Both the position numbers and the translations under genes were made by a program. The notes under the pieces were generated by a model that had not been told where the DNA came from, made no database searches, and worked only from the letters and a program-made list of their open reading frames with translations. From assembly GCF_900106035.1 (NCBI RefSeq), contig NZ_FNUC01000003.1, positions 310,001 to 374,000 on the forward strand: a DNA stretch of 64,000 bases. The letters run 5' to 3'. This DNA is from Jiangella alba. Its GTDB lineage: Bacteria; Actinomycetota; Actinomycetes; Jiangellales; Jiangellaceae. The stretch's first letter is position 1. Each line of letters starts with the position of its first letter. Below, piece by piece: positions 1 to 64,000 of the stretch.

Positions 1-76
1 GGCGGACCTCGACGGCGTCCGGACGCTCGACGTCGCCGTGGTCGTCCGGCGCGATGGGGCGGGAGCCCGCCGATGA
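1..76 (+). CDS. 3' end of MaoC-type dehydratase, N-terminal-half partner (partial)
   Basis: The frame starting at base 2 is open from the window edge and ends in TGA at 74-76, overlapping the ATG of the next gene (ATGA). The visible tail reads ADLDGVRTLDVAVVVRRDGA followed by a few more residues, a hydrophobic strand and a charged end. A gene coupled upstream of a short MaoC hydratase is usually its FAS1_DH/MaoC N-terminal partner (HadA-like). That identity comes from position only; too little is visible to prove it. Confidence 0.5.
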   Translation, partial: ADLDGVRTLDVAVVVRRDGAGARR

Positions 77-498
77 CGTCGTCCATCGTGGAGGCGGGCC
101 TGGCGGCCGGGACCGTCGTGGCGAGTGACGAGTACCGGATCAGCCGCGCGGACCTGGTCCGCTACGCCGGCGCGTCGCACGACTTCAACCCCCTGCACTG
201 GAGCCCGCGGGTCGCCGCCGCGGCCGGGCTGCCCGGCGTGATCGCGCACGGCACCCTCCTCCTCGGCCTGGTGACGCGGCTGCTGACCGGCTGGCTGGGT
301 GACCCGGAGCGGCTCGACGAGCTCACCTTCCGCTTCGTGCGCCCCGTCGTGGTGCCAGACGACGACGTCACGGTCGCGCTATCGGCCCGGGTCGCGGAGC
401 GTCAACCGGACGGCCGGGTCGCCCTGACGGTGGTCGGGTCGGTCGAGGGCGCCGGCACCGTGGGCCGGGGCCGGGCGATCGTCCGGCCGCCGGACTAG
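73..498 (+). CDS. MaoC-family (R)-specific enoyl hydratase / dehydratase
   Basis: A 141-residue single hot-dog domain protein. The hydratase-2 motif is clear around residues 35-60: HDFNPLHWSP, with the catalytic Asp/His pair, then GLPGVIAHG. It should hydrate or dehydrate (R)-3-hydroxyacyl thioesters, probably as a heterodimer with the overlapping upstream product. The ATG overlaps the upstream stop (ATGA), so translation is coupled. Its TAG (496-498) overlaps the stop of the convergent acyl-CoA dehydrogenase (CTA at 495-497), leaving no room for a terminator between them. The specific substrate (fatty acyl, steroid or other) cannot be told. Confidence 0.85.
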   Translation: MTSSIVEAGLAAGTVVASDEYRISRADLVRYAGASHDFNPLHWSPRVAAAAGLPGVIAHGTLLLGLVTRLLTGWLGDPERLDELTFRFVRPVVVPDDDVTVALSARVAERQPDGRVALTVVGSVEGAGTVGRGRAIVRPPD

Positions 499-2396
499 AG
501 TGCGCGGCGGGCGACGTTCTCGCCGGGCTCGGCGGACGGCGCGACCGGCGCGATCCACGGGCCGGTGCCCTCGCTCTGGTCCAGCACGTCCGCCTCGAAC
601 CACGTGTGCTCGCCGGCCAGCACGGCCTTCGCCAGGGCTTCGTCGGCGCCGTCGGTGTTGCGCCAGAGCGCGTCGAACAGCCGCTCGACCCGCAGCCGGG
701 CCTGCCGCGCGAACACGTCGGCCAGTTGGACGGAGCCGGAGTCGGGCAGCATGCGCGCCCGCACGCAGGACGCCGCGATGGCGAACAGTTCGGCGCCGAT
801 GTCGACGATCCGGCCGAGGAAGCCCTGCTTGCGCTCGAGGCCGCCCTGCCAGCGGGCCATGCCGTAGAACGTCGACCGTGCCAGCCGCCGCGACGCGCGC
901 TCGACGTAGCGCAGGTGCGGCGCCAGCACGCCGAAGTCCTGGTAGGACGTCGGCAGCTGGCCGGGCCCGGTGACCAGCTGCGGCAGCCACTTCGCGTAGA
1001 ACCCGGTCGCCTTGACCGCCGCCCTCGCCTTGCCCGGCAGCGCGACGTCGGGGTCGACGATGTCGCCGGCGGCCTGCAGGTGGGCGTCGACGGCCTCGCG
1101 GGCGACGAGCAGGTGCATGATCTCCGTCGAGCCCTCGAAGATGCGGTTGATGCGCACGTCGCGCAGGATCTGCTCGGCCGGGACCGCGCGTTCGCCGCGG
1201 GCCCGCAGCGAGTCGGCGGTCTCGTAGCCGCGGCCGCCGCGGATCTGCACCAGCTCGTCGGCCACCTGCCAGGCCGTCTCGCTGCACCAGAGCTTCGCCA
1301 GCGCCGCCTCGATGCGGATGTCGCGCCGCCCCTCGTCGGCCAGGTGGGCGGAGAGGTCGAGGACCGCCTCCTGCGCGAACGACGTGGCCGCGATGTAGGA
1401 CAGCTTGTGCGCGACGGCGGCGTGCCGGCCGACCGGGCGGCCCCACTGCACCCGCTCGGCGGACCACTCGCGGGCGATCTTCAGGCACCACTTCGACGCC
1501 GCCGTGCACAGCGCCGGAATCGAGAGCCGTCCGGTGTTCAGTGTGGTCAGCGCGATCTTCAGGCCCTCGCCCTCGCGGCCGACGCGGTTGGCGGCCGGCA
1601 CCCTGACGCCGTCGAGCCGGGTGACGCCGTTCTCGATGCCCTTCAGCCCCATGAACGTGTTGCGGTGTTCGACGGTGATGCCGGGGGAGTCGGCCTCGAC
1701 GACGAACGCCGTGACGCCGCCGCTGCCGCCGTCGTGCTCGGGGACCCGCGCCATGACGATCAGCAGCTCGGCGATGACGCCGTTGGTGGTCCACAGCTTG
1801 GTGCCGCTGAGCTCGTAGGCCGCGCCGCCGTCGACCGGGACGGCCTGCGCCGCGAGGCGGGCGGGGTCGGAGCCGACGTCGGGCTCGGTGAGCAGGAACG
1901 CGCTGATGGCGCCGGCGGCGCAGCGGGGCAGGAACGCCCGCTTCTGCTCGTCGGTGCCGAACAGCTTCACCGGCTCCGGGACGCCGATCGACTGGTGCGC
2001 CGACACCAGCGCGCCGATGGACGGGTGCACGCCGCCGAGCAGCATGAGCGCGCGGTTGTAGCCGACCTGGGTGAGCCCGGCGCCGCCGTACTCCCGCGGG
2101 ATCTTCATGCCGAACACGCCGGCCCGCGCCATGGCCTTGACGTACTCGTCGGGGATGCGCGCCTCGCGCTCGATGACGGCGCCGTCGAGCTCGTCGCAGA
2201 CGCCGCGCAGCCGGTGCAGGAACGCCGTCGTGGCCGCCTCGTCCTCGGGCCGCTGCGCCGGGTGCGGATGGATGAGGTCGAGCCGGAACCTGCCGAGGTA
2301 CAGCTCTTTCGCGAACGACGGCTTCTCCCACCGCGTCTCGCGTGCCGCCTCGGCGACCCGCCTGGCCTCTCGCTCGTCGACCTGCTGGGTGGTCAT
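495..2396 (-). CDS. Acyl-CoA dehydrogenase (large, VLCAD/FadE type)
   Basis: FAD-dependent alpha,beta-dehydrogenation of an acyl-CoA. The 633 residues exceed the usual 380-400 because of a C-terminal extension of about 180 residues like that of VLCAD/ACAD9 proteins. Visible family motifs are LLTEPDVGSDPA, KLWTTNG and GLKGIENG in the middle domains, and IRGGRGYETADS followed by RDVRINRIFEGSTEIMHL in the C-terminal helical domain, where the catalytic base lies. I chose the ATG at 2394-2396 because AGGAGG lies 7 bases upstream; longer readings extend into the ssrA promoter. It converges on the MaoC gene with a stop-stop overlap; together they suggest fatty or branched acyl-CoA oxidation. Confidence 0.88.
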   Translation of the reverse strand: MTTQQVDEREARRVAEAARETRWEKPSFAKELYLGRFRLDLIHPHPAQRPEDEAATTAFLHRLRGVCDELDGAVIEREARIPDEYVKAMARAGVFGMKIPREYGGAGLTQVGYNRALMLLGGVHPSIGALVSAHQSIGVPEPVKLFGTDEQKRAFLPRCAAGAISAFLLTEPDVGSDPARLAAQAVPVDGGAAYELSGTKLWTTNGVIAELLIVMARVPEHDGGSGGVTAFVVEADSPGITVEHRNTFMGLKGIENGVTRLDGVRVPAANRVGREGEGLKIALTTLNTGRLSIPALCTAASKWCLKIAREWSAERVQWGRPVGRHAAVAHKLSYIAATSFAQEAVLDLSAHLADEGRRDIRIEAALAKLWCSETAWQVADELVQIRGGRGYETADSLRARGERAVPAEQILRDVRINRIFEGSTEIMHLLVAREAVDAHLQAAGDIVDPDVALPGKARAAVKATGFYAKWLPQLVTGPGQLPTSYQDFGVLAPHLRYVERASRRLARSTFYGMARWQGGLERKQGFLGRIVDIGAELFAIAASCVRARMLPDSGSVQLADVFARQARLRVERLFDALWRNTDGADEALAKAVLAGEHTWFEADVLDQSEGTGPWIAPVAPSAEPGENVARRAL

Positions 2397-2536
2397 CCGC
2401 GCCTCCTCCGTCGGTGGCGTCGTACCCAATGTTACCCGCAAGTAGCCTGCTGGGGAATCTCGGTGGCCAGGGGCGCGTTGTGTTGGGTAACCTAGGTGGA
2501 CCGTCGGGTTCGCCCGAGGGGATTGACAACTCCAGA

Positions 2537-2905
2537 GGGGCTGAGCGGTTTCGACTTCGTTCGTCGAACCAGGGGAAGCGGGCCGAGGAGGCCGCGTTAT
2601 CTCGTTAACGCTCGCGGCAAACGTTACAAGTGCCAACGCTAAGCGCACTGACTTCGCCCTCGCCGCCTGACGGCAGGTACTGAAGTCTGTCGACCCGGGG
2701 ATGTCTCCGCCCCGGTGTTCGGCATCATTTAGGAGACTCACCGACCGGTACGGTCACGGGACCGGTAGGGACACTCACGTGGCTGGGCTCGTCACGGTGA
2801 ACTCGCCTGTGTGATCACCGGAGCCGAGTAGAGGCATAGCAGGCTGCGCCCGGAGAAGCCCTGGAGAAGCGACGAAGGACCCGGGTTCGATTCCCGGCAG
2901 CTCCA
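2537..2905 (+). ncRNA. ssrA: tmRNA (ssrA)
   Basis: Rescues stalled ribosomes. The 5' end GGGGCTG pairs with the 3' end CAGCTCC (2898-2904), giving the G3-U70 wobble that alanyl-tRNA synthetase reads, with A2905 as discriminator. The tRNA-like domain shows GGTTTCGACTTCG near the 5' end and the T arm CCGGGTTCGATTCCCGG near the 3' end. The tag frame starts at the resume codon GCA (2617-2619) and runs to TGA at 2668-2670, giving ANVTSANAKRTDFALAA, with the ALAA end recognised by Clp proteases. CCA is not encoded (CAG follows A2905). Pseudoknot-like GC-rich blocks fill 2670-2850. Confidence 0.95.
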
Positions 2906-2909
2906 CAGA

Positions 2910-2927
2910 GGTTCGCTGATGCGAACC
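2910..2927 (+). terminator. First terminator hairpin after ssrA
   Basis: GGTTCGC, loop TGAT, GCGAACC (7-bp perfect stem) begins 5 bases after the tmRNA 3' end and is followed by GTTTCT, a short T-rich run. This fits intrinsic termination of ssrA. Confidence 0.7.
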
Positions 2928-2933
2928 GTTTCT

Positions 2934-2963
2934 AGTGCCCGGGCCGGTGTCGGCCCGGGCACT
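2934..2963 (+). terminator. Second, stronger hairpin after ssrA
   Basis: A perfect 12-bp stem, AGTGCCCGGGCC with GGCCCGGGCACT, around the loop GGTGTC. It has no T tract, as is common in actinobacteria. It could serve ssrA as a backup and, read from the other strand, the DUF6326 gene that ends at 3028. Confidence 0.75.
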
Positions 2964-3027
2964 GGCATGTCCGGCCCGCCGGGCGCCAGGAGGCCCACCC
3001 CGCGGCACCGGCAGACGGCTCTTGGGT

Positions 3028-3522
3028 TCACGCTTGCTGTCGGGCGCGAACGGTTTCACGGTCCGGGCTGGTCGCCAGGGTCGCCGGCGGTGCGGTGCTG
3101 GGCCAGGTCCAGGCGTACCGCACGATGAGGGCGAGAAGGATCAATTCCAGCACGATGCCGAGGCCGTAGAAGTACAGCCAGGACTCGCCCACCGCGTTGA
3201 ATGCCGTGACGGGGACGTAGAGCGAGGCCACGACGAGGTTCGTGATGCGGTTCGCCCGGGCGGGCAGCGTCATCGACAGCACCACCATGAGGATCGGGAC
3301 GGCCACGAGGGTCAGCGCCGTGGTCGAGAAGGTCTGGGAGAGGTCGAACTCGAAGACCTTGCCGTCGAGGATGTCTTCGATGACGCCGGGCGTGAAGAAG
3401 TTGAGAATGTCCACGTAGGCGTACAGGAACATGAAGCTCGTCCACGTTGCGGCGAGCTTGGCTCTCACCGGGATCGGCTGGTCGTCCAGTGCGGCGGTGG
3501 TGGGTCGACGTGTTCTCATCAT
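3028..3522 (-). CDS. DUF6326 family membrane protein
   Basis: 164 residues with four predicted membrane helices: FMFLYAYVDILNF; ALTLVAVPILMVVLSMTL; ITNLVVASLYVPVTAF; and LYFYGLGIVLELILLALIV. The order KLAATWTSFMFLYAYVDI - PARANRITNLVV - YAWTWP matches DUF6326 as I know it; the family has no established function. Two ATGs stand in tandem (3520-3522 and 3517-3519), with GGAG just upstream of the first. It is divergent from the sensor kinase gene across about 160 bp, so it may be a target of that two-component system; this is inference. Confidence 0.75.
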   Translation of the reverse strand: MMRTRRPTTAALDDQPIPVRAKLAATWTSFMFLYAYVDILNFFTPGVIEDILDGKVFEFDLSQTFSTTALTLVAVPILMVVLSMTLPARANRITNLVVASLYVPVTAFNAVGESWLYFYGLGIVLELILLALIVRYAWTWPSTAPPATLATSPDRETVRARQQA

Positions 3523-3681
3523 GGGCTCCGTTGTGGTGGTGAGGATCGGTAGGTCCACGATCACGGAGCCCGCCGGAGGGCGCCTCGGCCCGGAGGCCGG
3601 GGTTCGCCTGGCCGTTGGCATGGTCTCGCTCTCGTTCTTTCGGCGGGTACGCCGAGGCACGCCGGTCCCTAGGCTGGAGCC

Positions 3682-4820
3682 GTGGTCACCGTCCGGCGCT
3701 CCATCTGGCACGAGCCGCGGCCTGCTGACGCCCCACCCGTCGGCCGGCTCGACTGGCTGCTGGTGGGCGTGTTCGCGGCCGCCGCCTTGGCCGAGGGCAT
3801 CGCTCGGCCGGGCTTGGCCTGGCGACCCCTTGTGACGGTGCTCGCCCTCGTGCTGATGCCTGCCCTGCTCTGGCGGCGGGGTCGCCCCCTGATGGCCGCT
3901 CTGATCGGGTGGGGCGTCGCCGGGCTGCTCTCGGTCCTCCAGCTGACTGCGCGCGGCGGGGACCTCGGCCTCTACTCCATGATGGCCGTCCTGATCCTGC
4001 TCTACTCCCTGGCGCGGTGGGGTTCGGGCCGGGAGATCGTCTTGGGGGCGGCGGTCGTGACGGTCGTCGTCGCGCTGGGGATGTACGTCTCCTCCGCGGG
4101 CTGGGCCGACGTTTTCGGCGGGAGCGTCCTCCTGCTGTTGTTCGTCGCCCTCGCGGCGGTGTTCCGCTACCGCGCGGACCTCTGGCAACGCCAACAGCGC
4201 GAGATCCGCAATCAGGAGCGGGTGGGGCTGGCTCGCGAACTGCACGACACCGTGGCCCACCACGTCTCGGCCATCGCGGTGCAGGCTCAGGCCGGCGGCG
4301 TGGTTGCCGGCACCGAGCCTGAGAAGGCCGCCGAGGTCCTGGCCGCGATCGAGTCCGAGGCGTCGCGAACCCTGGCGGAGATGAGATCCATGGTGCGGTT
4401 GCTGCGTGAGGAGGAAGCCGTCGACTACTCACCGCAGTTGGGTGTCGCGGACCTGCCTGCTCTGGCGCGCGCCGACGCGACGCCCACCGTCGAGGTCTCG
4501 CTGGACGGTTCGTTGACCCGGCTCGCACGACCCGTGGATGCCGCGCTCTACCGGCTCGCGCAGGAGTCGCTGACCAACGCCGTACGGCACGCCCGGAGCG
4601 CGACCCGCGTCGGGATCGACGTACGCCGTGAGGGCGACGCCGTCAGGCTGCGCGTCAGCGACGATGGACGGACCGAGCCGCGGCCGGCCCCGGAGCCTGG
4701 GTTCGGCCTGCTGGGCATGGCCGAACGCGCCCAGCTCCTCGGCGGATCGCTCTGCGCGGGGCCGGCGCCCGGGGTGGCTGGGTGGTCGAGGCCGTGCTGC
4801 CGGTGGAGGCGCCGGCATGA
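3682..4820 (+). CDS. DesK/NarL-type sensor histidine kinase, frameshifted near the C-terminus
   Basis: An N-terminal membrane region of about five helices (residues 24-162) is followed by a HisKA_3 dimerisation domain with RELHDTVAHH (phospho-acceptor His188), then a HATPase with the N box QESLTNAVRHA (Asn299), VSDDG and GFGLLGMAERA. After about residue 364 the frame breaks. Reading one base earlier from the GGGG at 4771-4774 restores a normal end (GWVVEAVLPVEAPA) and a TGA at 4818-4820 that overlaps the regulator ATG, exactly as expected for a coupled pair. As written, the frame instead runs on to 5088 with unrelated sequence. Only the last 17 or so residues, beyond the ATPase core, are affected. 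Start GTG 3682 has a close GGAG. Confidence 0.85.
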
Positions 4821-5473
4821 GCATCCGTGTTGTCGTAGCCGACGACCAGGACCTGGTCCGGACCGGGCTGGTGATGATCCTCGGCGCGCAACCCGGCATC
4901 GAGGTCGTGGGGGAGGCAGCAGACGGGCTCGTGGCGCTCGACCTGGCGACCCGGCTGCATCCCGATGTCCTCCTCGTCGACATCCGGATGCCCGGGCTCG
5001 ACGGCGTCGAGGTGACGCGGCGCCTGGCCGGGCCAGGTGTGACGGACCCGATGGCGGTCGTCGTGATCACCACCTTCGACCTCGATGAGTACGTCCTCGG
5101 CGCGCTACGCGCGGGCGCCCGCGGCTTCCTGCTCAAGGACGCCGGGCCGGAGCTCCTCGTGCAGGCGATCCACGCGGCGGCCAACGGGGACGCGCTGATC
5201 GCCCCCAACGTCACCCGCCGGCTGCTGGCGACCTTCGCCGACCAGGCGCCAGTGGTACCGGTCCAGCCCATCGACCCGCTCACCGAGCGCGAGGAGGAGG
5301 TGCTCACGCTGGTGGCACGGGGCCGGACCAATGCCGAGATCGGCACCGAGCTCTTTGTCGGCCTGAGCACGGTCAAGACCCACGTCGCATCGTTGATGAC
5401 CAAGCTCGGCGCCCGCAACCGCGTCGAGATCGCGATGTGGGCATACGACACCAGACGCGTGAGAGCCGATTAG
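4817..5473 (+). CDS. NarL/LuxR-family response regulator
   Basis: 218 residues. Receiver domain: acidic pocket D9-D10, phospho-acceptor D55 in LLVDIRMPG, T85/T86, and K107 in FLLKDAG. C-terminal LuxR helix-turn-helix: PLTEREEEVLTLVARGRTNAEIG followed by LSTVKTHVASLMTKLGARNR. The ATG overlaps the stop of the (frame-restored) kinase, so the two are a cognate pair in one operon. A small hairpin at 5530-5549 ends the unit. Regulated genes are unknown; the divergent DUF6326 gene is the nearest candidate. Confidence 0.92.
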   Translation: MSIRVVVADDQDLVRTGLVMILGAQPGIEVVGEAADGLVALDLATRLHPDVLLVDIRMPGLDGVEVTRRLAGPGVTDPMAVVVITTFDLDEYVLGALRAGARGFLLKDAGPELLVQAIHAAANGDALIAPNVTRRLLATFADQAPVVPVQPIDPLTEREEEVLTLVARGRTNAEIGTELFVGLSTVKTHVASLMTKLGARNRVEIAMWAYDTRRVRAD

Positions 5474-5529
5474 TGGGTACGGATCGCAGCGTGGGCCCGT
5501 GGGGTTCGACAGCCCAGCGATGAGTGCGG

Positions 5530-5549
5530 CCGGGGTTGCGCGACCCCGG
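5530..5549 (+). terminator. Hairpin after the two-component operon
   Basis: CCGGGGT, loop TGCGCG, ACCCCGG is a perfect 7-bp stem, located 56 bases after the regulator stop and before the guanine deaminase gene. There is no T run. Confidence 0.45.
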
Positions 5550-5608
5550 ACAATCGAGTGCCGGGTCGCGATCGCCCGTGGCGGCTATCGTCGTGCTGGG
5601 GGTGACGC

Positions 5609-6913
5609 ATGACGATGTTTCGTGGGGCGGTGCTCGACACCCCTGAGAGCCCGTTCGCCGGGGGGAAGCTGAGGTCCTCCTCGGACGAGGGCATCCTGGT
5701 GCGCGACGGCGTCATCGTGGGGCGCGGGCCGTTCGCGGCGCTGCGCCGGGAGCACCCGGACGAGGAGCTCGTCACGCTCGACGGGGGGCTGCTGCTCCCG
5801 GGGTTCGTCGACACGCACGTCCACTTCCCGCAGGTGCGCGTCATCGGCGGCATCGGCCTGCCGCTGCTGGACTGGCTCGAGCACCGTGCGCTGCCGGAGG
5901 AGGAACGGCTGGCCGACACGGCGTACGCGGCGCAGGTGGCGGCGGACTTCGTGTCCGGCCTCGTGACCGCGGGCACCACCGCCGCGATGGTGTTCGGATC
6001 GCACTTCGCGGCCGCCGTCGAGACGCTCTTCGAGGCGGCCGCGGCGGCCGGGCTGCGCGTGACGAGCGGGCTGGTCGTCAGCGACCGGAACCTGCCCGCG
6101 GAGCTGCTCAGCACGCCCGAGCGCGCACACGAGCAGAGCACAGCGCTCGCCCGCCGCTGGCACGGCACCGGGCGGGCCCGGTACGCGGTCACGCCGCGCT
6201 TCTCGCTCTCCAGCACCGACCCGCTCCTCGCGGCCTGCGCGGCCGTGCTCGACGACGTCCCCGGGGCGTTCGTCACGTCGCACGTCAACGAGAACGTCGA
6301 GGAGATCGAGCAGGTGAAACGCCTGTTCCAGACCGGCAGCTACGTCGCGACGTACGACCGGCACGGGCTGGTCGGCCGGCGCAGCGTGCTGGCGCACAAC
6401 GTCCACCCGGGCGACGACGAGCTCGAGACGCTGGCCGCGCGGGGTGCGTCGGTCGCGCACTGCCCGACGAGCAATGCCGCGCTGGGGAGCGGGCTCTTCC
6501 CGCTGGCCCGGCACCTGCGACACGGCGTCGCGGTGGCGCTGGGGTCCGACGTCGGGGCGGGATCGGGCTTCTCGCTGCTGAAAGAGGGCCTGCAGGCGTA
6601 CTTCACGCAGCAGCAGCTCGGCGCCGACGGCTACGCGCTCACGCCCGCCCACCTGCTCCACCTGGCGACGGCGGCCGGCGCGGCCGCGCTCGACCTGCCC
6701 GACGTGGGTCACCTCTCCGTCGGGCAGCGGTTCGACGCGCAGTGGCTCCGCCCGGCGCCTGGCTCGACGTACGACGCGGCGCTGCGCAACGCGACCGGTC
6801 CGGACGACGCGCTGGGCATCACGTTCACGCTCGGCTCGGCAACCGACGTCGCCGCGGTGTGGATCGACGGCGACCCCGTGCGGCTCGTTGACCGGCCGCG
6901 ACGCACCGGCTAG
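5609..6913 (+). CDS. guaD: Guanine deaminase
   Basis: Hydrolyses guanine to xanthine and ammonia, feeding the xanthine dehydrogenase genes that follow. The 434-residue amidohydrolase has the metal-binding HxH in FVDTHVHFPQ (H70, H72), a pattern typical of guanine deaminase, then TSHVNENVEEI, HNVHPGDDEL, AHCPTSNAALGSG and LGSDVGAGSGFSLL, which carry the later His and Asp ligands. ATG 5609 follows GGGGGTGACGC. It leads the purine block but is separated from xdhA by about 180 bp, so it may have its own promoter. Confidence 0.9.
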   Translation: MTMFRGAVLDTPESPFAGGKLRSSSDEGILVRDGVIVGRGPFAALRREHPDEELVTLDGGLLLPGFVDTHVHFPQVRVIGGIGLPLLDWLEHRALPEEERLADTAYAAQVAADFVSGLVTAGTTAAMVFGSHFAAAVETLFEAAAAAGLRVTSGLVVSDRNLPAELLSTPERAHEQSTALARRWHGTGRARYAVTPRFSLSSTDPLLAACAAVLDDVPGAFVTSHVNENVEEIEQVKRLFQTGSYVATYDRHGLVGRRSVLAHNVHPGDDELETLAARGASVAHCPTSNAALGSGLFPLARHLRHGVAVALGSDVGAGSGFSLLKEGLQAYFTQQQLGADGYALTPAHLLHLATAAGAAALDLPDVGHLSVGQRFDAQWLRPAPGSTYDAALRNATGPDDALGITFTLGSATDVAAVWIDGDPVRLVDRPRRTG

Positions 6914-7092
6914 CGTTGTTCACGCTCCATTCACCTGTCGAAGAGGTCACCATGAGAGTTCCGGGCGACGTTCGCCGGCTGGTGCATTCGACCGCGTGGA
7001 CCCGGGGCCGTATCGCTCACGGCGCCTAGCCGACCTCCAGCTGCCGATCACGCCCATCGAACCGATGGGGCGATACGACTTGGAGGTAGTCG

Positions 7093-8510
7093 ATGGCCGA
7101 CATCGTCGTCAATGGCCGGCCTCGTGACCTGACCGGGGTCCCGCCACACACCAACGTGCTCGACTTCCTGCGCGCCTGCGGGCTGACCGGCGCCAAGGAA
7201 GGGTGCGCCGAGGGCGAGTGCGGCGCCTGCGCGGTGATGGTCGCGCGGCCCGCCGCCGACGGCTCCGGGACCGCCGAGTGGACGGCGATCAACTCCTGTC
7301 TCCCGCCGGCGGCGGCGCTGGACGGCCAGGAGATCGTCACCGCGGAGGGCCTCGGCACGCCGGACGCGCTGCATCCGGTGCAGCAGGAGCTCGCGGTGCG
7401 CGGCGGCTCGCAGTGCGGGTACTGCACGCCCGGCTTCGTCTGCTCCATGGGCGCGGAGTACTACCGGGCCGACCGCGCGCCGGCCGGCGACGGCGACCGC
7501 TACCACGGCGCGAACGGCTTCGACCTGCACGCGATCAGCGGCAACCTGTGTCGCTGCACCGGCTACCGGCCGATCAAGGACGCCGCCTTCGCGCTGGGCT
7601 TCCCGGCGGCCGACGACGCCATCGCGCTGCGACGGGGGAGCGCCGCGCCGCCGGTGGTGGCCACCGAACTGCGCGACGACGAGGCGACGTACGTCCGGCC
7701 GGCCGGCCTGGCCGAGGCGTTGTCCCTGCTCAGGGAACACCCGGACGCCGTGATCGTCGCGGGCAGCACCGACTGGGGCGTCGACGTGAACCTGCGCGGC
7801 CGCCGTGCCGGGCTGGTGGTCGCGGTCGACCGGCTGCCCGAGCTGCGCGGCTTCGCGGTGACGGAGGCCGAGCTGCGCATCGGCGCCGCTCTGACGTTGA
7901 CGGAGGTCGACCGCCGGCTGGCCGGGCGGGTGCCACTGGTGTCCGCGATGATCGCGCAGTTCGCGTCGCCGCTGATCCGCAACGGCGCCACGCTCGGCGG
8001 CAATCTCGGCACCGGCTCGCCGATCGGCGACGCGCCGCCGGCGCTGCTCGCGCTGGAGGCGTCCGTGGTGCTGGCCTCGGCCGAGGGGACCCGTACGCTG
8101 CCGCTGGCGGAGTACTTCACCGGCTACCGCGAGTCGAAGCGCCGCCCGGACGAGCTGATCACCGAGGTGGTACTGCCCCGGCCGGTGAGCGGGCTGACGG
8201 CGTTCCACAAGATCGCCAAACGACCGTTCGACGACATCTCCTCGGTGGCGGCCGGCTACGCCCTCGACGTCGTCGACGGGGTGGTCCGGAGGGCGCGCAT
8301 CGGGCTCGGCGGCGTGGCCGCGACACCCATCAGGGCACGAGCGACCGAGGCGGCCCTGGAGAACCGTCCGTGGACGGAGGAGACCGCCGACGCCGCGTCG
8401 GCGGTGCTGGCGGCCGAGGGCACGCCGATCTCGGACCAGCGGGCCAGCGCCGCCTACCGCGCGGCGATGCTCGGGCAGTCGCTGCGCAAGCTGTTCGCGG
8501 AGGCGACATC

Positions 8511-8514
<4 letters not shown>
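7093..8514 (+). CDS. xdhA: Xanthine dehydrogenase small subunit (2Fe-2S and FAD domains)
   Basis: Electron-transfer subunit of xanthine dehydrogenase, oxidising hypoxanthine and xanthine to urate with XdhB. The plant-type 2Fe-2S site is CAEGECGAC (C38, C43, C46) plus C69; the second 2Fe-2S domain shows QCGYCTPGF and NLCRCTGYRP. From about residue 190 comes the FAD-binding domain with VIVAGSTDWGVD and FASPLIRNGATLGGNLGTGSPIGD. The ATG follows TTGGAGGTAGTCG. The stop overlaps the xdhB ATG (ATGA). Iron-sulfur and FAD domains are fused here, as in bacterial XdhAB enzymes. Confidence 0.93.
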
Positions 8515-10798
<2,284 letters not shown>

Positions 10799-10802
<4 letters not shown>

Positions 10803-11620
10803 CCAGCTGGCTGACGGGGGTCACGGCGCTGCGGGCGGCGCGGGAGCCCGGGGTGCTCGTGACGCTCACGGACGTGCGCGGCCACGCGCCGCGCGAGGCG
10901 GGCGCCAAGATGGTCGTCTCCGCGGCCGCGACCTGGGCGTCGATCGGCGGCGGCAATCTGGAGGCCGACGCCGTGACCCGCGCCCGCGCGCTGCTGTCGG
11001 CCGGGGGCACCGTGCCCGAGTCGTACCCGGTGCGCCTGTCGGACAAGGCGCCGGCGCAGTACGGCGTGCAGTGCTGCGGTGGCGAGGTGACGGTGTTGCT
11101 GGAGCCGCTGCCGGTCGTGCCGGCCGTCGCGATCTTCGGGGTGGGTCACGTCGGGCTGGAGCTGGCCAGGATCCTGGCGCGGCACGACCTCGACCTGCAC
11201 CTGGTCGACTCCCGCGCGGAGTCGCTGTCCGAGGCCGCCCTCGCTCCGCTGCAGGACGCGGTCGCGGCCGTGCACGTCCACCACATCCCGGTGATCCCCG
11301 AGCTGGTCCTGGCCGAGCTGCCACCTGGCGCCCGCGTGCTGGTGCTGACGCACGACCACGCCGAGGACTTCGCCATCGTCGACGCCGCGTTGCGCTGCGA
11401 CCACCTCGGCGGCATCGGGCTGATCGGGTCGTCGGCGAAATGGGCCCGGTTCCGCACCCGGCTGCTCGAGTCGCTGCCCGCCGAGGTCGTCGACCGGGTC
11501 GAGACGCCCATCGGGCTGGCCGGCCTCTCGACCAGCAAGGACCCGGCGGCCATCGCGGTGTCGGCGGCCGCCGCCCTGCTGGCCGCGATCGAGCGTGAGG
11601 AGACCCATGCCGGCCGATGA
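10799..11620 (+). CDS. xdhC: XdhC-family molybdenum cofactor chaperone
   Basis: 273 residues. The N-terminal XdhC/CoxI domain contains SIGGGNLEADAV and QYGVQCCGGEVTVLLEP (the CC pair at 92-93 is typical of cofactor-sulfurating XdhC proteins). The C-terminal half is a Rossmann domain, AIFGVGHVGLELARILARHD. In characterised systems XdhC binds sulfurated molybdenum cofactor and inserts it into XdhB. GTG 10799 overlaps the xdhB stop; the 3' end overlaps the next gene by 14 bases. Confidence 0.9.
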
Positions 11621-12827
11621 GCTCGCGGCGTCACTGCTCGGTCAGCTGGACGCGCGACTGGCGGCGGCCGACGCGGCGCTGGCCAGGGCGTACCCGGGGG
11701 AGCGGCCGGGGCGGCAGCCGGTGCACACGGTGTACGTCCCGGCCGACCGCCACACCGCCGGGCTGGTCCCGGCCTACGGCGCCGCGGCGCTGGAGCTGCT
11801 GGACGAGCACGCCGACCGGTTCGCGGCGCTCGTGCGCGACCCCGAGCTGGTGGCGCGCGTACGGGCGAAGCTGGCCGCCGAACCCGTCGAGGACCTCCGG
11901 GTCGACTTCGAGGACGGCTACGTCGGACGGACCGACGCCGACGAGGACGCCGACGTCGTCCGCTCCGCCACGGCCCTCGTGGAGAGCAGGGAGAAGGGCG
12001 CGGCGGCGCCGTTCGGCGGCATCCGCGTCAAGAGCCTGGAGGCCGCGACCCGGGCGCGCAGCGTGCGCACCCTCACCTCGTACGTCGCCACGCTGGCCGC
12101 CGCCGGCGCCGCACTCGACGGCTGGGTCGTCACGCTGCCGAAGGTGACCAGCGTCGACCAGGTGGAGGCGATGGTCCACGCCTGCGAGGTGCTCGAGACC
12201 GGGCTCGGCCTGGACCGCGGCGTGCTGCGCTTCGAGGTGCAGATCGAGACGCCGCAGTCGATCCTCGGACCGGACGGGACCGCGCTGGTCGCGCGCATGG
12301 TCCAGGCGGCCGGCGACCGGCTGACGGGGCTGCACTACGGCACCTACGACTACTCCGCCTACTGCGGCATCGCCGCCGGGCAGCAGTCGCTGGAGCATCC
12401 GGTCGCCGACCACGCGAAGCTGGTGACGCAGGCGGCCGCGGCCGGCACCGGCGTCCGGCTGTCCGACGGCTCCACGAACGTGCTCCCGGTCGGCGCCGCC
12501 GACGACGTCGCCGCGGCCTGGGCCAACCACCACCGCCTCGTCCGCAGGTCGCTGGAACGCGGCTTCTACCAGGGCTGGGACCTTCACCCGGGTCAGCTGC
12601 CGACGCGGTACGCCGCCACCTACGCCTTCTACCGGGACGGACTGGCCCGCGCGGCCGCCCGGCTGGCCGACTACACCCGCAACACCATGACCGGCATCGC
12701 CGACGAGCCCGCGACGGCCAGGGCGCTGGCGGCGTTCCTGCTGCGCGCCGTCGACTGCCGCGCCGTCGACGCGTCCGAGGTCGCCGACCTGGACCTCCTC
12801 CACTCGCTGGCCGACCCGAGACGCTAG
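11607..12827 (+). CDS. DUF6986 family, HpcH/citrate-lyase-like aldolase fold
   Basis: 406 residues resembling a TIM-barrel lyase of the HpcH/HpaI and CitE/malyl-CoA lyase kind: VHTVYVPADR, DLRVDFEDGYVGR (acidic metal-site candidates), GGIRVKSLE, LPKVTSVDQVEAMV, RFEVQIETPQSI (Glu typical of the metal site), LHYGTYDYSAY, and GWDLHPGQLPTRYAATYAF. The exact reaction is unknown. Its place between xdhC and uricase, with a 14-base overlap upstream, says it belongs to purine catabolism; it might handle glyoxylate or a ureido intermediate downstream of allantoin. I chose ATG 11607 because GAGGAG lies just upstream. Confidence 0.8.
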   Translation: MPADELAASLLGQLDARLAAADAALARAYPGERPGRQPVHTVYVPADRHTAGLVPAYGAAALELLDEHADRFAALVRDPELVARVRAKLAAEPVEDLRVDFEDGYVGRTDADEDADVVRSATALVESREKGAAAPFGGIRVKSLEAATRARSVRTLTSYVATLAAAGAALDGWVVTLPKVTSVDQVEAMVHACEVLETGLGLDRGVLRFEVQIETPQSILGPDGTALVARMVQAAGDRLTGLHYGTYDYSAYCGIAAGQQSLEHPVADHAKLVTQAAAAGTGVRLSDGSTNVLPVGAADDVAAAWANHHRLVRRSLERGFYQGWDLHPGQLPTRYAATYAFYRDGLARAAARLADYTRNTMTGIADEPATARALAAFLLRAVDCRAVDASEVADLDLLHSLADPRR

Positions 12828-12836
12828 GAGCAGCCG

Positions 12837-13724
12837 ATGACCCACACGCTGGGACTCAACCAGTACGGCAAGGCCGAGTCCCGCGTCGTCCGCATCGTCC
12901 GGGACACGCGGCGGCACGAGATCCGCGACCTCACCGTGTCGACGTCGCTGCGCGGCGACTTCGCCGACGCGCACGTCAGCGGCGACCAGGCCGCGGTGCT
13001 GCCGACGGACACGCAGAAGAACACCGCGTTCGCCTACGCGAAGCTGCACGGCGTCACCTCGGCCGAGGACTACGCGATCGCGCTGGGAACGCGGCTGCTC
13101 GAGGCGTGCCCGGCCGCCGAGTCCGCGCAGGTGAAGGTCGAGGAGCACGGCTGGGACCGCATCGGGGACCACTCGTTCGTCCGCCGCGGCGGCAGCGTCC
13201 GCACGGCCGCGGTGACGGTCGGGCGCGACGCCACGCACGTGCTGTCGGGCATCTCCGGCCTCGCGCTGCTCAACACGACGGACTCGGAGTTCCAGGGCTT
13301 CCTGAAGGACGAGTTCACGACGCTGGCCGAGACCGGCGACCGCGTCCTCGCCACGTCGCTCGTCGCGCGGTGGCGGCACACCGACGTCGACGGCGTCGAC
13401 TGGAACGCCTCGCACGAAGCCGTCACCGCCACGCTGCTGGAGACGTTCGCCGGCACCTACTCCCGCGCCCTGCAGGAGACGCTGTACGCCATGGGCGGCG
13501 CCGCCCTCGACGCGCAGCCGGGGCTGGCCGAGATCAGGTTCTCGGCGCCCAACCTGCATCACTTCCTGGTCGACTTCAGCGGCTTCGACGTCGACGGGCT
13601 GAGCAACGACGGCGAGGTGTTCATCGCCGCGGACCGGCCGTACGGGCTGATCGAGGCGCAGGTCGTGCGCGACGGCGTGCCACCAGCGGACCACGCCTGG
13701 CTGGCCGTCGCGGGGTTCTGCTGA
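12837..13724 (+). CDS. uaZ: Urate oxidase (uricase)
   Basis: Cofactor-free oxidation of urate to 5-hydroxyisourate. 295 residues, the usual length. The catalytic residues known from the family are visible: Lys12 in YGKAESRV, and Thr57-Asp58 in LPTDTQKNTAFAYAK; the later His segment is NLHHFLVDF. Start ATG 12837 follows TAGGAGCAGCCG, with GGAG 6 bases away, right after the DUF6986 stop. The stop shares one base with the next ATG (TGATG). Confidence 0.95.
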   Translation: MTHTLGLNQYGKAESRVVRIVRDTRRHEIRDLTVSTSLRGDFADAHVSGDQAAVLPTDTQKNTAFAYAKLHGVTSAEDYAIALGTRLLEACPAAESAQVKVEEHGWDRIGDHSFVRRGGSVRTAAVTVGRDATHVLSGISGLALLNTTDSEFQGFLKDEFTTLAETGDRVLATSLVARWRHTDVDGVDWNASHEAVTATLLETFAGTYSRALQETLYAMGGAALDAQPGLAEIRFSAPNLHHFLVDFSGFDVDGLSNDGEVFIAADRPYGLIEAQVVRDGVPPADHAWLAVAGFC

Positions 13725-14158
13725 TGACCGCGACGACGCGGGCGACGCTGCTCGGCTGCCTGTCCGTGCCGCGCTGGGCCGACGACGTGCTGGCCGGCCA
13801 GCCCTACGGGGACCGGGCGGCGCTGCTGGCCGCTGCCGAGGCCGCCGCCGGTGACCTGAGCGACGAGGAGCTCGACCAGGCGCTGGCCGGCCATCCGCGC
13901 ATCGGCGAGCGCGGCGGCGCGCAGTCGCAGCGCGAGCAGTCGGGGGTGCGCGACACGGCGGGGCGGCTGGCCGCCGGGAACGTCGCGTACGAGGAGCGGT
14001 TCGGCCGGGTGTTCCTGATCCGCGCGGCCGGCCGCGACGCCGACGAGATTCTCGCCGAGCTGGACCGGAGGCTGGGCAACGACGACGCCGCCGAACGGGC
14101 CGAGACCGTCGGCAACCTGCGCGAGATCGCGCTGCTGCGCTTGGAGGCGACGCTGTGA
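13724..14158 (+). CDS. OHCU decarboxylase
   Basis: 2-oxo-4-hydroxy-4-carboxy-5-ureidoimidazoline decarboxylase, giving S-allantoin. 144 residues. Family motif HPRIGER (His57) with the surrounding helical pattern: FNRA-like N-terminus replaced by LLGCLSVPRW, then REQSGVRD, YEERFGRVFLIRAAGR (FGFPFI-type region), and LREIALLRLEATL at the end. Coupled to uricase by TGATG and to HIU hydrolase by GTGA, giving the three urate-to-allantoin steps in a row. Confidence 0.9.
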   Translation: MTATTRATLLGCLSVPRWADDVLAGQPYGDRAALLAAAEAAAGDLSDEELDQALAGHPRIGERGGAQSQREQSGVRDTAGRLAAGNVAYEERFGRVFLIRAAGRDADEILAELDRRLGNDDAAERAETVGNLREIALLRLEATL

Positions 14159-14457
14159 GCACCCTGTCCACGCACGTCCTCGACACCGCCGCCGGCCGCC
14201 CGGCCGAGGGCATCCGCGTCACGCTCGAGACCCGCGCCGGCGAACCCGTCGGCGAGGGCGTGACGAACGCCGACGGCAGGGTCGCCGCGCTCGGCCCGGA
14301 CCGGCTCGACCCCGGCGACTACCTGCTCCGCTTCGCCACGGAGGGCCCCTTCCACCCGGAGGTGGTCGTCGTCTTCACCGTGGCCGACGCCGACGCGCAC
14401 TACCACGTGCCGCTGCTGCTCAGCCCCTACGGCTACACGACCTATCGTGGCAGCTGA
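14155..14457 (+). CDS. uraH: 5-hydroxyisourate hydrolase (transthyretin-like)
   Basis: 100 residues. N-terminal LSTHVLDTAAGRPA (His7), central GRVAAL, and the C-terminal YRGS tetrapeptide that defines the HIU hydrolase branch of the transthyretin family. Hydrolyses 5-hydroxyisourate to OHCU, the step before the preceding gene's product acts. Start GTG 14155 overlaps the OHCU decarboxylase stop; its own stop lies inside the start region of allantoinase (11-base overlap). Confidence 0.95.
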   Translation: MSTLSTHVLDTAAGRPAEGIRVTLETRAGEPVGEGVTNADGRVAALGPDRLDPGDYLLRFATEGPFHPEVVVVFTVADADAHYHVPLLLSPYGYTTYRGS

Positions 14458-15763
14458 GCTCGACCTCGTCGTCCGCGCCCGGCGCGTCGTGCTCGGCCGG
14501 GCCGAGGTGCCGGCCGCCGTTGGCATCGCGGGCGGCCGCATCGCCGCCGTCACGACGGTCGACGACGCGCCGCCGGCCGCGCGGACCGTCACGCTCGACG
14601 ACGACGAGGTGCTGCTGCCCGGGCTGGTCGACACCCACGTGCACGTCAACGACCCCGGCCGGGCCGAGTGGGAGGGGTTCGACACCGCCACCCGCGCGGC
14701 CGCCGCCGGTGGCGTCACCACCATCGTCGACATGCCGCTGAACTCCGTCCCGCCCACCACCACCGTCGCCGCCCTGGACGTCAAGCGGCGGGCGGCCGAG
14801 GGACGGGTCTGGGTGGACGTGGGCTTCTGGGGCGGCGCCGTGCCGGGCAACCGGGCCGACCTGGCGGCGCTGCATCGCGCCGGGGTGTTCGGCTTCAAGT
14901 GCTTCCTGCTCGACTCCGGGGTCGAGGAGTTCGGCCATCTCGGCGCCGAGGAGTTCGCGGCGGCGATGCGGGAGTGCGCCGAGCTGGGCGCGCTGCTGCT
15001 CGTCCACGCCGAGGACGGCCGGTTCCTCGACGACTCCGCACTCGACGGCGTGCACTACGCCGGTTTCCTCGCCTCCCGCCCCGACGCGGCCGAGCAGGCC
15101 GCCATCGAGCTGGTCATCGCGCAGGCCCGCACGACCGGCGGCCGCGCGCACATCGTCCACCTCAGCGCGGCCGGGGCGGTGCCGGCCCTGCGCGACGCCC
15201 GCGCCCACGTCAGTGCCGAGACCTGCCCGCACTACCTGACCTTCGACGCCGAGCACATCGCCGACGGCGCGACCGAGCTCAAGTGCTGCCCGCCGATCCG
15301 CGACGCCGCCAACCGCGAGGCGCTGTGGGCCGCGCTGGCCGCTGGCGATGTCGACATCGTCGTGTCCGACCACTCTCCGTGCACCGCGGCGCTCAAGGAG
15401 GGCGACTTCGCGACCGCGTGGGGCGGGATCGCGTCGGTGCAGCTGGGGCTGCCCGCGGTGTGGACGGCGGCCCGCGCCCGCGGCCACTCGCTCGCCGACG
15501 TCGTGCGGTGGATGGCCGCCGCGCCCGCCGGTCTCGTCGGGCTGAGCCACAAGGGCCGCATCGCACCCGGCGCCGACGCCGACCTGGTGCGGTTCGCGCC
15601 CGACGAGGAGTTCGTCGTGGACGTCGCGAAGCTGCACCACCGCAACCCGATCTCGGCCTACGCCGGGCGCCGGCTGACGGGGGTGGTCCGCGAGACGTGG
15701 CTGCGCGGACGCCCGGTCGACGACACCCCGCGCGGGCGACTGCTGAGGAGGCGCGAGCCGTGA
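14447..15763 (+). CDS. allB: Allantoinase
   Basis: Hydrolyses allantoin to allantoate. 438-residue cyclic amidohydrolase with HxH in VDTHVHVNDPGR (H64, H66), the carboxylated bridging lysine in GVFGFKCFLLDSGV (K151), VHAEDG, HIVHLSAAG, AETCPHYLTFD, and the catalytic Asp in IVVSDHSPCT. The GTG at 14447 overlaps the HIU hydrolase end. The stop overlaps the next GTG. Confidence 0.93.
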   Translation: MAAELDLVVRARRVVLGRAEVPAAVGIAGGRIAAVTTVDDAPPAARTVTLDDDEVLLPGLVDTHVHVNDPGRAEWEGFDTATRAAAAGGVTTIVDMPLNSVPPTTTVAALDVKRRAAEGRVWVDVGFWGGAVPGNRADLAALHRAGVFGFKCFLLDSGVEEFGHLGAEEFAAAMRECAELGALLLVHAEDGRFLDDSALDGVHYAGFLASRPDAAEQAAIELVIAQARTTGGRAHIVHLSAAGAVPALRDARAHVSAETCPHYLTFDAEHIADGATELKCCPPIRDAANREALWAALAAGDVDIVVSDHSPCTAALKEGDFATAWGGIASVQLGLPAVWTAARARGHSLADVVRWMAAAPAGLVGLSHKGRIAPGADADLVRFAPDEEFVVDVAKLHHRNPISAYAGRRLTGVVRETWLRGRPVDDTPRGRLLRRREP

Positions 15764-16572
15764 CCGACTACTACGTGCCGAGGGGCGGGCTGCCGCCGCA
15801 GACCGCACTCACCACCGATCGGGCCCGCTTCACCGCGGCGTACGCCGTCATCCCGGCCCGCACGCTCAGCGACATCACCGCGTCGTTCCTGCCGGGCTGG
15901 GCGAACACCCGCCTCTGGGTGCTGGCCAGGCCGTTGTCGGGCTTCGCCGAGACGTTCAGCCAGTACGTCGTCGAGGTCTCCGCCGGTGGCGGATCGGACC
16001 GGCCCGAGTCCGACCCGGACGCGGAGGGCGTGCTGTTCGTGGTGGACGGCTCCGTCACCCTCACCGTCGACGGCGGGTCGCACGCGCTGCGGCCGGGCTC
16101 GTACGCCTACCTGCCGCCCGGCACCGCCTGGACGATCGCGAACGAGGCCGCGGCGACGGCGACGTTCCACTGGATCCGCAAGACCTACCAGCGCGTCGAC
16201 GGCCTCGACGTCCCGTCCGCGTTCGTCACCCGCGAGCAGGACGTCACGCCCGTCGACATGCCCGGCACCGACGGCGCGTGGTCGACGACCCGCTTCGTCG
16301 ACGTCGCGGACCTACGCCACGACATGCACGTCAACATCGTGAACTTCCGGCCCGGCGGGTCGATCCCGTTCCCGGAGACGCACGTGATGGAGCACGGCCT
16401 CTACGTGCTGGCGGGCAAGGCGGTCTACCTGCTCAACGAGGACTGGGTCGAGGTCGAGGCGGGCGACTTCATGTGGCTGCGCGCCTTCTGCCCGCAGGCC
16501 TGCTACGCCGGCGGCCCCGGCCCGTTCCGCTACCTCCTCTACAAGGACGTCAACCGGCACGTCCCGCTCTGA
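15760..16572 (+). CDS. allE: (S)-ureidoglycine aminohydrolase
   Basis: 270-residue bicupin. N-terminal YYVPRGGLPPQTALTTDRARF, first cupin EGVLFVVDGSVTLTVDG and RPGSYAYLPPGT, second cupin SIPFPETHVMEHGLYVLAGKAVYLLNEDWVEV (metal-site residues E/H/H), ending YKDVNRHVPL. It releases ammonia from ureidoglycine to give ureidoglycolate. Its substrate requires allantoate amidohydrolase, which is not in the window. GTG 15760 overlaps the allantoinase stop. This is the last gene of the purine operon. Confidence 0.9.
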   Translation: MTDYYVPRGGLPPQTALTTDRARFTAAYAVIPARTLSDITASFLPGWANTRLWVLARPLSGFAETFSQYVVEVSAGGGSDRPESDPDAEGVLFVVDGSVTLTVDGGSHALRPGSYAYLPPGTAWTIANEAAATATFHWIRKTYQRVDGLDVPSAFVTREQDVTPVDMPGTDGAWSTTRFVDVADLRHDMHVNIVNFRPGGSIPFPETHVMEHGLYVLAGKAVYLLNEDWVEVEAGDFMWLRAFCPQACYAGGPGPFRYLLYKDVNRHVPL

Positions 16573-16658
16573 CTCGTCCTCGCTGTCGCGTTCGTTCAAG
16601 ACGGGTGACGGCGCCGACGGCCATGCTGCGGGGGTCACCGATTCCGAGAGGACCTCCG

Positions 16659-17054
16659 ATGCAGCTGCGCTACACCATCCTGTACGTCGACGACGTGGCC
16701 GCCGCCGTCGACTTCTACGCCACCGCGTTCGGGCTCGACCGCGGCTTCGTCCACGACAGCGGCGACTACGGCGAGCTGGCGACCGGAGCCACCAAGCTCG
16801 CGTTCTCGTCGACCGCGCTGATGAGGCGGCTCGGCAAGGACCCGCAGCCGCCGTCCGTCACCGGGCCGACGTTCGAGATCGCGTTCGAGACCGACGACGT
16901 CCCCGCCGCGTTCCAGCGCGCCGTGGCCGCGGGCGCCGCCGTGGTGCAGCCCGTCCGCGACGAGCCGTGGGGCCAGACGACGTCCTACGTGAGCGACCCG
17001 CACGGCTACCTCGTCGAGATCTGCTCGCCGATCCAGTTGCCCAGCCCCGGCTGA
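16659..17054 (+). CDS. VOC-superfamily (glyoxalase/bleomycin-resistance fold) protein
   Basis: 131 residues with two beta-alpha-beta-beta-beta halves: YTILYVDDVAAAVDFYATAFGL at the start and DVPAAFQRAVAAGAAVV, then SDPHGYLVEICSPI at the end. The His/Glu positions of metal-dependent members are only partly present, so substrate and activity are unknown. ATG 16659 follows GAGAGGACCTCCG. Its last 49 bases overlap the convergent AraC gene. Confidence 0.8.
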   Translation: MQLRYTILYVDDVAAAVDFYATAFGLDRGFVHDSGDYGELATGATKLAFSSTALMRRLGKDPQPPSVTGPTFEIAFETDDVPAAFQRAVAAGAAVVQPVRDEPWGQTTSYVSDPHGYLVEICSPIQLPSPG

Positions 17055-17662
17055 GCGATCACCCCGAGCACCGACGGCGACCGGCGCAGCTCCGCCGGGG
17101 TCCGCCCGAACCACCGCACCGTCTCGCGGGTCAGATGAGCCTGGTCGCTGAAGCCGCACGCGACGGCGACCTCGCTCAGCGGCAACCGCATCGGCAGCGC
17201 CAGCGCGGCCCGGCGGGCCCGCGACAGCAGCCGCCAGAACCCCGGCGGCGGCAGGCCGGCCGCCGCGAAGCGGCGCTGCAGGCCACGCCGGCTCACCCCG
17301 AGGTGCGTCGCCGCCCCGGCCACGCCGCGCGATCCGAGCGCGCCGATGGCCTCGTCGAGCTCGCGGTCCACCACGACGTCGCCGTCGATGATCTCGCCGG
17401 CCCGCAGCGGCTCGGCCTCGATGCGGGCCAGCACCCCCGGCGCCACCTGTGCTCCCGGACGCAGCCGATACCCCGTCACCCGCGTCCCCTTCGCGAGCTC
17501 GACCACCCGCAGCCCCGCATCCCACTGCGTCAGCGTCACGAACCCGCCACCGGCCGACTCGACCACCACGACGTCGCGGCACCCGTCCGGCGCGACCTCG
17601 ACGCGACGCGGCGCGGGCAGGTCGTCACGCCACTGGAGGTAACGACGACCGCTCGCGAGCAT
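17006..17662 (-). CDS. AraC-family transcriptional regulator
   Basis: 218 residues. An N-terminal region with SGRRYLQWRD and PDGCRDVVVVES resembles the DUF6597-type sensor domain often seen on short AraC proteins. The C-terminal HTH_18 domain (about 105-215) has two helix-turn-helices: GVAGAATHLGVSRRGLQRRF and LPLSEVAVACGFSDQAHLTRETVRWFGRTPAELR. Tail-to-tail overlap of 49 bp with the VOC gene suggests a linked pair, but no operator was recognised. Confidence 0.85.
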   Translation of the reverse strand: MLASGRRYLQWRDDLPAPRRVEVAPDGCRDVVVVESAGGGFVTLTQWDAGLRVVELAKGTRVTGYRLRPGAQVAPGVLARIEAEPLRAGEIIDGDVVVDRELDEAIGALGSRGVAGAATHLGVSRRGLQRRFAAAGLPPPGFWRLLSRARRAALALPMRLPLSEVAVACGFSDQAHLTRETVRWFGRTPAELRRSPSVLGVIAQPGLGNWIGEQISTR

Positions 17663-17701
17663 GGAGCCGAACCTACCGCGCGGCGTGGGGCGATGCGGTC
17701 G

Positions 17702-18712
17702 TCATGATCGCTGCGGGTGCACCACCGCTTTGAGGATCGACGGATCCGCTCGTGGCGCCTCGAGAGCGCGTTGCACGTCACCGAGACCGAACTCGGCGGT
17801 GACGAACCGATCGAGATCGATCCGGCCACTCGCCACCAGCCCGATCGCCGCGGGATACGTGTGCGCGTAGCGGAACGTCCCCGTGATCGTGAGCTCCCGC
17901 CCCTGGACGGCTGCCGCGGGGATGCGCAGCTCCCGTTCCGCGGGCATGCCCACGAGCACCGCTCGCCCGGCCGGCGCCAGGGCGTCGAGACCGTCGTACA
18001 CGGCCGCCGCGGAACCGGAGCACTCGATCAGGGCGGTGGCCCGCCGGGCCGCGGGCGGCCGGCCGGGCATCGTCGCGTCGAAGCCGTGCTCGCGCGCTCG
18101 ATCGAGTCGTTCGGGGACGACATCGACGACGAGGACGGACGCGGCTCCGCGCAGCCGCGCGACGGTCGCGGCGAGCAGCCCGACCGGTCCCGCCCCGGTC
18201 ACGAGGACGTGATCGCCGGGACCGGTTTGCGCCTTGTCGTGAGCCCACAGTGCGACGGACAGCGGCTCCATCAGGGCGCCCGCGTTGTCCGAGACGTGGT
18301 CAGGAATCGGGTGCAGGAACGGCTCGGGGACCGAGAGCACCTCGGTGAAGGCGCCATCGACCGGCGGCGTCGCCAGGAATCGGACGTCCGGGCAGAGGTT
18401 GTAGCGGCCCGTCCGGCACGGCCCGCAACCGCCGCACGAGACGCCCGGTTCGATCGCGACGCGATCGCCGGGCCGCAGCCTCCGGACGTCCGCGCCGACG
18501 GCGATCACCCGCCCGCTGGCCTCGTGCCCGAGGACCAGCGGCGCCGTCACGACGAAGTCGCCGATCCGCCCCTCGGTGAAGTAGTGCAGGTCCGACCCGC
18601 ACACCCCGACCGCGAGCACCTCGACGAGGGCTTCGCCCGCTGCCGGCCGGGGTGTGTCACGCTGCTGGAGCTCGATGACGCCGGGCGTCGTCAGCACGGC
18701 CGCACGAGTCAT
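17702..18712 (-). CDS. Zinc-dependent alcohol/polyol dehydrogenase (MDR family)
   Basis: 336 residues, NAD(P)-dependent. Catalytic zinc segment GVCGSDLHYF and GHEASGRV; structural zinc cluster CGGCGPCRTGRYNLC; Rossmann GAGPVGLLAATVARL. The GSDLHYF signature is typical of sorbitol/xylitol/L-arabinitol dehydrogenases. Last gene of a three-gene minus-strand operon, starting 2 bases after the SDR stop. Likely oxidises a sugar or polyol released by the glycosidases of this locus; the substrate is unknown. Confidence 0.88.
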   Translation of the reverse strand: MTRAAVLTTPGVIELQQRDTPRPAAGEALVEVLAVGVCGSDLHYFTEGRIGDFVVTAPLVLGHEASGRVIAVGADVRRLRPGDRVAIEPGVSCGGCGPCRTGRYNLCPDVRFLATPPVDGAFTEVLSVPEPFLHPIPDHVSDNAGALMEPLSVALWAHDKAQTGPGDHVLVTGAGPVGLLAATVARLRGAASVLVVDVVPERLDRAREHGFDATMPGRPPAARRATALIECSGSAAAVYDGLDALAPAGRAVLVGMPAERELRIPAAAVQGRELTITGTFRYAHTYPAAIGLVASGRIDLDRFVTAEFGLGDVQRALEAPRADPSILKAVVHPQRS

Positions 18713-18714
18713 CG

Positions 18715-19476
18715 TCAGCTCCCTTCCGCCATGCTCCAGCTGGCCCAGAGCGTGGTGCGCATGCGGCGCGGCTGCCGGAGCACGGTGACGATCTGGAGGG
18801 CGACGTCCTCGGGCGCGAGCAGGTCGGCCAGGCTCGGGTCGCCGGCGACCCGGCCGGTGCCCAGCGCGAATCCCGTGTTGGTCCCGGCCGGCGCGATCGC
18901 GGTGACGCGAATGCCCTCGGGCCGAAGCTGCCGGTCGATCGCGCCGGCGAGGCCGATCTGGGCGAACTTCGTGGCGGCGTAGACCGCCTCGTGGGCGCCG
19001 CCGCGGAGGCCGGCGACGCTCGCGACGATGACGATGTCGCCGCCGCGGTTGCGGCGGAACTCCGCCAGCACCTCACGGACGCCCCACACCGTGCCGAGCA
19101 CGTTGGTGTCGACCATGCGGCGGATCTCGGCGTCGTCGTGATCCTCGACCCCGCCGTAGAGACCGATGCCCGCGGCGAGGACGATCGAGTCGACCCGCCC
19201 GAAGTGCGCTACTCCGGCCGCGACGAGCAGGCGCACGTCGTCTTCGCTGCGCACGTCGGTGGGGACCGCCACAGCAGTCGCGCCGAGCTCGTCGCCGAGC
19301 CGCGTGAGCCGCTCGCTGTCGCGGGCGCCGAGGACGACGTTCGCGCCGGCGGCGATCAGCCCTCGCGCGGTGGCCAGGCCGATCCCGGAACTCGCTCCGG
19401 TGATGACGATCGTCTCGCCGGCCAGGGAGCGCTCGACCGGTATGGTGCGCTGGTCGTGATTCGCGTGGTGGGTCAC
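18715..19476 (-). CDS. Short-chain dehydrogenase/reductase
   Basis: 253-residue classical SDR: TGASSGIGLATARG (cofactor loop), LAAGIGLYGG, IVASVAGL (catalytic Ser) and YAATKFAQ (Tyr/Lys). I chose GTG 19474-19476 because AGAGGA lies about 8 bases upstream and because it overlaps the stop of the preceding gene (19473-19475) in typical coupled fashion. Earlier in-frame sequence belongs to a shadow of that gene. Probably a sugar or uronate dehydrogenase step within this carbohydrate operon. Confidence 0.87.
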   Translation of the reverse strand: MTHHANHDQRTIPVERSLAGETIVITGASSGIGLATARGLIAAGANVVLGARDSERLTRLGDELGATAVAVPTDVRSEDDVRLLVAAGVAHFGRVDSIVLAAGIGLYGGVEDHDDAEIRRMVDTNVLGTVWGVREVLAEFRRNRGGDIVIVASVAGLRGGAHEAVYAATKFAQIGLAGAIDRQLRPEGIRVTAIAPAGTNTGFALGTGRVAGDPSLADLLAPEDVALQIVTVLRQPRRMRTTLWASWSMAEGS

Positions 19477-21275
19477 GTGCGTGTCCTCTCGTGGCGATCG
19501 GCAAGGGTGCGCAGGGCGAGCAGGTTCAGTGCGGTCTCCCACGGGCGCCGCCGGCTCCCGTCCGGTTGGTCGCCGCGGAAGCGCTCCGGCCAGCCGGCGT
19601 CGCGGTCGAACCGTTCGACGGCCTGTCGCAGGAGCCCGGGGACATGCGGATCGCCGGCCGGGAGCGCCATCAGGCACATGCCGACGTCGTGTCCGTTCGA
19701 CCGTGCGCCGGGGTCGAGGAGCACCCCGGCCGCGACGCGCGCCGCGTCGATCAGGGTCTGGTGCGGAACCGGCGGGCCGGGCAGCAGCGCCGGCAGCAAC
19801 TGCGCGGTGGGCACGCTGACCTCGTGCCAGGCCGCGGGCGGCAGGTCCGCGTCCCGGCACCGCACACACACGAAGCGCCCCCCGCTGTTCCGCACGAGCC
19901 AGGTCGGGTAGTCGTGGCAGGCCTCGCAGACGCCGTGTCGTTCCTCGACGGCGCCGCCGACGCGGGCGGCCGTGAGCCAGCCGGCCGGGCCGCCGAACCG
20001 CTCCGCGAAGACGGACATGGTCTGCTGGACGACCTCGCGCACCGCCGCGGCCCGCCGCGGATCACGCGGCGTGAGGAACTCCGCATAGCGCTCACCGCTG
20101 CGGATCATGACCAGGGTCGACTCGAAGGAGCCGTACCGGAGGAAGGAACGGTCGAGGAAGCCGCCCGCGACGTAGGTCTCGTCGCCGTTGAACGGGACGA
20201 CCCCGTCGCGTAGCGACGCCACCTGGGCGCGCCAGCACCAGTCGAGCAGGTCGCCGAGGCCGTCGACCGACTCGGGCGCCAATGCGTCCAGTACCTGCAG
20301 CATCGCGTAGCCCGGCGCCTCGGCATCGTCGTTCTCGTGCCGGTGCCTGATGCGGTCGTGACCGATGCTCTCGGCGTTGGCGAGGTCACCGAAGCGCTGC
20401 CACTTCGCGACCCGGAACCGGGCCAGGCGGGCCGCGCGATCGTGCAACCCGAGATCGAGCAGCGCACGGGAGACGCCGTAGGAGTCGCGCAGGTAGGCCA
20501 GGGGGAACTCGGGTCCGGCGATGACCGCGCCCTCGGCGGACTGCTGGGCCGTGATCAGGTACGCGCTCGCGTCGATCAGCTGCTCGCCCGGCGGCGGGCA
20601 GTCGACCCCGTGGTCACGCAGCAGCGCATCCAGACGCTCGCCGCCCGGGAGGACGGTGGCCACCGTGCGCCGGTAGTGCGCGGTCGCCCGCGCCCCGGCC
20701 GACCGGGCGGACTCCGGTAGCGGAGCCAGCACCTGGCTGAGCCGGCGTCCGAGGAGCAGCTGCCAGGTGTAGGAGCCCGGGGCGAGCGCGAGCGTGACGC
20801 TGCCGCCGTCGTGCCGCAGCTCGATCGGAGCCGTGCCGGAGACGTGGACGCCGGCGAACGCCTCGGCGCCCGCCGGGTAGACGAAGACCGGGCCGAAGCG
20901 GTCGATGCGGGCGAGCACGCTCACGCCGCCGGCCGTCTGCTCGGGGACGACCCGGTCGGCGTGCGGGAACTCGAACCGTAACTCCACCGGCTCGGTGAGC
21001 TCGACGTCGGCGACATAGCAGGGCGACGACGGCGTGACGGTGTCGTGGACGGCGCCCAGCTGACGTGGCCCGTCCGTGAGGGTCGAGGTCCACTCCATCG
21101 ACCTCGGCGCCCGGGTGGAACTACTGGTCAGCGGGCCGCCACCGGGCAATCCGTACCGGGCGGAGAGCGCCGTCGGCATCGTGAACTCGGGCCCGACGCA
21201 CCAGGTGAGCTGCGCGCCGTCGAGGTGCGCCACGATCGCGCCGTTACCGAGCACTCGCATGCCGCTGGTCTGCAT
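19473..21275 (-). CDS. Putative (alpha/alpha)6 glycosidase-like protein with Cys4 zinc-ribbon-like insertion
   Basis: 600 residues, no signal peptide. The N-terminal 200 residues are beta-rich (FEFPHADRVVPEQ, LARIDRFGPVFVYPAG). From about 225 onward the pattern is that of a six-hairpin glycosidase: GPEFPLAYLRDSYGVSRALLDLG, HENDDAEAPGYAMLQVLDAL, VVPFNGDETYVAGGFLDRS (Glu366 a candidate acid) and RPWETALNLLALR near the end. Within the barrel sits C450-x2-C453-x16-C470-x2-C473, a textbook zinc-ribbon spacing unusual for this fold. I do not recognise a named family. First gene of the minus-strand operon, divergent from the GH127-like gene. ATG 21275 has AGGGA upstream. Confidence 0.75.
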   Translation of the reverse strand: MQTSGMRVLGNGAIVAHLDGAQLTWCVGPEFTMPTALSARYGLPGGGPLTSSSTRAPRSMEWTSTLTDGPRQLGAVHDTVTPSSPCYVADVELTEPVELRFEFPHADRVVPEQTAGGVSVLARIDRFGPVFVYPAGAEAFAGVHVSGTAPIELRHDGGSVTLALAPGSYTWQLLLGRRLSQVLAPLPESARSAGARATAHYRRTVATVLPGGERLDALLRDHGVDCPPPGEQLIDASAYLITAQQSAEGAVIAGPEFPLAYLRDSYGVSRALLDLGLHDRAARLARFRVAKWQRFGDLANAESIGHDRIRHRHENDDAEAPGYAMLQVLDALAPESVDGLGDLLDWCWRAQVASLRDGVVPFNGDETYVAGGFLDRSFLRYGSFESTLVMIRSGERYAEFLTPRDPRRAAAVREVVQQTMSVFAERFGGPAGWLTAARVGGAVEERHGVCEACHDYPTWLVRNSGGRFVCVRCRDADLPPAAWHEVSVPTAQLLPALLPGPPVPHQTLIDAARVAAGVLLDPGARSNGHDVGMCLMALPAGDPHVPGLLRQAVERFDRDAGWPERFRGDQPDGSRRRPWETALNLLALRTLADRHERTRT

Positions 21276-21317
21276 CGCGATCCCTGCCTTTGTCGTGAGG
21301 AGGCCGTCGAGGGGCGC

Positions 21318-21346
21318 TTGACATCGGTCAACCGCGCGGCGATGCT
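21318..21346 (+). promoter_or_regulatory. Candidate promoter for the GH127-like/ABC operon, with TTGAC-N4-GTCAA palindrome
   Basis: TTGACA (21318-21323), 17-base spacer, GATGCT (21341-21346). The -35 box is embedded in the palindrome TTGAC-ATCG-GTCAA (21318-21331). Transcription would start about 21353, next to the AACGTT operator. Confidence 0.45.
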
Positions 21347-21355
21347 ACCGACTGG

Positions 21356-21367
21356 TGAAACGTTCAA
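21356..21367. promoter_or_regulatory. LacI-type operator between the divergent sugar operons
   Basis: TGAAACGTTCAA, with the AACGTT centre typical of LacI-family sites, lies in the 152-bp gap between the two divergent operons, about where transcription of the plus-strand operon would begin. The same core occurs at 27496 in a better palindrome. The likely ligand-binding regulator is the LacI protein at 26403-27419. Confidence 0.55.
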
Positions 21368-21427
21368 TCAAGTCCGGCAGACGTCCCCCGGCGACTGCCG
21401 TCATCGGACCGACCTACGGAACGGCGC

Positions 21428-23161
21428 ATGCTGCAGACGGAATTTCTCCCGCATCTCCGAGTTCGCGGAGAACTCGGCAAGCGGCTGGAGTTGACGGCTC
21501 GACAGTTCACGAGCCGCGAGGTGTACTCCGCCGAGTTGATCACGCAGGATCTGGTCCTCCACCCGGATCGCCGGCGCACCGCCGACGACTACTCGGGGGA
21601 TCTGTCGGGCCGTTACCTCGAGGCGGTGGCGCTCGCCGCCCAGCTCGGGTTCGCTCCGGACTGGGACCTGCTGCGTGACGTGATCGACGTACTGCTGCCG
21701 GCTCAGCGCGCGGACGGGTCCTTCGGCGCGGCGGACGCCGCGCTCGGCGGCTTCGACCACGGCGTGGTCTGGGGCAACGCGTTCCTGCTCACCGGGCTGA
21801 TGGAGCTCGCCGAGCTGCTCGACGACCCGGCCTGCCCGCTCGGGGCGCACTCGGCGGCCGTCCGGGCGGCGACGGCCAGGCTCGCCGAGTCGCTGGTGCT
21901 GTCGGTACCGCGGTGGCTGCGCTGGTTCACCTACTCGCGGGAACGTGAGCACAAGTTCGCGCTCGACTTCTTCGCGATGCTGCCGCCGCTGACCCGCTGG
22001 GCGGAGCACACGGGCGACCCACGCGCGGTGCAGGCGGCGCAGTCGCTGGCCGCCGCCGTACCGCCGCCGGACGGGCCGTGGCACTTGCACGGATACCTCA
22101 CGGCGCTGCGGGGGAAGCTCGGCGTCGCCGAACGGTTCGGGGCCGATCCGGCGGCGGCGCAGGAGGTGCTGGACGCGTGGAACCTCGTGCGGCAGCGGTA
22201 CGTGCTCGCCCACGGCGGCGTCCGCGAGAGCATGCGCCAGCCGATGGACCTGAACACCGAGGGCTGCGGCATCGCCGACTGGATCATGCTCTCGATCGAC
22301 CTCGGCCGCCATTTCCGCGACGACGAACTGTTCGACGCGGCGGAGATCGCGCTGCACAACGCCCTTCCGCACGTCCAGGCCCCGAACGGCCACTTCGGCT
22401 GTGAGACGCTCGCCGCCGACCCGGGGCTGCTCACCGAGGACTACGTCCCGGAGGCGTGGTGGTGCTGCACGTTCCACGGCTTCCGGGCGATGTACCACGT
22501 GGCCGCGAACGCCGTCCGGCTCGAGCGCGACGCCGGCGGCGACCGGTTGCGGGTCGACCTCCCGGTCCCCGTCGCCACCCGGATCGCCACCAGCGCCGGC
22601 ACCGCCACCGTGGAGGTGACCACCGACTATCCGGACCGCGAGTTCGAGCTCGCGGTGCGGTCGGATCCGGGCCTCCCGTGGTCGGTGCGGGCGTCGCGGT
22701 TCTGGTCGGCCGGCGCCGCCGAGGTGAGCCGGGGGAGCGTCCGTCCCGGCGGCTCGGAACGGATCGTGGGCCGGGCGCTGACCTGGATCGACGCCGACGG
22801 CGTCCCGGTCCACTCGCTCCAGTTGAACAACACCGACGAGCACGCCACCTGGCTCGGTCATGGCGTCTGCGTCTTCGTCGGTCCGGTGATCCAGGTCCTG
22901 GCCGCCCCGCACACCGGCGCCGGCAACGTGGTCGCCGCCCGCACGTTGCACGTCGCACCCGACGGGCAGCGCATCCAGCACGTCGCCGCCGATGGCCTGG
23001 CCCACCTCACGGGCCTGGTCCGGGAGTTCCGCGCGCCGTGGTCGACGCTGCGCGATCACACGTGGCAGCCGGTGGCCGCCGACGACGCGGTCGTCAGGTT
23101 CCGCTTCGCTGCCCTGGACGTCACCCCGTTCACGCCGGCTCGACCGGCCGACCACGACTAG
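21428..23161 (+). CDS. GH127-like glycosidase (beta-L-arabinofuranosidase fold, DUF1680)
   Basis: 577 residues, no signal peptide, so cytosolic. The (alpha/alpha)6 domain carries the GH127 zinc site in the expected order: Glu278-x-Cys280 in MDLNTEGCGIADW and Cys346-Cys347 in PEAWWCCTFHGFRAM. In characterised GH127 enzymes this Cys3-Glu zinc site holds the cysteine nucleophile that cleaves beta-L-arabinofuranosides. C-terminal beta-sandwich from about 370. The substrate may be another furanoside, as the family is broad. First gene of the plus-strand operon; ATG 21428. Confidence 0.82.
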   Translation: MLQTEFLPHLRVRGELGKRLELTARQFTSREVYSAELITQDLVLHPDRRRTADDYSGDLSGRYLEAVALAAQLGFAPDWDLLRDVIDVLLPAQRADGSFGAADAALGGFDHGVVWGNAFLLTGLMELAELLDDPACPLGAHSAAVRAATARLAESLVLSVPRWLRWFTYSREREHKFALDFFAMLPPLTRWAEHTGDPRAVQAAQSLAAAVPPPDGPWHLHGYLTALRGKLGVAERFGADPAAAQEVLDAWNLVRQRYVLAHGGVRESMRQPMDLNTEGCGIADWIMLSIDLGRHFRDDELFDAAEIALHNALPHVQAPNGHFGCETLAADPGLLTEDYVPEAWWCCTFHGFRAMYHVAANAVRLERDAGGDRLRVDLPVPVATRIATSAGTATVEVTTDYPDREFELAVRSDPGLPWSVRASRFWSAGAAEVSRGSVRPGGSERIVGRALTWIDADGVPVHSLQLNNTDEHATWLGHGVCVFVGPVIQVLAAPHTGAGNVVAARTLHVAPDGQRIQHVAADGLAHLTGLVREFRAPWSTLRDHTWQPVAADDAVVRFRFAALDVTPFTPARPADHD

Positions 23162-23173
23162 CAAGGGGAGAGG

Positions 23174-24538
23174 ATGAGAACGCTTCGGTCAATGAAGATC
23201 GCCGCCATCGCGCTCACGATGATCGTCACGGCGGGTGTCAGCGCGTGCTCCCAGAGCAGCGGCACCGAGGAGGAGGCCTCCTGGGCCGGCGCCGACCCGT
23301 CGGAGGCGAGCGGCACCGTGACCTTCTGGTCATGGGGCGACTCGCCTGACATCGTGAACGCGGCGGTCGCCTCGTTCAACGAGGTCTACCCGGACATCGA
23401 GGTGTCCGCCAAGGTCGTCAGCTACAAGGACTACGTCTCCGCACTCGGCGCCGCGCTGGCCTCGGGTGAAGGGCCGGACACGTTCAACCTGGAGCCGGCC
23501 ATGGCGCAGCAGTTCACGGACTTCGCCGAGGACCTCGTCCCCCTGTACGAGGCGCAGGTCGGCGCGGAGTGGCGCTCCAGCGTCTCGACGGTGGCGGTGG
23601 ACGAGCTGACGGTGGACGACCGCCTGGTGGCGGCGCCGAACTCGCTCAGCGTCGCGGGAACGCTCCAGCTCAACGTCGGACTGCTCGACGAGCTGGGCCT
23701 GGAGTTCCCCACCGGCTCGGTCGCGCCTGACGAACTCGCCCAGTTCTGCGAGACGGTGCGGCAGGCCGGCAAGGCGTGTGTCAGCATCGGCGCCAAGGAC
23801 GGGTGGGTCTCCCAGGACGTCTTCCAGGCCATCGCCAGCAGTGTGGCGCCGGGCGCGTTCGCCGCGGCCGTCGAGGGCGGCGACTGGACCGCACCCGGGC
23901 TGGAGAGCAGCCTCGACATCTGGCAGTCCTTCTTCACCGACGGCGTCTTCCAGGACGGCGCCCTGGGCGTCAGCCAGTACCCGGACGCGTGGAACGCGTG
24001 GCTGCGCGGTGAGGCGGTGGCGACGCCCGTCGGCTCGTGGGGCGCCACCGACTTCATCACCGCGACGAACCTCAACAACCAGTCCGGCGCCGGCGTGAGC
24101 GACCCCGCGCCGCTCCAGACCGTGCTCGTGCCGTTCCCCGCCGTCGGCGGCGACCCGACCACGCTGGCCGCCTCGGTCGGCAGCGGCACCGCCATCAACG
24201 TCGACAGCGAGAACAAGGCCGCCGCGGCGGCGTGGGTGAACTGGTACTCGACCGACCCGGCCGGCTACCAGAAGCTCGGCGCGGACACCCTGGTGGGTCC
24301 GGCCAGCGTGACCGGCGTCGAGGCGACGCCCGGTGACGTCGCCTATCCCGAGCTGGTCGAGGACTCGCTCGCGCTGCTGGCCGCGACCGCCGCCCAGGAG
24401 GCCGAACCGCGCGCCATCCCGTATCCGGAGCTGGTCACCGCCCTCGCGGCGGCACTGCAGTCCTCGGCGACGGGGGAGTCGTCGTCGACGGTGCTCGAGA
24501 CCCTGCAGGCGGCGTCGGACGGCATCACCCGAGGCTGA
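23174..24538 (+). CDS. Sugar ABC transporter substrate-binding lipoprotein (MalE type)
   Basis: 454 residues. Lipoprotein signal with lipobox VSAC (Cys25). Extracellular solute-binding family 1 pattern: GTVTFWSWGDSPDIVNAAVASFNEVYPDIEV, GPDTFNLEPA, the WNAWLRGEAVATPVGSWG segment and the SGTAINVDSENKAAAAAWVNWYSTD hinge. ATG 23174 has a strong GGGGAGAGG. Twelve bases after the GH127-like gene, so it imports the substrate that enzyme cleaves. A hairpin after it separates it from the permeases. Confidence 0.9.
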   Translation: MRTLRSMKIAAIALTMIVTAGVSACSQSSGTEEEASWAGADPSEASGTVTFWSWGDSPDIVNAAVASFNEVYPDIEVSAKVVSYKDYVSALGAALASGEGPDTFNLEPAMAQQFTDFAEDLVPLYEAQVGAEWRSSVSTVAVDELTVDDRLVAAPNSLSVAGTLQLNVGLLDELGLEFPTGSVAPDELAQFCETVRQAGKACVSIGAKDGWVSQDVFQAIASSVAPGAFAAAVEGGDWTAPGLESSLDIWQSFFTDGVFQDGALGVSQYPDAWNAWLRGEAVATPVGSWGATDFITATNLNNQSGAGVSDPAPLQTVLVPFPAVGGDPTTLAASVGSGTAINVDSENKAAAAAWVNWYSTDPAGYQKLGADTLVGPASVTGVEATPGDVAYPELVEDSLALLAATAAQEAEPRAIPYPELVTALAAALQSSATGESSSTVLETLQAASDGITRG

Positions 24539-24545
24539 GGGCCCG

Positions 24546-24573
24546 GGGGTGGGCCGCCTCGCCGGCCCACCCC
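24546..24573 (+). terminator. Intercistronic hairpin between binding protein and permeases
   Basis: GGGGTGGGCC, loop GCCTCGCC, GGCCCACCCC: perfect 10-bp stem, 8 bases after the binding-protein stop, with no T tract. Such hairpins commonly stabilise the upstream message or attenuate read-through, giving an excess of binding protein over permeases. Confidence 0.65.
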
Positions 24574-24593
24574 TGAGCGGAAGGGTGTCATTC

Positions 24594-25538
24594 ATGCGGA
24601 CCACGTCCATCGCACCGACGATCACGCCGGCAGTTCACGACGGAGCGCCCGAGGACTCGCGCCACGGCGGGCGGCGGCGGTTCACCCGCCTGGGCAACTA
24701 CCTGTTCGTCCTGCCCGCGGTGGTGCTCATGGCGGCGATCGTCTACTACAGCATCGCCTACACCGTCTCGTTGAGCACCTACGACACCAACGGGATCAGC
24801 CCGCGCCGCACCTTCGTCGGCGTCGAGAACTACCTCAGAGCGTTCGACGATCCGGGCTTCTGGTCGTCCCTGCGCAACATCGGGATCTTCCTCCTGCTGG
24901 TCCCCGTGCAGATGGCGCTCGGGTTCGCCTTCGCCGTCGTGGTCTCCTCGGGCCTCCGTGCCGCGATCTGGTACAAGATCGTCCTGTTCCTGCCGGTCGT
25001 GCTCGCGCCCGCCATCATGGCGCCGGTCTTCGTGCAGTCGTTCGCGCCCGGCGGGCCGGTCAACGACCTCCTCACGGGCGTCGGGCTCGGCGGGTTCGCC
25101 AAGGCGTGGCTCGCCGACCCGGACACCGCGATCGGGGTCCTCGGGCTGATCTTCATCTGGGGCGGGACCGGCTTCAGTTTCGTCATCTACCTGGCCGGCC
25201 TCAGCCAGATCGATCGGCAGGTGATCGAGGCCGCGCGCATCGACGGCGCGGGCAACCTCCGCGTCCTGGCCTCGGTCGTGCTGCCGATGCTGAAGGGATC
25301 CAGCGTGACGCTCGTCGTGCTCGGCACGATCGGCACCATCAAGACGTTCGACATCCCGCAGATCATCACCCAGGGCGGGCCGGCCAACTCCACGCAGTTC
25401 CTCGCCACGTACATCTACCAGCAGAGCGTCAAGAACTACGCGGCCGGCTACGGCGCCGCGATGACGGTGCTGCTGGTCGTGGCCTGCCTCTTCCTCGCCG
25501 CGGTCCAACTGCGGCTCGCCCGCCGAGGTGACGCATGA
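24594..25538 (+). CDS. Sugar ABC transporter permease (MalF type)
   Basis: 314 residues with six membrane helices starting [19 protein letters not shown]. The ATPase-contacting EAA loop is [25 protein letters not shown] 24594 has AAGGG upstream. The stop overlaps the next permease ATG. No ATPase gene is present in this operon, so a shared MsiK-type ATPase encoded elsewhere is expected, as in other actinobacterial CUT1 systems. Confidence 0.92.
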
Positions 25539-26326
25539 TCGAGCTTCGCCGCACCGGCGCCCGGGCCGTGCTCCAGGCCGTGACGACGTTCGCCATCGTC
25601 CCGTTCCTGGCGCCGTTCGTCGTCATGCTCGGGGTCGCGAGCTCGGGCGAGGGCGCCGTCGCGAACTTCGGGGCCGTCCTCGATCGTCCCGAGCTGACCC
25701 GGTTCGCGCTGAACAGCGCCGTGATCGCCGCGCTCGTGGTGGTGATCACCTACGTGTGCACGATGACCGCCGCCTACGCGCTCGCCAAGCTCCGCATCCG
25801 CGCGCGAGAGCCCATCTTCTACTTCCTCGTCGCCGCGTTGACGCTGCCGACGGCCGCGTTGACGGTGCCGCTGTTCATCACCGTGCGGTCGCTCGGGCTC
25901 TACAACAACCCGCTCTCGGTGATCCTGCCGCTCGCGGCGCTGCAGATCTCGTTCAACGTCCTGCTGGCCCGGCAGTTCATCCGTGGCATCCCGGACGAGC
26001 TGCTCGAGGCGGCCGACCTCGACGGCGCCTCGGCGTTCGGTGCGTTCAGGCACGTCATTCTGCCGCTGTCGCGGCCGATCACGGCCGTGATCCTCATCTG
26101 GTCGTTCGTCGGCGCGTGGAACGAGTACCTGCTCCCGCTGATCTTCCTCCAGGACACGAGCCAGCAGACGCTGACGCTGCTGCCGTCCTACTTCGCGTCG
26201 CAGTTCTCCGCCGATCAGACGAAGATCTTCGCGGCGTCGTGCCTCATCGCGCTGCCCACGGTGATCTGCTACATCGCGTTCCAGCGGTACTTCGAGCGCG
26301 GCCTGACGGCGGGTGCGCTGAAGTGA
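25535..26326 (+). CDS. Sugar ABC transporter permease (MalG type)
   Basis: 263 residues, six membrane helices, EAA loop [25 protein letters not shown]. Partner of the preceding permease, coupled by ATGA. The final helix and AGALK end are typical of MalG-type proteins. LacI regulator follows after 76 bp. Confidence 0.92.
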
Positions 26327-26402
26327 CTGCCGCCATCGGCCGTGCGGGCCGGATCCGTGATCCCGAACGGCTATCGTTCTCTGCACGAGGAGGGGCTCGA
26401 CC

Positions 26403-27419
26403 ATGACCCGCACCACCGACACGGACCCGCCCGGACTGAGAGAGGTCGCCGCTGCCGCAGGCGTCTCCGTCACCACCGTGTCGAACGTGCTCAACTCCAC
26501 CGGGCGCTACTCGGAACGGACCCGGGAGCGGGTGGAGGAGGCGATCAGCTCCCTCGGCTTCGTGCGCAACCGGTCCGCCTTCGAGTTGCGCACCAAGGCG
26601 CGGACGATCATCGGCCTGCTGGTGCCCGACCTCTCGAACTCCTTCTTCGCCCGGCTGGCGCGGGGGGTCATCCAGAGCGCCGCCGAGAAGAACCGGCTCG
26701 TCGTCGTGTCCGACAGCGCCAACGATGCGCAGCGCCAGGTCGAGAACCTCGACTCGTTGTCAGAGCTGCAGGTGAACGACCTCATCGTGCTTCCCGTCGA
26801 CGGCGCCGACGACCTCCTGGAACGCTGGCGCCCGCACCCGCTCACCGCCGCCGTGCTGGTGGCGAACTCGGTGCCCGCCGACTTCTGCTCGGTGGCCGTC
26901 GACGACGAGCAGGGCGGGTATCTCGCCGCCCGGCACCTCATCGACCAGGGACGGCGCCGGCTCGTCTTCGTCGCCCCTCGCACGCGATCGTCGGTGCTGT
27001 CGGCCCGCTTCCGCGGCGCGAGCCAGGCGGCGGAGCACTTCGACGCGGCCGTCGAATGGCGCGAGATCGCCCGTCCGGACGTCCAGGCAGGCGTCGCCGC
27101 GGCGCGGCGCCTGGTCGACGAGGGCGTGGAGTTCGACGGCGTCCTCGGCGTGAACGACCTGGTCGCCATCGGCATGCTGCGGGCCTTCCGGGAGCACTCG
27201 GTGACGGTGCCCGACCAGGTCGCGGTGGTCGGTTACGACGATCTCGAGCGGGCCCAGGACCTGCCGATACCGCTCACCTCGGTGCGCCAGCCGACGCTCG
27301 AGATCGGCCGTCTCGCGCTGCGGATGCTCCTGGGCGAGCGCACGGAGGCGAAGCACGAACACCGTCATCATCGGCTCGCGCCCGAACTCGTCGCGCGCGC
27401 CTCCACGGTCGCTGCCTGA
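26403..27419 (+). CDS. LacI-family transcriptional regulator of the 18-31 kb sugar locus
   Basis: 338 residues. N-terminal helix-turn-helix GLREVAAAAGVSVTTVSNVLNSTGRYSERTRERVEEAI plus hinge helix, then periplasmic-binding-like effector domain (IIGLLVPDLSNSFFARLARGV; VNDLVAIGMLRAF; VAVVGYDDLERAQDL). Coregulated with the ABC genes just upstream. Candidate binding sites with the AACGTT core are at 21356, 27496, 27574 and 28936. Likely a repressor released by an imported sugar. ATG 26403 has GAGGAGGGG upstream. Confidence 0.9.
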   Translation: MTRTTDTDPPGLREVAAAAGVSVTTVSNVLNSTGRYSERTRERVEEAISSLGFVRNRSAFELRTKARTIIGLLVPDLSNSFFARLARGVIQSAAEKNRLVVVSDSANDAQRQVENLDSLSELQVNDLIVLPVDGADDLLERWRPHPLTAAVLVANSVPADFCSVAVDDEQGGYLAARHLIDQGRRRLVFVAPRTRSSVLSARFRGASQAAEHFDAAVEWREIARPDVQAGVAAARRLVDEGVEFDGVLGVNDLVAIGMLRAFREHSVTVPDQVAVVGYDDLERAQDLPIPLTSVRQPTLEIGRLALRMLLGERTEAKHEHRHHRLAPELVARASTVAA

Positions 27420-27450
27420 GCCTGACCACGCGCGGCCGCGCGACGAGGCG

Positions 27451-27480
27451 TTGACAACGGAGGGCGCCCTTAGGCACACT
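27451..27480 (+). promoter_or_regulatory. Candidate promoter for the secreted-protein genes
   Basis: TTGACA (27451-27456), 18-base spacer, CACACT (27475-27480). It lies immediately upstream of the 16-bp operator at 27494, so a bound repressor would block the transcript. Confidence 0.45.
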
Positions 27481-27493
27481 GCACGCAGACGTT

Positions 27494-27509
27494 GATGAAA
27501 CGTTACATC
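27494..27509. promoter_or_regulatory. LacI-type operator upstream of the phosphodiesterase gene
   Basis: GATGAAACGTTACATC is a 16-base palindrome with a single mismatched pair around AACGTT, the form expected for a LacI-family dimer. It is 56 bases upstream of the ATG at 27565 and just downstream of the predicted promoter. Confidence 0.65.
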
Positions 27510-27543
27510 ACGGCAGTAATCACCCCCTCGGAAGCGACGAGAG

Positions 27544-27590
27544 TCGACGAAGGAGTCGAGCCGAATGCCCAGTGATCAAACGTTCCATCA
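27544..27590 (+). repeat. Duplicated 5' cassette, copy 1 (RBS, start codon and operator-like site)
   Basis: Runs from TCGACGAAGGAG through the ATG at 27565 into codon 9. Inside codons 4-9, GATCAAACGTTCCATC (27574-27589) matches 14 of 16 bases of the upstream operator at 27494. Copy 2 is at 28906-28952. Both RBSs (AAGGAG) have the same spacing to ATG. Confidence 0.7.
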
Positions 27591-28890
27591 TGCGCCCGCC
27601 GTCACACGCGTCGGGCGCCGCCGGGTCCGGCGCGTCACGGGCGTGCTCGTCGCGATGGCGGTCGCGTTCGTGGGCGCGGCCCCGGCGCAGGCCGCGGAGA
27701 TCGTGGTCGTCGACACCTGGGACTACCCGGCCGACCTGCACGACCCGGCGACGACCTCGCTCGGCCAGACCTTCGACGTCCCGGCCGGCGCCGCGCCGGT
27801 CGACACCGTGGGTGGCGTGTTCGCCACCTACGGCAGCACGACGTCCGGCGTCACCCTGACGCTCCGTGCGGCGGGGCCGGGCGGCGCGATCGTCGGCACT
27901 GAGGTGTTCGTGAACCTCACCGACAACGCCTGGGTCGAGCTCACCCTCGACGCGCCGCTGGAACCGGGCAGCTACTCCCTCGAGGCGACCGACCCGGTGG
28001 GCCCGGTCGCCTGGTGGAGCAACACCGCCGACCTGTACGCGGCGGGGTCCGCCCAGCTCGACGGTGCCGCGGTCGCCGGGGACCGCACCATCCTCGTCCG
28101 CAAGACCATGCCGGCGCCGCCAGCCTCCGCCGTCGTCGACATCGCCCACCGCGGCGCGTCCGGCGTGGCGCCGGAGAACACCGTCGCGGCGGTCGAGCGC
28201 GCGGTGGAGCAGCGTGCCGGCTTCGTCGAGGTCGACGTGCAGCGCACCGCCGACGGCGAGCTGGTGGTCCTGCACGACACCATGCTGGCTCGGACGACGA
28301 ATGCGGAAGCCGTCTTCCCGGACCGCGCGCCGTGGAACGTCGCCGACTTCACGCTGGCCGAGATCAGGCAGCTCGACGCCGGCTCCTGGTTCTCGGCGGA
28401 TTTCGCCGGTGAGCCGATTCCGACCCTGCGCGAGGTCGTCGACGCGCTCGGCCCGCGCACCGGCCTGCTGCTCGAGCTCAAGCGTCCCGATCTCTACCCG
28501 GGCATCGAGGCGCAGATCCACGCGGAGCTGTCCGCGGTGCGCGGCTACCTGAACCGGTCGCTGCGTACCGGCCGTCTGGTGGTCCAGTCCTTCGACGCCG
28601 CCTCGATGCGCACGTACCACGAGGTGGCTCCGGAGGTGCCGATCGGCCTGCTCTACAGCTCACCGCCCACGCATGACGAGTTGCTCGCGGCGAGCGTCTG
28701 GGTCGACCAGATCAACATGGCCTTCACCGTGACCGATCGGCGGCTGGTGGATCGGATCCATGCGCTCGGGCTGACCGTCAGCGTCTGGACCCTCGACACC
28801 GAGCAGCTCATGCGGCAGTTCCTCGACCTCGGGGTCGACGGCATCATCACGGACCACCCGGACCTGCTCCGGGACATCTTGAACCGCTAG
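27565..28890 (+). CDS. Secreted glycerophosphodiester phosphodiesterase
   Basis: 441 residues. Signal peptide with an Arg-rich N-region and cleavage after APAQA (about residue 43). Residues 45-180 form a beta-rich module (WDYPADLHDPATTSLGQTFDVPAG, VAWWSNTADLYA) nearly repeated in the next gene. The GDPD barrel follows: H195-R196 in AHRGASGVAPENT with E204, FVEVDVQRTADGELVVLHD (E222, D224, H237), VVQSFD, VSVWTLDT and GVDGIITDHPD. It would release alcohols from glycerophosphodiesters, for example teichoic acid or lipid headgroups, outside the cell. Probably controlled by the LacI protein encoded just upstream. Confidence 0.87.
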   Translation: MPSDQTFHHAPAVTRVGRRRVRRVTGVLVAMAVAFVGAAPAQAAEIVVVDTWDYPADLHDPATTSLGQTFDVPAGAAPVDTVGGVFATYGSTTSGVTLTLRAAGPGGAIVGTEVFVNLTDNAWVELTLDAPLEPGSYSLEATDPVGPVAWWSNTADLYAAGSAQLDGAAVAGDRTILVRKTMPAPPASAVVDIAHRGASGVAPENTVAAVERAVEQRAGFVEVDVQRTADGELVVLHDTMLARTTNAEAVFPDRAPWNVADFTLAEIRQLDAGSWFSADFAGEPIPTLREVVDALGPRTGLLLELKRPDLYPGIEAQIHAELSAVRGYLNRSLRTGRLVVQSFDAASMRTYHEVAPEVPIGLLYSSPPTHDELLAASVWVDQINMAFTVTDRRLVDRIHALGLTVSVWTLDTEQLMRQFLDLGVDGIITDHPDLLRDILNR

Positions 28891-28905
28891 ACGCCATCCA
28901 GCGAA

Positions 28906-28952
28906 TCGACGAAGGAGACGAGTCGCATGCGCAGTGATCGAACGTTTCACCA
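28906..28952 (+). repeat. Duplicated 5' cassette, copy 2
   Basis: TCGACGAAGGAG, start ATG 28927 and codons 4-9 repeat the sequence at 27544-27590 with few changes. The operator-like stretch is GATCGAACGTTTCACC (28936-28951), keeping the AACGTT core but a weaker palindrome than copy 1. Confidence 0.65.
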
Positions 28953-31479
28953 TCCGCTCGCGAGGCGGACCCGTGGTGGCCGGCGCGGCCGGGAGAGGGT
29001 CGCCGCGCTCGCCGCGGGTGCGCTCGTAGCCGTGAGCGCCCTCGCCGCCGGCATCGCGCCGGCCCAAGCCGGCGAGGTGCTCCGGGTCGGCAGCTGGGAC
29101 TACCCCGCCGACCTGCACGACCTGGCGACCGACTCGCTGGGGCAGACCTTCGAGCTCCCGGCGGGCGCCGAGCTCGTCGACACGGTGGGCGGCGTCTTCG
29201 CCAACTACGGTCAGACCGGATCGGGGCTCACGCTGACGCTGCGGGCCACCGGGCCGGGTGGGACCGTCCTCGACACCGAGGTCTTCACGAACATCCGCGA
29301 CAACGCCTGGGTCGAGCTCAGCCTCGACGCGCCCCTGGGCCCGGGCACCTACTATCTGGAGGCCACCGACGCGGTGGGCCTCGTCGCGTGGTGGAGCAAC
29401 ACCCCGAACGTGTACGCGGGCGGAACGGCCTACGAGGACGGCGCACCGGTGGCCGGCGACCGCACCGTCGTCGCCCGCAACACCGTCCCCGTGCCCGTCG
29501 ACCCGCCGGTCGCCCAGCCCGGCTTCACCGACGGTGTGGCGAACGGGATGACCTTCGAGTCAGAGGGCTTCACGCTGCGCCGCGACGATCTCAGCGGGTT
29601 CTCCTACGACTACGCGCCGTCGGTGATCGTGGAGGACGGCGTCGAGAAGATGTGGTGGTGCGGCCACAACGTCAACGGTGACGGGGTCTACTACTCGCAG
29701 CGCGACCAGCCGGACGGCGCCTGGTCCGAGCCCGACCTCGTGCTCTCGGCGGACCGCGCGTGGGAGGTCGTCCACGTCTGCGACCCCAGCGTGATCCGCG
29801 GCTCCTTCTCCGTCGACGGCGTCGGCTACTCGTACCTGATGTACTACGGCGCGGCCGACCTCTCCGGGCAGAACACCAAGCTCGGCGTGGCCTACAGCAA
29901 CGACGGCGTCACCTGGGTGAAGCACTCGGACGAGGCGCTGCTGGAAGAGCCGGGCATGATCTTCGACTACGGCGTCGGCATGCCGGCCCTGTTCACCATG
30001 GACGGCGACGTGTACGTGGCGTACTACGACACCGGCCGCAACAGCGCCCCGATCGTGCGGGCGGTCAACGCCGACGGCACGCTCGGCGCCGACGTGTTCA
30101 TGCTGGCGCTGTCCGGCGGTGACACGTTCGCCGATCTCGCCTTCTCGCCCGCGGAGCAGGTCTGGTACGCCACGACGAAGTCGCAGCTTCCCGGCCTCAG
30201 CGACGAGGAGACCTACGTCTACCGGTCCCGCACCGCCGATCTGCGCACGACGGACTGGGTGTTCCTCGGGATGGCCGGCGAGTGGCTGACCGGCTTCCCG
30301 CGCAACCACAACGCCGGCTGGTATCGCACCGCGGACGGCAGCCTCTACGAGCCCGGCGGCGTCAAGCGGCTCGTCTTCGGCGCGCAGGACGGTGGCCAGG
30401 GCACGACCGATCCGGACAAATGGGACCTCGCGACGGTCGCGGTCTCGGGCACGCCCGACGCCGCGCCCGCGCCCGGCGCGCTCGCGCTCAGCACGCCGGC
30501 GGACGCGTCGGCGGTCGACCCGCTCGACGTGAACGGGTTCTCCTGGTCCGCGTCCGCGGGCGCGACCAGCTATGTGCTGAAGGTCGGGACGGACCCCTCG
30601 CTCAGCAGCGACACCGTGGAGCTGAGCACGACCGTGCACGCGACGTCCGCCGCCGGTCTCGACCCGCGGTTCGCCACCGGCAGCATGACCCAGCGGATGA
30701 GCCTGCAGCCGGACACGACCTACTACTGGAGCGTCACCGCGGTCTCGCCCGGCGGGGTCGCCGAGGCCACGGACGGGCCGTTCAGCTTCCGCACCACGCC
30801 GTCGTACGCCCTCGACCTGGACGCCGGCAGCTACGTCCACTGGAGCACGCTCGGGGATGCCCGGTTCACGCCGGGCCCTGTGGCGTTGCTGGAGCTGCCG
30901 ACCGCGGCGAGCGGGCTGCGCACCGGCGCGGACTACAACCCGCTGCGGGCGGACCTGTCCGGACTGGACGGGTTCGAGTTCACCTTCGCCGGCGGTTCGG
31001 ACCCTGGCGGGCTGGGGGACCTGGTGCTGACGTACAAGCTGCAGTCCGATGCCCGGGACGAGCCGGCGCACACGGTGACAGCGGACATCGCCGCCGGCCT
31101 CGACGGCGACGTCCTCACCGTCGACATGACCGGGCAGCCCGGCTGGGGTGTGGCCGGTGAGCGCATCGCCCTGCTCACGATCCAGTCGAGCGCGCCCGGC
31201 ACCCTCCAGCTCGCCGGGCTGCGCCTCACCGCCACCTGCGAAGGCGGTCCGGCGACGATCGTCTTCGGCGGCCAGGACTCCGGTGTGCCGAACTACGACC
31301 GCGGCGACCGCTGCACCTTCACGGGTCTCGTGGCCGCGGGCGGGCCGTACGCTGGCCACGGGGCGCTCGTCCGCGCGGTCCGTGTGCTGACGGAGGCGTG
31401 GCGTGCCGAGGGCCTGTTCACCCGTGCGGAGGCCCAGCGCGTCCAGGTGGCGGCCAGCCGGTCGAACCTCGGCGGCTGA
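28927..31479 (+). CDS. Secreted multidomain beta-propeller (GH43/GH32-like) protein with FIMAH-like C-terminus
   Basis: 850 residues. Signal peptide ends APAQA at about residue 48. Residues 49-185 repeat the beta module of the preceding gene (SWDYPADLHDLATDSLGQTF; WWSNTPNVYAGG). About 195-510 is a five-bladed-propeller-like domain: YDYAPSVIVEDGVEKMWWCG, CDPSVIRGSF, YLMYYGAADL, GVAYSNDGVTW, VYVAYYDTGRN, as in GH43/32/68-type enzymes and sugar-binding relatives. Then an Ig/FN3-like domain (515-625), a jelly-roll-like domain (627-765) and a C-terminal FIMAH-like helical domain (GPYAGHGALVRAVRVL to SRSNLGG). The catalytic acid set cannot be assigned, so it may be enzyme or binding protein. Confidence 0.75.
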   Translation: MRSDRTFHHPLARRTRGGRRGRERVAALAAGALVAVSALAAGIAPAQAGEVLRVGSWDYPADLHDLATDSLGQTFELPAGAELVDTVGGVFANYGQTGSGLTLTLRATGPGGTVLDTEVFTNIRDNAWVELSLDAPLGPGTYYLEATDAVGLVAWWSNTPNVYAGGTAYEDGAPVAGDRTVVARNTVPVPVDPPVAQPGFTDGVANGMTFESEGFTLRRDDLSGFSYDYAPSVIVEDGVEKMWWCGHNVNGDGVYYSQRDQPDGAWSEPDLVLSADRAWEVVHVCDPSVIRGSFSVDGVGYSYLMYYGAADLSGQNTKLGVAYSNDGVTWVKHSDEALLEEPGMIFDYGVGMPALFTMDGDVYVAYYDTGRNSAPIVRAVNADGTLGADVFMLALSGGDTFADLAFSPAEQVWYATTKSQLPGLSDEETYVYRSRTADLRTTDWVFLGMAGEWLTGFPRNHNAGWYRTADGSLYEPGGVKRLVFGAQDGGQGTTDPDKWDLATVAVSGTPDAAPAPGALALSTPADASAVDPLDVNGFSWSASAGATSYVLKVGTDPSLSSDTVELSTTVHATSAAGLDPRFATGSMTQRMSLQPDTTYYWSVTAVSPGGVAEATDGPFSFRTTPSYALDLDAGSYVHWSTLGDARFTPGPVALLELPTAASGLRTGADYNPLRADLSGLDGFEFTFAGGSDPGGLGDLVLTYKLQSDARDEPAHTVTADIAAGLDGDVLTVDMTGQPGWGVAGERIALLTIQSSAPGTLQLAGLRLTATCEGGPATIVFGGQDSGVPNYDRGDRCTFTGLVAAGGPYAGHGALVRAVRVLTEAWRAEGLFTRAEAQRVQVAASRSNLGG

Positions 31480-31487
31480 TCCGGGCC

Positions 31488-31517
31488 GGCAGGGGGCCGT
31501 GGTCGCGGCCCCCTGCC
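31488..31517 (+). terminator. Terminator of the secreted-protein genes
   Basis: GGCAGGGGGCC, loop GTGGTCGC, GGCCCCCTGCC: perfect 11-bp stem starting 9 bases after the stop codon. Confidence 0.7.
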
Positions 31518-31594
31518 AGCTGGCGGCGTCGTTTGACCGTTCCTCCCGCGGGTACGCGGAGGCGAGAGCCACCGCGCGCGTCAGAGGAGTCACG

Positions 31595-31870
31595 ATGATG
31601 CAGGCAGAACACTGGACCGTCGAGCTCGTCATCGAGGAGCACCAGGACGACCGGACGACTCATGCCGAGGCGCGGCTGCAAGCGCCGCGACGGCCGGCGC
31701 TGGCCGGGGTCGGGCGGGCGCGACGCAACCCGGACGACCCGGAGGTGCCGCGCATCGGCGACGAGCTGGCCGTCGCGCGGGCCCTGGCCGACCTCGCGCA
31801 CCAACTCCTCGAGGTCGCGGCCGGCGACATCGAGGTGGCCAGCCGCAAGGAGGCCCAGCCGCAGCAGTAG
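31595..31870 (+). CDS. DUF1876 domain protein
   Basis: 91 residues. The order HWTVELVIEEHQDDRTTHAEARL - GVGRARRNPDDPEVPRIGDELAVARALADLAHQLLEVAAGDIE matches the actinobacterial DUF1876 family (dsRBD-like fold, function unknown, often linked to stress). Two adjacent ATGs (31595, 31598) follow AGAGGAG. It stands alone after a terminator, with its own short promoter region. Confidence 0.82.
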   Translation: MMQAEHWTVELVIEEHQDDRTTHAEARLQAPRRPALAGVGRARRNPDDPEVPRIGDELAVARALADLAHQLLEVAAGDIEVASRKEAQPQQ

Positions 31871-31944
31871 GGCCGGCCCCGCCGCCTCGGTGCGGGCACG
31901 CATCATGGACCTGCCATGGGTGCCGAACGCGAACCGAGGTGACG

Positions 31945-32736
31945 ATGGACCCGGACGGTCTCATCAGCAGGATCCGCCAGGTGCTGCACGACGATCCGCG
32001 GGTGCTGGCCGCGTGGCTGAGCGGCAGCCGAGGACGGGGCACCGCCGATCGCCACAGCGACACGGACGTGTGGGTGGTGGTGTCCGCCGACGACGTGCCG
32101 GGATTCGTCGAGGACTGGCCGGCGACCTGCGGGCGCATCTCGCCGACGGTGCTGTGCCAGCAGGTCGGCGGTGGGCCGGTGTTCACCGCCATCACGCCGC
32201 AGTGGCTGCGCTTCGACGTCGCCGTCGGCACACCGGAGGACGTCGCCGGGCGCAGCAGGGCGACGCTCGCGCCGCTGTTCGACCGTGCGGGCCTGAACGA
32301 GCGGTTGCGGCCCGCCGGCCGGCCGCTGCCACCCGACCCCGGCCGGGTGAGCGCCCTGACCACCGAGTTCCTCCGCGTCCTGGGGCTGTTGCCGGTCGTG
32401 CTCGGGCGGCACGAGTACGTGGTCGCCGCGTCGGGCGCCGGGCTGCTGCGGCAGTTGCTGATCCAGCTGCTGCTGGAGGACGTCGCCGTCGAGGACCGCG
32501 GCGGGGCGCTGCGCCTGGCCGGGCTGCTGCCGCCCGGCCGACTGCGGATGCTCGCCGCGTTGCCGCCGGTCGAGGCGACCCGGGCGTCCGCCGTGGCCGT
32601 CCACCTCGAGTGCGCCCGCGCGTTCCTGCCGCTCGCCAGGGACCTGCACGACCGGTGCGGGCTGACCTGGCCCGCCGACCTCGACGACGCGCTGCGCCGG
32701 CACCTGCGGGCCGAGCTCGGCCTGGAGCTCACCTGA
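31945..32736 (+). CDS. Nucleotidyltransferase-fold protein (Pol-beta / aminoglycoside-adenylyltransferase-like)
   Basis: 263 residues. The catalytic signature is present: LSGSRGRGTADRHSDTDVWVVV (G-S followed by D-x-D), with a third acidic strand in LRFDVAVGT. The helical C-terminal domain is variable (LLRQLLIQLLLEDVAVEDRGG). Similar proteins modify small molecules such as aminoglycosides, but the substrate is unknown here. I chose ATG 31945 because GAGGTGA precedes it. Confidence 0.75.
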   Translation: MDPDGLISRIRQVLHDDPRVLAAWLSGSRGRGTADRHSDTDVWVVVSADDVPGFVEDWPATCGRISPTVLCQQVGGGPVFTAITPQWLRFDVAVGTPEDVAGRSRATLAPLFDRAGLNERLRPAGRPLPPDPGRVSALTTEFLRVLGLLPVVLGRHEYVVAASGAGLLRQLLIQLLLEDVAVEDRGGALRLAGLLPPGRLRMLAALPPVEATRASAVAVHLECARAFLPLARDLHDRCGLTWPADLDDALRRHLRAELGLELT

Positions 32737-32798
32737 CCCCCTGCCGTGATCAAAGACCGGACCATTAAGCCGCATTCCCACCATCGGTGAACGGTTGC

Positions 32799-32827
32799 TA
32801 GAGTGAGCAGCCGCATACATCGGATGT
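32799..32827 (+). promoter_or_regulatory. GntR/FCD-type operator and -10 box before the L-fuconate dehydratase gene
   Basis: ACATC-G-GATGT (32817-32827) is a perfect inverted repeat with a one-base centre, the form typical of FadR/FCD-subfamily GntR regulators. TAGAGT (32799-32804) is a reasonable -10 box, 12 bases before it; no convincing -35 is seen. A related site precedes the importer genes. Confidence 0.6.
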
Positions 32828-32840
32828 CTAAGGGGTTGGG

Positions 32841-34151
32841 ATGCGTCCTCTCGTCACCGGGCTGAGCACGTTCGACGTTCGCTTCCCGACCTCGCGGCAC
32901 CTCGACGGCTCCGACGCGATGAATCCTGACCCGGACTACTCGGCGGCGTACGTCGTGCTGCGCACGGACGACGAGAGCCTGGCGGGCCACGGGTTCGCGT
33001 TCACCATCGGGCGCGGGACCGAGGTCGTCGTGGCGGCGATCCGGGCGCTGGAGCCGCTGGTGACCGGCCTGCCGGTGGACGACGTCGTCGGCGACCTCGG
33101 CGGGTTCGCGCGGCGTCTCACGAGCGACAGTCAGCTGCGCTGGCTGGGCCCGGACAAGGGGGTCGTCGCGATGGCTGCCGGCGCGGTGGTGAACGCGGCG
33201 TGGGACCTGGCCGGCAAGCGGGCGGGGGAGCCGGTGTGGCGGCTGCTCGCCGGGATGACGCCGGAGCAGATCGTGGACCTCGTCGACTTCCGGTACATCG
33301 ACGACGCGCTCAGCCGCGACGAGGCGCTGGCGATCCTCCGCGCCGCCGAGCCGGGCCGGGCCGAGCGGGCGGCGCGGCTGACGGCGTCCGGCTACCCGGC
33401 GTACACGACGTCGCCGGGCTGGCTCGGCTACGACGACGAGAAGCTCGTGCGGCTCTCCAAGCAGGCCGTCGCCGACGGGTTCACCCAGATCAAGCTGAAG
33501 GTCGGCGCCGACGCCGGCGACGACGTGCGCCGGCTGCGGCTGGCCCGCGAGGCGGTCGGCCCGGGCGTCCGCATCGCGATCGACGCGAACCAGCGGTGGG
33601 GCGTCGACGAGGCGATCGGCGCGGTCCGCCGGCTGGCCCCGTTCCAGCCGTGGTGGATCGAGGAGCCGACCAGCCCCGACGACATCCTGGGGCACGCCGC
33701 GGTCCGGCGCGGCGTCGCGCCCGTGCGGGTCGCGACCGGCGAGCACGTCGCGAACCGGGTCGTGTTCAAGCAGCTCCTGCAGGCCGGAGCGGTCGACGTC
33801 GTGCAGATCGACGCCTGCCGGGTCGCCGGGGTGAACGAGAACGTCGCGATCCTCCTGCTGGCGGCGAAGTTCGGCGCCGCGGTGTGCCCGCACGCCGGCG
33901 GCGTCGGGTTGTGCGAGGCGGTGCAGCATCTCTCGATGTTCGACTACGTCGCGGTCAGCGGGCGGCTCGACGACCGCGCCATCGAGTACGTCGACCACCT
34001 GCACGAGCACTTCGCAGACCCGGTCCGCATCGCCGGTGGCCGCTACCTGGCGCCGACGGCTCCCGGCATGTCCACCGAACTGCTGCCGGACTCCCTGACG
34101 GCGCACCACTTCCCCGACGGCCCCGCGTGGTCGCGCCCGGCCGAGCGGTAG
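32841..34151 (+). CDS. L-fuconate dehydratase (enolase superfamily)
   Basis: Converts L-fuconate to 2-keto-3-deoxy-L-fuconate. 436 residues. All catalytic positions fall where the characterised family has them: K218 and K220 in QIKLKVG, metal ligands D248 (IAIDAN), E274 (WIEEP), E301 (TGEH), and H351 in CPHAGGVG. N-terminal [26 protein letters not shown] is also characteristic. Strong AGGGG before ATG 32841. Followed 8 bases later by its GntR regulator. The other L-fucose pathway genes (dehydrogenase, lactonase, aldolase) are not adjacent. Confidence 0.93.
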
Positions 34152-34159
34152 GCGCACCC

Positions 34160-34882
34160 ATGGCGGTGACCGACGAGGCCATCGAGAAGATCAAGCAGAT
34201 GATCGTGGCCGGTGAGCTGCGGCCGGGCGACCGGCTGCCGAGGGAGGCCGACCTCTCCGGCCGGCTGGGGCTCTCGCGCAGCTCGCTGCGCGAGGCGGTC
34301 AAGGCGCTCACGCTGATCAACGTGCTGAACGTCCGCCAGGGCGACGGCACCTACGTGACGAGTCTCGAGCCGGCGCTGCTGCTGGAGTCGCTGAGCTTCG
34401 TGGTGGATCTGCACCGCGACGACACCGTCCTGCAGTTCTTCGAGGTGCGCCGGCTGCTCGAGCCGGCCGCCACGGCGCTCGCCGCCCAGCGCATGGGCAG
34501 CGACGAGATCGCCGAGCTGAGGTGCCTGCTCGACCGGCTCGGCGACAGCCCCACGGTCGACGACCTGGTCGCCAACGACCTCGAGTTCCACCGGCGCATC
34601 GTCGCCGGGGCCGGCAATCCCGTGCTCGCGTCGATGGTGGACACCGTCTCGGCCACCACCCAGCGGGCCCGCATCTGGCGCGGGCTGACGCAGGCCGACG
34701 CCGTGGCGGCGACCCTGCGCGAGCACCGGGCCATCGCCGCCAGCCTGGCGGCCCGCGATCCGGACGGCGCCCGAGCCTGGGCGACGGTGCACATCGGCGG
34801 CGTAGAGCGCTGGCTCACGTCGGCCATACCTCCGACGGCTGGCGTGGGTCCATCCACGCTGGACGCAATACGTCCTACCTAA
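34160..34882 (+). CDS. GntR-family (FCD subfamily) transcriptional regulator
   Basis: 240 residues. Winged helix-turn-helix EKIKQMIVAGELRPGDRLPREADLSGRLGLSRSSLREAVKALTLINVLNVRQGDGTYV, then an FCD helical effector domain with FFEVRRLLEPAATALAA, NDLEFHRRIVAGAGNPVL and LREHRAIAASLAARD (the conserved D/H/H/H metal pattern). It should bind ACATC-N-GATGT sites at 32817 and 34979 and respond to a fucose-pathway acid; the ligand is inference. Confidence 0.9.
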   Translation: MAVTDEAIEKIKQMIVAGELRPGDRLPREADLSGRLGLSRSSLREAVKALTLINVLNVRQGDGTYVTSLEPALLLESLSFVVDLHRDDTVLQFFEVRRLLEPAATALAAQRMGSDEIAELRCLLDRLGDSPTVDDLVANDLEFHRRIVAGAGNPVLASMVDTVSATTQRARIWRGLTQADAVAATLREHRAIAASLAARDPDGARAWATVHIGGVERWLTSAIPPTAGVGPSTLDAIRPT

Positions 34883-34940
34883 GAGACAGCGCTTTCCTGC
34901 TCACGTTTCAGATATGTGCTGATCAGAGCCATCTGCATGG

Positions 34941-34989
34941 TTGACAGCACTTGGCGGCAACGATAACTTGCCGGTTAATGATCCGATGT
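34941..34989 (+). promoter_or_regulatory. Promoter and operator of the fucose-locus ABC importer
   Basis: TTGACA (34941-34946), 17-base spacer, TAACTT (34964-34969, the TAnnnT form common in actinobacteria). TGATCCGATGT (34979-34989) keeps the ATC-N-GATGT core of the GntR site at 32817 and lies where transcription would start, the same geometry as at the dehydratase gene. Confidence 0.6.
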
Positions 34990-35007
34990 TTGTACAAGGG
35001 AGTGCAC

Positions 35008-35790
35008 GTGCCAGCAGAGCCATCGGGAGGTCGCACGCCGGTGCTGCGCGCGACCGGCATCGTCAAGTCCTTCGGCCATGTCGAGGCGCTGCGCGAGGCG
35101 GCGTTCGAGGTGTACCCCGGCGAGATCACCGCCCTGATCGGTGACAACGGCGCGGGGAAGAGCACCCTGGTGAAGGTCTTGTCAGGCGTCATGCAGCCCG
35201 ACGGCGGCAGCATCGAGGTCGACGGGACGCCCGTGCAGTTCGGCAGCCCGCAGGACGCCGCCGAGCACGGCATCGGCACGGTCTACCAGGACCTCGCGCT
35301 CGCGCCGGACCTGAGCCCGGCCGCGAACTTCTTCATCGGCCGCGAGCTGCTGCGTCCCGGACTCCTCGGCCGGCTCGGCTGGCTGGACGCCGGGGCGATG
35401 AACCGCCGCACGGCGCAGGAGCTGCAGCGCCTGGGTGTCGAGCTCAAGGACCTCAACGCCCCGGTGGCGTCGTTGTCGGGTGGCCAGCGGCAGAGCGTGG
35501 CGATCTCCCGCGCGGTGGCGTGGGCCGAGCGGGTCGTCTTCATGGACGAGCCGACCGCCGCGCTGGGTGTCGTCCAGACCGAGCGGGTCATGCGGCTCAT
35601 CACCCGGGTGCGCGAGCAGGGGATCGCGGTCGTCCTGATCAGTCACAACATGCCGCAGGTCGTCGAGCTGGCCGACCGTGTGCAGGTGCTGCGGCTCGGC
35701 AGCCGCGTGGCGACCTACGAGCGTGGTCAGGCCGACGAGCACCTGCTGGTCGCCGCCATGACGGGCGCCGTCAACCAGGAGGTCCGATGA
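35008..35790 (+). CDS. Sugar ABC transporter ATPase (single-domain, FrcA/RbsA-half type)
   Basis: 260 residues. Walker A GDNGAGKST, Q-loop TVYQDLAL, signature LSGGQRQ, Walker B VVFMDEPTAAL, switch His in LISHNM. Single nucleotide-binding domain, as in fructose/FrcA-type CUT2 systems rather than the tandem RbsA. I chose GTG 35008, with AAGGGAG 5-6 bases upstream; another GTG lies 6 bases before it. Longer readings would run into the promoter. Confidence 0.9.
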   Translation: MPAEPSGGRTPVLRATGIVKSFGHVEALREAAFEVYPGEITALIGDNGAGKSTLVKVLSGVMQPDGGSIEVDGTPVQFGSPQDAAEHGIGTVYQDLALAPDLSPAANFFIGRELLRPGLLGRLGWLDAGAMNRRTAQELQRLGVELKDLNAPVASLSGGQRQSVAISRAVAWAERVVFMDEPTAALGVVQTERVMRLITRVREQGIAVVLISHNMPQVVELADRVQVLRLGSRVATYERGQADEHLLVAAMTGAVNQEVR

Positions 35791-36785
35791 CCGCGCTCCC
35801 GCTGGTGTCCCGCGTGCAGCTGCGCCGCCTGGCCGTGTCGAGCACGCTGTACCTCGCTGTCGCCCTGGCGGTGCTGATCGCCGTGTTCACCGCGCTCGAG
35901 CCCGACGCGTTCGGGTCCGCCTACAACGTGCGCACGGTCCTGACCGGCGCGTCGATCCTGCTGGTGATGGCGGTCGGCGCCACCTTCGTCATCGCGACCG
36001 CCGGCATCGACCTCTCGGTCGGCGCGGTGCTGGTCTTCTCCGGCGTGGTCGCCGTCAAGGTGATGGACGCGTTCGGCGGCTCGGGCTGGGGCGCCGTCGG
36101 CGCCGGATTCGTCACGGCGCTGGCCGCCGGGGGCGCCTGGGGGCTGCTCAACGGGCTGCTCGTCACCAAGGCGCGCATCCCGGCCCTGATCGCGACGCTG
36201 GGCACGCTGGGCATGGCGCTAGGCCTCGCCCAGGTGATCACCGGCGGCAACGACCTCGGCGGGGTGCCGGGGGAGCTGGTGACGACGGTGGGTCAGGGCC
36301 GGTTGTTCGGCGCCGTCCCGTGGCTCGTCGTCGCGGCCGTCGTGGTGACGGCCCTGGCCGCGTTCGCGCTGGCGAAGACCCGGTTCGGCCGGTACACGCT
36401 GACCATCGGGTCGAACCACGAGGCGGCCCGCCGCTCGGGCGTGCGGGTCGACCGGCACGTGCTCAAGGTGTACGCGCTGGCCGGCCTGCTCGCGGGGTTC
36501 GCCGGCTTCCTCAGCCTCGCCCGGTTCGCCAGCACCACCATCGCCGGGCACGGCACCGACAACCTGCAGGCGATCACCGCCGTGGTCCTCGGCGGCACCA
36601 GCCTCTTCGGTGGCGTCGCCACCGTCATCGGCACCGTCATCGGTGTCTTCATCCCGGCCGTTCTGCAGAACGGCTTCGTGATCCTCGGCGTCAAGCCGTT
36701 CTGGCAGCAGGTCGCGATCGGCGCCGTGCTCGTCGCGGCCGTGTACCTCGACCAGCTGCGCCGACGTGCCCGGCAGCGGCACTGA
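35787..36785 (+). CDS. Sugar ABC transporter permease (RbsC type)
   Basis: 332 residues, 8-10 membrane helices. CUT2 permease markers: VMAVGATFVIATAGIDLSVGAVLVFSG, YTLTIGSNHEAARRSGVRV, and AITAVVLGGTSLFGGVATVIGTVIGVFIPAVLQNGFVILG. Coupled to the ATPase by ATGA. Confidence 0.92.
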   Translation: MTALPLVSRVQLRRLAVSSTLYLAVALAVLIAVFTALEPDAFGSAYNVRTVLTGASILLVMAVGATFVIATAGIDLSVGAVLVFSGVVAVKVMDAFGGSGWGAVGAGFVTALAAGGAWGLLNGLLVTKARIPALIATLGTLGMALGLAQVITGGNDLGGVPGELVTTVGQGRLFGAVPWLVVAAVVVTALAAFALAKTRFGRYTLTIGSNHEAARRSGVRVDRHVLKVYALAGLLAGFAGFLSLARFASTTIAGHGTDNLQAITAVVLGGTSLFGGVATVIGTVIGVFIPAVLQNGFVILGVKPFWQQVAIGAVLVAAVYLDQLRRRARQRH

Positions 36786-36809
36786 CACGCGATTCCCGAC
36801 CGACGAAGC

Positions 36810-36826
36810 GCGGGCCACGTGCCCGC
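36810..36826 (+). terminator. Small intercistronic hairpin before the binding-protein gene
   Basis: GCGGGC, loop CACGT, GCCCGC. A 6-bp stem between permease and binding protein; perhaps a message-processing or stability element rather than a true terminator. Confidence 0.35.
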
Positions 36827-36847
36827 CCAGATGGAAGTGAGCCTGTC

Positions 36848-37828
36848 ATGAAGAAGATCGTCACGGCCGGACTGGCCGGCGCCCTGGTGCTCTTCCTGGC
36901 CGCCTGCGGCGACGACGACGGCGGCGGCGCCACCGCGGAGGGCGACGGCGGGTACGAGGTGGTGTACGTGCAGGGCGTCACCGGCAACCCGTTCTTCACC
37001 TCGGTGACGTGCGGCGCCGAGGCGGCCGCCGCGGACCTCGGCGTGGACTTCAGCTACCAGGGCGGCAAGGACTACAGCGCCGAGGCGCAGACGCCGGTCC
37101 TGCAGGCGGTCATCGCCCAGCAGCCCGACGGCATCATCGTCTCGCCCATGGCCGGTGAGGCCATGATGCCGACGCTGACCGAGGCCCAGAGCGCAGGCAT
37201 CGAGCTCGTCTTCGTCGACACCACGGCGGAGGACCAGTCGATGGCGGCGTCGTTCGTGGCGTCGGACAACGTCGAGGGCGGGCGCTTCGCGGCGGAGCAG
37301 ACCGCCGAGCTCCTCGGTGGCAGCGGCAAGGTGCTCGTCCTCGGCGCGACCCCCGGCATCTCCACGACCGACGCCAGGGTCGAGGGCTTCGTCGAGACGA
37401 TGGAGAGCGAGTACCCCGACATCGAGGTGCTGGAGACCCAGTACTCCGGCAGCACGCCCGCCGGTGCCACGGACAAGCTGTCCGCGGTGCTGTCGGCCAA
37501 CCCGGACCTCGCGGCGGTCTTCGCGGTCAGCACCCAGGAGGTCGAGGGCGCGATCGTCGCGCTGGAGCAGGCCGACGCGGTCGGCACCGTCCAGCTGGTC
37601 GGCTTCGACACCTCCGACCCGATCGTCGAGGCGATCGAGGCGGGGTCGGTGCAGGGCGTCGTCGTGCAGAAGCCGCTCGACATGGGTCGTCAGGCGATGG
37701 AGCAGATGGTCAAGGCCCTGGACGGCGAGGCCACCGAAGCGCAGATCGAGACCGACTACGTCTTCCTGACCCAGGAGACGCTCGGTGACGAGGACGTCAC
37801 GCAGTACATCTACCGCAACGAGTGCTGA
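36848..37828 (+). CDS. Sugar ABC transporter substrate-binding lipoprotein (RbsB type)
   Basis: 326 residues. Lipobox LAAC (Cys20) followed by an acidic/Gly linker. Periplasmic-binding family 4 pattern: VVYVQGVTGNPFFTSVTCGAEAAA, QQPDGIIVSPMAGEAMMP, VFVDTTAEDQSMAASFVASDNVEGGRFAAEQ and VQLVGFDTSDPIVEAIEAGSVQGVVVQKPLDMG. Binds the sugar imported by the two preceding gene products; context suggests L-fucose or a related deoxysugar or glycoside. Confidence 0.92.
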   Translation: MKKIVTAGLAGALVLFLAACGDDDGGGATAEGDGGYEVVYVQGVTGNPFFTSVTCGAEAAAADLGVDFSYQGGKDYSAEAQTPVLQAVIAQQPDGIIVSPMAGEAMMPTLTEAQSAGIELVFVDTTAEDQSMAASFVASDNVEGGRFAAEQTAELLGGSGKVLVLGATPGISTTDARVEGFVETMESEYPDIEVLETQYSGSTPAGATDKLSAVLSANPDLAAVFAVSTQEVEGAIVALEQADAVGTVQLVGFDTSDPIVEAIEAGSVQGVVVQKPLDMGRQAMEQMVKALDGEATEAQIETDYVFLTQETLGDEDVTQYIYRNEC

Positions 37829-37874
37829 GCGGGACCGGGACCGAACCGACATGGACGACGTGCAAGGAGGCACC

Positions 37875-40800
37875 ATGATCCAGCGGAGCGACAGCGTGGT
37901 TTCCCCGAATGGAGCGGCAGCTCGAGGCGTCAGCCGGCGGCGGTTCGTCCAGGCACTCGGCCTGGGCGCGGTGGCCAGCATGGTGCCGTTGCACCAGTTG
38001 CGGGCCGCGGCCGCCGAGGCCGGGGTCGCGCTGGACGACTGGACCCTCGTCCCCGAGGACAAGGCGATCCCGCAGCGGTGGCTGGACACCCTCACCGTCC
38101 GCGGCGAGGAGCGGGTGCTCGCCGCCGACGAGCTGGCCTGGGCCGGTCTGCCCGTCGGCGGCATCGGCTGCGGTCAGGTGTACCTCGGCGGTGACGGCCG
38201 GCTGTGGCGCTGGGACGTCGACAACCGCATCAGTCCGTACAACGACAACGGCCGCCACTACGCCGAGCCCATGCAGCCGGAGTCGCCGTTCCAGACGGCC
38301 GTCGCCCTGCGCACCCGGGTCGGCACCACCGTGGACACCCGCTGGCTGGACGGGCGGCAGTTCGCCGACGTGGGCTTCCGCGGCCGGTATCCGCTCGGCG
38401 TCGTCGAGCTCGACGACCCCGCGAGCCCGGTCCGCGCCACGCTGACCGCCTACTCGCCGTTCGTGGCGCTGGACGAGGACTCCAGCTCGCATCCGGTGAC
38501 GGTCATGGAGTACCGGCTCACCAACACGCTGCGACGCGCCGTCAAGGCCGAGCTGGCGGTCATGGCCGAGAACCCCGTCGGGCTCTCGGCGCGGCAGAAC
38601 CGGCGGGTCCGGTTCACCGCGGACGGCTTCGGCGCCGACGGTCTCGCCGGGGTGGCGTTCCGGGCCGACGACGCGCCCAGCGATCCCTCCGGCGGGCGGC
38701 CGGACCGCCTGATCGCGGACTGGGAGGACGGCACCTACGGCGGCTGGACCGCCACCGGGACCGCGTTCGGCGACAGCCCCGTGCGCGCCGACCAACTGCC
38801 CGACTACACCGTCGACGTCAACACCCAGGGCGACTACCTGGTCTTCAGCCACAACCCCCGGGTCGACGGCGACTACAACGTCCGCGACGGGCTGCGCGGA
38901 ACGCTCACCAGCCCGGCGTTCACCATCGACCGCCTGGGCCTGCGGGTGCTCATCGGCGGCGGCGCGTACGCCGGGCGCACCTGCCTGAACGTCGTGGTCG
39001 ACGGCGAGGTCGTCGCGACGGCCACCGGCGCGGGCGGCAACACCATCGTCGCGCGCACGCTCGACCTCTCCGCCTACGAGGGCCGCGAGGCCACCATCGT
39101 GCTGGTCGACGACGCGGGCGGCGCGTACGCCTACGTGAGCGTCGACGGCATCTGGCTGACCGACGCCGTCGACGTCGTGTTCGAGGACTGGGAGAAGGAG
39201 ACCTACGCGGGCTGGACCGTCGAGGGCACCGCCTTCGGCCAGGGCCCGATCGCCGTCGCCGACATCCCGTCCTACCAGGGCAACGTCAACGCCGTCGGCA
39301 GCCGCTGCGTCAACTCGCACGCGTCGGCGCCCGGGAGCAACACCTCCGCCAAGGACGCCGCCACCGGGCGGCTGACCAGCGACCCGTTCACCGTCACCCA
39401 CCCCAACCTGCGGTTCCGCATCGGTGGCGGCAACCATCCCGGGCAGACCGGCCTGCAGGTCGTCGTCGGCGGCGAGGTCGTGGCCGAGGCGACCGGCGCC
39501 AACTCCAACGCCATGCAGGAGCGCACCCTCGGTCTGTGGCGCTGGCTGGGCCAGCAGGCGCAGATCGTGATCCTCGACGAGGTCACCGGCGGCTGGGGCA
39601 ACGTCGGCGTCGACCAGATCGTGTTCGCCCAGAGCACGGGCGACACCCGGCCGCTGCGCGAGCTCCCCGACCACGGCACCTTCGCCATCGCGGCCGGCGT
39701 GCCGTGGACCGACGGCGACCCGCGGATCGAGGACGAGTGGCTCGACCTGGAGACCATCGGCCGGGTGCGGCCGTCCGTCGCGGCCTGGCACACCCCAGAG
39801 GCGCTGTTCGACGCGCCAGACGCCCCGGCGGAGCTCGACGACGGCCCGCAGGCCGGCGTGATGAGCATCCGCCTGAACCTGCGGCCGCTGGAGACGCAGT
39901 CGGTGCGCGTCTACCTCGGCTGGCACTTCCCCGCGACGACCGGCCTGGGCTTCCTCCAGACGTCCGAGCGGCGGTGGTACGGCGCCGTGCACGACGACGC
40001 CGCGGCCGCCGTGCAGGCCGTCCACGGCGACATCGACCGGCTGTCCGCGGCGACCAAGGGCTGGGCCGCGGCGTGGTACGACGAGTCGACGCTGCCGTGG
40101 TGGCTGCTGGAACGCGTGGGGACGGGCCTCGCCACCCTGGCGACGTCCACCACCTACCGGCTCGACGACGGCCGCTTCTACGGCTGGGAGGGCATCTACT
40201 GCTGCGCCGGCACCTGCACCCACGTGTGGCACTACGCCCAGGCCGTCGGCCGGGTGTTCCCGGGCCTGGAGCGCGACACCCGCGAACGGGTCGACCTCGG
40301 CGTCGGCTTCCGCGCCAGCGGCGAGATCGGCATGCGCGCCGAGGCCGACCGCGGCTGGGCGGCGGACGGGCAGGCCGGCACCGTCCTGCGCATCTACCGC
40401 GAGCACCAGATGAGCGAGGACGACACCTGGCTGCGCGGCGTGTGGCCCAAGGTCCGCACGTCGATCGAGTGGATGATCCAGCACGACGCCGGCGCCGACG
40501 GTGTGCTCGACGGCGGCCAGCCGAACACCCTGGACGCCACCTGGTACGGGCGGATCGCCTGGATCTCGGGGCTGTACGTGGCGGCGCTGCGTGCGGGCGA
40601 GGCGATGGCCCGCGAGCTGGGCGACGACGCCTTCGCCGAGCAGTGCGCGGCGCTGGCGCAGAGCGGCACCGAGACGATCCAGCGGGACCTGTGGAACGGC
40701 GAGTGGTTCATCCACGAACGCGACCTCAGCCATCCGGACTCGGTGAACACCAACCGCGGCGTGCACATCGACCAGGTGCTCGGCCAGAGCTGGGCGCACC

Positions 40801-41582
40801 AGGTCGGGTTGCCGCGGGTGCTGCCGGCCGGCCAGACCACCACCGCGCTCGAGAGCCTGTGGCGCTACAACTTCACCCCGCGCCCGGTCGAGTACCGCGA
40901 CAACAGCCCGATCGAGGGCGGCCGCACCTACTACGACGCCGACTCCCACGCGCTGCTCATGTGCACCTGGCCGACCGGCGGGGCGGACGAGGTCGGCCGC
41001 AACTGGTCGGTCGGGTACTTCAACGAGGCGATGAACGGGTTCGAGTACCAGGCCGCCGGGCACATGGTGGCCGAAGGGCTGGTCGAGAAGGGCCTGCTCG
41101 TCACCCGCGCCGTGCACGAGCGGTACCGGCCGGACCGGCGCAACCCGTACAACGAGGTCGAGTGCGGCGACCACTACGCGCGCTCCATGGCGTCGTTCGG
41201 CGTCTACCTCACCGTCCTGGGCTACGAGCACCACGGCCCGCGCGACCACTTCGGCTTCGCCCCGGTCATCCAGCAGGACGACTTCAGTGCGGCCTTCACG
41301 GCCGCCGGCGGCTGGGGCGTCTACCGGCAGCGCCGCGAGTCGGGCCGTCAGACCAGCGAGCTCGAGGCCCGGTCGGGCCGGCTGCGGGTCGGCACGGTGC
41401 GCCTGGACGTGCCCGGTGAGCGGACCACCGCTCACGTGCGCGTCTCCGACGCGGGCCGCCCGGCGTCGGTGCGCCGCGTGCCGGCGCAGGCCCACCGCGA
41501 CGACGCCGGCCGTCTCGTCGTGGTCCTGGACGCGCCGGTCACGATCGAGGCCGGTCAGCAGCTGGAGGTGATCGCGGGATGA
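37875..41582 (+). CDS. Tat-exported GH116-like glycosidase with tandem beta-sandwich insertion
   Basis: 1235 residues. Twin-arginine signal SRRRFVQALGLGAVASM (residues 19-36). GH116 N-terminal beta-domain: DELAWAGLPVGGIGCGQVYLGGDGRLWRWDVDN, interrupted at about 279-586 by two similar modules of about 155 residues (DWEDGTYGGWTATGTAFGDSP and DWEKETYAGWTVEGTAFGQGP). The (alpha/alpha)6 catalytic region (DUF608) starts near 740: YGWEGIYCCAGTCTHVWHYAQ (Glu772, Cys776, Cys777, Cys781, His783), NTLDATWYG (Asp887, candidate acid), WSVGYFNEAMNGFEYQAAGHMVAEG. Strong AAGGAGG before ATG 37875. It ends in an ATGA overlap with the CobW-like gene. Substrate unknown, probably a fucoside-type or other plant glycan. 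Confidence 0.8.
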   Translation: MIQRSDSVVSPNGAAARGVSRRRFVQALGLGAVASMVPLHQLRAAAAEAGVALDDWTLVPEDKAIPQRWLDTLTVRGEERVLAADELAWAGLPVGGIGCGQVYLGGDGRLWRWDVDNRISPYNDNGRHYAEPMQPESPFQTAVALRTRVGTTVDTRWLDGRQFADVGFRGRYPLGVVELDDPASPVRATLTAYSPFVALDEDSSSHPVTVMEYRLTNTLRRAVKAELAVMAENPVGLSARQNRRVRFTADGFGADGLAGVAFRADDAPSDPSGGRPDRLIADWEDGTYGGWTATGTAFGDSPVRADQLPDYTVDVNTQGDYLVFSHNPRVDGDYNVRDGLRGTLTSPAFTIDRLGLRVLIGGGAYAGRTCLNVVVDGEVVATATGAGGNTIVARTLDLSAYEGREATIVLVDDAGGAYAYVSVDGIWLTDAVDVVFEDWEKETYAGWTVEGTAFGQGPIAVADIPSYQGNVNAVGSRCVNSHASAPGSNTSAKDAATGRLTSDPFTVTHPNLRFRIGGGNHPGQTGLQVVVGGEVVAEATGANSNAMQERTLGLWRWLGQQAQIVILDEVTGGWGNVGVDQIVFAQSTGDTRPLRELPDHGTFAIAAGVPWTDGDPRIEDEWLDLETIGRVRPSVAAWHTPEALFDAPDAPAELDDGPQAGVMSIRLNLRPLETQSVRVYLGWHFPATTGLGFLQTSERRWYGAVHDDAAAAVQAVHGDIDRLSAATKGWAAAWYDESTLPWWLLERVGTGLATLATSTTYRLDDGRFYGWEGIYCCAGTCTHVWHYAQAVGRVFPGLERDTRERVDLGVGFRASGEIGMRAEADRGWAADGQAGTVLRIYREHQMSEDDTWLRGVWPKVRTSIEWMIQHDAGADGVLDGGQPNTLDATWYGRIAWISGLYVAALRAGEAMARELGDDAFAEQCAALAQSGTETIQRDLWNGEWFIHERDLSHPDSVNTNRGVHIDQVLGQSWAHQVGLPRVLPAGQTTTALESLWRYNFTPRPVEYRDNSPIEGGRTYYDADSHALLMCTWPTGGADEVGRNWSVGYFNEAMNGFEYQAAGHMVAEGLVEKGLLVTRAVHERYRPDRRNPYNEVECGDHYARSMASFGVYLTVLGYEHHGPRDHFGFAPVIQQDDFSAAFTAAGGWGVYRQRRESGRQTSELEARSGRLRVGTVRLDVPGERTTAHVRVSDAGRPASVRRVPAQAHRDDAGRLVVVLDAPVTIEAGQQLEVIAG

Positions 41583-42679
41583 CGCCGCACACACCGGTCG
41601 TCGGCCTGGTCGGGGGCTTCCTCGGCGCTGGGAAGACGACGCTGCTCGCCGCCATGGCGGCCCGGCTGCGCTCGAACGGCGCGAGCGTGGTGATCGTCAC
41701 GAACGATCAGGGGACGGAGCTGCTCGACACCGACACCGCGCAGAAGGCCGGCGTGCCGGTCGGCGAGGTGACGGACGGGTGCTTCTGCTGCCGCTTCGAC
41801 GACCTCGCCGCCGTCATCGACGTCCTGGTCGAGGAACACCGGCCGGACGTCATCCTGGCCGAGGCGGTCGGCAGCTGCACGGACCTGGCCGCCACCGTGG
41901 TCCGCCCGCTGCGGGCGGCCTACGGGGCCAAGCTGCGGCTCGCGCCCCTGATGGTGGCCGTCGACCCGCACCGGCTGGTCGAACTGGCCGCGCCGGACCT
42001 CGACCGGCAGGCGCTCGAGCTCGGCTGGCTGCTGCACACCCAGCTGGAGGAGGCCGACCGGATCGTCGCGACGAAGGCCGACCTGGCCGCGACGGACGAG
42101 CAGGCCGCCGCGCTCGCCGAGATCGCGGCGGACTACGCCGGCACGCCGCTGACCCGGGTGTCGTCGCTGACCGGCGACGGGCTGGACCAGCTCCTGGACG
42201 ACTGGATCGCGCCGACGGCGCCGGTCGCGTCGCGGGCGCTCACCATCGACTACGAGCGCTACGGCGCGGCCGAGGCGATGCTCGGCTGGGTCGATCGCCG
42301 GCTGCGCCTCGACGGCACGGTCGACCCCGACGCATGGCTCGGCGACCTGCTGGTGGCGCTCGACCGCGCGCTGACCCGTCAGGGCGGGCTCGTCGGCCAC
42401 GTCAAGCTGTCCGCGGGCAGCGGCGAGCGGCGGGCCAAGGGCAGCGTGATCGGGCCGGGCCGGTACAGCGTCGACGAGCGTCACGACGGCGCGGCCGACG
42501 GCGCCGACGTGCTGATCAACGCCCGGGTCGAGATGAGCCCCGCCGGCCTCGCCGCCCTGGTGGACGAGTGCGTGCGGCTGGTCTCCACGCGGCACGGCGT
42601 CGGCGTCGTCGTCCGGAGCGCGTCGGACAAGGCGCCCGGGTTCCCCCGTCCCACCCATCGCATCCCGGCCAGCGCATGA
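41579..42679 (+). CDS. COG0523 (CobW/ZNG1-like) GTPase, putative metal chaperone
   Basis: 366 residues. Walker A GGFLGAGKTT (12-21), the metal-binding CxCC motif at C68-F-C70-C71, followed by LAEAVGSCTD and ATKADL (NKxD-type guanine motif). The C-terminal CobW domain is shortened and unusual (VGHVKLSAGSGERRAKGSV). Members deliver zinc or cobalt to client enzymes using GTP. Translation is coupled to the glycosidase upstream (ATGA) and to the mutarotase downstream, a rare setting for this family. Confidence 0.85.
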   Translation: MTPHTPVVGLVGGFLGAGKTTLLAAMAARLRSNGASVVIVTNDQGTELLDTDTAQKAGVPVGEVTDGCFCCRFDDLAAVIDVLVEEHRPDVILAEAVGSCTDLAATVVRPLRAAYGAKLRLAPLMVAVDPHRLVELAAPDLDRQALELGWLLHTQLEEADRIVATKADLAATDEQAAALAEIAADYAGTPLTRVSSLTGDGLDQLLDDWIAPTAPVASRALTIDYERYGAAEAMLGWVDRRLRLDGTVDPDAWLGDLLVALDRALTRQGGLVGHVKLSAGSGERRAKGSVIGPGRYSVDERHDGAADGADVLINARVEMSPAGLAALVDECVRLVSTRHGVGVVVRSASDKAPGFPRPTHRIPASA

Positions 42680-42705
42680 ACGACGAGGAGAGGACCAGCC
42701 CGCCC

Positions 42706-43032
42706 ATGCAACGGATCGCCCTGCACACGGTGCTCAAGGCCGGGAAGGAAGAGGAGTACGAGCGCGTCCACGCCGTGATCCCGGCCGAGCTCGACGCCGC
42801 GTTGCGCGCGGCCGGGGTGCACAGCTGGCGCATCTGGCGCGACGGCCGCGACCTGTTCCACGTGGTCGAGTGCGACGACTACCAGGCGATGCGGGCAGCC
42901 CTGCGCGACCACCCGGCGAACGTCGTCTGGCAGGAGCGGGTGGGCCCGCTGCACGCCGTCGCGGACGACTACTCGGGCGGCGACACCGGCCTGCGTCACG
43001 TGTGGGACCTCCCCGCCCGGCCGGCGCGATGA
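42706..43032 (+). CDS. L-rhamnose/L-fucose mutarotase-like protein
   Basis: 108 residues of the RhaM-type ferredoxin-like fold: MQRIALHTVLKAGKEEEYERVHAVIPAELDAALRAAGVHSWRIWRDGRDLFHVVE, ending W(Q)ERVGPLHAV. Interconverts anomers of a deoxysugar so that it can be oxidised. ATG 42706 gives the family length; ATG 42676, overlapping the previous stop, would add ten residues and allow coupling. Its stop overlaps the aquaporin ATG. Confidence 0.82.
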   Translation: MQRIALHTVLKAGKEEEYERVHAVIPAELDAALRAAGVHSWRIWRDGRDLFHVVECDDYQAMRAALRDHPANVVWQERVGPLHAVADDYSGGDTGLRHVWDLPARPAR

Positions 43033-43760
43033 GCGCACGCCGGCTGCTCGCCGAGTTCCTCGGGACCGGGCTGCTGGTGGCGATCGTGGTGGGCTCCGGG
43101 ATCGCCGCCAGCCGGCTCTCGCCCGGTGACGCCGGACTGCGGCTGCTGGAGAACAGCATCGCGACGGTGCTGGGGCTCTCCGTGCTGATCCTGCTGTTCG
43201 GCCCGGTGTCGGGGGCGCACTTCAACCCCGTCGTGTCGATCGCGGACTGGTGGCTCGGCCGGCGGCGCGGCACCGGCCTGGCCGGCGCCGAGGTGGCGCG
43301 GTACGTCGCGGCCCAGTGCCTGGGCGGCGTCGGCGGCGCGGTGCTGGCCAACGTGATGTTCGAGGTCGACGCGGGCCTGGCGACGACGGAGCGCACGGGG
43401 ACCGGGGTGCTGGTCGGCGAGGTGGTCGCGACCGCCGGGCTCGTGCTGCTGATCCTCGCCCTGGTGCTGACCGGACGCGGCGTCGCCACGGTGGGCCCGG
43501 CCGTCGGTGCCTACATCGGCGCGGCCTACTGGTTCACCAGCTCGACGTCGTTCGCCAACCCGGCCGTCACCGTCGGGCGGATGTTCTCCGACACCTTCGC
43601 CGGCATCGCGCCGTCGTCGGCACCGGCGTTCGTCGCCGCCCAGCTGGCCGGCGCCGCCGTCGGCGTCCTCCTCGTCGTCGCTCTGTACCTGCCTCGCCGC
43701 ACCCGCCCACCGCAGCTGGTGGGGACGGGCGCGGCCGGCGGGAGCACGATGGAGGCATGA
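43029..43760 (+). CDS. MIP-family aquaglyceroporin
   Basis: 243 residues, six helices with the two pore half-helices HFNPVV (NPV instead of NPA) and FANPAVT. Begins LLAEFLGTGLLVAIVVGSGIAAS. Conducts water or small neutral solutes. In a deoxysugar locus, lactaldehyde or propanediol efflux would make sense, though related proteins also carry glycerol or arsenite. Coupled on both sides by ATGA overlaps. Confidence 0.85.
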   Translation: MSARRLLAEFLGTGLLVAIVVGSGIAASRLSPGDAGLRLLENSIATVLGLSVLILLFGPVSGAHFNPVVSIADWWLGRRRGTGLAGAEVARYVAAQCLGGVGGAVLANVMFEVDAGLATTERTGTGVLVGEVVATAGLVLLILALVLTGRGVATVGPAVGAYIGAAYWFTSSTSFANPAVTVGRMFSDTFAGIAPSSAPAFVAAQLAGAAVGVLLVVALYLPRRTRPPQLVGTGAAGGSTMEA

Positions 43761-44134
43761 TCGGACGCCTGCACCACACGGTGATCGACTGCCCCAGCCC
43801 GGGCGACCTGGCCGAGTTCTACGCCGAACTGACCGGTCTTCCGGTCACGTACCGCAGCGACGACTGGGTCGTCATCTCGCGCGACGACACGACGTCGGGC
43901 ATCGCGTTCCAGCGGGCGCCGGACCACCGGCCGCCGCGGTGGCCGGATCCGGCGTACCCGCAGCAGTTCCATCTCGACGTCATGGTCGACGACCTCGAGG
44001 TGGCCGACGCCGCGGTGCGGCGCATCGGGGCGCAGCGGCTGCCTGCCGGCGACCACGTGTACGCCGACCCGGCCGGCCACCCGTTCTGCCTGATCCGCCG
44101 GCCGTCCTGGGCGCCCCCGATTTCCCGTGCATAG
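43757..44134 (+). CDS. VOC-superfamily protein
   Basis: 125 residues: LHHTVIDCPSPGDLAEFYAELTGLPV at the start, FHLDVMVDDLEVADAAVRRIGAQRL in the middle and VYADPAGHPFCLIRRP at the end. Matches the DUF4-type Glyoxalase_6 group common in actinobacteria. Activity unknown. Its ATG overlaps the aquaporin stop with GGAGG just upstream, ending the chain of overlapping genes that begins at 37875. Confidence 0.82.
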   Translation: MIGRLHHTVIDCPSPGDLAEFYAELTGLPVTYRSDDWVVISRDDTTSGIAFQRAPDHRPPRWPDPAYPQQFHLDVMVDDLEVADAAVRRIGAQRLPAGDHVYADPAGHPFCLIRRPSWAPPISRA

Positions 44135-44167
44135 CGAATTGACCTGCGAAAATGTCATGCTGGCGGC

Positions 44168-45046
44168 ATGACTGCGTATGTCGGGTCCGGCCCGTACTGC
44201 TTTGCGAACACGCTCGCCACGGTCGCCGGGAGGGGGTGGCCGGCGGCGGTGGTCGAGACGCTGACGGGGTCGGCGTTCGGGTACCAGCTGTTCGACGGCC
44301 TGCCGTACTTCGACCCGGCCGGCTGGGACCCGGACCTCGGCGTCGACCAGGCGCTGGAGCTGCTCGGCTGGACCAGCGAGCGGCGCACCTACGACGACGG
44401 CGAGACGGCGTACGGGGACCTCGTCGGGCTGGCGGCGGACGGGCCGGTGTTCGTCGGGCCGCTGGAGATGGGGCTGCTGCTGCACCAGCCCGGCCCGGAC
44501 CGCCCGCTCGGCGCCGACCACTTCGTGACGGTGCTGGCGGCCGGCGCCGACGGGGTGCTCATGCACGACCCCGAGGGGTTCCCGTACGCGTGGCTCCCGA
44601 AGGACGCGTTCATCGCCGCGTGGGCCGCCCCCGTCGCCTACTGCGTGGGGCGGTTCCCGCTGCGCACGGCCATCCGCCCGGCCGCCGACATCGGCGTGGA
44701 CGCCGCGCTGGCCGCGTCGCTCCCGAGGGCCGCGGCGTGGGCGGCGGCGCCCGAGAACGCCGCCGGCCTGCGCGAGCTGGCCGGACGGGCGGCGACCGGC
44801 CTCGAGGACGAGGTCACCACGGTGCTGGTCGACTTCTCGCTGCGCCTGGCCGCCCGCCGCCGCGTCGACGCCGCCGTGGCGCTGCGGCCGCTCGACGCGA
44901 CCCTGGCCGGCCTGCTGGACCGGCAGGCGCGGCTGCTCGGACGGGCCCAGTACGCGGCCGTCCAGCACGAGCCGGCCCATCTCGCCGGACTGTTCGAGCA
45001 GGTCGCCGACGTGCACGACGAGCTGGCCGGGCATCTCTCGGCCTAG
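44168..45046 (+). CDS. BtrH_N-like (papain-fold) protein
   Basis: 292 residues. N-terminal AYVGSGPYCFANTLATV has the Cys of a C39/papain-type site, with His in LGADHFVTVLAAG and Asp in VLMHDPEGFPYAW completing a plausible triad. This layout resembles BtrH N-terminal domains, which are acyl or aminoacyl transferases or peptidase relatives. The C-terminal half is helical and uncharacterised. No biosynthetic neighbours are visible. Function unknown; assignment tentative. Confidence 0.6.
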   Translation: MTAYVGSGPYCFANTLATVAGRGWPAAVVETLTGSAFGYQLFDGLPYFDPAGWDPDLGVDQALELLGWTSERRTYDDGETAYGDLVGLAADGPVFVGPLEMGLLLHQPGPDRPLGADHFVTVLAAGADGVLMHDPEGFPYAWLPKDAFIAAWAAPVAYCVGRFPLRTAIRPAADIGVDAALAASLPRAAAWAAAPENAAGLRELAGRAATGLEDEVTTVLVDFSLRLAARRRVDAAVALRPLDATLAGLLDRQARLLGRAQYAAVQHEPAHLAGLFEQVADVHDELAGHLSA

Positions 45047-45110
45047 CGCGGCTCCACCCGGTCGCCGTCGACGACCAGCGCCTGGCCGTCGTGACAGGCG
45101 CGGACGAACG

Positions 45111-45146
45111 GACGGGCACCGCCGCGCGCTCGCGGCGGTGCCCGTC
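45111..45146. terminator. Bidirectional terminator between convergent genes
   Basis: GACGGGCACCGCCGCG, loop CGCT, CGCGGCGGTGCCCGTC: perfect 16-bp stem. It lies between the ends of the BtrH_N-like gene (45046) and the LPXTG glycosidase gene (45162) and can serve both. Confidence 0.85.
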
Positions 45147-45161
45147 GTGGTGGAGCGGACG

Positions 45162-47303
45162 TCAGCGCGTGGCCGTCCGCCCACGGGTGCGGGCCACCAG
45201 CACGCCACCGGCGGCCAGCAGCAGGACCGCGCCGAGCAGCACCCCGGCGCCGGGGCCACCGGTGTCGGGCAGGTCCTCGCCGCTGCCGTCACCGGCCGCG
45301 CCGCCGTCGCTGCCGCCGCCGGACTCGCCGCCCGACTCGCCGGACCCGCCCGAGGCGTCCCCGTCCCCGCCGTCGCCGCCGTCGTCCGAGGACTCGACGG
45401 TGACGGTGACGGAGGCGTCCGAGCCGAGCAGTTCGGGGTCGCCGCCGTCGCCGGCCGAGGCGGTCGCCGTCAGGGTGTAGTCGCCGGCCGCCAGCTCGTC
45501 GGCCGGGGTGAACGTCCAGTCGCCGTCGTCGTCGCGGTCCAGCGAGCCCTCGATGGCGGCCCGGCCGGCGTCGGCCGTCAAGGTCACCTCCAGTTCCGCC
45601 GACGGGTACGAGCCGCCGGCGAAGACCTGGCCCGCGTCCCGCGACGGCTCGTCGATCGTCACGCCCGGCGCGGGGACGCCCAGGTCCGCGACGACGACGT
45701 CCTGGTAGTCGAGGCGGACCACCTGGGTGAGCAGCGCGTCGAAGCGGACGCCGACCGGCAGGTCCGCGTCCGGCGCGAGCGACCAGCGGCCGTCGTCGGC
45801 GACGGTGGCCGAGCCGAGCGCCTCGTCGTCGACGGTGAGGGTGACGGTGCCGCCGGGCTGGCCGGTCCCGGCGAACTCGACGTCGCCGGTCTGGCCGTCC
45901 TCCGGTGACTCCACCGCCAGCGGCGCGACGACCGGGGCCTCGTGCAGGCACGGGTCGGGCCGGTTGACGGGGGAGAGCTGCCGGTCGATGACGCCGCCGT
46001 CCTCGTTGCCGCGGAAGAACAGCCGCTGGACGTCGTCCTCGTCGGTGTCCCACGTCCAGAACAGCCAGCCGGTGAGCTCGAACGCGCAGCTCTCGACCTG
46101 GTGGGCGCGCATCGCCTCGGCGGCGCGGCCGATGTCGTCGCCGTAGCGGTCGCGCTGGGCGCCGAACTCGCCGTTGATCACGACGCCCTCGACCTGCGGC
46201 CACTCGACCGAGTTCAGCGACTCCTCGAGGGTGTACTGCGGCGTCGGGTAGGTGTGGATGTCGAAGAAGTCCAGCGCGGACTCGCGGGTCAGCGTCGACA
46301 CCCGGGCCGGGTAGCGGAAGTCGCCCTCGCAGGCGTCGCCGGCACAGTGCGTGGCGAAGCCGTCGTAGCCGGGCTTGCCCACCGCCCGGTTGGTGAACGC
46401 GCCCATCGTCACCATGAGGTCGGGGTCGACCTCCTTGGCGGCGGCCGTGGCCGCGTCGGCGTACGCGACGATGGTGTCGTCGGCGGCGGCCTGGCGCTGC
46501 TCGGGCACGGACATGTCGTAGGTGGTGCCGTCCGGCGCGGTGAAGGTCCCCGACGCCTGCGCGAACGGCGCCTCGTCGGCGGCGAACGTGGCCTCGTTGT
46601 CCAGCTGGAGCGCCAGGAACGTGCTCATCAGCGGGCCGAGCCGGTCCGTCATCTCCGTGGTGAAGTTGGCGAGGTACGCCTCCTTCGCCGCGACGAAGCC
46701 CTCGTACATGTAGTTCGTGTTGCGGCCCGAGACGTTCTCTGGCGGCGCGCTCTGCGCCACGATGTCGAAGTAGTGCGCGTTCTGCGGGAACGCGTCCAGC
46801 GACGGCAGCACGTACATGCCGTTGGCGGCCGCCCGGCGGACGAAGTCGGCGAGGTTGTCCAGGTACTCCGCGTTGCCGGTGCTGGTGTCGTCGTCGCCGT
46901 GACCCAGGCCGTGCGGCGTGCCGTTGAGGTTGTCCTGGCCGTGGCCGGGGTCGACGAACACCCGGACGGTGTTGTAGCCGGCGGCGCTCTGCTCGGCCAG
47001 CGCGGCGCCGGCCCGCTCGCCGTCGTACTGTCCCGGCTCGAAGGTCGAGTGGTAGGGCTCCTCGGGGTTCCACGGCTGTGGCGCGAGGCGGACGTAGTTG
47101 TAGCCGCGCGGGATGAACGGCCGGCCGGTCTCGGTGTCGACGAGCTGACGGTGCTCGCCGGCGGCGATGCGCGGCAGCGGCTCGGCCGGGTCCTCCCGCG
47201 TCTCGGCCGCCGACGCGACCAGGCCGCCCAGCAGGCTCGTGACGAGCGTCAGCGCGGCCGCACCGCCCAGCGCAGACCGGCTGCGCAGGCTTTTCCGTAT
47301 CAC
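45162..47303 (-). CDS. Cell-wall-anchored GH5-like glycosidase (LPXTG)
   Basis: 713 residues. Signal peptide (ALTLVTSLLGGLVASAA). TIM-barrel domain about 45-440: PRGYNYVRLAP, YNTVRVFVDPG, YVLPSLDAF, acid/base N236-E237 in LALQLDNEATF, nucleophile E379 in GVVINGEFGA, and WLFWTWDT. Two Ig-like domains follow (455-540; 545-630), then a Gly/Ser/Asp-rich linker and the sortase signal LPDTG (678-682), hydrophobic helix and RTRGRTATR tail. GTG 47303 has TGGAG upstream. Clan A glycosidase of mannanase or endoglucanase type; substrate uncertain. Unlike its neighbours it is wall-attached. Confidence 0.82.
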   Translation of the reverse strand: MIRKSLRSRSALGGAAALTLVTSLLGGLVASAAETREDPAEPLPRIAAGEHRQLVDTETGRPFIPRGYNYVRLAPQPWNPEEPYHSTFEPGQYDGERAGAALAEQSAAGYNTVRVFVDPGHGQDNLNGTPHGLGHGDDDTSTGNAEYLDNLADFVRRAAANGMYVLPSLDAFPQNAHYFDIVAQSAPPENVSGRNTNYMYEGFVAAKEAYLANFTTEMTDRLGPLMSTFLALQLDNEATFAADEAPFAQASGTFTAPDGTTYDMSVPEQRQAAADDTIVAYADAATAAAKEVDPDLMVTMGAFTNRAVGKPGYDGFATHCAGDACEGDFRYPARVSTLTRESALDFFDIHTYPTPQYTLEESLNSVEWPQVEGVVINGEFGAQRDRYGDDIGRAAEAMRAHQVESCAFELTGWLFWTWDTDEDDVQRLFFRGNEDGGVIDRQLSPVNRPDPCLHEAPVVAPLAVESPEDGQTGDVEFAGTGQPGGTVTLTVDDEALGSATVADDGRWSLAPDADLPVGVRFDALLTQVVRLDYQDVVVADLGVPAPGVTIDEPSRDAGQVFAGGSYPSAELEVTLTADAGRAAIEGSLDRDDDGDWTFTPADELAAGDYTLTATASAGDGGDPELLGSDASVTVTVESSDDGGDGGDGDASGGSGESGGESGGGSDGGAAGDGSGEDLPDTGGPGAGVLLGAVLLLAAGGVLVARTRGRTATR

Positions 47304-47462
47304 GTAGATCTCCAGGATTCGTGTTCACGTGTGGGACGACGGCGTCAGCGGCGCGAGCGCGCAGATGACACCAGTCGGGACCGTAGGCGTGCACACGCCG
47401 GACCTGGAGAGCCAGAACGGGACCGGCGTCCCCGGTCGGTCACGGACCGGTAACGGCGGATG

Positions 47463-48362
47463 TCAGTCCAGGCCGGGGACCCGGGTCAGCTTGTCCGGAT
47501 TGCGCACGCCGTCGATGGCGGTGATGCGGCCCCCGTCGACGGTGAACGCGATGATCGTCAGCGCGCCGTCGAGGTCGGGGCGGACGGCGACGCCGGGCGC
47601 GCCGTTGACGTAGGCCGCGTGCACCTGGAACTCGGCCTTCTGGGCGTAGTGGACCAGCGCGTGCGCGACGCGGTTCGCGCCGTACAGGATCTTCGGCAGC
47701 GTCGAGACCTTGCCGCCGCCGTCGCTGCGCATGACGACGTCGGGGTCGAGCAGCGCGATCAGCCCGGGGAGGTCGCCCTGCTGGCAGGCGGCCATGAACG
47801 CGTCGACCAGTTCGCGCTGCTCGGCGCCGGTGGCCGGGAGCCGCGGCCGGGTGCCCTCGACGTGCCGGCGGGCCCGCGAGGCCAGCTGCCGCACGGCCGC
47901 CGGGGACCGGCCGACCACCTCGGCGATCTCCGGGAACGGCATGCTGAAGACGTCGTGCAGCACGAACGCGGTGCGCTCAGCGGGCGACAGCTGCTCCAGC
48001 ACCACCAGCAGCGCCATGCTCACCGACTCGTCCAGCGTGACGCGGTCGGCAGGATCGTACTCGCGCGTCTCGACCAGCGGCTCGGGCAGCCACGTCCCGA
48101 CGTACTGCTCGCGGCGGGCCCGGGCGCTGCCGAGCGCGTCGAGCGCCAGCCGGCTGACGGTGGTGGTCAGCCAGGCGGCGAGGTCGCGGATGGTGCCGGG
48201 GTCGTCCAGCCCGCGCAGCCGCAGCCACGCCTCCTGCACGCAGTCCTCGGCGTCGGCCAGCGAGCCCGTCATCGTGTAGGCCACCCGCAGCAGCCGCGGC
48301 CGGTTGGCCTCGAACGAGCGAGCCAGCTGGTCGTCGGCGTCTCGTACGTTCATCGCTCCCAT
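47463..48362 (-). CDS. ECF41-group RNA polymerase sigma factor with SnoaL-like C-terminal domain
   Basis: 299 residues. Sigma2 region RSFEANRPRLLRVAYTMTGSLADAEDCVQEAWLRL; sigma4 LSPAERTAFVLHDVFSMPFPEIAEVVGRSPAAVRQLASRARRHV; C-terminal SnoaL-like domain with the two group hallmarks DGGGK and NPDKL. In ECF41 proteins this extension replaces a separate anti-sigma factor. ATG 48362 lies 8 bases after the CGTC of its own ECF41-type promoter, which suggests a leaderless message; ATG 48353 is an alternative. It probably autoregulates and drives the divergent MMPL gene. Confidence 0.9.
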   Translation of the reverse strand: MGAMNVRDADDQLARSFEANRPRLLRVAYTMTGSLADAEDCVQEAWLRLRGLDDPGTIRDLAAWLTTTVSRLALDALGSARARREQYVGTWLPEPLVETREYDPADRVTLDESVSMALLVVLEQLSPAERTAFVLHDVFSMPFPEIAEVVGRSPAAVRQLASRARRHVEGTRPRLPATGAEQRELVDAFMAACQQGDLPGLIALLDPDVVMRSDGGGKVSTLPKILYGANRVAHALVHYAQKAEFQVHAAYVNGAPGVAVRPDLDGALTIIAFTVDGGRITAIDGVRNPDKLTRVPGLD

Positions 48363-48370
48363 GCCAGGTT

Positions 48371-48397
48371 GACGACACAGCCGCCTCCACTGTGACA
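48371..48397 (-). promoter_or_regulatory. ECF41-type promoter of the sigma factor gene
   Basis: Read on the minus strand: TGTCACA (48397-48391), 16 bases, CGTC (48374-48371). This is the published ECF41 consensus with the expected spacing. The sigma start codon follows 8 bases later. Confidence 0.82.
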
Positions 48398-48403
48398 CGT
48401 CGA

Positions 48404-48430
48404 TGTCACACCCCGCCGGGCTACGTCGTC
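48404..48430 (+). promoter_or_regulatory. ECF41-type promoter of the MMPL transporter gene
   Basis: TGTCACA (48404-48410), 16 bases, CGTC (48427-48430). The GTG start of the transporter lies 7 bases further on, so the message is probably leaderless. It mirrors the minus-strand promoter; the two -35 boxes are 6 bases apart. Confidence 0.82.
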
Positions 48431-48437
48431 ACCACAC

Positions 48438-50645
48438 GTGACCACGCCACAGTTGAACCGCGAAGACCAGACCACTCCGCCACCCGCGCGGTCCGGGGTG
48501 TTCGTCCGCATCGCCGGATTCGCACACCGCCGCAAGTGGATCGCCGTGATCCTGTGGGTCGCGGTCCTGTTCGGCGTGTGGGGTGTCGCCACCGCCGTCG
48601 GCGACGCGTACAAGAACGACACCTCCCTCCCCGGCACGGAGGCCCAGGCCGCCGCCGACCTGCTGAAAGAGCACGGCGCGGAGCGGGCCGGTGACACCAT
48701 CGACATCGTCCTGCACGACGAGGGCGGGCTGACCGGTGTGCGGGAGCGCGTCGAGCCGATGCTCGCCGAGGTCGCGGAGCTGCCGAACGTCGGCGACGTC
48801 CTGAGCGTCTACGACAACCCGACCGCCGTCTCCGAGGACGGCACGATCGGCTACGCCACCGTGCAGCTCGAGGTGCCGTCCGACGACATGCCACCGGAGG
48901 ACACCGAGCGCATCGTCGAGGTCGCGCAGGCGATCGAGGGCGACGGGCTCCAGGTCGAGCTGGGCGGTGACGCCGTCCGGCTGATCGCGGAGGCCGAGAC
49001 CGGCGTCGGCGAGGCGGCCGGCTTGTTGGCCGCGATGGTGATCCTGGTGCTGATGTTCGGCACGTTCATCGCCGCCGGCCTGCCCATCATGATCGCCCTT
49101 TTCGCGGTCGGCTCGACGGTCGGCATCATCGTCCTGGCGTCGCACGTCTTCACCATCGCGTCGTGGACGCCGCCGATCATGTTCCTCGTCGGCCTCGGCG
49201 TCGGCATCGACTACGCGTTGCTGATCTTCGCCCGCTACCGGGCCGAGCTGGTGCGCGGCGCCGAGCCGGAACGGGCCACCGTCACGGCCCTGGACGCCGC
49301 GGGCCGCTCGGTGTTCTTCGCCGGCTGCACCGTCATCCTGGCGCTGCTCGGCCTCACCGCCCTCGGCCTCGGCTCGATCCAGGGCATGGCGCTGTCCGTG
49401 GCGCTGACGGTGCTGATGACGATGCTCGCCTCGCTGACGCTGCTGCCCGCGCTGCTCGGCATCTTCGGCAAGCGCTTCGCCCGCCAGTTCCGCGCGCGGG
49501 CCGAGAAGCGCCGGGCCAAGGGCAAGCGCGAGGACGGCGACGGCTGGCGCAAGCTCGCGACGGCGGTGCAGAAGCGCCCGCTGGCGACGCTGCTGGCGGC
49601 GGCTGTGCTCCTGGGCGCCCTCGCCTTCCCGGCGCTGAGCATCAGGCTCGGCTTCAACGACGCGGGCAACGACCCCAGCGACTCCACCAGCCGGCAGGCG
49701 TACGACCTGCTCTCCGACGGCTTCGGCCCCGGGTTCAACGGGCCGCTGCTGGTCGTGACCGACGGCGGCGACGGCAGCGCCGACGAGGCCGCCGCCGATG
49801 CGGCGCGGGCGCTGGGCGAGACCGAGGGAGTCGCGGCCACCGCCGACCCGATCCCCACGCCCGACGGCGAGGCCGCCACCGTCCTCGTCTACCCCACCAC
49901 CTCGCCGCAGGACGGTGCGACCACGGAGCTCGTCCGCACCCTGCGCGACGACGTGCTGCCCGGGCTGACGGCGGACAACGGCGCGGAGTACCTCGTCGGC
50001 GGGGCCACGGCCGCGTCCGAGGACTACGCGGGCAAGCTCTCCGACCGGATGCCGCTGTTCATCCTCATCGTCGTGGGCCTCGCGATCGTCCTGCTGATGG
50101 CGGTGTTCCGATCGGTCCTCATCCCGCTGAAGGCCGCGTTCCTCAACCTGCTCAGCATCGGCGCCGCGCTCGGCGCGATGAAGCTGGTCTTCCAGGACGG
50201 CGCGCTCGGCTTCGAGGGCGGGCCCATCGAGGCGTATGTGCCGGTGATGGTCTTCGCCATCGTCTTCGGCCTCTCGATGGACTACGAGATCTTCCTGATC
50301 TCGCGCATGCACGAGGAATGGGTGCGCTCCGGGGAACGGAACCCGGCGCAAGCCGTGCGGGAGGGCCTGGCCCACACCGGCGGCGTGATCACGGCGGCCG
50401 CCTCGATCATGATCGTGATCTTCGCGGCCTTCGTCCTCAGCCCGCAACGGCTGTTGCAACAGGCGGGCTTGGCCTTCGCGGTGGCGATCTTCGTCGACGC
50501 GGTCATCATCCGGTGCATGGTGGTGCCGGCGGCGATGCAGCTGATGGGACGGCGCGCCTGGTGGATGCCGGCGCCGCTGGCCCGGCTGCTGCCGAAGGTC
50601 GAGTTGGAGCGCACCGAGCAGCCGCTCCAGCGCGTCGACGCCTGA
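48438..50645 (+). CDS. MMPL/RND-family membrane transporter
   Basis: 735 residues, twelve membrane helices in two repeats, each led by a long extracytoplasmic loop. First helix KWIAVILWVAVLFGVWGVATAV; conserved motifs GVGIDYALLIFARYRAEL and VFGLSMDYEIFLISRMHEEW carry the proton-relay Asp-Tyr pairs. Such proteins export lipids or hydrophobic compounds. Start GTG 48438 has no Shine-Dalgarno sequence but stands at the expected transcription start of an ECF41 promoter. Confidence 0.92.
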   Translation: MTTPQLNREDQTTPPPARSGVFVRIAGFAHRRKWIAVILWVAVLFGVWGVATAVGDAYKNDTSLPGTEAQAAADLLKEHGAERAGDTIDIVLHDEGGLTGVRERVEPMLAEVAELPNVGDVLSVYDNPTAVSEDGTIGYATVQLEVPSDDMPPEDTERIVEVAQAIEGDGLQVELGGDAVRLIAEAETGVGEAAGLLAAMVILVLMFGTFIAAGLPIMIALFAVGSTVGIIVLASHVFTIASWTPPIMFLVGLGVGIDYALLIFARYRAELVRGAEPERATVTALDAAGRSVFFAGCTVILALLGLTALGLGSIQGMALSVALTVLMTMLASLTLLPALLGIFGKRFARQFRARAEKRRAKGKREDGDGWRKLATAVQKRPLATLLAAAVLLGALAFPALSIRLGFNDAGNDPSDSTSRQAYDLLSDGFGPGFNGPLLVVTDGGDGSADEAAADAARALGETEGVAATADPIPTPDGEAATVLVYPTTSPQDGATTELVRTLRDDVLPGLTADNGAEYLVGGATAASEDYAGKLSDRMPLFILIVVGLAIVLLMAVFRSVLIPLKAAFLNLLSIGAALGAMKLVFQDGALGFEGGPIEAYVPVMVFAIVFGLSMDYEIFLISRMHEEWVRSGERNPAQAVREGLAHTGGVITAAASIMIVIFAAFVLSPQRLLQQAGLAFAVAIFVDAVIIRCMVVPAAMQLMGRRAWWMPAPLARLLPKVELERTEQPLQRVDA

Positions 50646-50652
50646 CGGCGCG

Positions 50653-50681
50653 GGGGCCACGTCCGAGCCGGGCGTGGCCCC
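50653..50681 (+). terminator. Terminator after the MMPL gene
   Basis: GGGGCCACG, loop of 11, CGTGGCCCC (9-bp stem), 7 bases after the stop codon and just before the convergent GntR gene. Confidence 0.65.
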
Positions 50682-50694
50682 GGCCCCGGGGCCG

Positions 50695-50988
50695 TTACGG
50701 CTGCTCGTCGCCCTCGCCGTCGGCACCGGCGCCGGCGGGCGGTGCCGCCTCGCCGGCCACGAAACTGCCCTTGCTGGGCCAGGTGGCGACCAGCCCGCGC
50801 TCGCGCAGCACCACCATCGCGCGGCGTACGGTGCCCAGCGACACGCCGTGGACCTGGGCGAGCTCCTGCTCGCCGGCCAGCCTGCTGCCCGCCCGCAGCC
50901 GCCCGGCGTCGATCTCCGCGGTCAGGTAGTCGGCGAACCGGAGATACGTGTAGCCGGGGAGGTTCGGGTCCGGGTCGAAGGCGGGCAC
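50695..50988 (-). CDS. Small GntR-family regulator (DNA-binding domain only)
   Basis: 97 residues, essentially one winged helix-turn-helix: YTYLRFADYLTAEIDAGRLRAGSRLAGEQELAQVHGVSLGTVRRAMVVLRERGLVATWPSKGSFV, with a short acidic Gly-rich tail. No effector domain, so the signal may be sensed elsewhere or the protein may act through dimer partners. GTG 50988. The 160 bp upstream to pdxH holds nothing I recognise. Confidence 0.82.
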   Translation of the reverse strand: MPAFDPDPNLPGYTYLRFADYLTAEIDAGRLRAGSRLAGEQELAQVHGVSLGTVRRAMVVLRERGLVATWPSKGSFVAGEAAPPAGAGADGEGDEQP

Positions 50989-51151
50989 GGCCCTGGAACC
51001 TAGGGCGGCCCCGCACTCCCGCCGTCGATGGGACGCGGTCCACCGCGGCCTGGAGCAATGGATAGCTCAACGGGGCGGCCCGCATCGCGCGGCTGGGCCA
51101 GGACCGGCCGACGACGCCTGGCGCCCGGGCCGGGCAGCGGGCCGTGGTGCG

Positions 51152-51793
51152 TCAGGGCTGCAGCCGGCCGGACGTCCACTCGGCGTCGTGGGCGGGGCGG
51201 GTGTAGCGCAGCCGGCGGTGCAGCCGGGCCGGGCTGCCGTACCAGAACTCCACCTCGCGCGGCACCAGCCGGTACGCCGTCCACGCGTCGGGGCGGGGGA
51301 TCGACCGGCCCGACGCGAGCAGGGCTCGGGCGCGGTCGTGCAGGTCGGCTTCGTCGGCCAGCGGCGCGCTCTGCCGCGACACGGCGCTGGCGGCCTGGGC
51401 GTCGCGGGGGCGTTCGGCGAACAGCTGGTCGGCCAGCTCCGCGGGCAGCCGCTCGACCTCGCCGGCGGCGGTGACCTGCTGCAGCGTCTCGCGCCAGTAG
51501 AAGCTGACCGACGCCCAGGGTTGCTGGGCGAGGTGGTGGCCCTTGCGGCCGTCGGCGGCGCTGGTGAAGACCAGCCCGCGGTCGTCGACCTCCTTGAGCA
51601 GCAGCACCCGGCTGGACGGCCGGCCCGCCTCGTCGGCCGTGGCCAGCACGACGGCGGACGGCTCGCGCACGCCGCGCTCGGCGGCGGCCGCCAGCCAGGA
51701 CCGCAGCAGGCCCAGCGGTTCGGCCGGCGGGTGGTCGAACTCGGGCAGCTCGAGGTCCGTCGCGCCGCTGAGGGTCTGCATCCGATCCGTCAC
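51152..51793 (-). CDS. pdxH: Pyridoxamine 5'-phosphate oxidase
   Basis: 213 residues. FMN-dependent formation of pyridoxal phosphate. Family segments: SAVVLATADEAGRPSSRVLLLKEVDDRGLVFTS, GRKGHHLAQQPWASVSFYW, QVTAAGEVERLP, SRQSAPL, EFWYGSPARLHRRLRYTR, and the C-terminal W-SGRLQP. Its start lies only 9 bases after the stop of the last furanose-importer permease, so it is probably transcribed with that operon. GTG 51793 or ATG 51781 may start it. Confidence 0.93.
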   Translation of the reverse strand: MTDRMQTLSGATDLELPEFDHPPAEPLGLLRSWLAAAAERGVREPSAVVLATADEAGRPSSRVLLLKEVDDRGLVFTSAADGRKGHHLAQQPWASVSFYWRETLQQVTAAGEVERLPAELADQLFAERPRDAQAASAVSRQSAPLADEADLHDRARALLASGRSIPRPDAWTAYRLVPREVEFWYGSPARLHRRLRYTRPAHDAEWTSGRLQP

Positions 51794-51802
51794 CCGGCCA
51801 GG

Positions 51803-52861
51803 CTATCCGCCCGTCTCCGAACGTCGCCGGGCGGCGAGGACGCGCTGGAGGATGACGAACACCAGCAGGATGCCGCCGGTGATGATGGTGGTCATCTCCG
51901 GGCGGATGCCGCCGTCGCGGGTGATGAGGACGTTCATCAGGCCGAGCACCAGCGCGCCCACCACCGAGCCGAGCACGAACCCGGTCCCGCCGGTGAGCAG
52001 CGTGCCGCCGATGACGACCGCCGCGATCGCGTCCAGTTCCCAGCCGATGCCGGTGATGTTCTGCGCGCTGCCCAGCCGCGACGTGTAGACGACGGCGGCG
52101 ATGCCGGCGAGCGTGCCGCTGATGACGTAGATGCCCAGCTTCGTCGCCGGGACCGGCAGGCCCATCAGCGTCGCCGACTGCTCCGAGCCGCCGATCGCGT
52201 AGACGGTGCGGCCGAACCGGGTCCGGTGCAGCACGAGGAACCCGAGCACGACGATGACGATGGCGGCGACCACGCCCGGCGTGATGACCAGGTCGTTCAC
52301 CTTCTCGCCGTCGATGATCTTCAGCTGGGTGGCCAGGTCGCGGATCGCGGAGTCGTCGGCCAGCCGCTCGGGGACGGTGCTCAGCATCGACGCGAGCCCG
52401 CGGGCGAGGAACATCGTCGCCAGCGTCGCGATGAACGGTTGCACCCCGAAGTACTGGATCAGCACGCCCGAGATCAGTCCCAGCACCGAGCCGATCAGCA
52501 CCATGACGAGCACGGCGGCCACCGGGTGCCAGCCCGCGTTGGACAGCATGACCCCGGCGACGCTGCTGAACGCGATGACGGCGCCGACGGACAGGTCGAT
52601 GCCGCCGGTGAGGATCACGAACGTGAGCCCGACCGCGAGGATGATCAGGTGCGAGTTGTTGACCAGCAGGTTCGACAGCGTGTTGAACTGGACGATGCGG
52701 CCGTACGCCATCTCGCCGTAGATGATCATCCCGACGAAGATGAGCAGGGCGGCCACGGTGGGCAGGGCCGAGAGCCGCGCCCCCAGCCGGTCCGAGAGCG
52801 AAGGGCGCGACGGCGCCGGGCCGGGCGCGGACCCGGTCGGCGGTCGAGTCGTGACGGTCAT
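51803..52861 (-). CDS. yjfF: Furanose ABC transporter permease (YjfF type)
   Basis: 352 residues, CUT2 permease: LAVGLTFVILTGGIDLSVGAVIAFSSV, YAIGGSEQSATLMGLPVPATKLGIYVISGTLAGIAAVVYTSRLGSAQ, AIAAVVIGGTLLTGGTGFVLGSVVGALVLGLMNVLI. The ATG overlaps the stop of the other permease. The two-permease arrangement is that of the galactofuranose importer YtfQRT-YjfF. Confidence 0.88.
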   Translation of the reverse strand: MTVTTRPPTGSAPGPAPSRPSLSDRLGARLSALPTVAALLIFVGMIIYGEMAYGRIVQFNTLSNLLVNNSHLIILAVGLTFVILTGGIDLSVGAVIAFSSVAGVMLSNAGWHPVAAVLVMVLIGSVLGLISGVLIQYFGVQPFIATLATMFLARGLASMLSTVPERLADDSAIRDLATQLKIIDGEKVNDLVITPGVVAAIVIVVLGFLVLHRTRFGRTVYAIGGSEQSATLMGLPVPATKLGIYVISGTLAGIAAVVYTSRLGSAQNITGIGWELDAIAAVVIGGTLLTGGTGFVLGSVVGALVLGLMNVLITRDGGIRPEMTTIITGGILLVFVILQRVLAARRRSETGG

Positions 52862-53922
52862 GCGGCGACGGCCTCCTTCTGCGACTGCGCCCGGAGGGCA
52901 CGGCGGTGCCGGAACAGCGACCGGACGCGCTCGGACTGCAGCAGGCAGAGCACGACGATCACGATGGCCTTGAACGCGGGGGTGGCCGAGGCCGGGACGC
53001 CGAGGAACACGACGGTCTTGTCGAGGGTCGCGATCAGCAGCCCGCCGATCACGGCGCCGCCGATGGAGAACTTGCCGCCGGCCAGCGACGTCCCGCCGAT
53101 GACGACGGCGAGGATCGCGTCCAGCTCCAACTGGTAGCCGGTGCGCGACACGTCCACCGTCATGACGCTGGCGGTGGCGAACACGCCGGCGATGCCGGCC
53201 AGCAGCCCGCTCGCCGAGTAGACGGTGAGCAGCAGCGTGCGCCGCTTCACGCCCGCGAGCCGGCTGGCCCGCGAGTCCATCCCGATCGCCTCCAGCATGA
53301 GACCGAGCGCGCTGCGCCGCACCAGCAGCCACACCAGCGCGACGATGGCCATGGCCAGCAGGAACACCACCGGGATCCCGATGACGTAGCCGTTGGCCAG
53401 CCAGGCGAACGAGTCGTTGTCGGCGGTGGTGTTCTGGCCGCCGGTGATGACCTTCGCGATGCCGCGTCCGGCCAGCATCATCACCAGCGTGCTGATGAAC
53501 GGCTGCAGCCCGACGACGGAGACGAGGACGCCGTTCACCGCACCCAGCGCGGTCGCGATGCCGAGTGCGACGGCCAGCGTCAGCGCCGCGTTGCCGGCGC
53601 TGCCGTCCATGCCGCTCAGCAGCTCCATCGACATCGCGCCGGCGACGACCATGATCGAGCCGACGGACAGGTCGATGCCGCTGGTGGCGACCACGAGGCA
53701 CATGCCGACGGCGATCATCAGGATCGGCGCGGCGGCACGCAGGATGTCGATGAGGTTGCCGGACAGCCGCCCGGTCTCGTCGTTGTAGCCGATGGAGAGA
53801 TAGCTCGGGTCCTTGGTGACGTTGATCGCCAGCAGCGCCACGATCGCGATGACGCCCCAGAACGCCTGGTTGCGCACGATCGCCCCGCGCCCGGCGACCA
53901 GCCGCGCGGCCACGTCCCTCAT
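52858..53922 (-). CDS. ytfT: Furanose ABC transporter permease (YtfT type)
   Basis: 354 residues, CUT2 permease: MIAVGMCLVVATSGIDLSVGSIMVVAGAMSME, MGLEAIGMDSRAS-type segment (MLEAIGMDSRASRLAGVKRR) and ILAVVIGGTSLAGGKFSIGGAVIGGLLIATLDKTVVFLG. Coupled to the ATPase and to the second permease by 4-base overlaps. Confidence 0.88.
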   Translation of the reverse strand: MRDVAARLVAGRGAIVRNQAFWGVIAIVALLAINVTKDPSYLSIGYNDETGRLSGNLIDILRAAAPILMIAVGMCLVVATSGIDLSVGSIMVVAGAMSMELLSGMDGSAGNAALTLAVALGIATALGAVNGVLVSVVGLQPFISTLVMMLAGRGIAKVITGGQNTTADNDSFAWLANGYVIGIPVVFLLAMAIVALVWLLVRRSALGLMLEAIGMDSRASRLAGVKRRTLLLTVYSASGLLAGIAGVFATASVMTVDVSRTGYQLELDAILAVVIGGTSLAGGKFSIGGAVIGGLLIATLDKTVVFLGVPASATPAFKAIVIVVLCLLQSERVRSLFRHRRALRAQSQKEAVAA

Positions 53923-55463
53923 TCGGAGTCACCTTCCTCGTCGTCGCCCTCGTCGGCGATGACGGCGACGATGGTCTCCGCCGTCACGTGCGGGCCGTTC
54001 TCCAGCTCGGCGAGCTTGCGGTGGTCCTTCATGACGATGATGCGATCGCTGAGCCGGACCACCTCCTCGAGCTCGGAGGAGATGAACACGACGGCCACGC
54101 CCTTGGCGGCCAGCGCGGCGACGGCGGCCTGGATCTCCGCCTTGGCGCCGACGTCGATGCCGCGGGTGGGCTCGTCGAGGATGAGCAGGTCCGGCTCGGT
54201 CGCCAGCCACCGGCCGAGCAGCACCTTCTGCTGGTTGCCGCCGGACAGGAACTTGATCGGCCGCTCCGGGTCGGCCGGCCGGACGTTCAGCTCGGCCAGG
54301 TACTTGCGGGTGAGCGCGTCCTGCTCCTTGCGCGACAGCGGCCGGAACCAGCCGCGCTTGGCCTGGACGGCGAGCACGAGGTTCTCGCGCACGGTGAGGT
54401 CGCGGATGATGCCCTCGTCGCGCCGGTTCTCGCTGGAGAACGCGATGCGGTGGGCGAGCGCGGCGGTCGGCGTGTGGATGTCGGTCTTCTTGCCGCGCAG
54501 CCACACCGTCCCGCTGTCCGGCCGGTCGGCGCCGTAGAGCAACCGGGCCAGCTCGGTCCGGCCGGAGCCGAGCAGCCCGGCCAGCCCCAGCACCTCGCCC
54601 TGGTGCAGTTCCAGGTCGGTCGGCTCGGACGAGCCCTTGCGGCCGAGGTCCTCGGCCTTGAGCAGGGGCTCGCCGCGCGGCTCGTAGTGGTGCGTCGCCC
54701 GCTCGCTGCCCAGCGAGCGCAGCGTCGCGAAGTCCTTGCCGATCATCTTCGAGATCAGCGTCGTGCGGTCCAGCTCGCGGGTCGGGTACTCGCCGACGAA
54801 GCCGCCGTTGCGCAGGACGGTGATGCGGTCGCTGATCGCGTAGACCTGGTCGAGGAAGTGCGTGACGAACAGGATCGCGACGCCCTGGTCGCGCAGCTTG
54901 CGGATGACCGTGAAGAGGCTGGCCACCTCGTTGGCGTCCAGGCTGGAGGTGGGCTCGTCGAGGATGAGCACCTTCGGCTTGGTCACCATGGCCCGGCTGA
55001 TCGCGACCAGCTGCTGGACGGCCAGCGAGAGCGTGCCGAGCGGGCGGCGCAGGTCCAGCTGGTCCAGGCCGAGCGTGGCCAGCACCTCGGCCGCCGCCCG
55101 GTGCGTCGCCTTCCAGTTGATGCCGAACAGGCCGCGGACCTCGTGGCCCAGCATCACGTTCTCGCCGATGGACAGGTTGGCGCAGAGGTTGACCTCTTGG
55201 TAGACGGTGGCGATCCCGGCCGCCTGGGCGTCGGCGGTGCCGCCGAAGCGGCGTTCCTCCCCGGCGACCAGGATCTGCCCCTCGTCGATCTTGTAGACCC
55301 CGGTGAGCGCCTTGATCAGGGTGGACTTCCCGGCCCCGTTCTCGCCCATGAGGGTGTGCACCTCGCCCGGGAACAGGCGGAAGTCGACGGCGTCGAGTGC
55401 CTTGACCCCGGGGAACGAGATCGAGATGCCGGTCATCTCGACGATCGGTGGCGCTCCGGTCAT
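53919..55463 (-). CDS. ytfR: Furanose ABC transporter ATPase, tandem domains (YtfR type)
   Basis: 514 residues with two nucleotide-binding domains. First: Walker A GENGAGKST, LSLAVQQL (degenerate signature, usual in this family), LILDEPTSSL, FVTHFL. Second: GLLGSGRTE (degenerate Walker A), LSGGNQQK, LILDEPTRGIDVG. The acidic end DEGDDEEGDSE is unusual. ATG 55463 lies 16 bases after the binding-protein stop. The ATPase of the furanose importer. Confidence 0.92.
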   Translation of the reverse strand: MTGAPPIVEMTGISISFPGVKALDAVDFRLFPGEVHTLMGENGAGKSTLIKALTGVYKIDEGQILVAGEERRFGGTADAQAAGIATVYQEVNLCANLSIGENVMLGHEVRGLFGINWKATHRAAAEVLATLGLDQLDLRRPLGTLSLAVQQLVAISRAMVTKPKVLILDEPTSSLDANEVASLFTVIRKLRDQGVAILFVTHFLDQVYAISDRITVLRNGGFVGEYPTRELDRTTLISKMIGKDFATLRSLGSERATHHYEPRGEPLLKAEDLGRKGSSEPTDLELHQGEVLGLAGLLGSGRTELARLLYGADRPDSGTVWLRGKKTDIHTPTAALAHRIAFSSENRRDEGIIRDLTVRENLVLAVQAKRGWFRPLSRKEQDALTRKYLAELNVRPADPERPIKFLSGGNQQKVLLGRWLATEPDLLILDEPTRGIDVGAKAEIQAAVAALAAKGVAVVFISSELEEVVRLSDRIIVMKDHRKLAELENGPHVTAETIVAVIADEGDDEEGDSE

Positions 55464-55479
55464 GACGGCTCCAGAGTCC

Positions 55480-56481
55480 TCAGTACTTGCGGGTGGGAAG
55501 CGCGGCCGTCGCGGCCTCCGGCGAGTCGAACGTCTCGCTCGGCACGATGATGTACGGCTCGACCTCCTCGCCGTCGAGCACCTTGCCGACGACGTCGAGC
55601 AGCGTCTCGCCGAACAGCGGGTTGTACTCGGCGACGAAGCTGAGGCGGCCCTCGGAGAGCGCCTCCAGCGCCGGCTTGGTGCCGTCGATGGTGGCGATCT
55701 GGACGTCGACACCCGGCGTCAGGCCGGCCTCCTCGACCGCGATCGCGGCGCCGAGACCCATCTCGTCGTTCTGGGCGAACACGATCTGGATGTCGTTGTT
55801 GTTGGCCCGCAGGACGGTCTCGAAGACGCTCTTGGCCTCTTCGGTCGACCAGTTGGCGGTCTGCGCGCCGATCTTCACCAGGTTGGCGGCCGAGCCGACG
55901 GTGTCGTCCCAGCCCTGGTTGCGCTCGTTGACGACGGAGACGCCGGCCGGGCCCTCGAGCACGAAGTAGTTGCCGCCGTCGGGGAACGCCGAGACGGCCC
56001 ACTCGGCCACCGACGTGCTGACCTCGTAGTTGTCCGGCGCGATGCGGGTGACGTAGAGGTCGGTGTCGTCCGGCTCGATGCCCCGGTCGACGAGGATGAC
56101 CGGGATCTCGGCCTCCTGGGCGCGGCGCAGGGAGTCCTCCCAGCCGGCGCCCTCCGTGGCCGACAGCAGGATGACGTCGACCCCTTCGTCGACGAAGGAC
56201 GTGAACGCGTCGATCTGGGAGCGCTGGTCGAGGTTGGTGGCGGGCGCGTACTTCAGCTCGAAGCCGGCCTCCTCGGTGAACGTGTCCTGGACGTTCGCCT
56301 CGTTCGCCTGCCGCCAGCCGCCCTCGGGGCCGACCGCGACGAAGCCGACGGTGACGACCTCGTCGCCGCCGCCGTCGCCGCTGGTGCTGGTGTCGTCGTC
56401 GCCTCCGCCGCACGCGGTGAGGGCCAGGGTCAGTGCCCCGGCCGCCGCGAAGGCCCGTGCGATCCGTGCGGTGCTGCGCAT
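55480..56481 (-). CDS. ytfQ: Furanose ABC transporter substrate-binding lipoprotein (YtfQ type)
   Basis: 333 residues. Lipobox LTAC (Cys24). Resembles YtfQ: GFVAVGPEGGWRQANEANVQDTF, FELKYAPATNLDQRSQIDAFTSFVDEGVDVILLSATEGAGWEDSLRRAQEAEIPVILVDRGI, NYFVLEGPAGVSVVNERNQGW and VFAQNDEMGLGAAIAVEEAGL. Strong AAGGAGGAG before ATG 56481. Binds a furanose sugar (galactofuranose in E. coli; arabinofuranose is also possible). Its promoter carries the operator at 56542. Confidence 0.9.
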   Translation of the reverse strand: MRSTARIARAFAAAGALTLALTACGGGDDDTSTSGDGGGDEVVTVGFVAVGPEGGWRQANEANVQDTFTEEAGFELKYAPATNLDQRSQIDAFTSFVDEGVDVILLSATEGAGWEDSLRRAQEAEIPVILVDRGIEPDDTDLYVTRIAPDNYEVSTSVAEWAVSAFPDGGNYFVLEGPAGVSVVNERNQGWDDTVGSAANLVKIGAQTANWSTEEAKSVFETVLRANNNDIQIVFAQNDEMGLGAAIAVEEAGLTPGVDVQIATIDGTKPALEALSEGRLSFVAEYNPLFGETLLDVVGKVLDGEEVEPYIIVPSETFDSPEAATAALPTRKY

Positions 56482-56541
56482 CGATCTCCTCCTTGAGACC
56501 CGTGCCTTCCGGCGTGGTTCGTGGGCGTGGAACGGCGGAGA

Positions 56542-56555
56542 TGTTACCGGGAACA
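56542..56555. promoter_or_regulatory. LacI-type operator of the furanose importer
   Basis: TGTTACCGGGAACA, a 14-base palindrome with one mismatched pair and a central CG, 61 bases upstream of the ytfQ start. A 13 of 14 match lies in front of the LacI gene at 57708. Confidence 0.7.
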
Positions 56556-56593
56556 CGTAGGCCATGCAAGATGTGAAATTGTACTGATTGAGG

Positions 56594-57616
56594 TCACATA
56601 CCGCGAGGCCCGGCGGTCGACTCGCGCACGATGAGCTCCGGTGCAATCCGCGAGCGCCGCTCGGTGCTGCCGCCCTCGAGCGCCGCGACGAGGATCTCGA
56701 GCGCGAGCGTGCCCAGGGCGTGGAAGTCCTGCCGCACCGTCGTGAGCGTGGGCAGGAAGTGCCGCGACACGGGCAGGTCGTCGAACCCGACGACGCTGAC
56801 GTCCTCGGGCACGCGGATGCCGCGGTCGCGGAAGCCGTGCAGGATGCCGAGCGCCATCTGGTCGTTCGCGGCGAAGATCGCGGTGAACGGCGGCAGCTCG
56901 TCGAACGCGACGGCGAACTCGTAGCCGGAGTCGGCCGACCAGTCGCCGACGAACGCCGGTGGGATGTGCAGCCCGGCCTTCTTCAGGTGCGCGTGCCAGC
57001 CGCGTTCCCGGGCCCGCGCGTCGAGCCAGTCCAGCGGGCCGGCGACGTGCACGATCTCGCGGTGGCCGAGGTCCATCAGGTGCTGGACGGCGAGCGTGGC
57101 GCCGAGGCGCTGGTCGACCGAGGCGGTGAGGAAGTTGGGGTCGTCGTCGGCCTTGACGATCAGCGTCGGCAGCCCCTCGGTCAGCTCGCGCAGCACGTCG
57201 ACCGACGACGCGCGCGGCGCGATGACGCACAGCGCGTCGATGCCGTGCGCCGTCAGGTACGCGACCGCCTCGCGCGGGCGCACGCCGTCGTCGTCGGGGG
57301 AGGCGGCGACGGAGCTGACGGAGTAGCCGGCCTCGCGCGCGGCGTGCTCGACGGCGCGCAGGGTGCTGTCGGGGCCGATCTCGACCGGACGGTCGACGAT
57401 GACGCCGATGCGCCGCGACTTGCGCGTGGCCAGCGCCCGGGCGGCGCTGTTGCGCTGGTAGTTCAGCTCCTCGACGACGCGCAGGACCTTCTCGCGGGTC
57501 TCCGGCCGGATGTTCGGGTGGTCGTTGAGGACGCGGGAGACGGTCATGTGCGAGACGCCGGCGAGGGACGCGATGGACCGCAGGTTCGGCTTGTCGTCCG
57601 AGTTCCCGGCGCTCAT
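56594..57616 (-). CDS. LacI-family regulator of the furanose importer
   Basis: 340 residues. HTH NLRSIASLAGVSHMTVSRVLNDHPNIRPETREKVLRVVEELNYQRNSAARAL; effector domain IGVIVDRPVEIGPDSTLRAVEHAARE, FAANDQMALGILHGFRDRGIRVPEDVSVVGFDDLPVSRHFLPTLTTV. Encoded directly upstream of, and in line with, the importer genes. Both its own promoter and that of ytfQ carry the same palindrome, so autoregulation and importer control are likely. GGAGGGAAG before ATG 57616. Confidence 0.92.
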   Translation of the reverse strand: MSAGNSDDKPNLRSIASLAGVSHMTVSRVLNDHPNIRPETREKVLRVVEELNYQRNSAARALATRKSRRIGVIVDRPVEIGPDSTLRAVEHAAREAGYSVSSVAASPDDDGVRPREAVAYLTAHGIDALCVIAPRASSVDVLRELTEGLPTLIVKADDDPNFLTASVDQRLGATLAVQHLMDLGHREIVHVAGPLDWLDARARERGWHAHLKKAGLHIPPAFVGDWSADSGYEFAVAFDELPPFTAIFAANDQMALGILHGFRDRGIRVPEDVSVVGFDDLPVSRHFLPTLTTVRQDFHALGTLALEILVAALEGGSTERRSRIAPELIVRESTAGPRGM

Positions 57617-57707
57617 CTTCCCTCCACCCTCTGCTGCAGGCCACCGCGGCGGCACGGTGCCGGGACCCCGGCCGACGCCGGTCTGATCGTACGTCTCGGC
57701 GCGGTGA

Positions 57708-57721
57708 CGTTACCGGGAACA
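57708..57721. promoter_or_regulatory. LacI-type operator upstream of the regulator gene
   Basis: CGTTACCGGGAACA, identical to the ytfQ operator except for its first base, 91 bases upstream of the LacI start. Confidence 0.65.
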
Positions 57722-57830
57722 TAGGGCTTGCGACAATCCCGAGCCGTTTCACCGGCAGCTGACAGATGTCATCGCCGATCACCCAGGAATTCACGAAATC
57801 GCAGCTCATCGCGTTGTTAGGCTCGCAGTC

Positions 57831-58627
57831 ATGCGGGTTCTCACGTGGCTGCACGGGCCGGCGTTCGCGGCCGGCGCCGTCGCCGTCGTCGTCAACCGGG
57901 CCGGGCTCGGCCCGCTCTGGTTCACCGGTGTCGGGCTGATCGTGTTCGGGCTGGCCGCGCGGTGGCTGACGACCCGGGCCCAGCGCCCGCCCCGCGGCGC
58001 CGAGCCCGGTCCCGTCGCCGTCGGGCTGCCGCTGGCCGGGCGCTGGACGGCGCTGAACGGGCCGGGCACCAAGGTGCCCAGCCACACCCACGCGCTGGCC
58101 CAGACCTACGCCATCGACCTCGTGCTCCGGCCGGCGCCGGAGCCGGTGTGGCTCTGGCCGGTCGCCCGCCGGCCGCAGGCCTACCCGGCGTTCGGCGCGC
58201 CGCTGCTCGCCCCGGCCGACGCCAGGGTCGTCGCGGCGGCGGACGGCCAGCGCGACCACCTCACGCGCACCTCGCTGCCGGGCCTGCTGTACCTGTTGCG
58301 GAGGGCTTTGTGCGCTCCCTCGGCCGGCCCCGGCACCTGCTGGGCAACCACGTCGTCCTCGACCTCGGCGACGGCGTGCACGCGGTGTACGCGCACGTCA
58401 GGCGGGGTTCGCTGCGGGTGGCCGCCGGTGACGTGGTGGCGGCCGGCCAGCCGCTGGCCGAGTGCGGCAACTCGGGCAACTCGTCCGAGCCGCACCTGCA
58501 CTTCCAGCTGATGGACGGCCCCGACATCGCGACCGCCCACGGCCTGCCCTTCACCTGGCGCTACCAGGACGACGACGGCGTCGCCCGCGACGGCGTGCCG
58601 GCCGACGGGGCCACGATCGCCGCGTGA
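57831..58627 (+). pseudogene. M23-family metallopeptidase gene with a single-base frameshift
   Basis: Two overlapping frames together make one normal protein of about 265 residues. Frame 1 (ATG 57831) gives two membrane helices, HALAQTYAIDLV (first His/Asp zinc ligands) and FGAPLLAPADARVVAAADGQRDHLTRTSLPGLLYLL. After about 58298 the sense moves to the frame one base earlier: EGFVRSLGRPRHLLGNHVVLDLGDG, HAVYAHVRRG, AECGNSGNSSEPHLHFQL (last zinc His). As written, frame 1 stops at 58511 without the catalytic end. Either a true frameshift mutation or an assembly error. It would cleave peptidoglycan cross-links. Confidence 0.8.
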
Positions 58628-58673
58628 CGACGAAGCGGCTGGTCGGTGGGGACTCCGACCAGCCGCTTCGTCG
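58628..58673. terminator. Strong hairpin after the M23 gene
   Basis: A perfect 19-bp stem (arms 58628-58646 and 58655-58673) around the 8-base loop TGGGGACT, right after the M23 stop codon. The longest perfect hairpin in the window. Confidence 0.8.
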
Positions 58674-58679
58674 CGTCAT

Positions 58680-58707
58680 GGCGCCGGCGGGAGGGTCAGC
58701 CGGCGCC
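58680..58707 (-). terminator. Hairpin after the small minus-strand frame
   Basis: GGCGCCGGC, loop of 10, GCCGGCGCC (9-bp stem), 5 bases beyond the stop codon of the 49-residue frame on the minus strand. Confidence 0.5.
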
Positions 58708-58712
58708 ACTCC

Positions 58713-58862
58713 TCACACTGGAAGCCAGCCGTTGTCGTCGTCAGGATCGCTGCCGCCGTCCGGTTCCGCACCCGGCTCGGCCGTCACGACGCCGGGCTCG
58801 CCGGGAGACTCGTCGGGGCGGGCGCCCTGCGGAGGGGGCGGGGAACCGGGGCTGTCCTCCAT
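58713..58862 (-). CDS. Possible 49-residue acidic, proline-rich protein
   Basis: Short frame from ATG (58860-58862) to TGA (58713-58715), 49 bases downstream of the LuxR regulator gene and immediately followed by a hairpin. Product begins MEDSPGSPPPPQGARPDE and ends DPDDDNGWLPV: acidic, rich in Pro and Gly, probably disordered. No clear Shine-Dalgarno sequence and no family recognised. The position before a hairpin on the same strand is the main support. Confidence 0.4.
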   Translation of the reverse strand: MEDSPGSPPPPQGARPDESPGEPGVVTAEPGAEPDGGSDPDDDNGWLPV

Positions 58863-58911
58863 GGCGTCCAGCCTGGTCGACGGCGACCCCGGCAGCTATG
58901 CCCAGTTTCGG

Positions 58912-61812
58912 TCAATTTTGGTCGAGTCGGTGTGCGATGGCCGCCCGCGACCGGACGCCGAGCTTGCGCATCGACGTCGTGATGTGGCGGGCGACGGTGT
59001 TGACCGAGAGGTACAGCTCGGCGGCGATCTCCTTGTTGGTCCGGCCCTTGGCGGCCAGTTCGGCCACCTCGCGTTCCCGTGGCGAGAGCTGTGACCCGTA
59101 GCCGCGCCGGCCGCCGCGGTGGCGGGCGGGGACAGACAGGCCGTGCCGTCGCGCGGTGGCCGTCGCGCGGCCGGCGTCCCACTCGGCACCCAGCTCGCGG
59201 TAGGCGGCGAGGGCGGCGAGCAGCTCGCTGCCGGCGTCCCGGACCGGCAGTGCGGCCGCGAGCCACGTTGAAGCCGCGAGCTCGCGGGCCTGCGCCGCCT
59301 CGTACGGCGCTCGCTGTGGCACGTAGAGCCGCGCCGCCGCCGCGAAGCTGGTGGCCGCGCCACCCGGATCCCCGGCGCCGAGGCGGACGAAGCCGTCCGC
59401 GTGCGCGAGCGCGGCCGGGGCCAGCGGTGCGTCCAGCCCGTCGAGGCGCGCGGCGAACCGGCGCACCGTCCGCTCCGCGTCGTCCGAACGTCCTGCCGCG
59501 ACCAGCGCCTCGGCGACGGCCGGCAGCGCCCGGACGGACGGGGCGAGGACACCCTTCGGCTCGGCCGCGGCGAGCAGCCGGTCGGCCCGGCCGAGCACCG
59601 AGCCGGCCTCGCCACGGGCGACGGCCAGCCGGAACAGCGCCGCGGCGGGGATGGGCAGGAGGTCGAACCCGCTCAGCTCGTCGACCAGATCGACCGCGGC
59701 CGTCAATGCGGCGGCCGCGTCGTCGAGGTCGCCCCGGGCCAGCGTCAGACAGGCCGCGGCCGCCTCGCCGTCGATGCGGGCGCGGGGGTTGCCGGCCAGC
59801 TCCTCCATCAGCACGGCGGCGTGATCGGCCAGCTCGTCCCAGGAGCCCTGGCAGTAGCGCAGCAGCACCAGGCCGGAGCGCAGGCTGCGCTCCATGCGCG
59901 TCTCGACGCGGGCGCGATCGTCGCCGGCCGCCGCCGTGAGGCCGGCGGTGAGCAGCCGGTCGGCCAGTGCGTGGTGCCCGGCGTACGTCGCCTGCGTGCC
60001 GATGGACCAGTACGCGTTGATCTCGCGGCGGTGCCGGGGCTCGCCGCCGGTCTGGTGCTCGACCCGCTCGGCCGTCGTCCGCCACGCGGGATCGCCGGTC
60101 GGCACCTGCACCATGGCGATCTTCCCGAGCAGGAAGGCCTGGAACGCGTGGTCGGGGATCTCGGGCACGACCGTCAGCGCCCGTTGCAGCCAGGCCCGGT
60201 GCTCGGCCGGGTCGGCGTCGCCGGCCATCGGGATGCCGAGGACCACCATGGCCCACGCCTTGAGGTCGGGCCGGTGGTCGAGGTCGTCGACGGCGTCGGC
60301 GAACAGCTGGTGGGCGCGCAGCAACTCGGTGCCGGCGTCGTGCAGCAGCCCGCCGAGACGGAACCGCAGCTCGCCGCGGACCGGTGCGGGCAGCTCCTCG
60401 TCCAGCACGGCGGTGAGCAGGCCGGCGGCGTCCTGCGACCGCCCGGCCTCGATCGCGGCCTCGCCGAGGAGGACGGCCAGCCGGCCGCGCCGTTCCGGCG
60501 TCGCCGGGCCGTGGCGCAGGACGTCCTCGAGGATCCGGACCGCCTCGGCGTCGTTGCTCAGCTCGAAGGCCTGCTCGGCGGCCCGTTCGGCGGCGGCCAC
60601 CCACTCGTGCCGCCGATCGGCGTGGCGCAGGTGGTGGGCCAGCTGCCCGGCCGGCGCCCGCGCGGCGGCCGCGAGCGCCGTCGCCGCGCGGTCGTGCAGC
60701 AGCAGGCGCCGCGGGCCGGCGAGGTCCTCGTGCACGGCCTGCGCCGCGAGCGGATGGCGGAACCCGATGTCGTCGCCGTGCTCGGCCAGCACCCCGGAGT
60801 CGAGCGCCTCGCCGACCGCCGGCAGCGCGGTGGCGCGGTCCAGCGGGGCCGTCGCCACCAGCAGCGAGAGCGGCACGGGCACCTGCAGGACGGCAGCGGC
60901 CTCGACCACCCGCCGGGCCGGGTCGCCGAGCCGCGCCACCCGTTCGAGCACGGAGTCGCGGATGCGGGTGGGCACGTCCAGCTCGTCCAGGGCGCGCCGC
61001 GCCCACCCGCCGCCGCGGCGCTGCACCAGCGTGCCGCGTTCCTGCAGCAGCGCCACCAGCTCCTCGACCGCGAACGGCAGCCCGGACGTGCGCTCGCTCA
61101 GGTAGGAGGCGAACTCCTCGGACACCGCGTCGACGCCGATGATCGAGGCCGCCAGCGCGCCGACCTCGGACGGGCCGAGCGGCGTCAGCGCGACGTCGGC
61201 CAGCGTGGTGCCGGACGGCAGTCCGGCGGCGAGCGCCCGCACCCGCGGATCGGCCGCCTCCGGCCGGTAGGTGACGACGACCGACAACTCCGGCAGCGCC
61301 TCGGCCAGCAGGTACCCGGCGAAGTCGCCGGTCTGCGCCTCGGCCCAGTGCAGGTCCTCGAGGATCAGCACGGACGGTCCGAGCGCGGCGAACACCTCGA
61401 CGAAGCCGCGGAACACCCGGTGCCGTTCGGCGGCGCGGTCGCCGAGCGGGTCCGGCGCCGGCGGCAGCACGTGCGCCAGTTCGGGGAGGAACGGCCGCAG
61501 GGCACCGGCCACGGGCGACAGCGCCAGCTCACCGAGCCGGTCGCCGAGCCCGCGCACCGCCTCGATCACCGGGCCGAGCGGGAACGGCTCGCGCAGCGCG
61601 TGGCAACGGCCCAGCAACGGCCGCCGCCCGGACCGGGCCGCGGCGGCGGCCAGCTCGCCGACCAGCCTGGTCTTGCCGATGCCGGCCTCACCGGCGACGA
61701 CCACCAGCGCCGGCGCGGCCGTGACGGCATCGACGGCCCGGCGCAGCTCGCCGTCGCGTCCGACGATGGCGGGCGCGACCAGCCGATGCGGGGCGTCGCT
61801 CGGGTCAGCCAT
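58912..61812 (-). CDS. LuxR-family large ATPase regulator (LAL type)
   Basis: 966 residues. N-terminal AAA+/STAND ATPase: VGRDGELRRAVDAV, Walker A GEAGIGKT (41-48), Walker B VLILEDLHWAE. A long helical repeat (TPR-like) region covers about 330-890. C-terminal LuxR helix-turn-helix: QLSPREREVAELAAKGRTNKEIAAELYLSVNTVARHITTSMRKLGVRSRAAIAHRL. Such regulators use ATP to switch between states in response to an inducer. ATG 61812 starts MADPSDAPHR; longer readings lack homology. Target genes unknown. Confidence 0.9.
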   Translation of the reverse strand: MADPSDAPHRLVAPAIVGRDGELRRAVDAVTAAPALVVVAGEAGIGKTRLVGELAAAAARSGRRPLLGRCHALREPFPLGPVIEAVRGLGDRLGELALSPVAGALRPFLPELAHVLPPAPDPLGDRAAERHRVFRGFVEVFAALGPSVLILEDLHWAEAQTGDFAGYLLAEALPELSVVVTYRPEAADPRVRALAAGLPSGTTLADVALTPLGPSEVGALAASIIGVDAVSEEFASYLSERTSGLPFAVEELVALLQERGTLVQRRGGGWARRALDELDVPTRIRDSVLERVARLGDPARRVVEAAAVLQVPVPLSLLVATAPLDRATALPAVGEALDSGVLAEHGDDIGFRHPLAAQAVHEDLAGPRRLLLHDRAATALAAAARAPAGQLAHHLRHADRRHEWVAAAERAAEQAFELSNDAEAVRILEDVLRHGPATPERRGRLAVLLGEAAIEAGRSQDAAGLLTAVLDEELPAPVRGELRFRLGGLLHDAGTELLRAHQLFADAVDDLDHRPDLKAWAMVVLGIPMAGDADPAEHRAWLQRALTVVPEIPDHAFQAFLLGKIAMVQVPTGDPAWRTTAERVEHQTGGEPRHRREINAYWSIGTQATYAGHHALADRLLTAGLTAAAGDDRARVETRMERSLRSGLVLLRYCQGSWDELADHAAVLMEELAGNPRARIDGEAAAACLTLARGDLDDAAAALTAAVDLVDELSGFDLLPIPAAALFRLAVARGEAGSVLGRADRLLAAAEPKGVLAPSVRALPAVAEALVAAGRSDDAERTVRRFAARLDGLDAPLAPAALAHADGFVRLGAGDPGGAATSFAAAARLYVPQRAPYEAAQARELAASTWLAAALPVRDAGSELLAALAAYRELGAEWDAGRATATARRHGLSVPARHRGGRRGYGSQLSPREREVAELAAKGRTNKEIAAELYLSVNTVARHITTSMRKLGVRSRAAIAHRLDQN

Positions 61813-61871
61813 GCCGTCCAGGGCTCTCGGGTGGGGACTGCCGGGAGCATAGCGTGCCGGTTCCGGACGCG

Positions 61872-61910
61872 GCCGGGAGCCGCACCCCTGGGTGGGGCGC
61901 GGCTCCCGGC
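61872..61910 (-). terminator. Hairpin after the FG-GAP protein gene
   Basis: GCCGGGAGCCGC with GCGGCTCCCGGC (12-bp outer stem) and an inner ACCCC/GGGGT stem, 15 bases beyond the stop codon at 61926 on the minus strand. Confidence 0.7.
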
Positions 61911-61925
61911 TGGTCAGGACGTTGG

Positions 61926-64000
61926 TCAGCTCCGGTCCGGTCCCCGGATCTCGCCCCGCGGGAACACCGTCACCGGTGCGGAGCAGGTGTCCGTCCCGGC
62001 CGCGCAGACCCGGTAGGTGAACGACTCGCCCTTCCGCGGCCGGCCGATCTGGTCGACGTGCGTCCCGGTGTTCGCGACGGTCGCGACGACCAGGCCGTCG
62101 CGCTCGACGTCGACCCGGTCGGCGTCGACGCCGGTCCACGTGAGCCGGCCGTACCAGATGCCGCGCTGGTCGAACGTCTCGACCGACAGGTCCGGCTCGC
62201 CCGCCTCGCCGACCGTGAGGCGCACCGGCACCGCCGTCACCGGCGCCGCCGGGTCGTCGCCGGTCACGCACAGATGGGTGGCGTGCTCGCCCGCGGTCAG
62301 TCCGGCCGAGTCGAGCGTGACCGTCGCCGTCGCGTGCTCGCCCGGCGCGACGGTGCCCGACGCGGGGTCCACCGCCAGCCAGTCGGGCAGCGCGCACGAG
62401 ACGGGCTCGCGCGGCGTCCCGTCGACGGCCATCACCAGGTGCGCGTCGGGGAACCCGAGGCTCTCCATCGTGACCGGGTCCGGCGCGCCGCAGTCGTCGG
62501 CGGAGATGTAGGACGGCCCGGTCTGCCCGGCGGCGTTGGCGCCCGGCACGACGGCGCCGACGCCCAGCAGGTCCGGCGCGGAGACCTCCAGCACGAGGGT
62601 CGCACCGGCCGGGACCTGGGCGGACACCGGCACGCTGAGCACCGTCGCGGCGGCGTCCTCGACGCTGATCGTCTCCGATGCGAGCCGGGTGAGGTTCACG
62701 TACTCGAAGGGCCCGTCCAGCGTGTAGAGGTTCACCGTGAGGTCGGCCGACGGCGTCACGAGCTGCAGGCCGAAACTGACCTCGGAGACGTCGAACGCGC
62801 CCTCGATGCCGAAGTCGGCCAGCGTGAACGTGCGCAGGAACCGGTTCGCGCGGGTGGTTCCGGTCTGCGTGCTCGAGCACACCGGCACGGCGGTCTCGAC
62901 GACGTCCATCGACGCCGAGTGGGTGAGCCGGACGGCGTCGACGGCGGGCGCGTCGGCGACGTCCGTCGCCGCGTCCGGCGCGGGGTCCGGCGCCGGGCTC
63001 GACCAGGAGTCGGTGGAGCCGGCCGGAGCGGTGGCGGCCGGGCTCGACTCGACGACGGTGCCGGTGCCGGCCGGGCGGAGCGGGCCGGACAGCGTGCTCG
63101 TGGTGTCGATCGCCCAGGTCAGGTCGCGGCCGCCGGCGTTGCCGATGCTCAGCTCGAGCTGGGCGGCGTCGCCGGCCGCCACGTCGGCGGTCAGCTCACC
63201 CGGCTCGACGGTGATCGACGGCGGCGCCGGTGCGTCCGCGCCCGGCACGAACACGTAGGCCGCGCCCTGGTCGGCGACGTCGCCGACGTGTGCGTTCGGC
63301 GCGCCCACCAGGACGTCGTCGCCCGACACGGCGACCGCGGTGCCCAGGTGGTCGCCCTGCGCGGTGTCGGACCCGAGCAGGGTGCGCTGTTGCGTCCACC
63401 CCCGGCCGTCGCGGACGAACACGACGGCGGCGCCCTTGTCCAGATCGACGCCGGCGGTGTGGCCGCGGTACGGCGCGCCGGCCACGACGGTGTCGCCGTC
63501 GATCCCGACCGACCAGCCGAACCGGTCGTTGACGTGCGCGCCGGTCGAGGTCAGCTTGGCCCGCTCGGACCACGCGTCGCCGTGGCCCTCGTAGACGTAG
63601 ACCGCGCCGTCGCTCGCGACGTAGTCCAGGTCCGGCCCGCTCGCACCGACCACCGCCGTGCCGCGGTCGACGTCCACCGAGGTGCCGAAGGCCAGCTCGG
63701 GCGCCGCGTCGGACGGCAGCAGCGTCGCGCGCTGCGTCCAGCCGTCCGCGTCGCCGGTGAACACGTACGCCGCGCCCTGCCGGAAGACGCCGCGGGCGGA
63801 CGTGTTCGGCGCGCCGGCCACCAGCGTGGCGCCGTCGAGGGCCACCGAAGTCCCGAAGTTGCCGAACGTCGTGACATCCGAGCCGGCCAGCCGGTGCCCG
63901 GCCGACCACGTGTCGCCGTCGCGGCCGAAGACGTAGACCACGCCGGCCGCGTTGTTCTCACCCACGTGCTCGCCGGGGGCGCCGGCCGCGACGGTGTCGC
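61926..64000 (-). CDS. Secreted FG-GAP-repeat protein (5' end outside the window)
   Basis: Open to the right edge; about 691 residues visible. N-terminal part: four or five FG-GAP beta-propeller repeats (FGTSVALDGATLVAGAPN; FGTSVDVDRGTAVVGASG; FGWSVGIDGDTVVAGAPYRG; LGTAVAVSGDDVLVGAPNAH), each followed by GAAYVF or a similar strand. Then a BACON/Ig-like stretch (ITVEPGELTADVAAGDAAQLEL), a jelly-roll-like domain (FTLADFGIEGAFDVSEVSFGLQLV), another Ig-like domain with VDPASGTVAPGEHATATV, and a final FN3-like domain. A surface or secreted adhesion/binding protein; the signal peptide and any protease domain would lie beyond the window. The GTG at 63965 is inside a repeat and is not the start. Confidence 0.8.
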   Translation of the reverse strand, partial: DTVAAGAPGEHVGENNAAGVVYVFGRDGDTWSAGHRLAGSDVTTFGNFGTSVALDGATLVAGAPNTSARGVFRQGAAYVFTGDADGWTQRATLLPSDAAPELAFGTSVDVDRGTAVVGASGPDLDYVASDGAVYVYEGHGDAWSERAKLTSTGAHVNDRFGWSVGIDGDTVVAGAPYRGHTAGVDLDKGAAVVFVRDGRGWTQQRTLLGSDTAQGDHLGTAVAVSGDDVLVGAPNAHVGDVADQGAAYVFVPGADAPAPPSITVEPGELTADVAAGDAAQLELSIGNAGGRDLTWAIDTTSTLSGPLRPAGTGTVVESSPAATAPAGSTDSWSSPAPDPAPDAATDVADAPAVDAVRLTHSASMDVVETAVPVCSSTQTGTTRANRFLRTFTLADFGIEGAFDVSEVSFGLQLVTPSADLTVNLYTLDGPFEYVNLTRLASETISVEDAAATVLSVPVSAQVPAGATLVLEVSAPDLLGVGAVVPGANAAGQTGPSYISADDCGAPDPVTMESLGFPDAHLVMAVDGTPREPVSCALPDWLAVDPASGTVAPGEHATATVTLDSAGLTAGEHATHLCVTGDDPAAPVTAVPVRLTVGEAGEPDLSVETFDQRGIWYGRLTWTGVDADRVDVERDGLVVATVANTGTHVDQIGRPRKGESFTYRVCAAGTDTCSAPVTVFPRGEIRGPDRS

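Follow-up and report, generated by a model that had tools for sequence, protein, structure and literature searches.

ECF41 is a widespread group of sigma factors. The window, a 64 kb stretch of the genome of the soil actinobacterium Jiangella alba, carries an ECF41 gene head-to-head with a gene for an MMPL exporter. The question raised by this locus was how both genes are read from the 75 bases between their start codons, and where their messages begin. From sequence comparison, we consider it probable that the locus is a self-contained ECF41 unit near minimum length, with a two-way promoter from which both messages would start leaderless.

The sigma factor gene and its divergent partner

The sigma factor gene (SigJ-type) was assigned to 47463–48362 on the minus strand, with its ATG at 48362, based on Pfam and NCBIfam matches, the WLPEP motif and a conserved start at +8. 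A further in-frame ATG at 48353 (+17), which the sequence-only reading had not mentioned, was used as the start of the frame in the Pfam and NCBIfam scans. Sigma70_r2 (56.9 bits) and Sigma70_r4_2 (55.6 bits) were both found above their cut-offs, and the NCBIfam SigJ model NF007214 was matched over residues 8–293 with 350.5 bits (cut-off 271), which is the likeness to mycobacterial SigJ. The SnoaL-like extension at the C-terminus (about 100 aa), a trait of ECF41, is present; SnoaL_2 was matched at residues 183–264 (E 8e-6) with 26.8 bits, just below the Pfam cut-off of 27. DGGGK and NPDK, which may belong to the three conserved motifs of the ECF41 C-terminal extension, were both present. WLPEP, at residue 91 of the 299-aa form, is the sigma-2/sigma-4 linker motif named for ECF41 in passages of Wecke et al. 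2012 (PMC3426412). Upstream of the gene lies a promoter that fits TGTCACA-N16(±1)-CGTC, given as the ECF41 consensus in published passages. No anti-sigma gene adjoins the sigma gene, its two neighbours being a glycosidase-like ORF and the MMPL gene, and a COE neighbour, which is usual in ECF41 and not required, is absent. The sigma factor is an ECF41 member, and the genome holds about 15 ECF41-like genes in all.

The divergent gene (48438–50645, plus strand) starts with GTG and encodes an MMPL/RND-type membrane exporter of 735 aa. The MMPL domain PF03176 was found in two stretches with 303.6 bits, and the protein was placed in the RND superfamily. Judged by eye, the ORF beyond it resembles a GntR-type regulator.

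Promoters between the start codons

A pattern scan of the window for TGTCACA-N14..18-CGTC gave exactly two matches, both N16 and facing outward, one on the minus strand (48397–48371) and one on the plus strand (48404–48430). The sigma promoter consists of a −35 box at 48391–48397 and a −10 box at 48371–48374, followed by 8 nt (48363–48370) up to the ATG, with +1 predicted at 48362. The MMPL promoter has its −35 box at 48404–48410 and its −10 box at 48427–48430, followed by 7 nt (48431–48437) up to the GTG, with +1 predicted at 48438. Between the two −35 boxes lie 6 bp (48398–48403). The 75 bases between the start codons are taken up entirely by the boxes and their spacers, by the 6-bp gap and by the stretches of 8 and 7 nt. 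Both sites, their 6-base separation, the start codons close behind CGTC and the lack of a Shine-Dalgarno sequence upstream of the GTG had been described in the sequence-only reading and were all confirmed at their coordinates in the window.

Conservation in Jiangella and Actinomadura

Orthologs of both genes co-occurred in six of the 12 genus genomes and were both absent from the other six. Both promoters were kept in all six Jiangella pairs, and the same divergent pair with both promoters was carried by two Actinomadura (identity 74–75% for the sigma factor and 73–75% for the MMPL protein), so that the MMPL-side site is kept in 8/8 pairs from two genera. The sigma start lay at +8 in all eight pairs (7 ATG, 1 GTG) and is the only conserved one; other in-frame starts shift, and the +17 ATG is missing from G005, G001, G003 and both Actinomadura pairs.

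In five Jiangella the −35 boxes are 6 bp apart and the MMPL gene starts close behind its promoter (7 nt in four, 8 nt in one). In the sixth Jiangella (G003) and in Actinomadura it is preceded by a leader and starts between +38 and +61, and the −35 boxes are separated by 23 bp (G003) or by 11 and 12 bp (Actinomadura). A GTG at +27 had been taken as the G003 start and was dropped for the homologous ATG at +60. The five putatively leaderless MMPL genes group together in a single clade, supported at 100/100 in the MMPL tree and at 99/97 in that of the sigma factor, with the leadered relatives outside, and the leader was probably lost once. The search of other genomes proposed in the sequence-only reading thus returned ECF41-MMPL pairs with both promoters and the sigma distance in 8/8, whereas the MMPL distance was kept in only 5/8, all within a single Jiangella subclade. 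Jiangella and Actinomadura form a natural experiment in which one gene, under one promoter, occurs both leadered and putatively leaderless.

Distance from promoter to start codon

In Actinobacteria, for example M. tuberculosis, it is nothing unusual for a message to begin with its start codon. Here, the predicted leaderless state is tied to one class of sigma factor and to both directions of one divergent promoter. For the N16 promoter of S. meliloti RpoE9, the 9th nt after CGTC is the last one printed in its row (PMC6180224, Table 1); this last letter would be the mapped start, judging from rows of that table that end in lower case. The 9th nt after CGTC on the sigma side of our locus is the A of the ATG. 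On the MMPL side, nine nucleotides counted strictly would lead to the U of GUG (48439), and a leaderless message has to begin one base before it, at 48438, a G.

Back-to-back ECF41 promoters were collected with the exact consensus and 0–12 bp between the −35 boxes. This gave 56 loci, which are a sample and not a census because of these two limits and because the record that holds the window may be missing among them; the locus described here was excluded from these counts. Tails of at least 60 bases were available for 109 sides, of which 93 remained after removal of near-identical tails. ATG was found at offsets 8–10 on 31 of the 93 sides, with 4.0 expected from offsets 11–31 or 6.2 from all other offsets between 3 and 61. 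A short promoter-to-start distance thus recurs on about one third of the sides. For start-distance classes, 15 of the 93 sides were left unclassified (no usable frame, or a start outside 7–11 and below 18 nt), leaving 78. A Shine-Dalgarno 4-mer preceded 0/34 first starts at 7–11 nt vs 30/44 later ones, a comparison that is biased because the fixed CGTC occupies the scanned stretch of the short class. On one short-class side (L060, minus) AGGAGG stands closer to the ATG than the stretch scanned.

An independent sample comprised every exact promoter match with an ATG within 30 nt in 148 class genomes. Nine of 60 clustered ATG gaps fell at 8–10 (P 0.19) and seven at exactly 8 (P 0.005), a weak peak in a broader and noisier sample in which many exact matches are perhaps chance hits inside genes. 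Given the clustering of ATG at 8–10 nt in the 56 loci, ECF41 messages in Actinomycetota seem often to be leaderless. Leaderless messages for both genes, as proposed in the sequence-only reading, are supported by this comparison and by the conserved distances. We infer strongly that the sigma message would be leaderless and without a Shine-Dalgarno sequence, and somewhat less firmly that the same holds for the MMPL message. Among the passages found in a literature search on ECF41 and leaderless messages, none on leaderless messages concerned ECF41.

Alternative readings of the locus

That the motifs arose by chance and are no promoters is very improbable. With spacers of 14–18, 0.23 matches were expected per shuffled window, and at least two occurred in 2/100 shuffles, so by count alone two matches in 64 kb are only mildly unusual. 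Against chance stand the N16 spacer found twice and conservation in 8/8 pairs; it is this conservation, together with head-to-head placement in a short gap beside an ECF41 gene, that marks the pair as non-random. The whole genome holds eight exact N16 matches, the window pair among them, and none of the reversed control pattern. Four of the other six sites head genes at about 33–67 nt from the start, one has a start at +8 and one heads no ORF above 120 aa. Chance origin was rejected on the shuffles, the reversed control and conservation. It is unlikely that the sigma gene is autoregulated while the plus-strand site plays a minor part and the MMPL gene depends chiefly on a different promoter or regulator, or that the promoters are read by one of the roughly 14 other ECF41-like paralogs. 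The number of ECF41-like genes in the genome would fit such a reading, as would a second divergent ECF41-MMPL pair in the same genome with a promoter on the sigma side only, and seven distant MMPL homolog loci, six of which had no ECF41-like gene within flanks of about 1.5 kb (one had a TetR-like gene; the seventh, in G010, had an ECF41-like gene about 0.8 kb off). The plus-strand site is nevertheless perfect and kept across both genera, and neither a sigma-70-like promoter nor a terminator was found at 48200–48600.

Real ECF41 promoters might also be combined with a later start of at least one gene behind a short leader, at the sigma ATG 48353 or at a downstream MMPL GTG. GGGAG closely precedes ATG 48353, and the sigma match starts a few residues in for some orthologs; yet GGGAG is merely 2 nt from this ATG, and the +17 ATG is absent from five of the pairs, while a start codon stands at +8 in every pair. 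In the MMPL protein, conservation begins at the GTG, with the N-terminus T-x-x-[QE]-L-[ND]-R, and leadered orthologs share it. A later start is accordingly judged quite unlikely.

Partner genes of ECF41

The sequence-only reading had an MMPL exporter in place of the COE partner. This was correct at the locus and is lineage-limited, since MMPL was a rare partner, found at 4/56 double-promoter loci, and the pair occurs in half of the genus genomes. MMPL pairing as a general ECF41 theme was rejected, with only 4 of 64 partner-side ORFs matching MMPL; eight partner-side positions had no usable ORF, and single assignments may be wrong because frames were picked by GC3 bias and length. Outside the genus, three sigma relatives (E up to 1e-90) had an ECF41-like promoter, one with TGTCACG, in front of a NAD-binding/epimerase-like gene; this gene was read in two of them and, in the third, only at its very beginning.

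That an ECF41 gene may lack a COE neighbour is well established: Wecke et al. 2012 (PMC3426412) list 126 such loci (34%) in their Table 4. The same table gives ECF41-COE loci with a promoter on the ECF side in 36/55 and on the COE side in 41/55. Sigma architecture and the TGTCACA-N16-CGTC promoter are alike in those divergent COE loci and here, whereas an MMPL exporter stands here as the partner. The leaders of the two transcripts mapped by Wecke et al. are 22/23 nt long and contain a ribosome-binding site, whereas both sides here are predicted to be leaderless. S. meliloti RpoE9/SMb20029 shares the N16 promoter according to passages of PMC6180224, whereas there a CMD gene precedes the sigma gene, and the two are likely cotranscribed. 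A literature search found nothing joining ECF41, or ECF sigma factors with SnoaL, to MMPL, and an ECF41-MMPL subgroup might still be described in the ECF re-classification; among the matches listed on the theme, none held both MMPL and SnoaL. The passages found for sigma factors divergent from MMPL family transporters name no ECF41.

Proposed mechanism

A compound, probably small or hydrophobic, would be sensed by the SnoaL-like tail and activate the sigma factor. RNA polymerase with this sigma factor would read the two head-to-head promoters, which are present as motifs. The sigma gene would be driven from one copy, giving positive feedback, and the second copy would drive the MMPL exporter, by which the compound would be removed and the signal ended. 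Since the gap is filled by promoter elements and short stretches, transcription is predicted to start at, or within one base of, each start codon. The 6 bp that separate the −35 boxes should leave no room for two polymerases at the same time, and the two directions probably compete. The self-activated two-way promoter pair of the sequence-only reading is supported by comparison. The divergent MMPL partner suggests a testable idea: for some ECF41 members, the compound that is sensed would subsequently be exported.

It is possible, though doubtful, that ECF41 promoters commonly sit on the start codon in Actinomycetota (and some Chloroflexota) and define a leaderless regulon. Doubly leaderless head-to-head pairs, each a minimal cassette working in both directions, would then have arisen repeatedly with different partners, mutually exclusive polymerases would trade sigma self-amplification against effector output, and this output could be translated when Shine-Dalgarno-dependent initiation is impaired. 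If the short distance does mean leaderless messages, start codons and leaders of such genes need re-annotation. At about 75 bp, the gap would make a very compact two-way promoter part. Partners named for the head-to-head pairs were oxidoreductase, hydrolase, glyoxalase, short-chain dehydrogenase, DoxX, ABC ATPase, CMD and MMPL.

Promoter pair and flanking genes

Two perfect, outward-facing copies of TGTCACA-N16-CGTC lie within the 75 bases that separate the divergent start codons of a sigma factor gene (ATG at 48362, minus strand) and an MMPL gene (GTG at 48438, plus strand). The -35 boxes are 6 bp apart, and the start codon follows CGTC after 8 nt on the sigma side and 7 nt on the MMPL side; the double ECF41 promoter that had been proposed from sequence alone was thereby borne out on both strands. 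The 7.68-Mb genome holds eight matches to the pattern, these two included, and 0 to its reversed control.

By Pfam scan, the sigma protein combines regions 2 and 4 of sigma factors with a SnoaL-like tail, whose score is just below the Pfam cut-off. It matches the SigJ model above that model's cut-off, and its linker contains WLPEP, named as an ECF41 hallmark by Wecke et al. 2012 (PMC3426412). About 15 ECF41-like genes are present in the genome. The partner product is an MMPL exporter of 735 aa (Pfam). The gene that directly follows the sigma gene, also on the minus strand (45162-47303), encodes a GH5-like glycosidase with Ig-like domains.

Conservation of the pair

Orthologs of the sigma gene (81-100% identity) and of the MMPL gene (76-100%) were found in the same 6 of 12 Jiangella genomes; the best MMPL of the other six is just 59-60% identical. 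All six pairs are divergent and keep N16 in both promoters, and the sigma ATG stands at +8 (nt after CGTC) in each. The MMPL start is at +7 in four pairs and at +8 in one. In the sixth (genome G003) the homologous MMPL start is at +60, with a leader in front, and the -35 boxes are 23 bp apart. Outside Jiangella, the same arrangement, with both promoters, occurs in two Actinomadura genomes (sigma 74-75%, MMPL 73-75% identity). There the sigma genes again start at +8, one with ATG and one with GTG, and the MMPL genes at +38 and +61. From these distances, leaderless messages are predicted for sigma in both genera, and for MMPL in five Jiangella genomes but not in G003 or Actinomadura.

The five MMPL genes predicted to be leaderless form one clade (support 100/100 in the MMPL tree, 99/97 in the sigma tree). 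G003 and the Actinomadura genes fall outside it, the MMPL tree leaving the order of those three open. On the simplest reading of these sequences, the sigma gene would have been leaderless since the origin of the pair, and the exporter leader would have been lost once, within Jiangella, where the gap is also shortest. Close sigma relatives (E up to 1e-90) occur in 9 of 393 class genomes, six of them genus members. In the remaining three, an ECF41-like promoter, with TGTCACG in one case, precedes a NAD-binding/epimerase-like gene, identified as such in two and from its first bases alone in the third.

Predicted transcription starts and model

For the S. meliloti SMb20029-rpoE9 promoter (N16), the printed row stops at the 9th base after CGTC (PMC6180224). 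We read this final base as the start site, since other rows finish with a lower-case letter, which in that table marks a start mapped twice. Wecke et al. (PMC3426412) report mapped leaders of 22/23 nt, and their Table 5 lists a '5'UTR' of 31/32 for the same two genes, in disagreement as labelled; the table perhaps counts from the motif end, and the difference of 9 would then fit. The A of the sigma ATG is the 9th base after its CGTC. On the MMPL side, counting nine bases leads to the U of GUG, and transcription of the exporter gene has to begin at the G just before it. This shortfall from the 9-nt spacing is the weakest point for a leaderless exporter. Overall, the interpretation draws its support from comparison, not from experiment.

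ECF41 tails are inhibitory domains thought to respond to small molecules, according to a review (PMC8999054). In the simplest model, a compound sensed by the tail would switch on the sigma factor, which would drive its own gene and the exporter gene; export of the compound would then lower the signal. Messages without a leader do not require a Shine-Dalgarno sequence. The two predicted transcription starts are about 76 bp apart, a distance at which two holoenzyme footprints would overlap, so transcription in the two directions should compete.

Back-to-back ECF41 promoters in other genomes

A collection of 84,980 species genomes (by its own description) was scanned for ECF41 promoters placed back to back, their -35 boxes 0-12 bp apart, yielding 56 loci. 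The 93 non-redundant sides show ATG 15 times at offset 8, 9 times at offset 9 and 7 times at offset 10. The expectation for these 31 cases is 4.0 if offsets 11-31 serve as background, and 6.2 if the background is every other offset between 3 and 61. A second ATG peak lies at offsets 33-42. The first start is at 7-11 nt on 34 of 78 classified sides and at 18 nt or more on 44. A Shine-Dalgarno 4-mer was found on 0/34 short-distance versus 30/44 long-distance sides, a comparison biased by the fixed CGTC; one short-distance case has AGGAGG immediately before the ATG. With phyla assigned from record titles, short-distance sides belong to Actinomycetota (31) and Chloroflexota/Dormibacterota (3), whereas all 11 classified sides of Pseudomonadota, Bacillota and Acidobacteriota fall in the long-distance group (Fisher test against Actinomycetota, P 0.0016). 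Twelve loci have a long ORF on each side, both with their start at 7-11 nt; one of them (L084) may owe a side to a wrong frame, and another (L082) is the pair found in Jiangella.

Among 396 genomes sampled from the phylum, 4 carry a double ECF41 promoter (0-30 bp between); three of them lie outside the genus, and in two of these the sigma gene has its start at +10 or +11. Exact single ECF41 promoters in a broader sample of 148 class genomes gave a weak start-distance peak. The more general result, and in our view the more useful one, is that ECF41 genes of Actinomycetota frequently begin 8-10 nt beyond the -10 box.

Partner genes

Partner-side Pfam matches (64 ORFs; 25 most frequent of 35 families, one protein can match several) include Epimerase 11, CMD 10, DoxX_2 9, short-chain dehydrogenase 5, MMPL 4, ABC_tran, enoyl-CoA hydratase and pyridine-nucleotide oxidoreductase 3 each, and cytochrome b 2. 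Jiangella and Actinomadura each contribute two of the four MMPL loci. Replacement of the usual carboxymuconolactone decarboxylase, oxidoreductase or epimerase partner by MMPL applies to the locus studied here and is rare elsewhere; the exporter is a real ECF41 partner, one among several outside those classes.

Single partner assignments named here were read from sequence. ABC-transporter ATPase genes face divergent ECF41 promoters at three loci (L102, L111, L106) in actinobacterial and Dormibacterota genomes, a second transporter class partnering ECF41. In Nonomuraea (L059, L107), a cytochrome b gene, QcrB-like by eye, lies downstream of back-to-back ECF41 promoters; such a gene would not be expected under the control of a stress sigma factor.

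The J. alba genome holds another divergent ECF41-MMPL pair (G000:C4 around 489171, L019/L151), its MMPL about 29-32% identical to the first, in which the sigma side alone has the promoter, followed by a leader. It recurs in G001 and G010; no MMPL match was present in the fetched 7 kb of G006 and G007. A closer MMPL paralog (66-67%) adjoins a TetR-like gene in J. alba (G000:C4:3633455, L051), and in G010 (L050) has an ECF41-like gene on its own strand, about 0.8 kb upstream. A short ORF (132 aa), J-domain-like as judged from its sequence, with ATG at +8 stands behind an ECF41 promoter at G000:C4:2317645-2317682 (minus, L007/L164) and is possibly another leaderless ECF41 target; a similar promoter with a +8 ATG occurs in G001, G004, G009 and G010.
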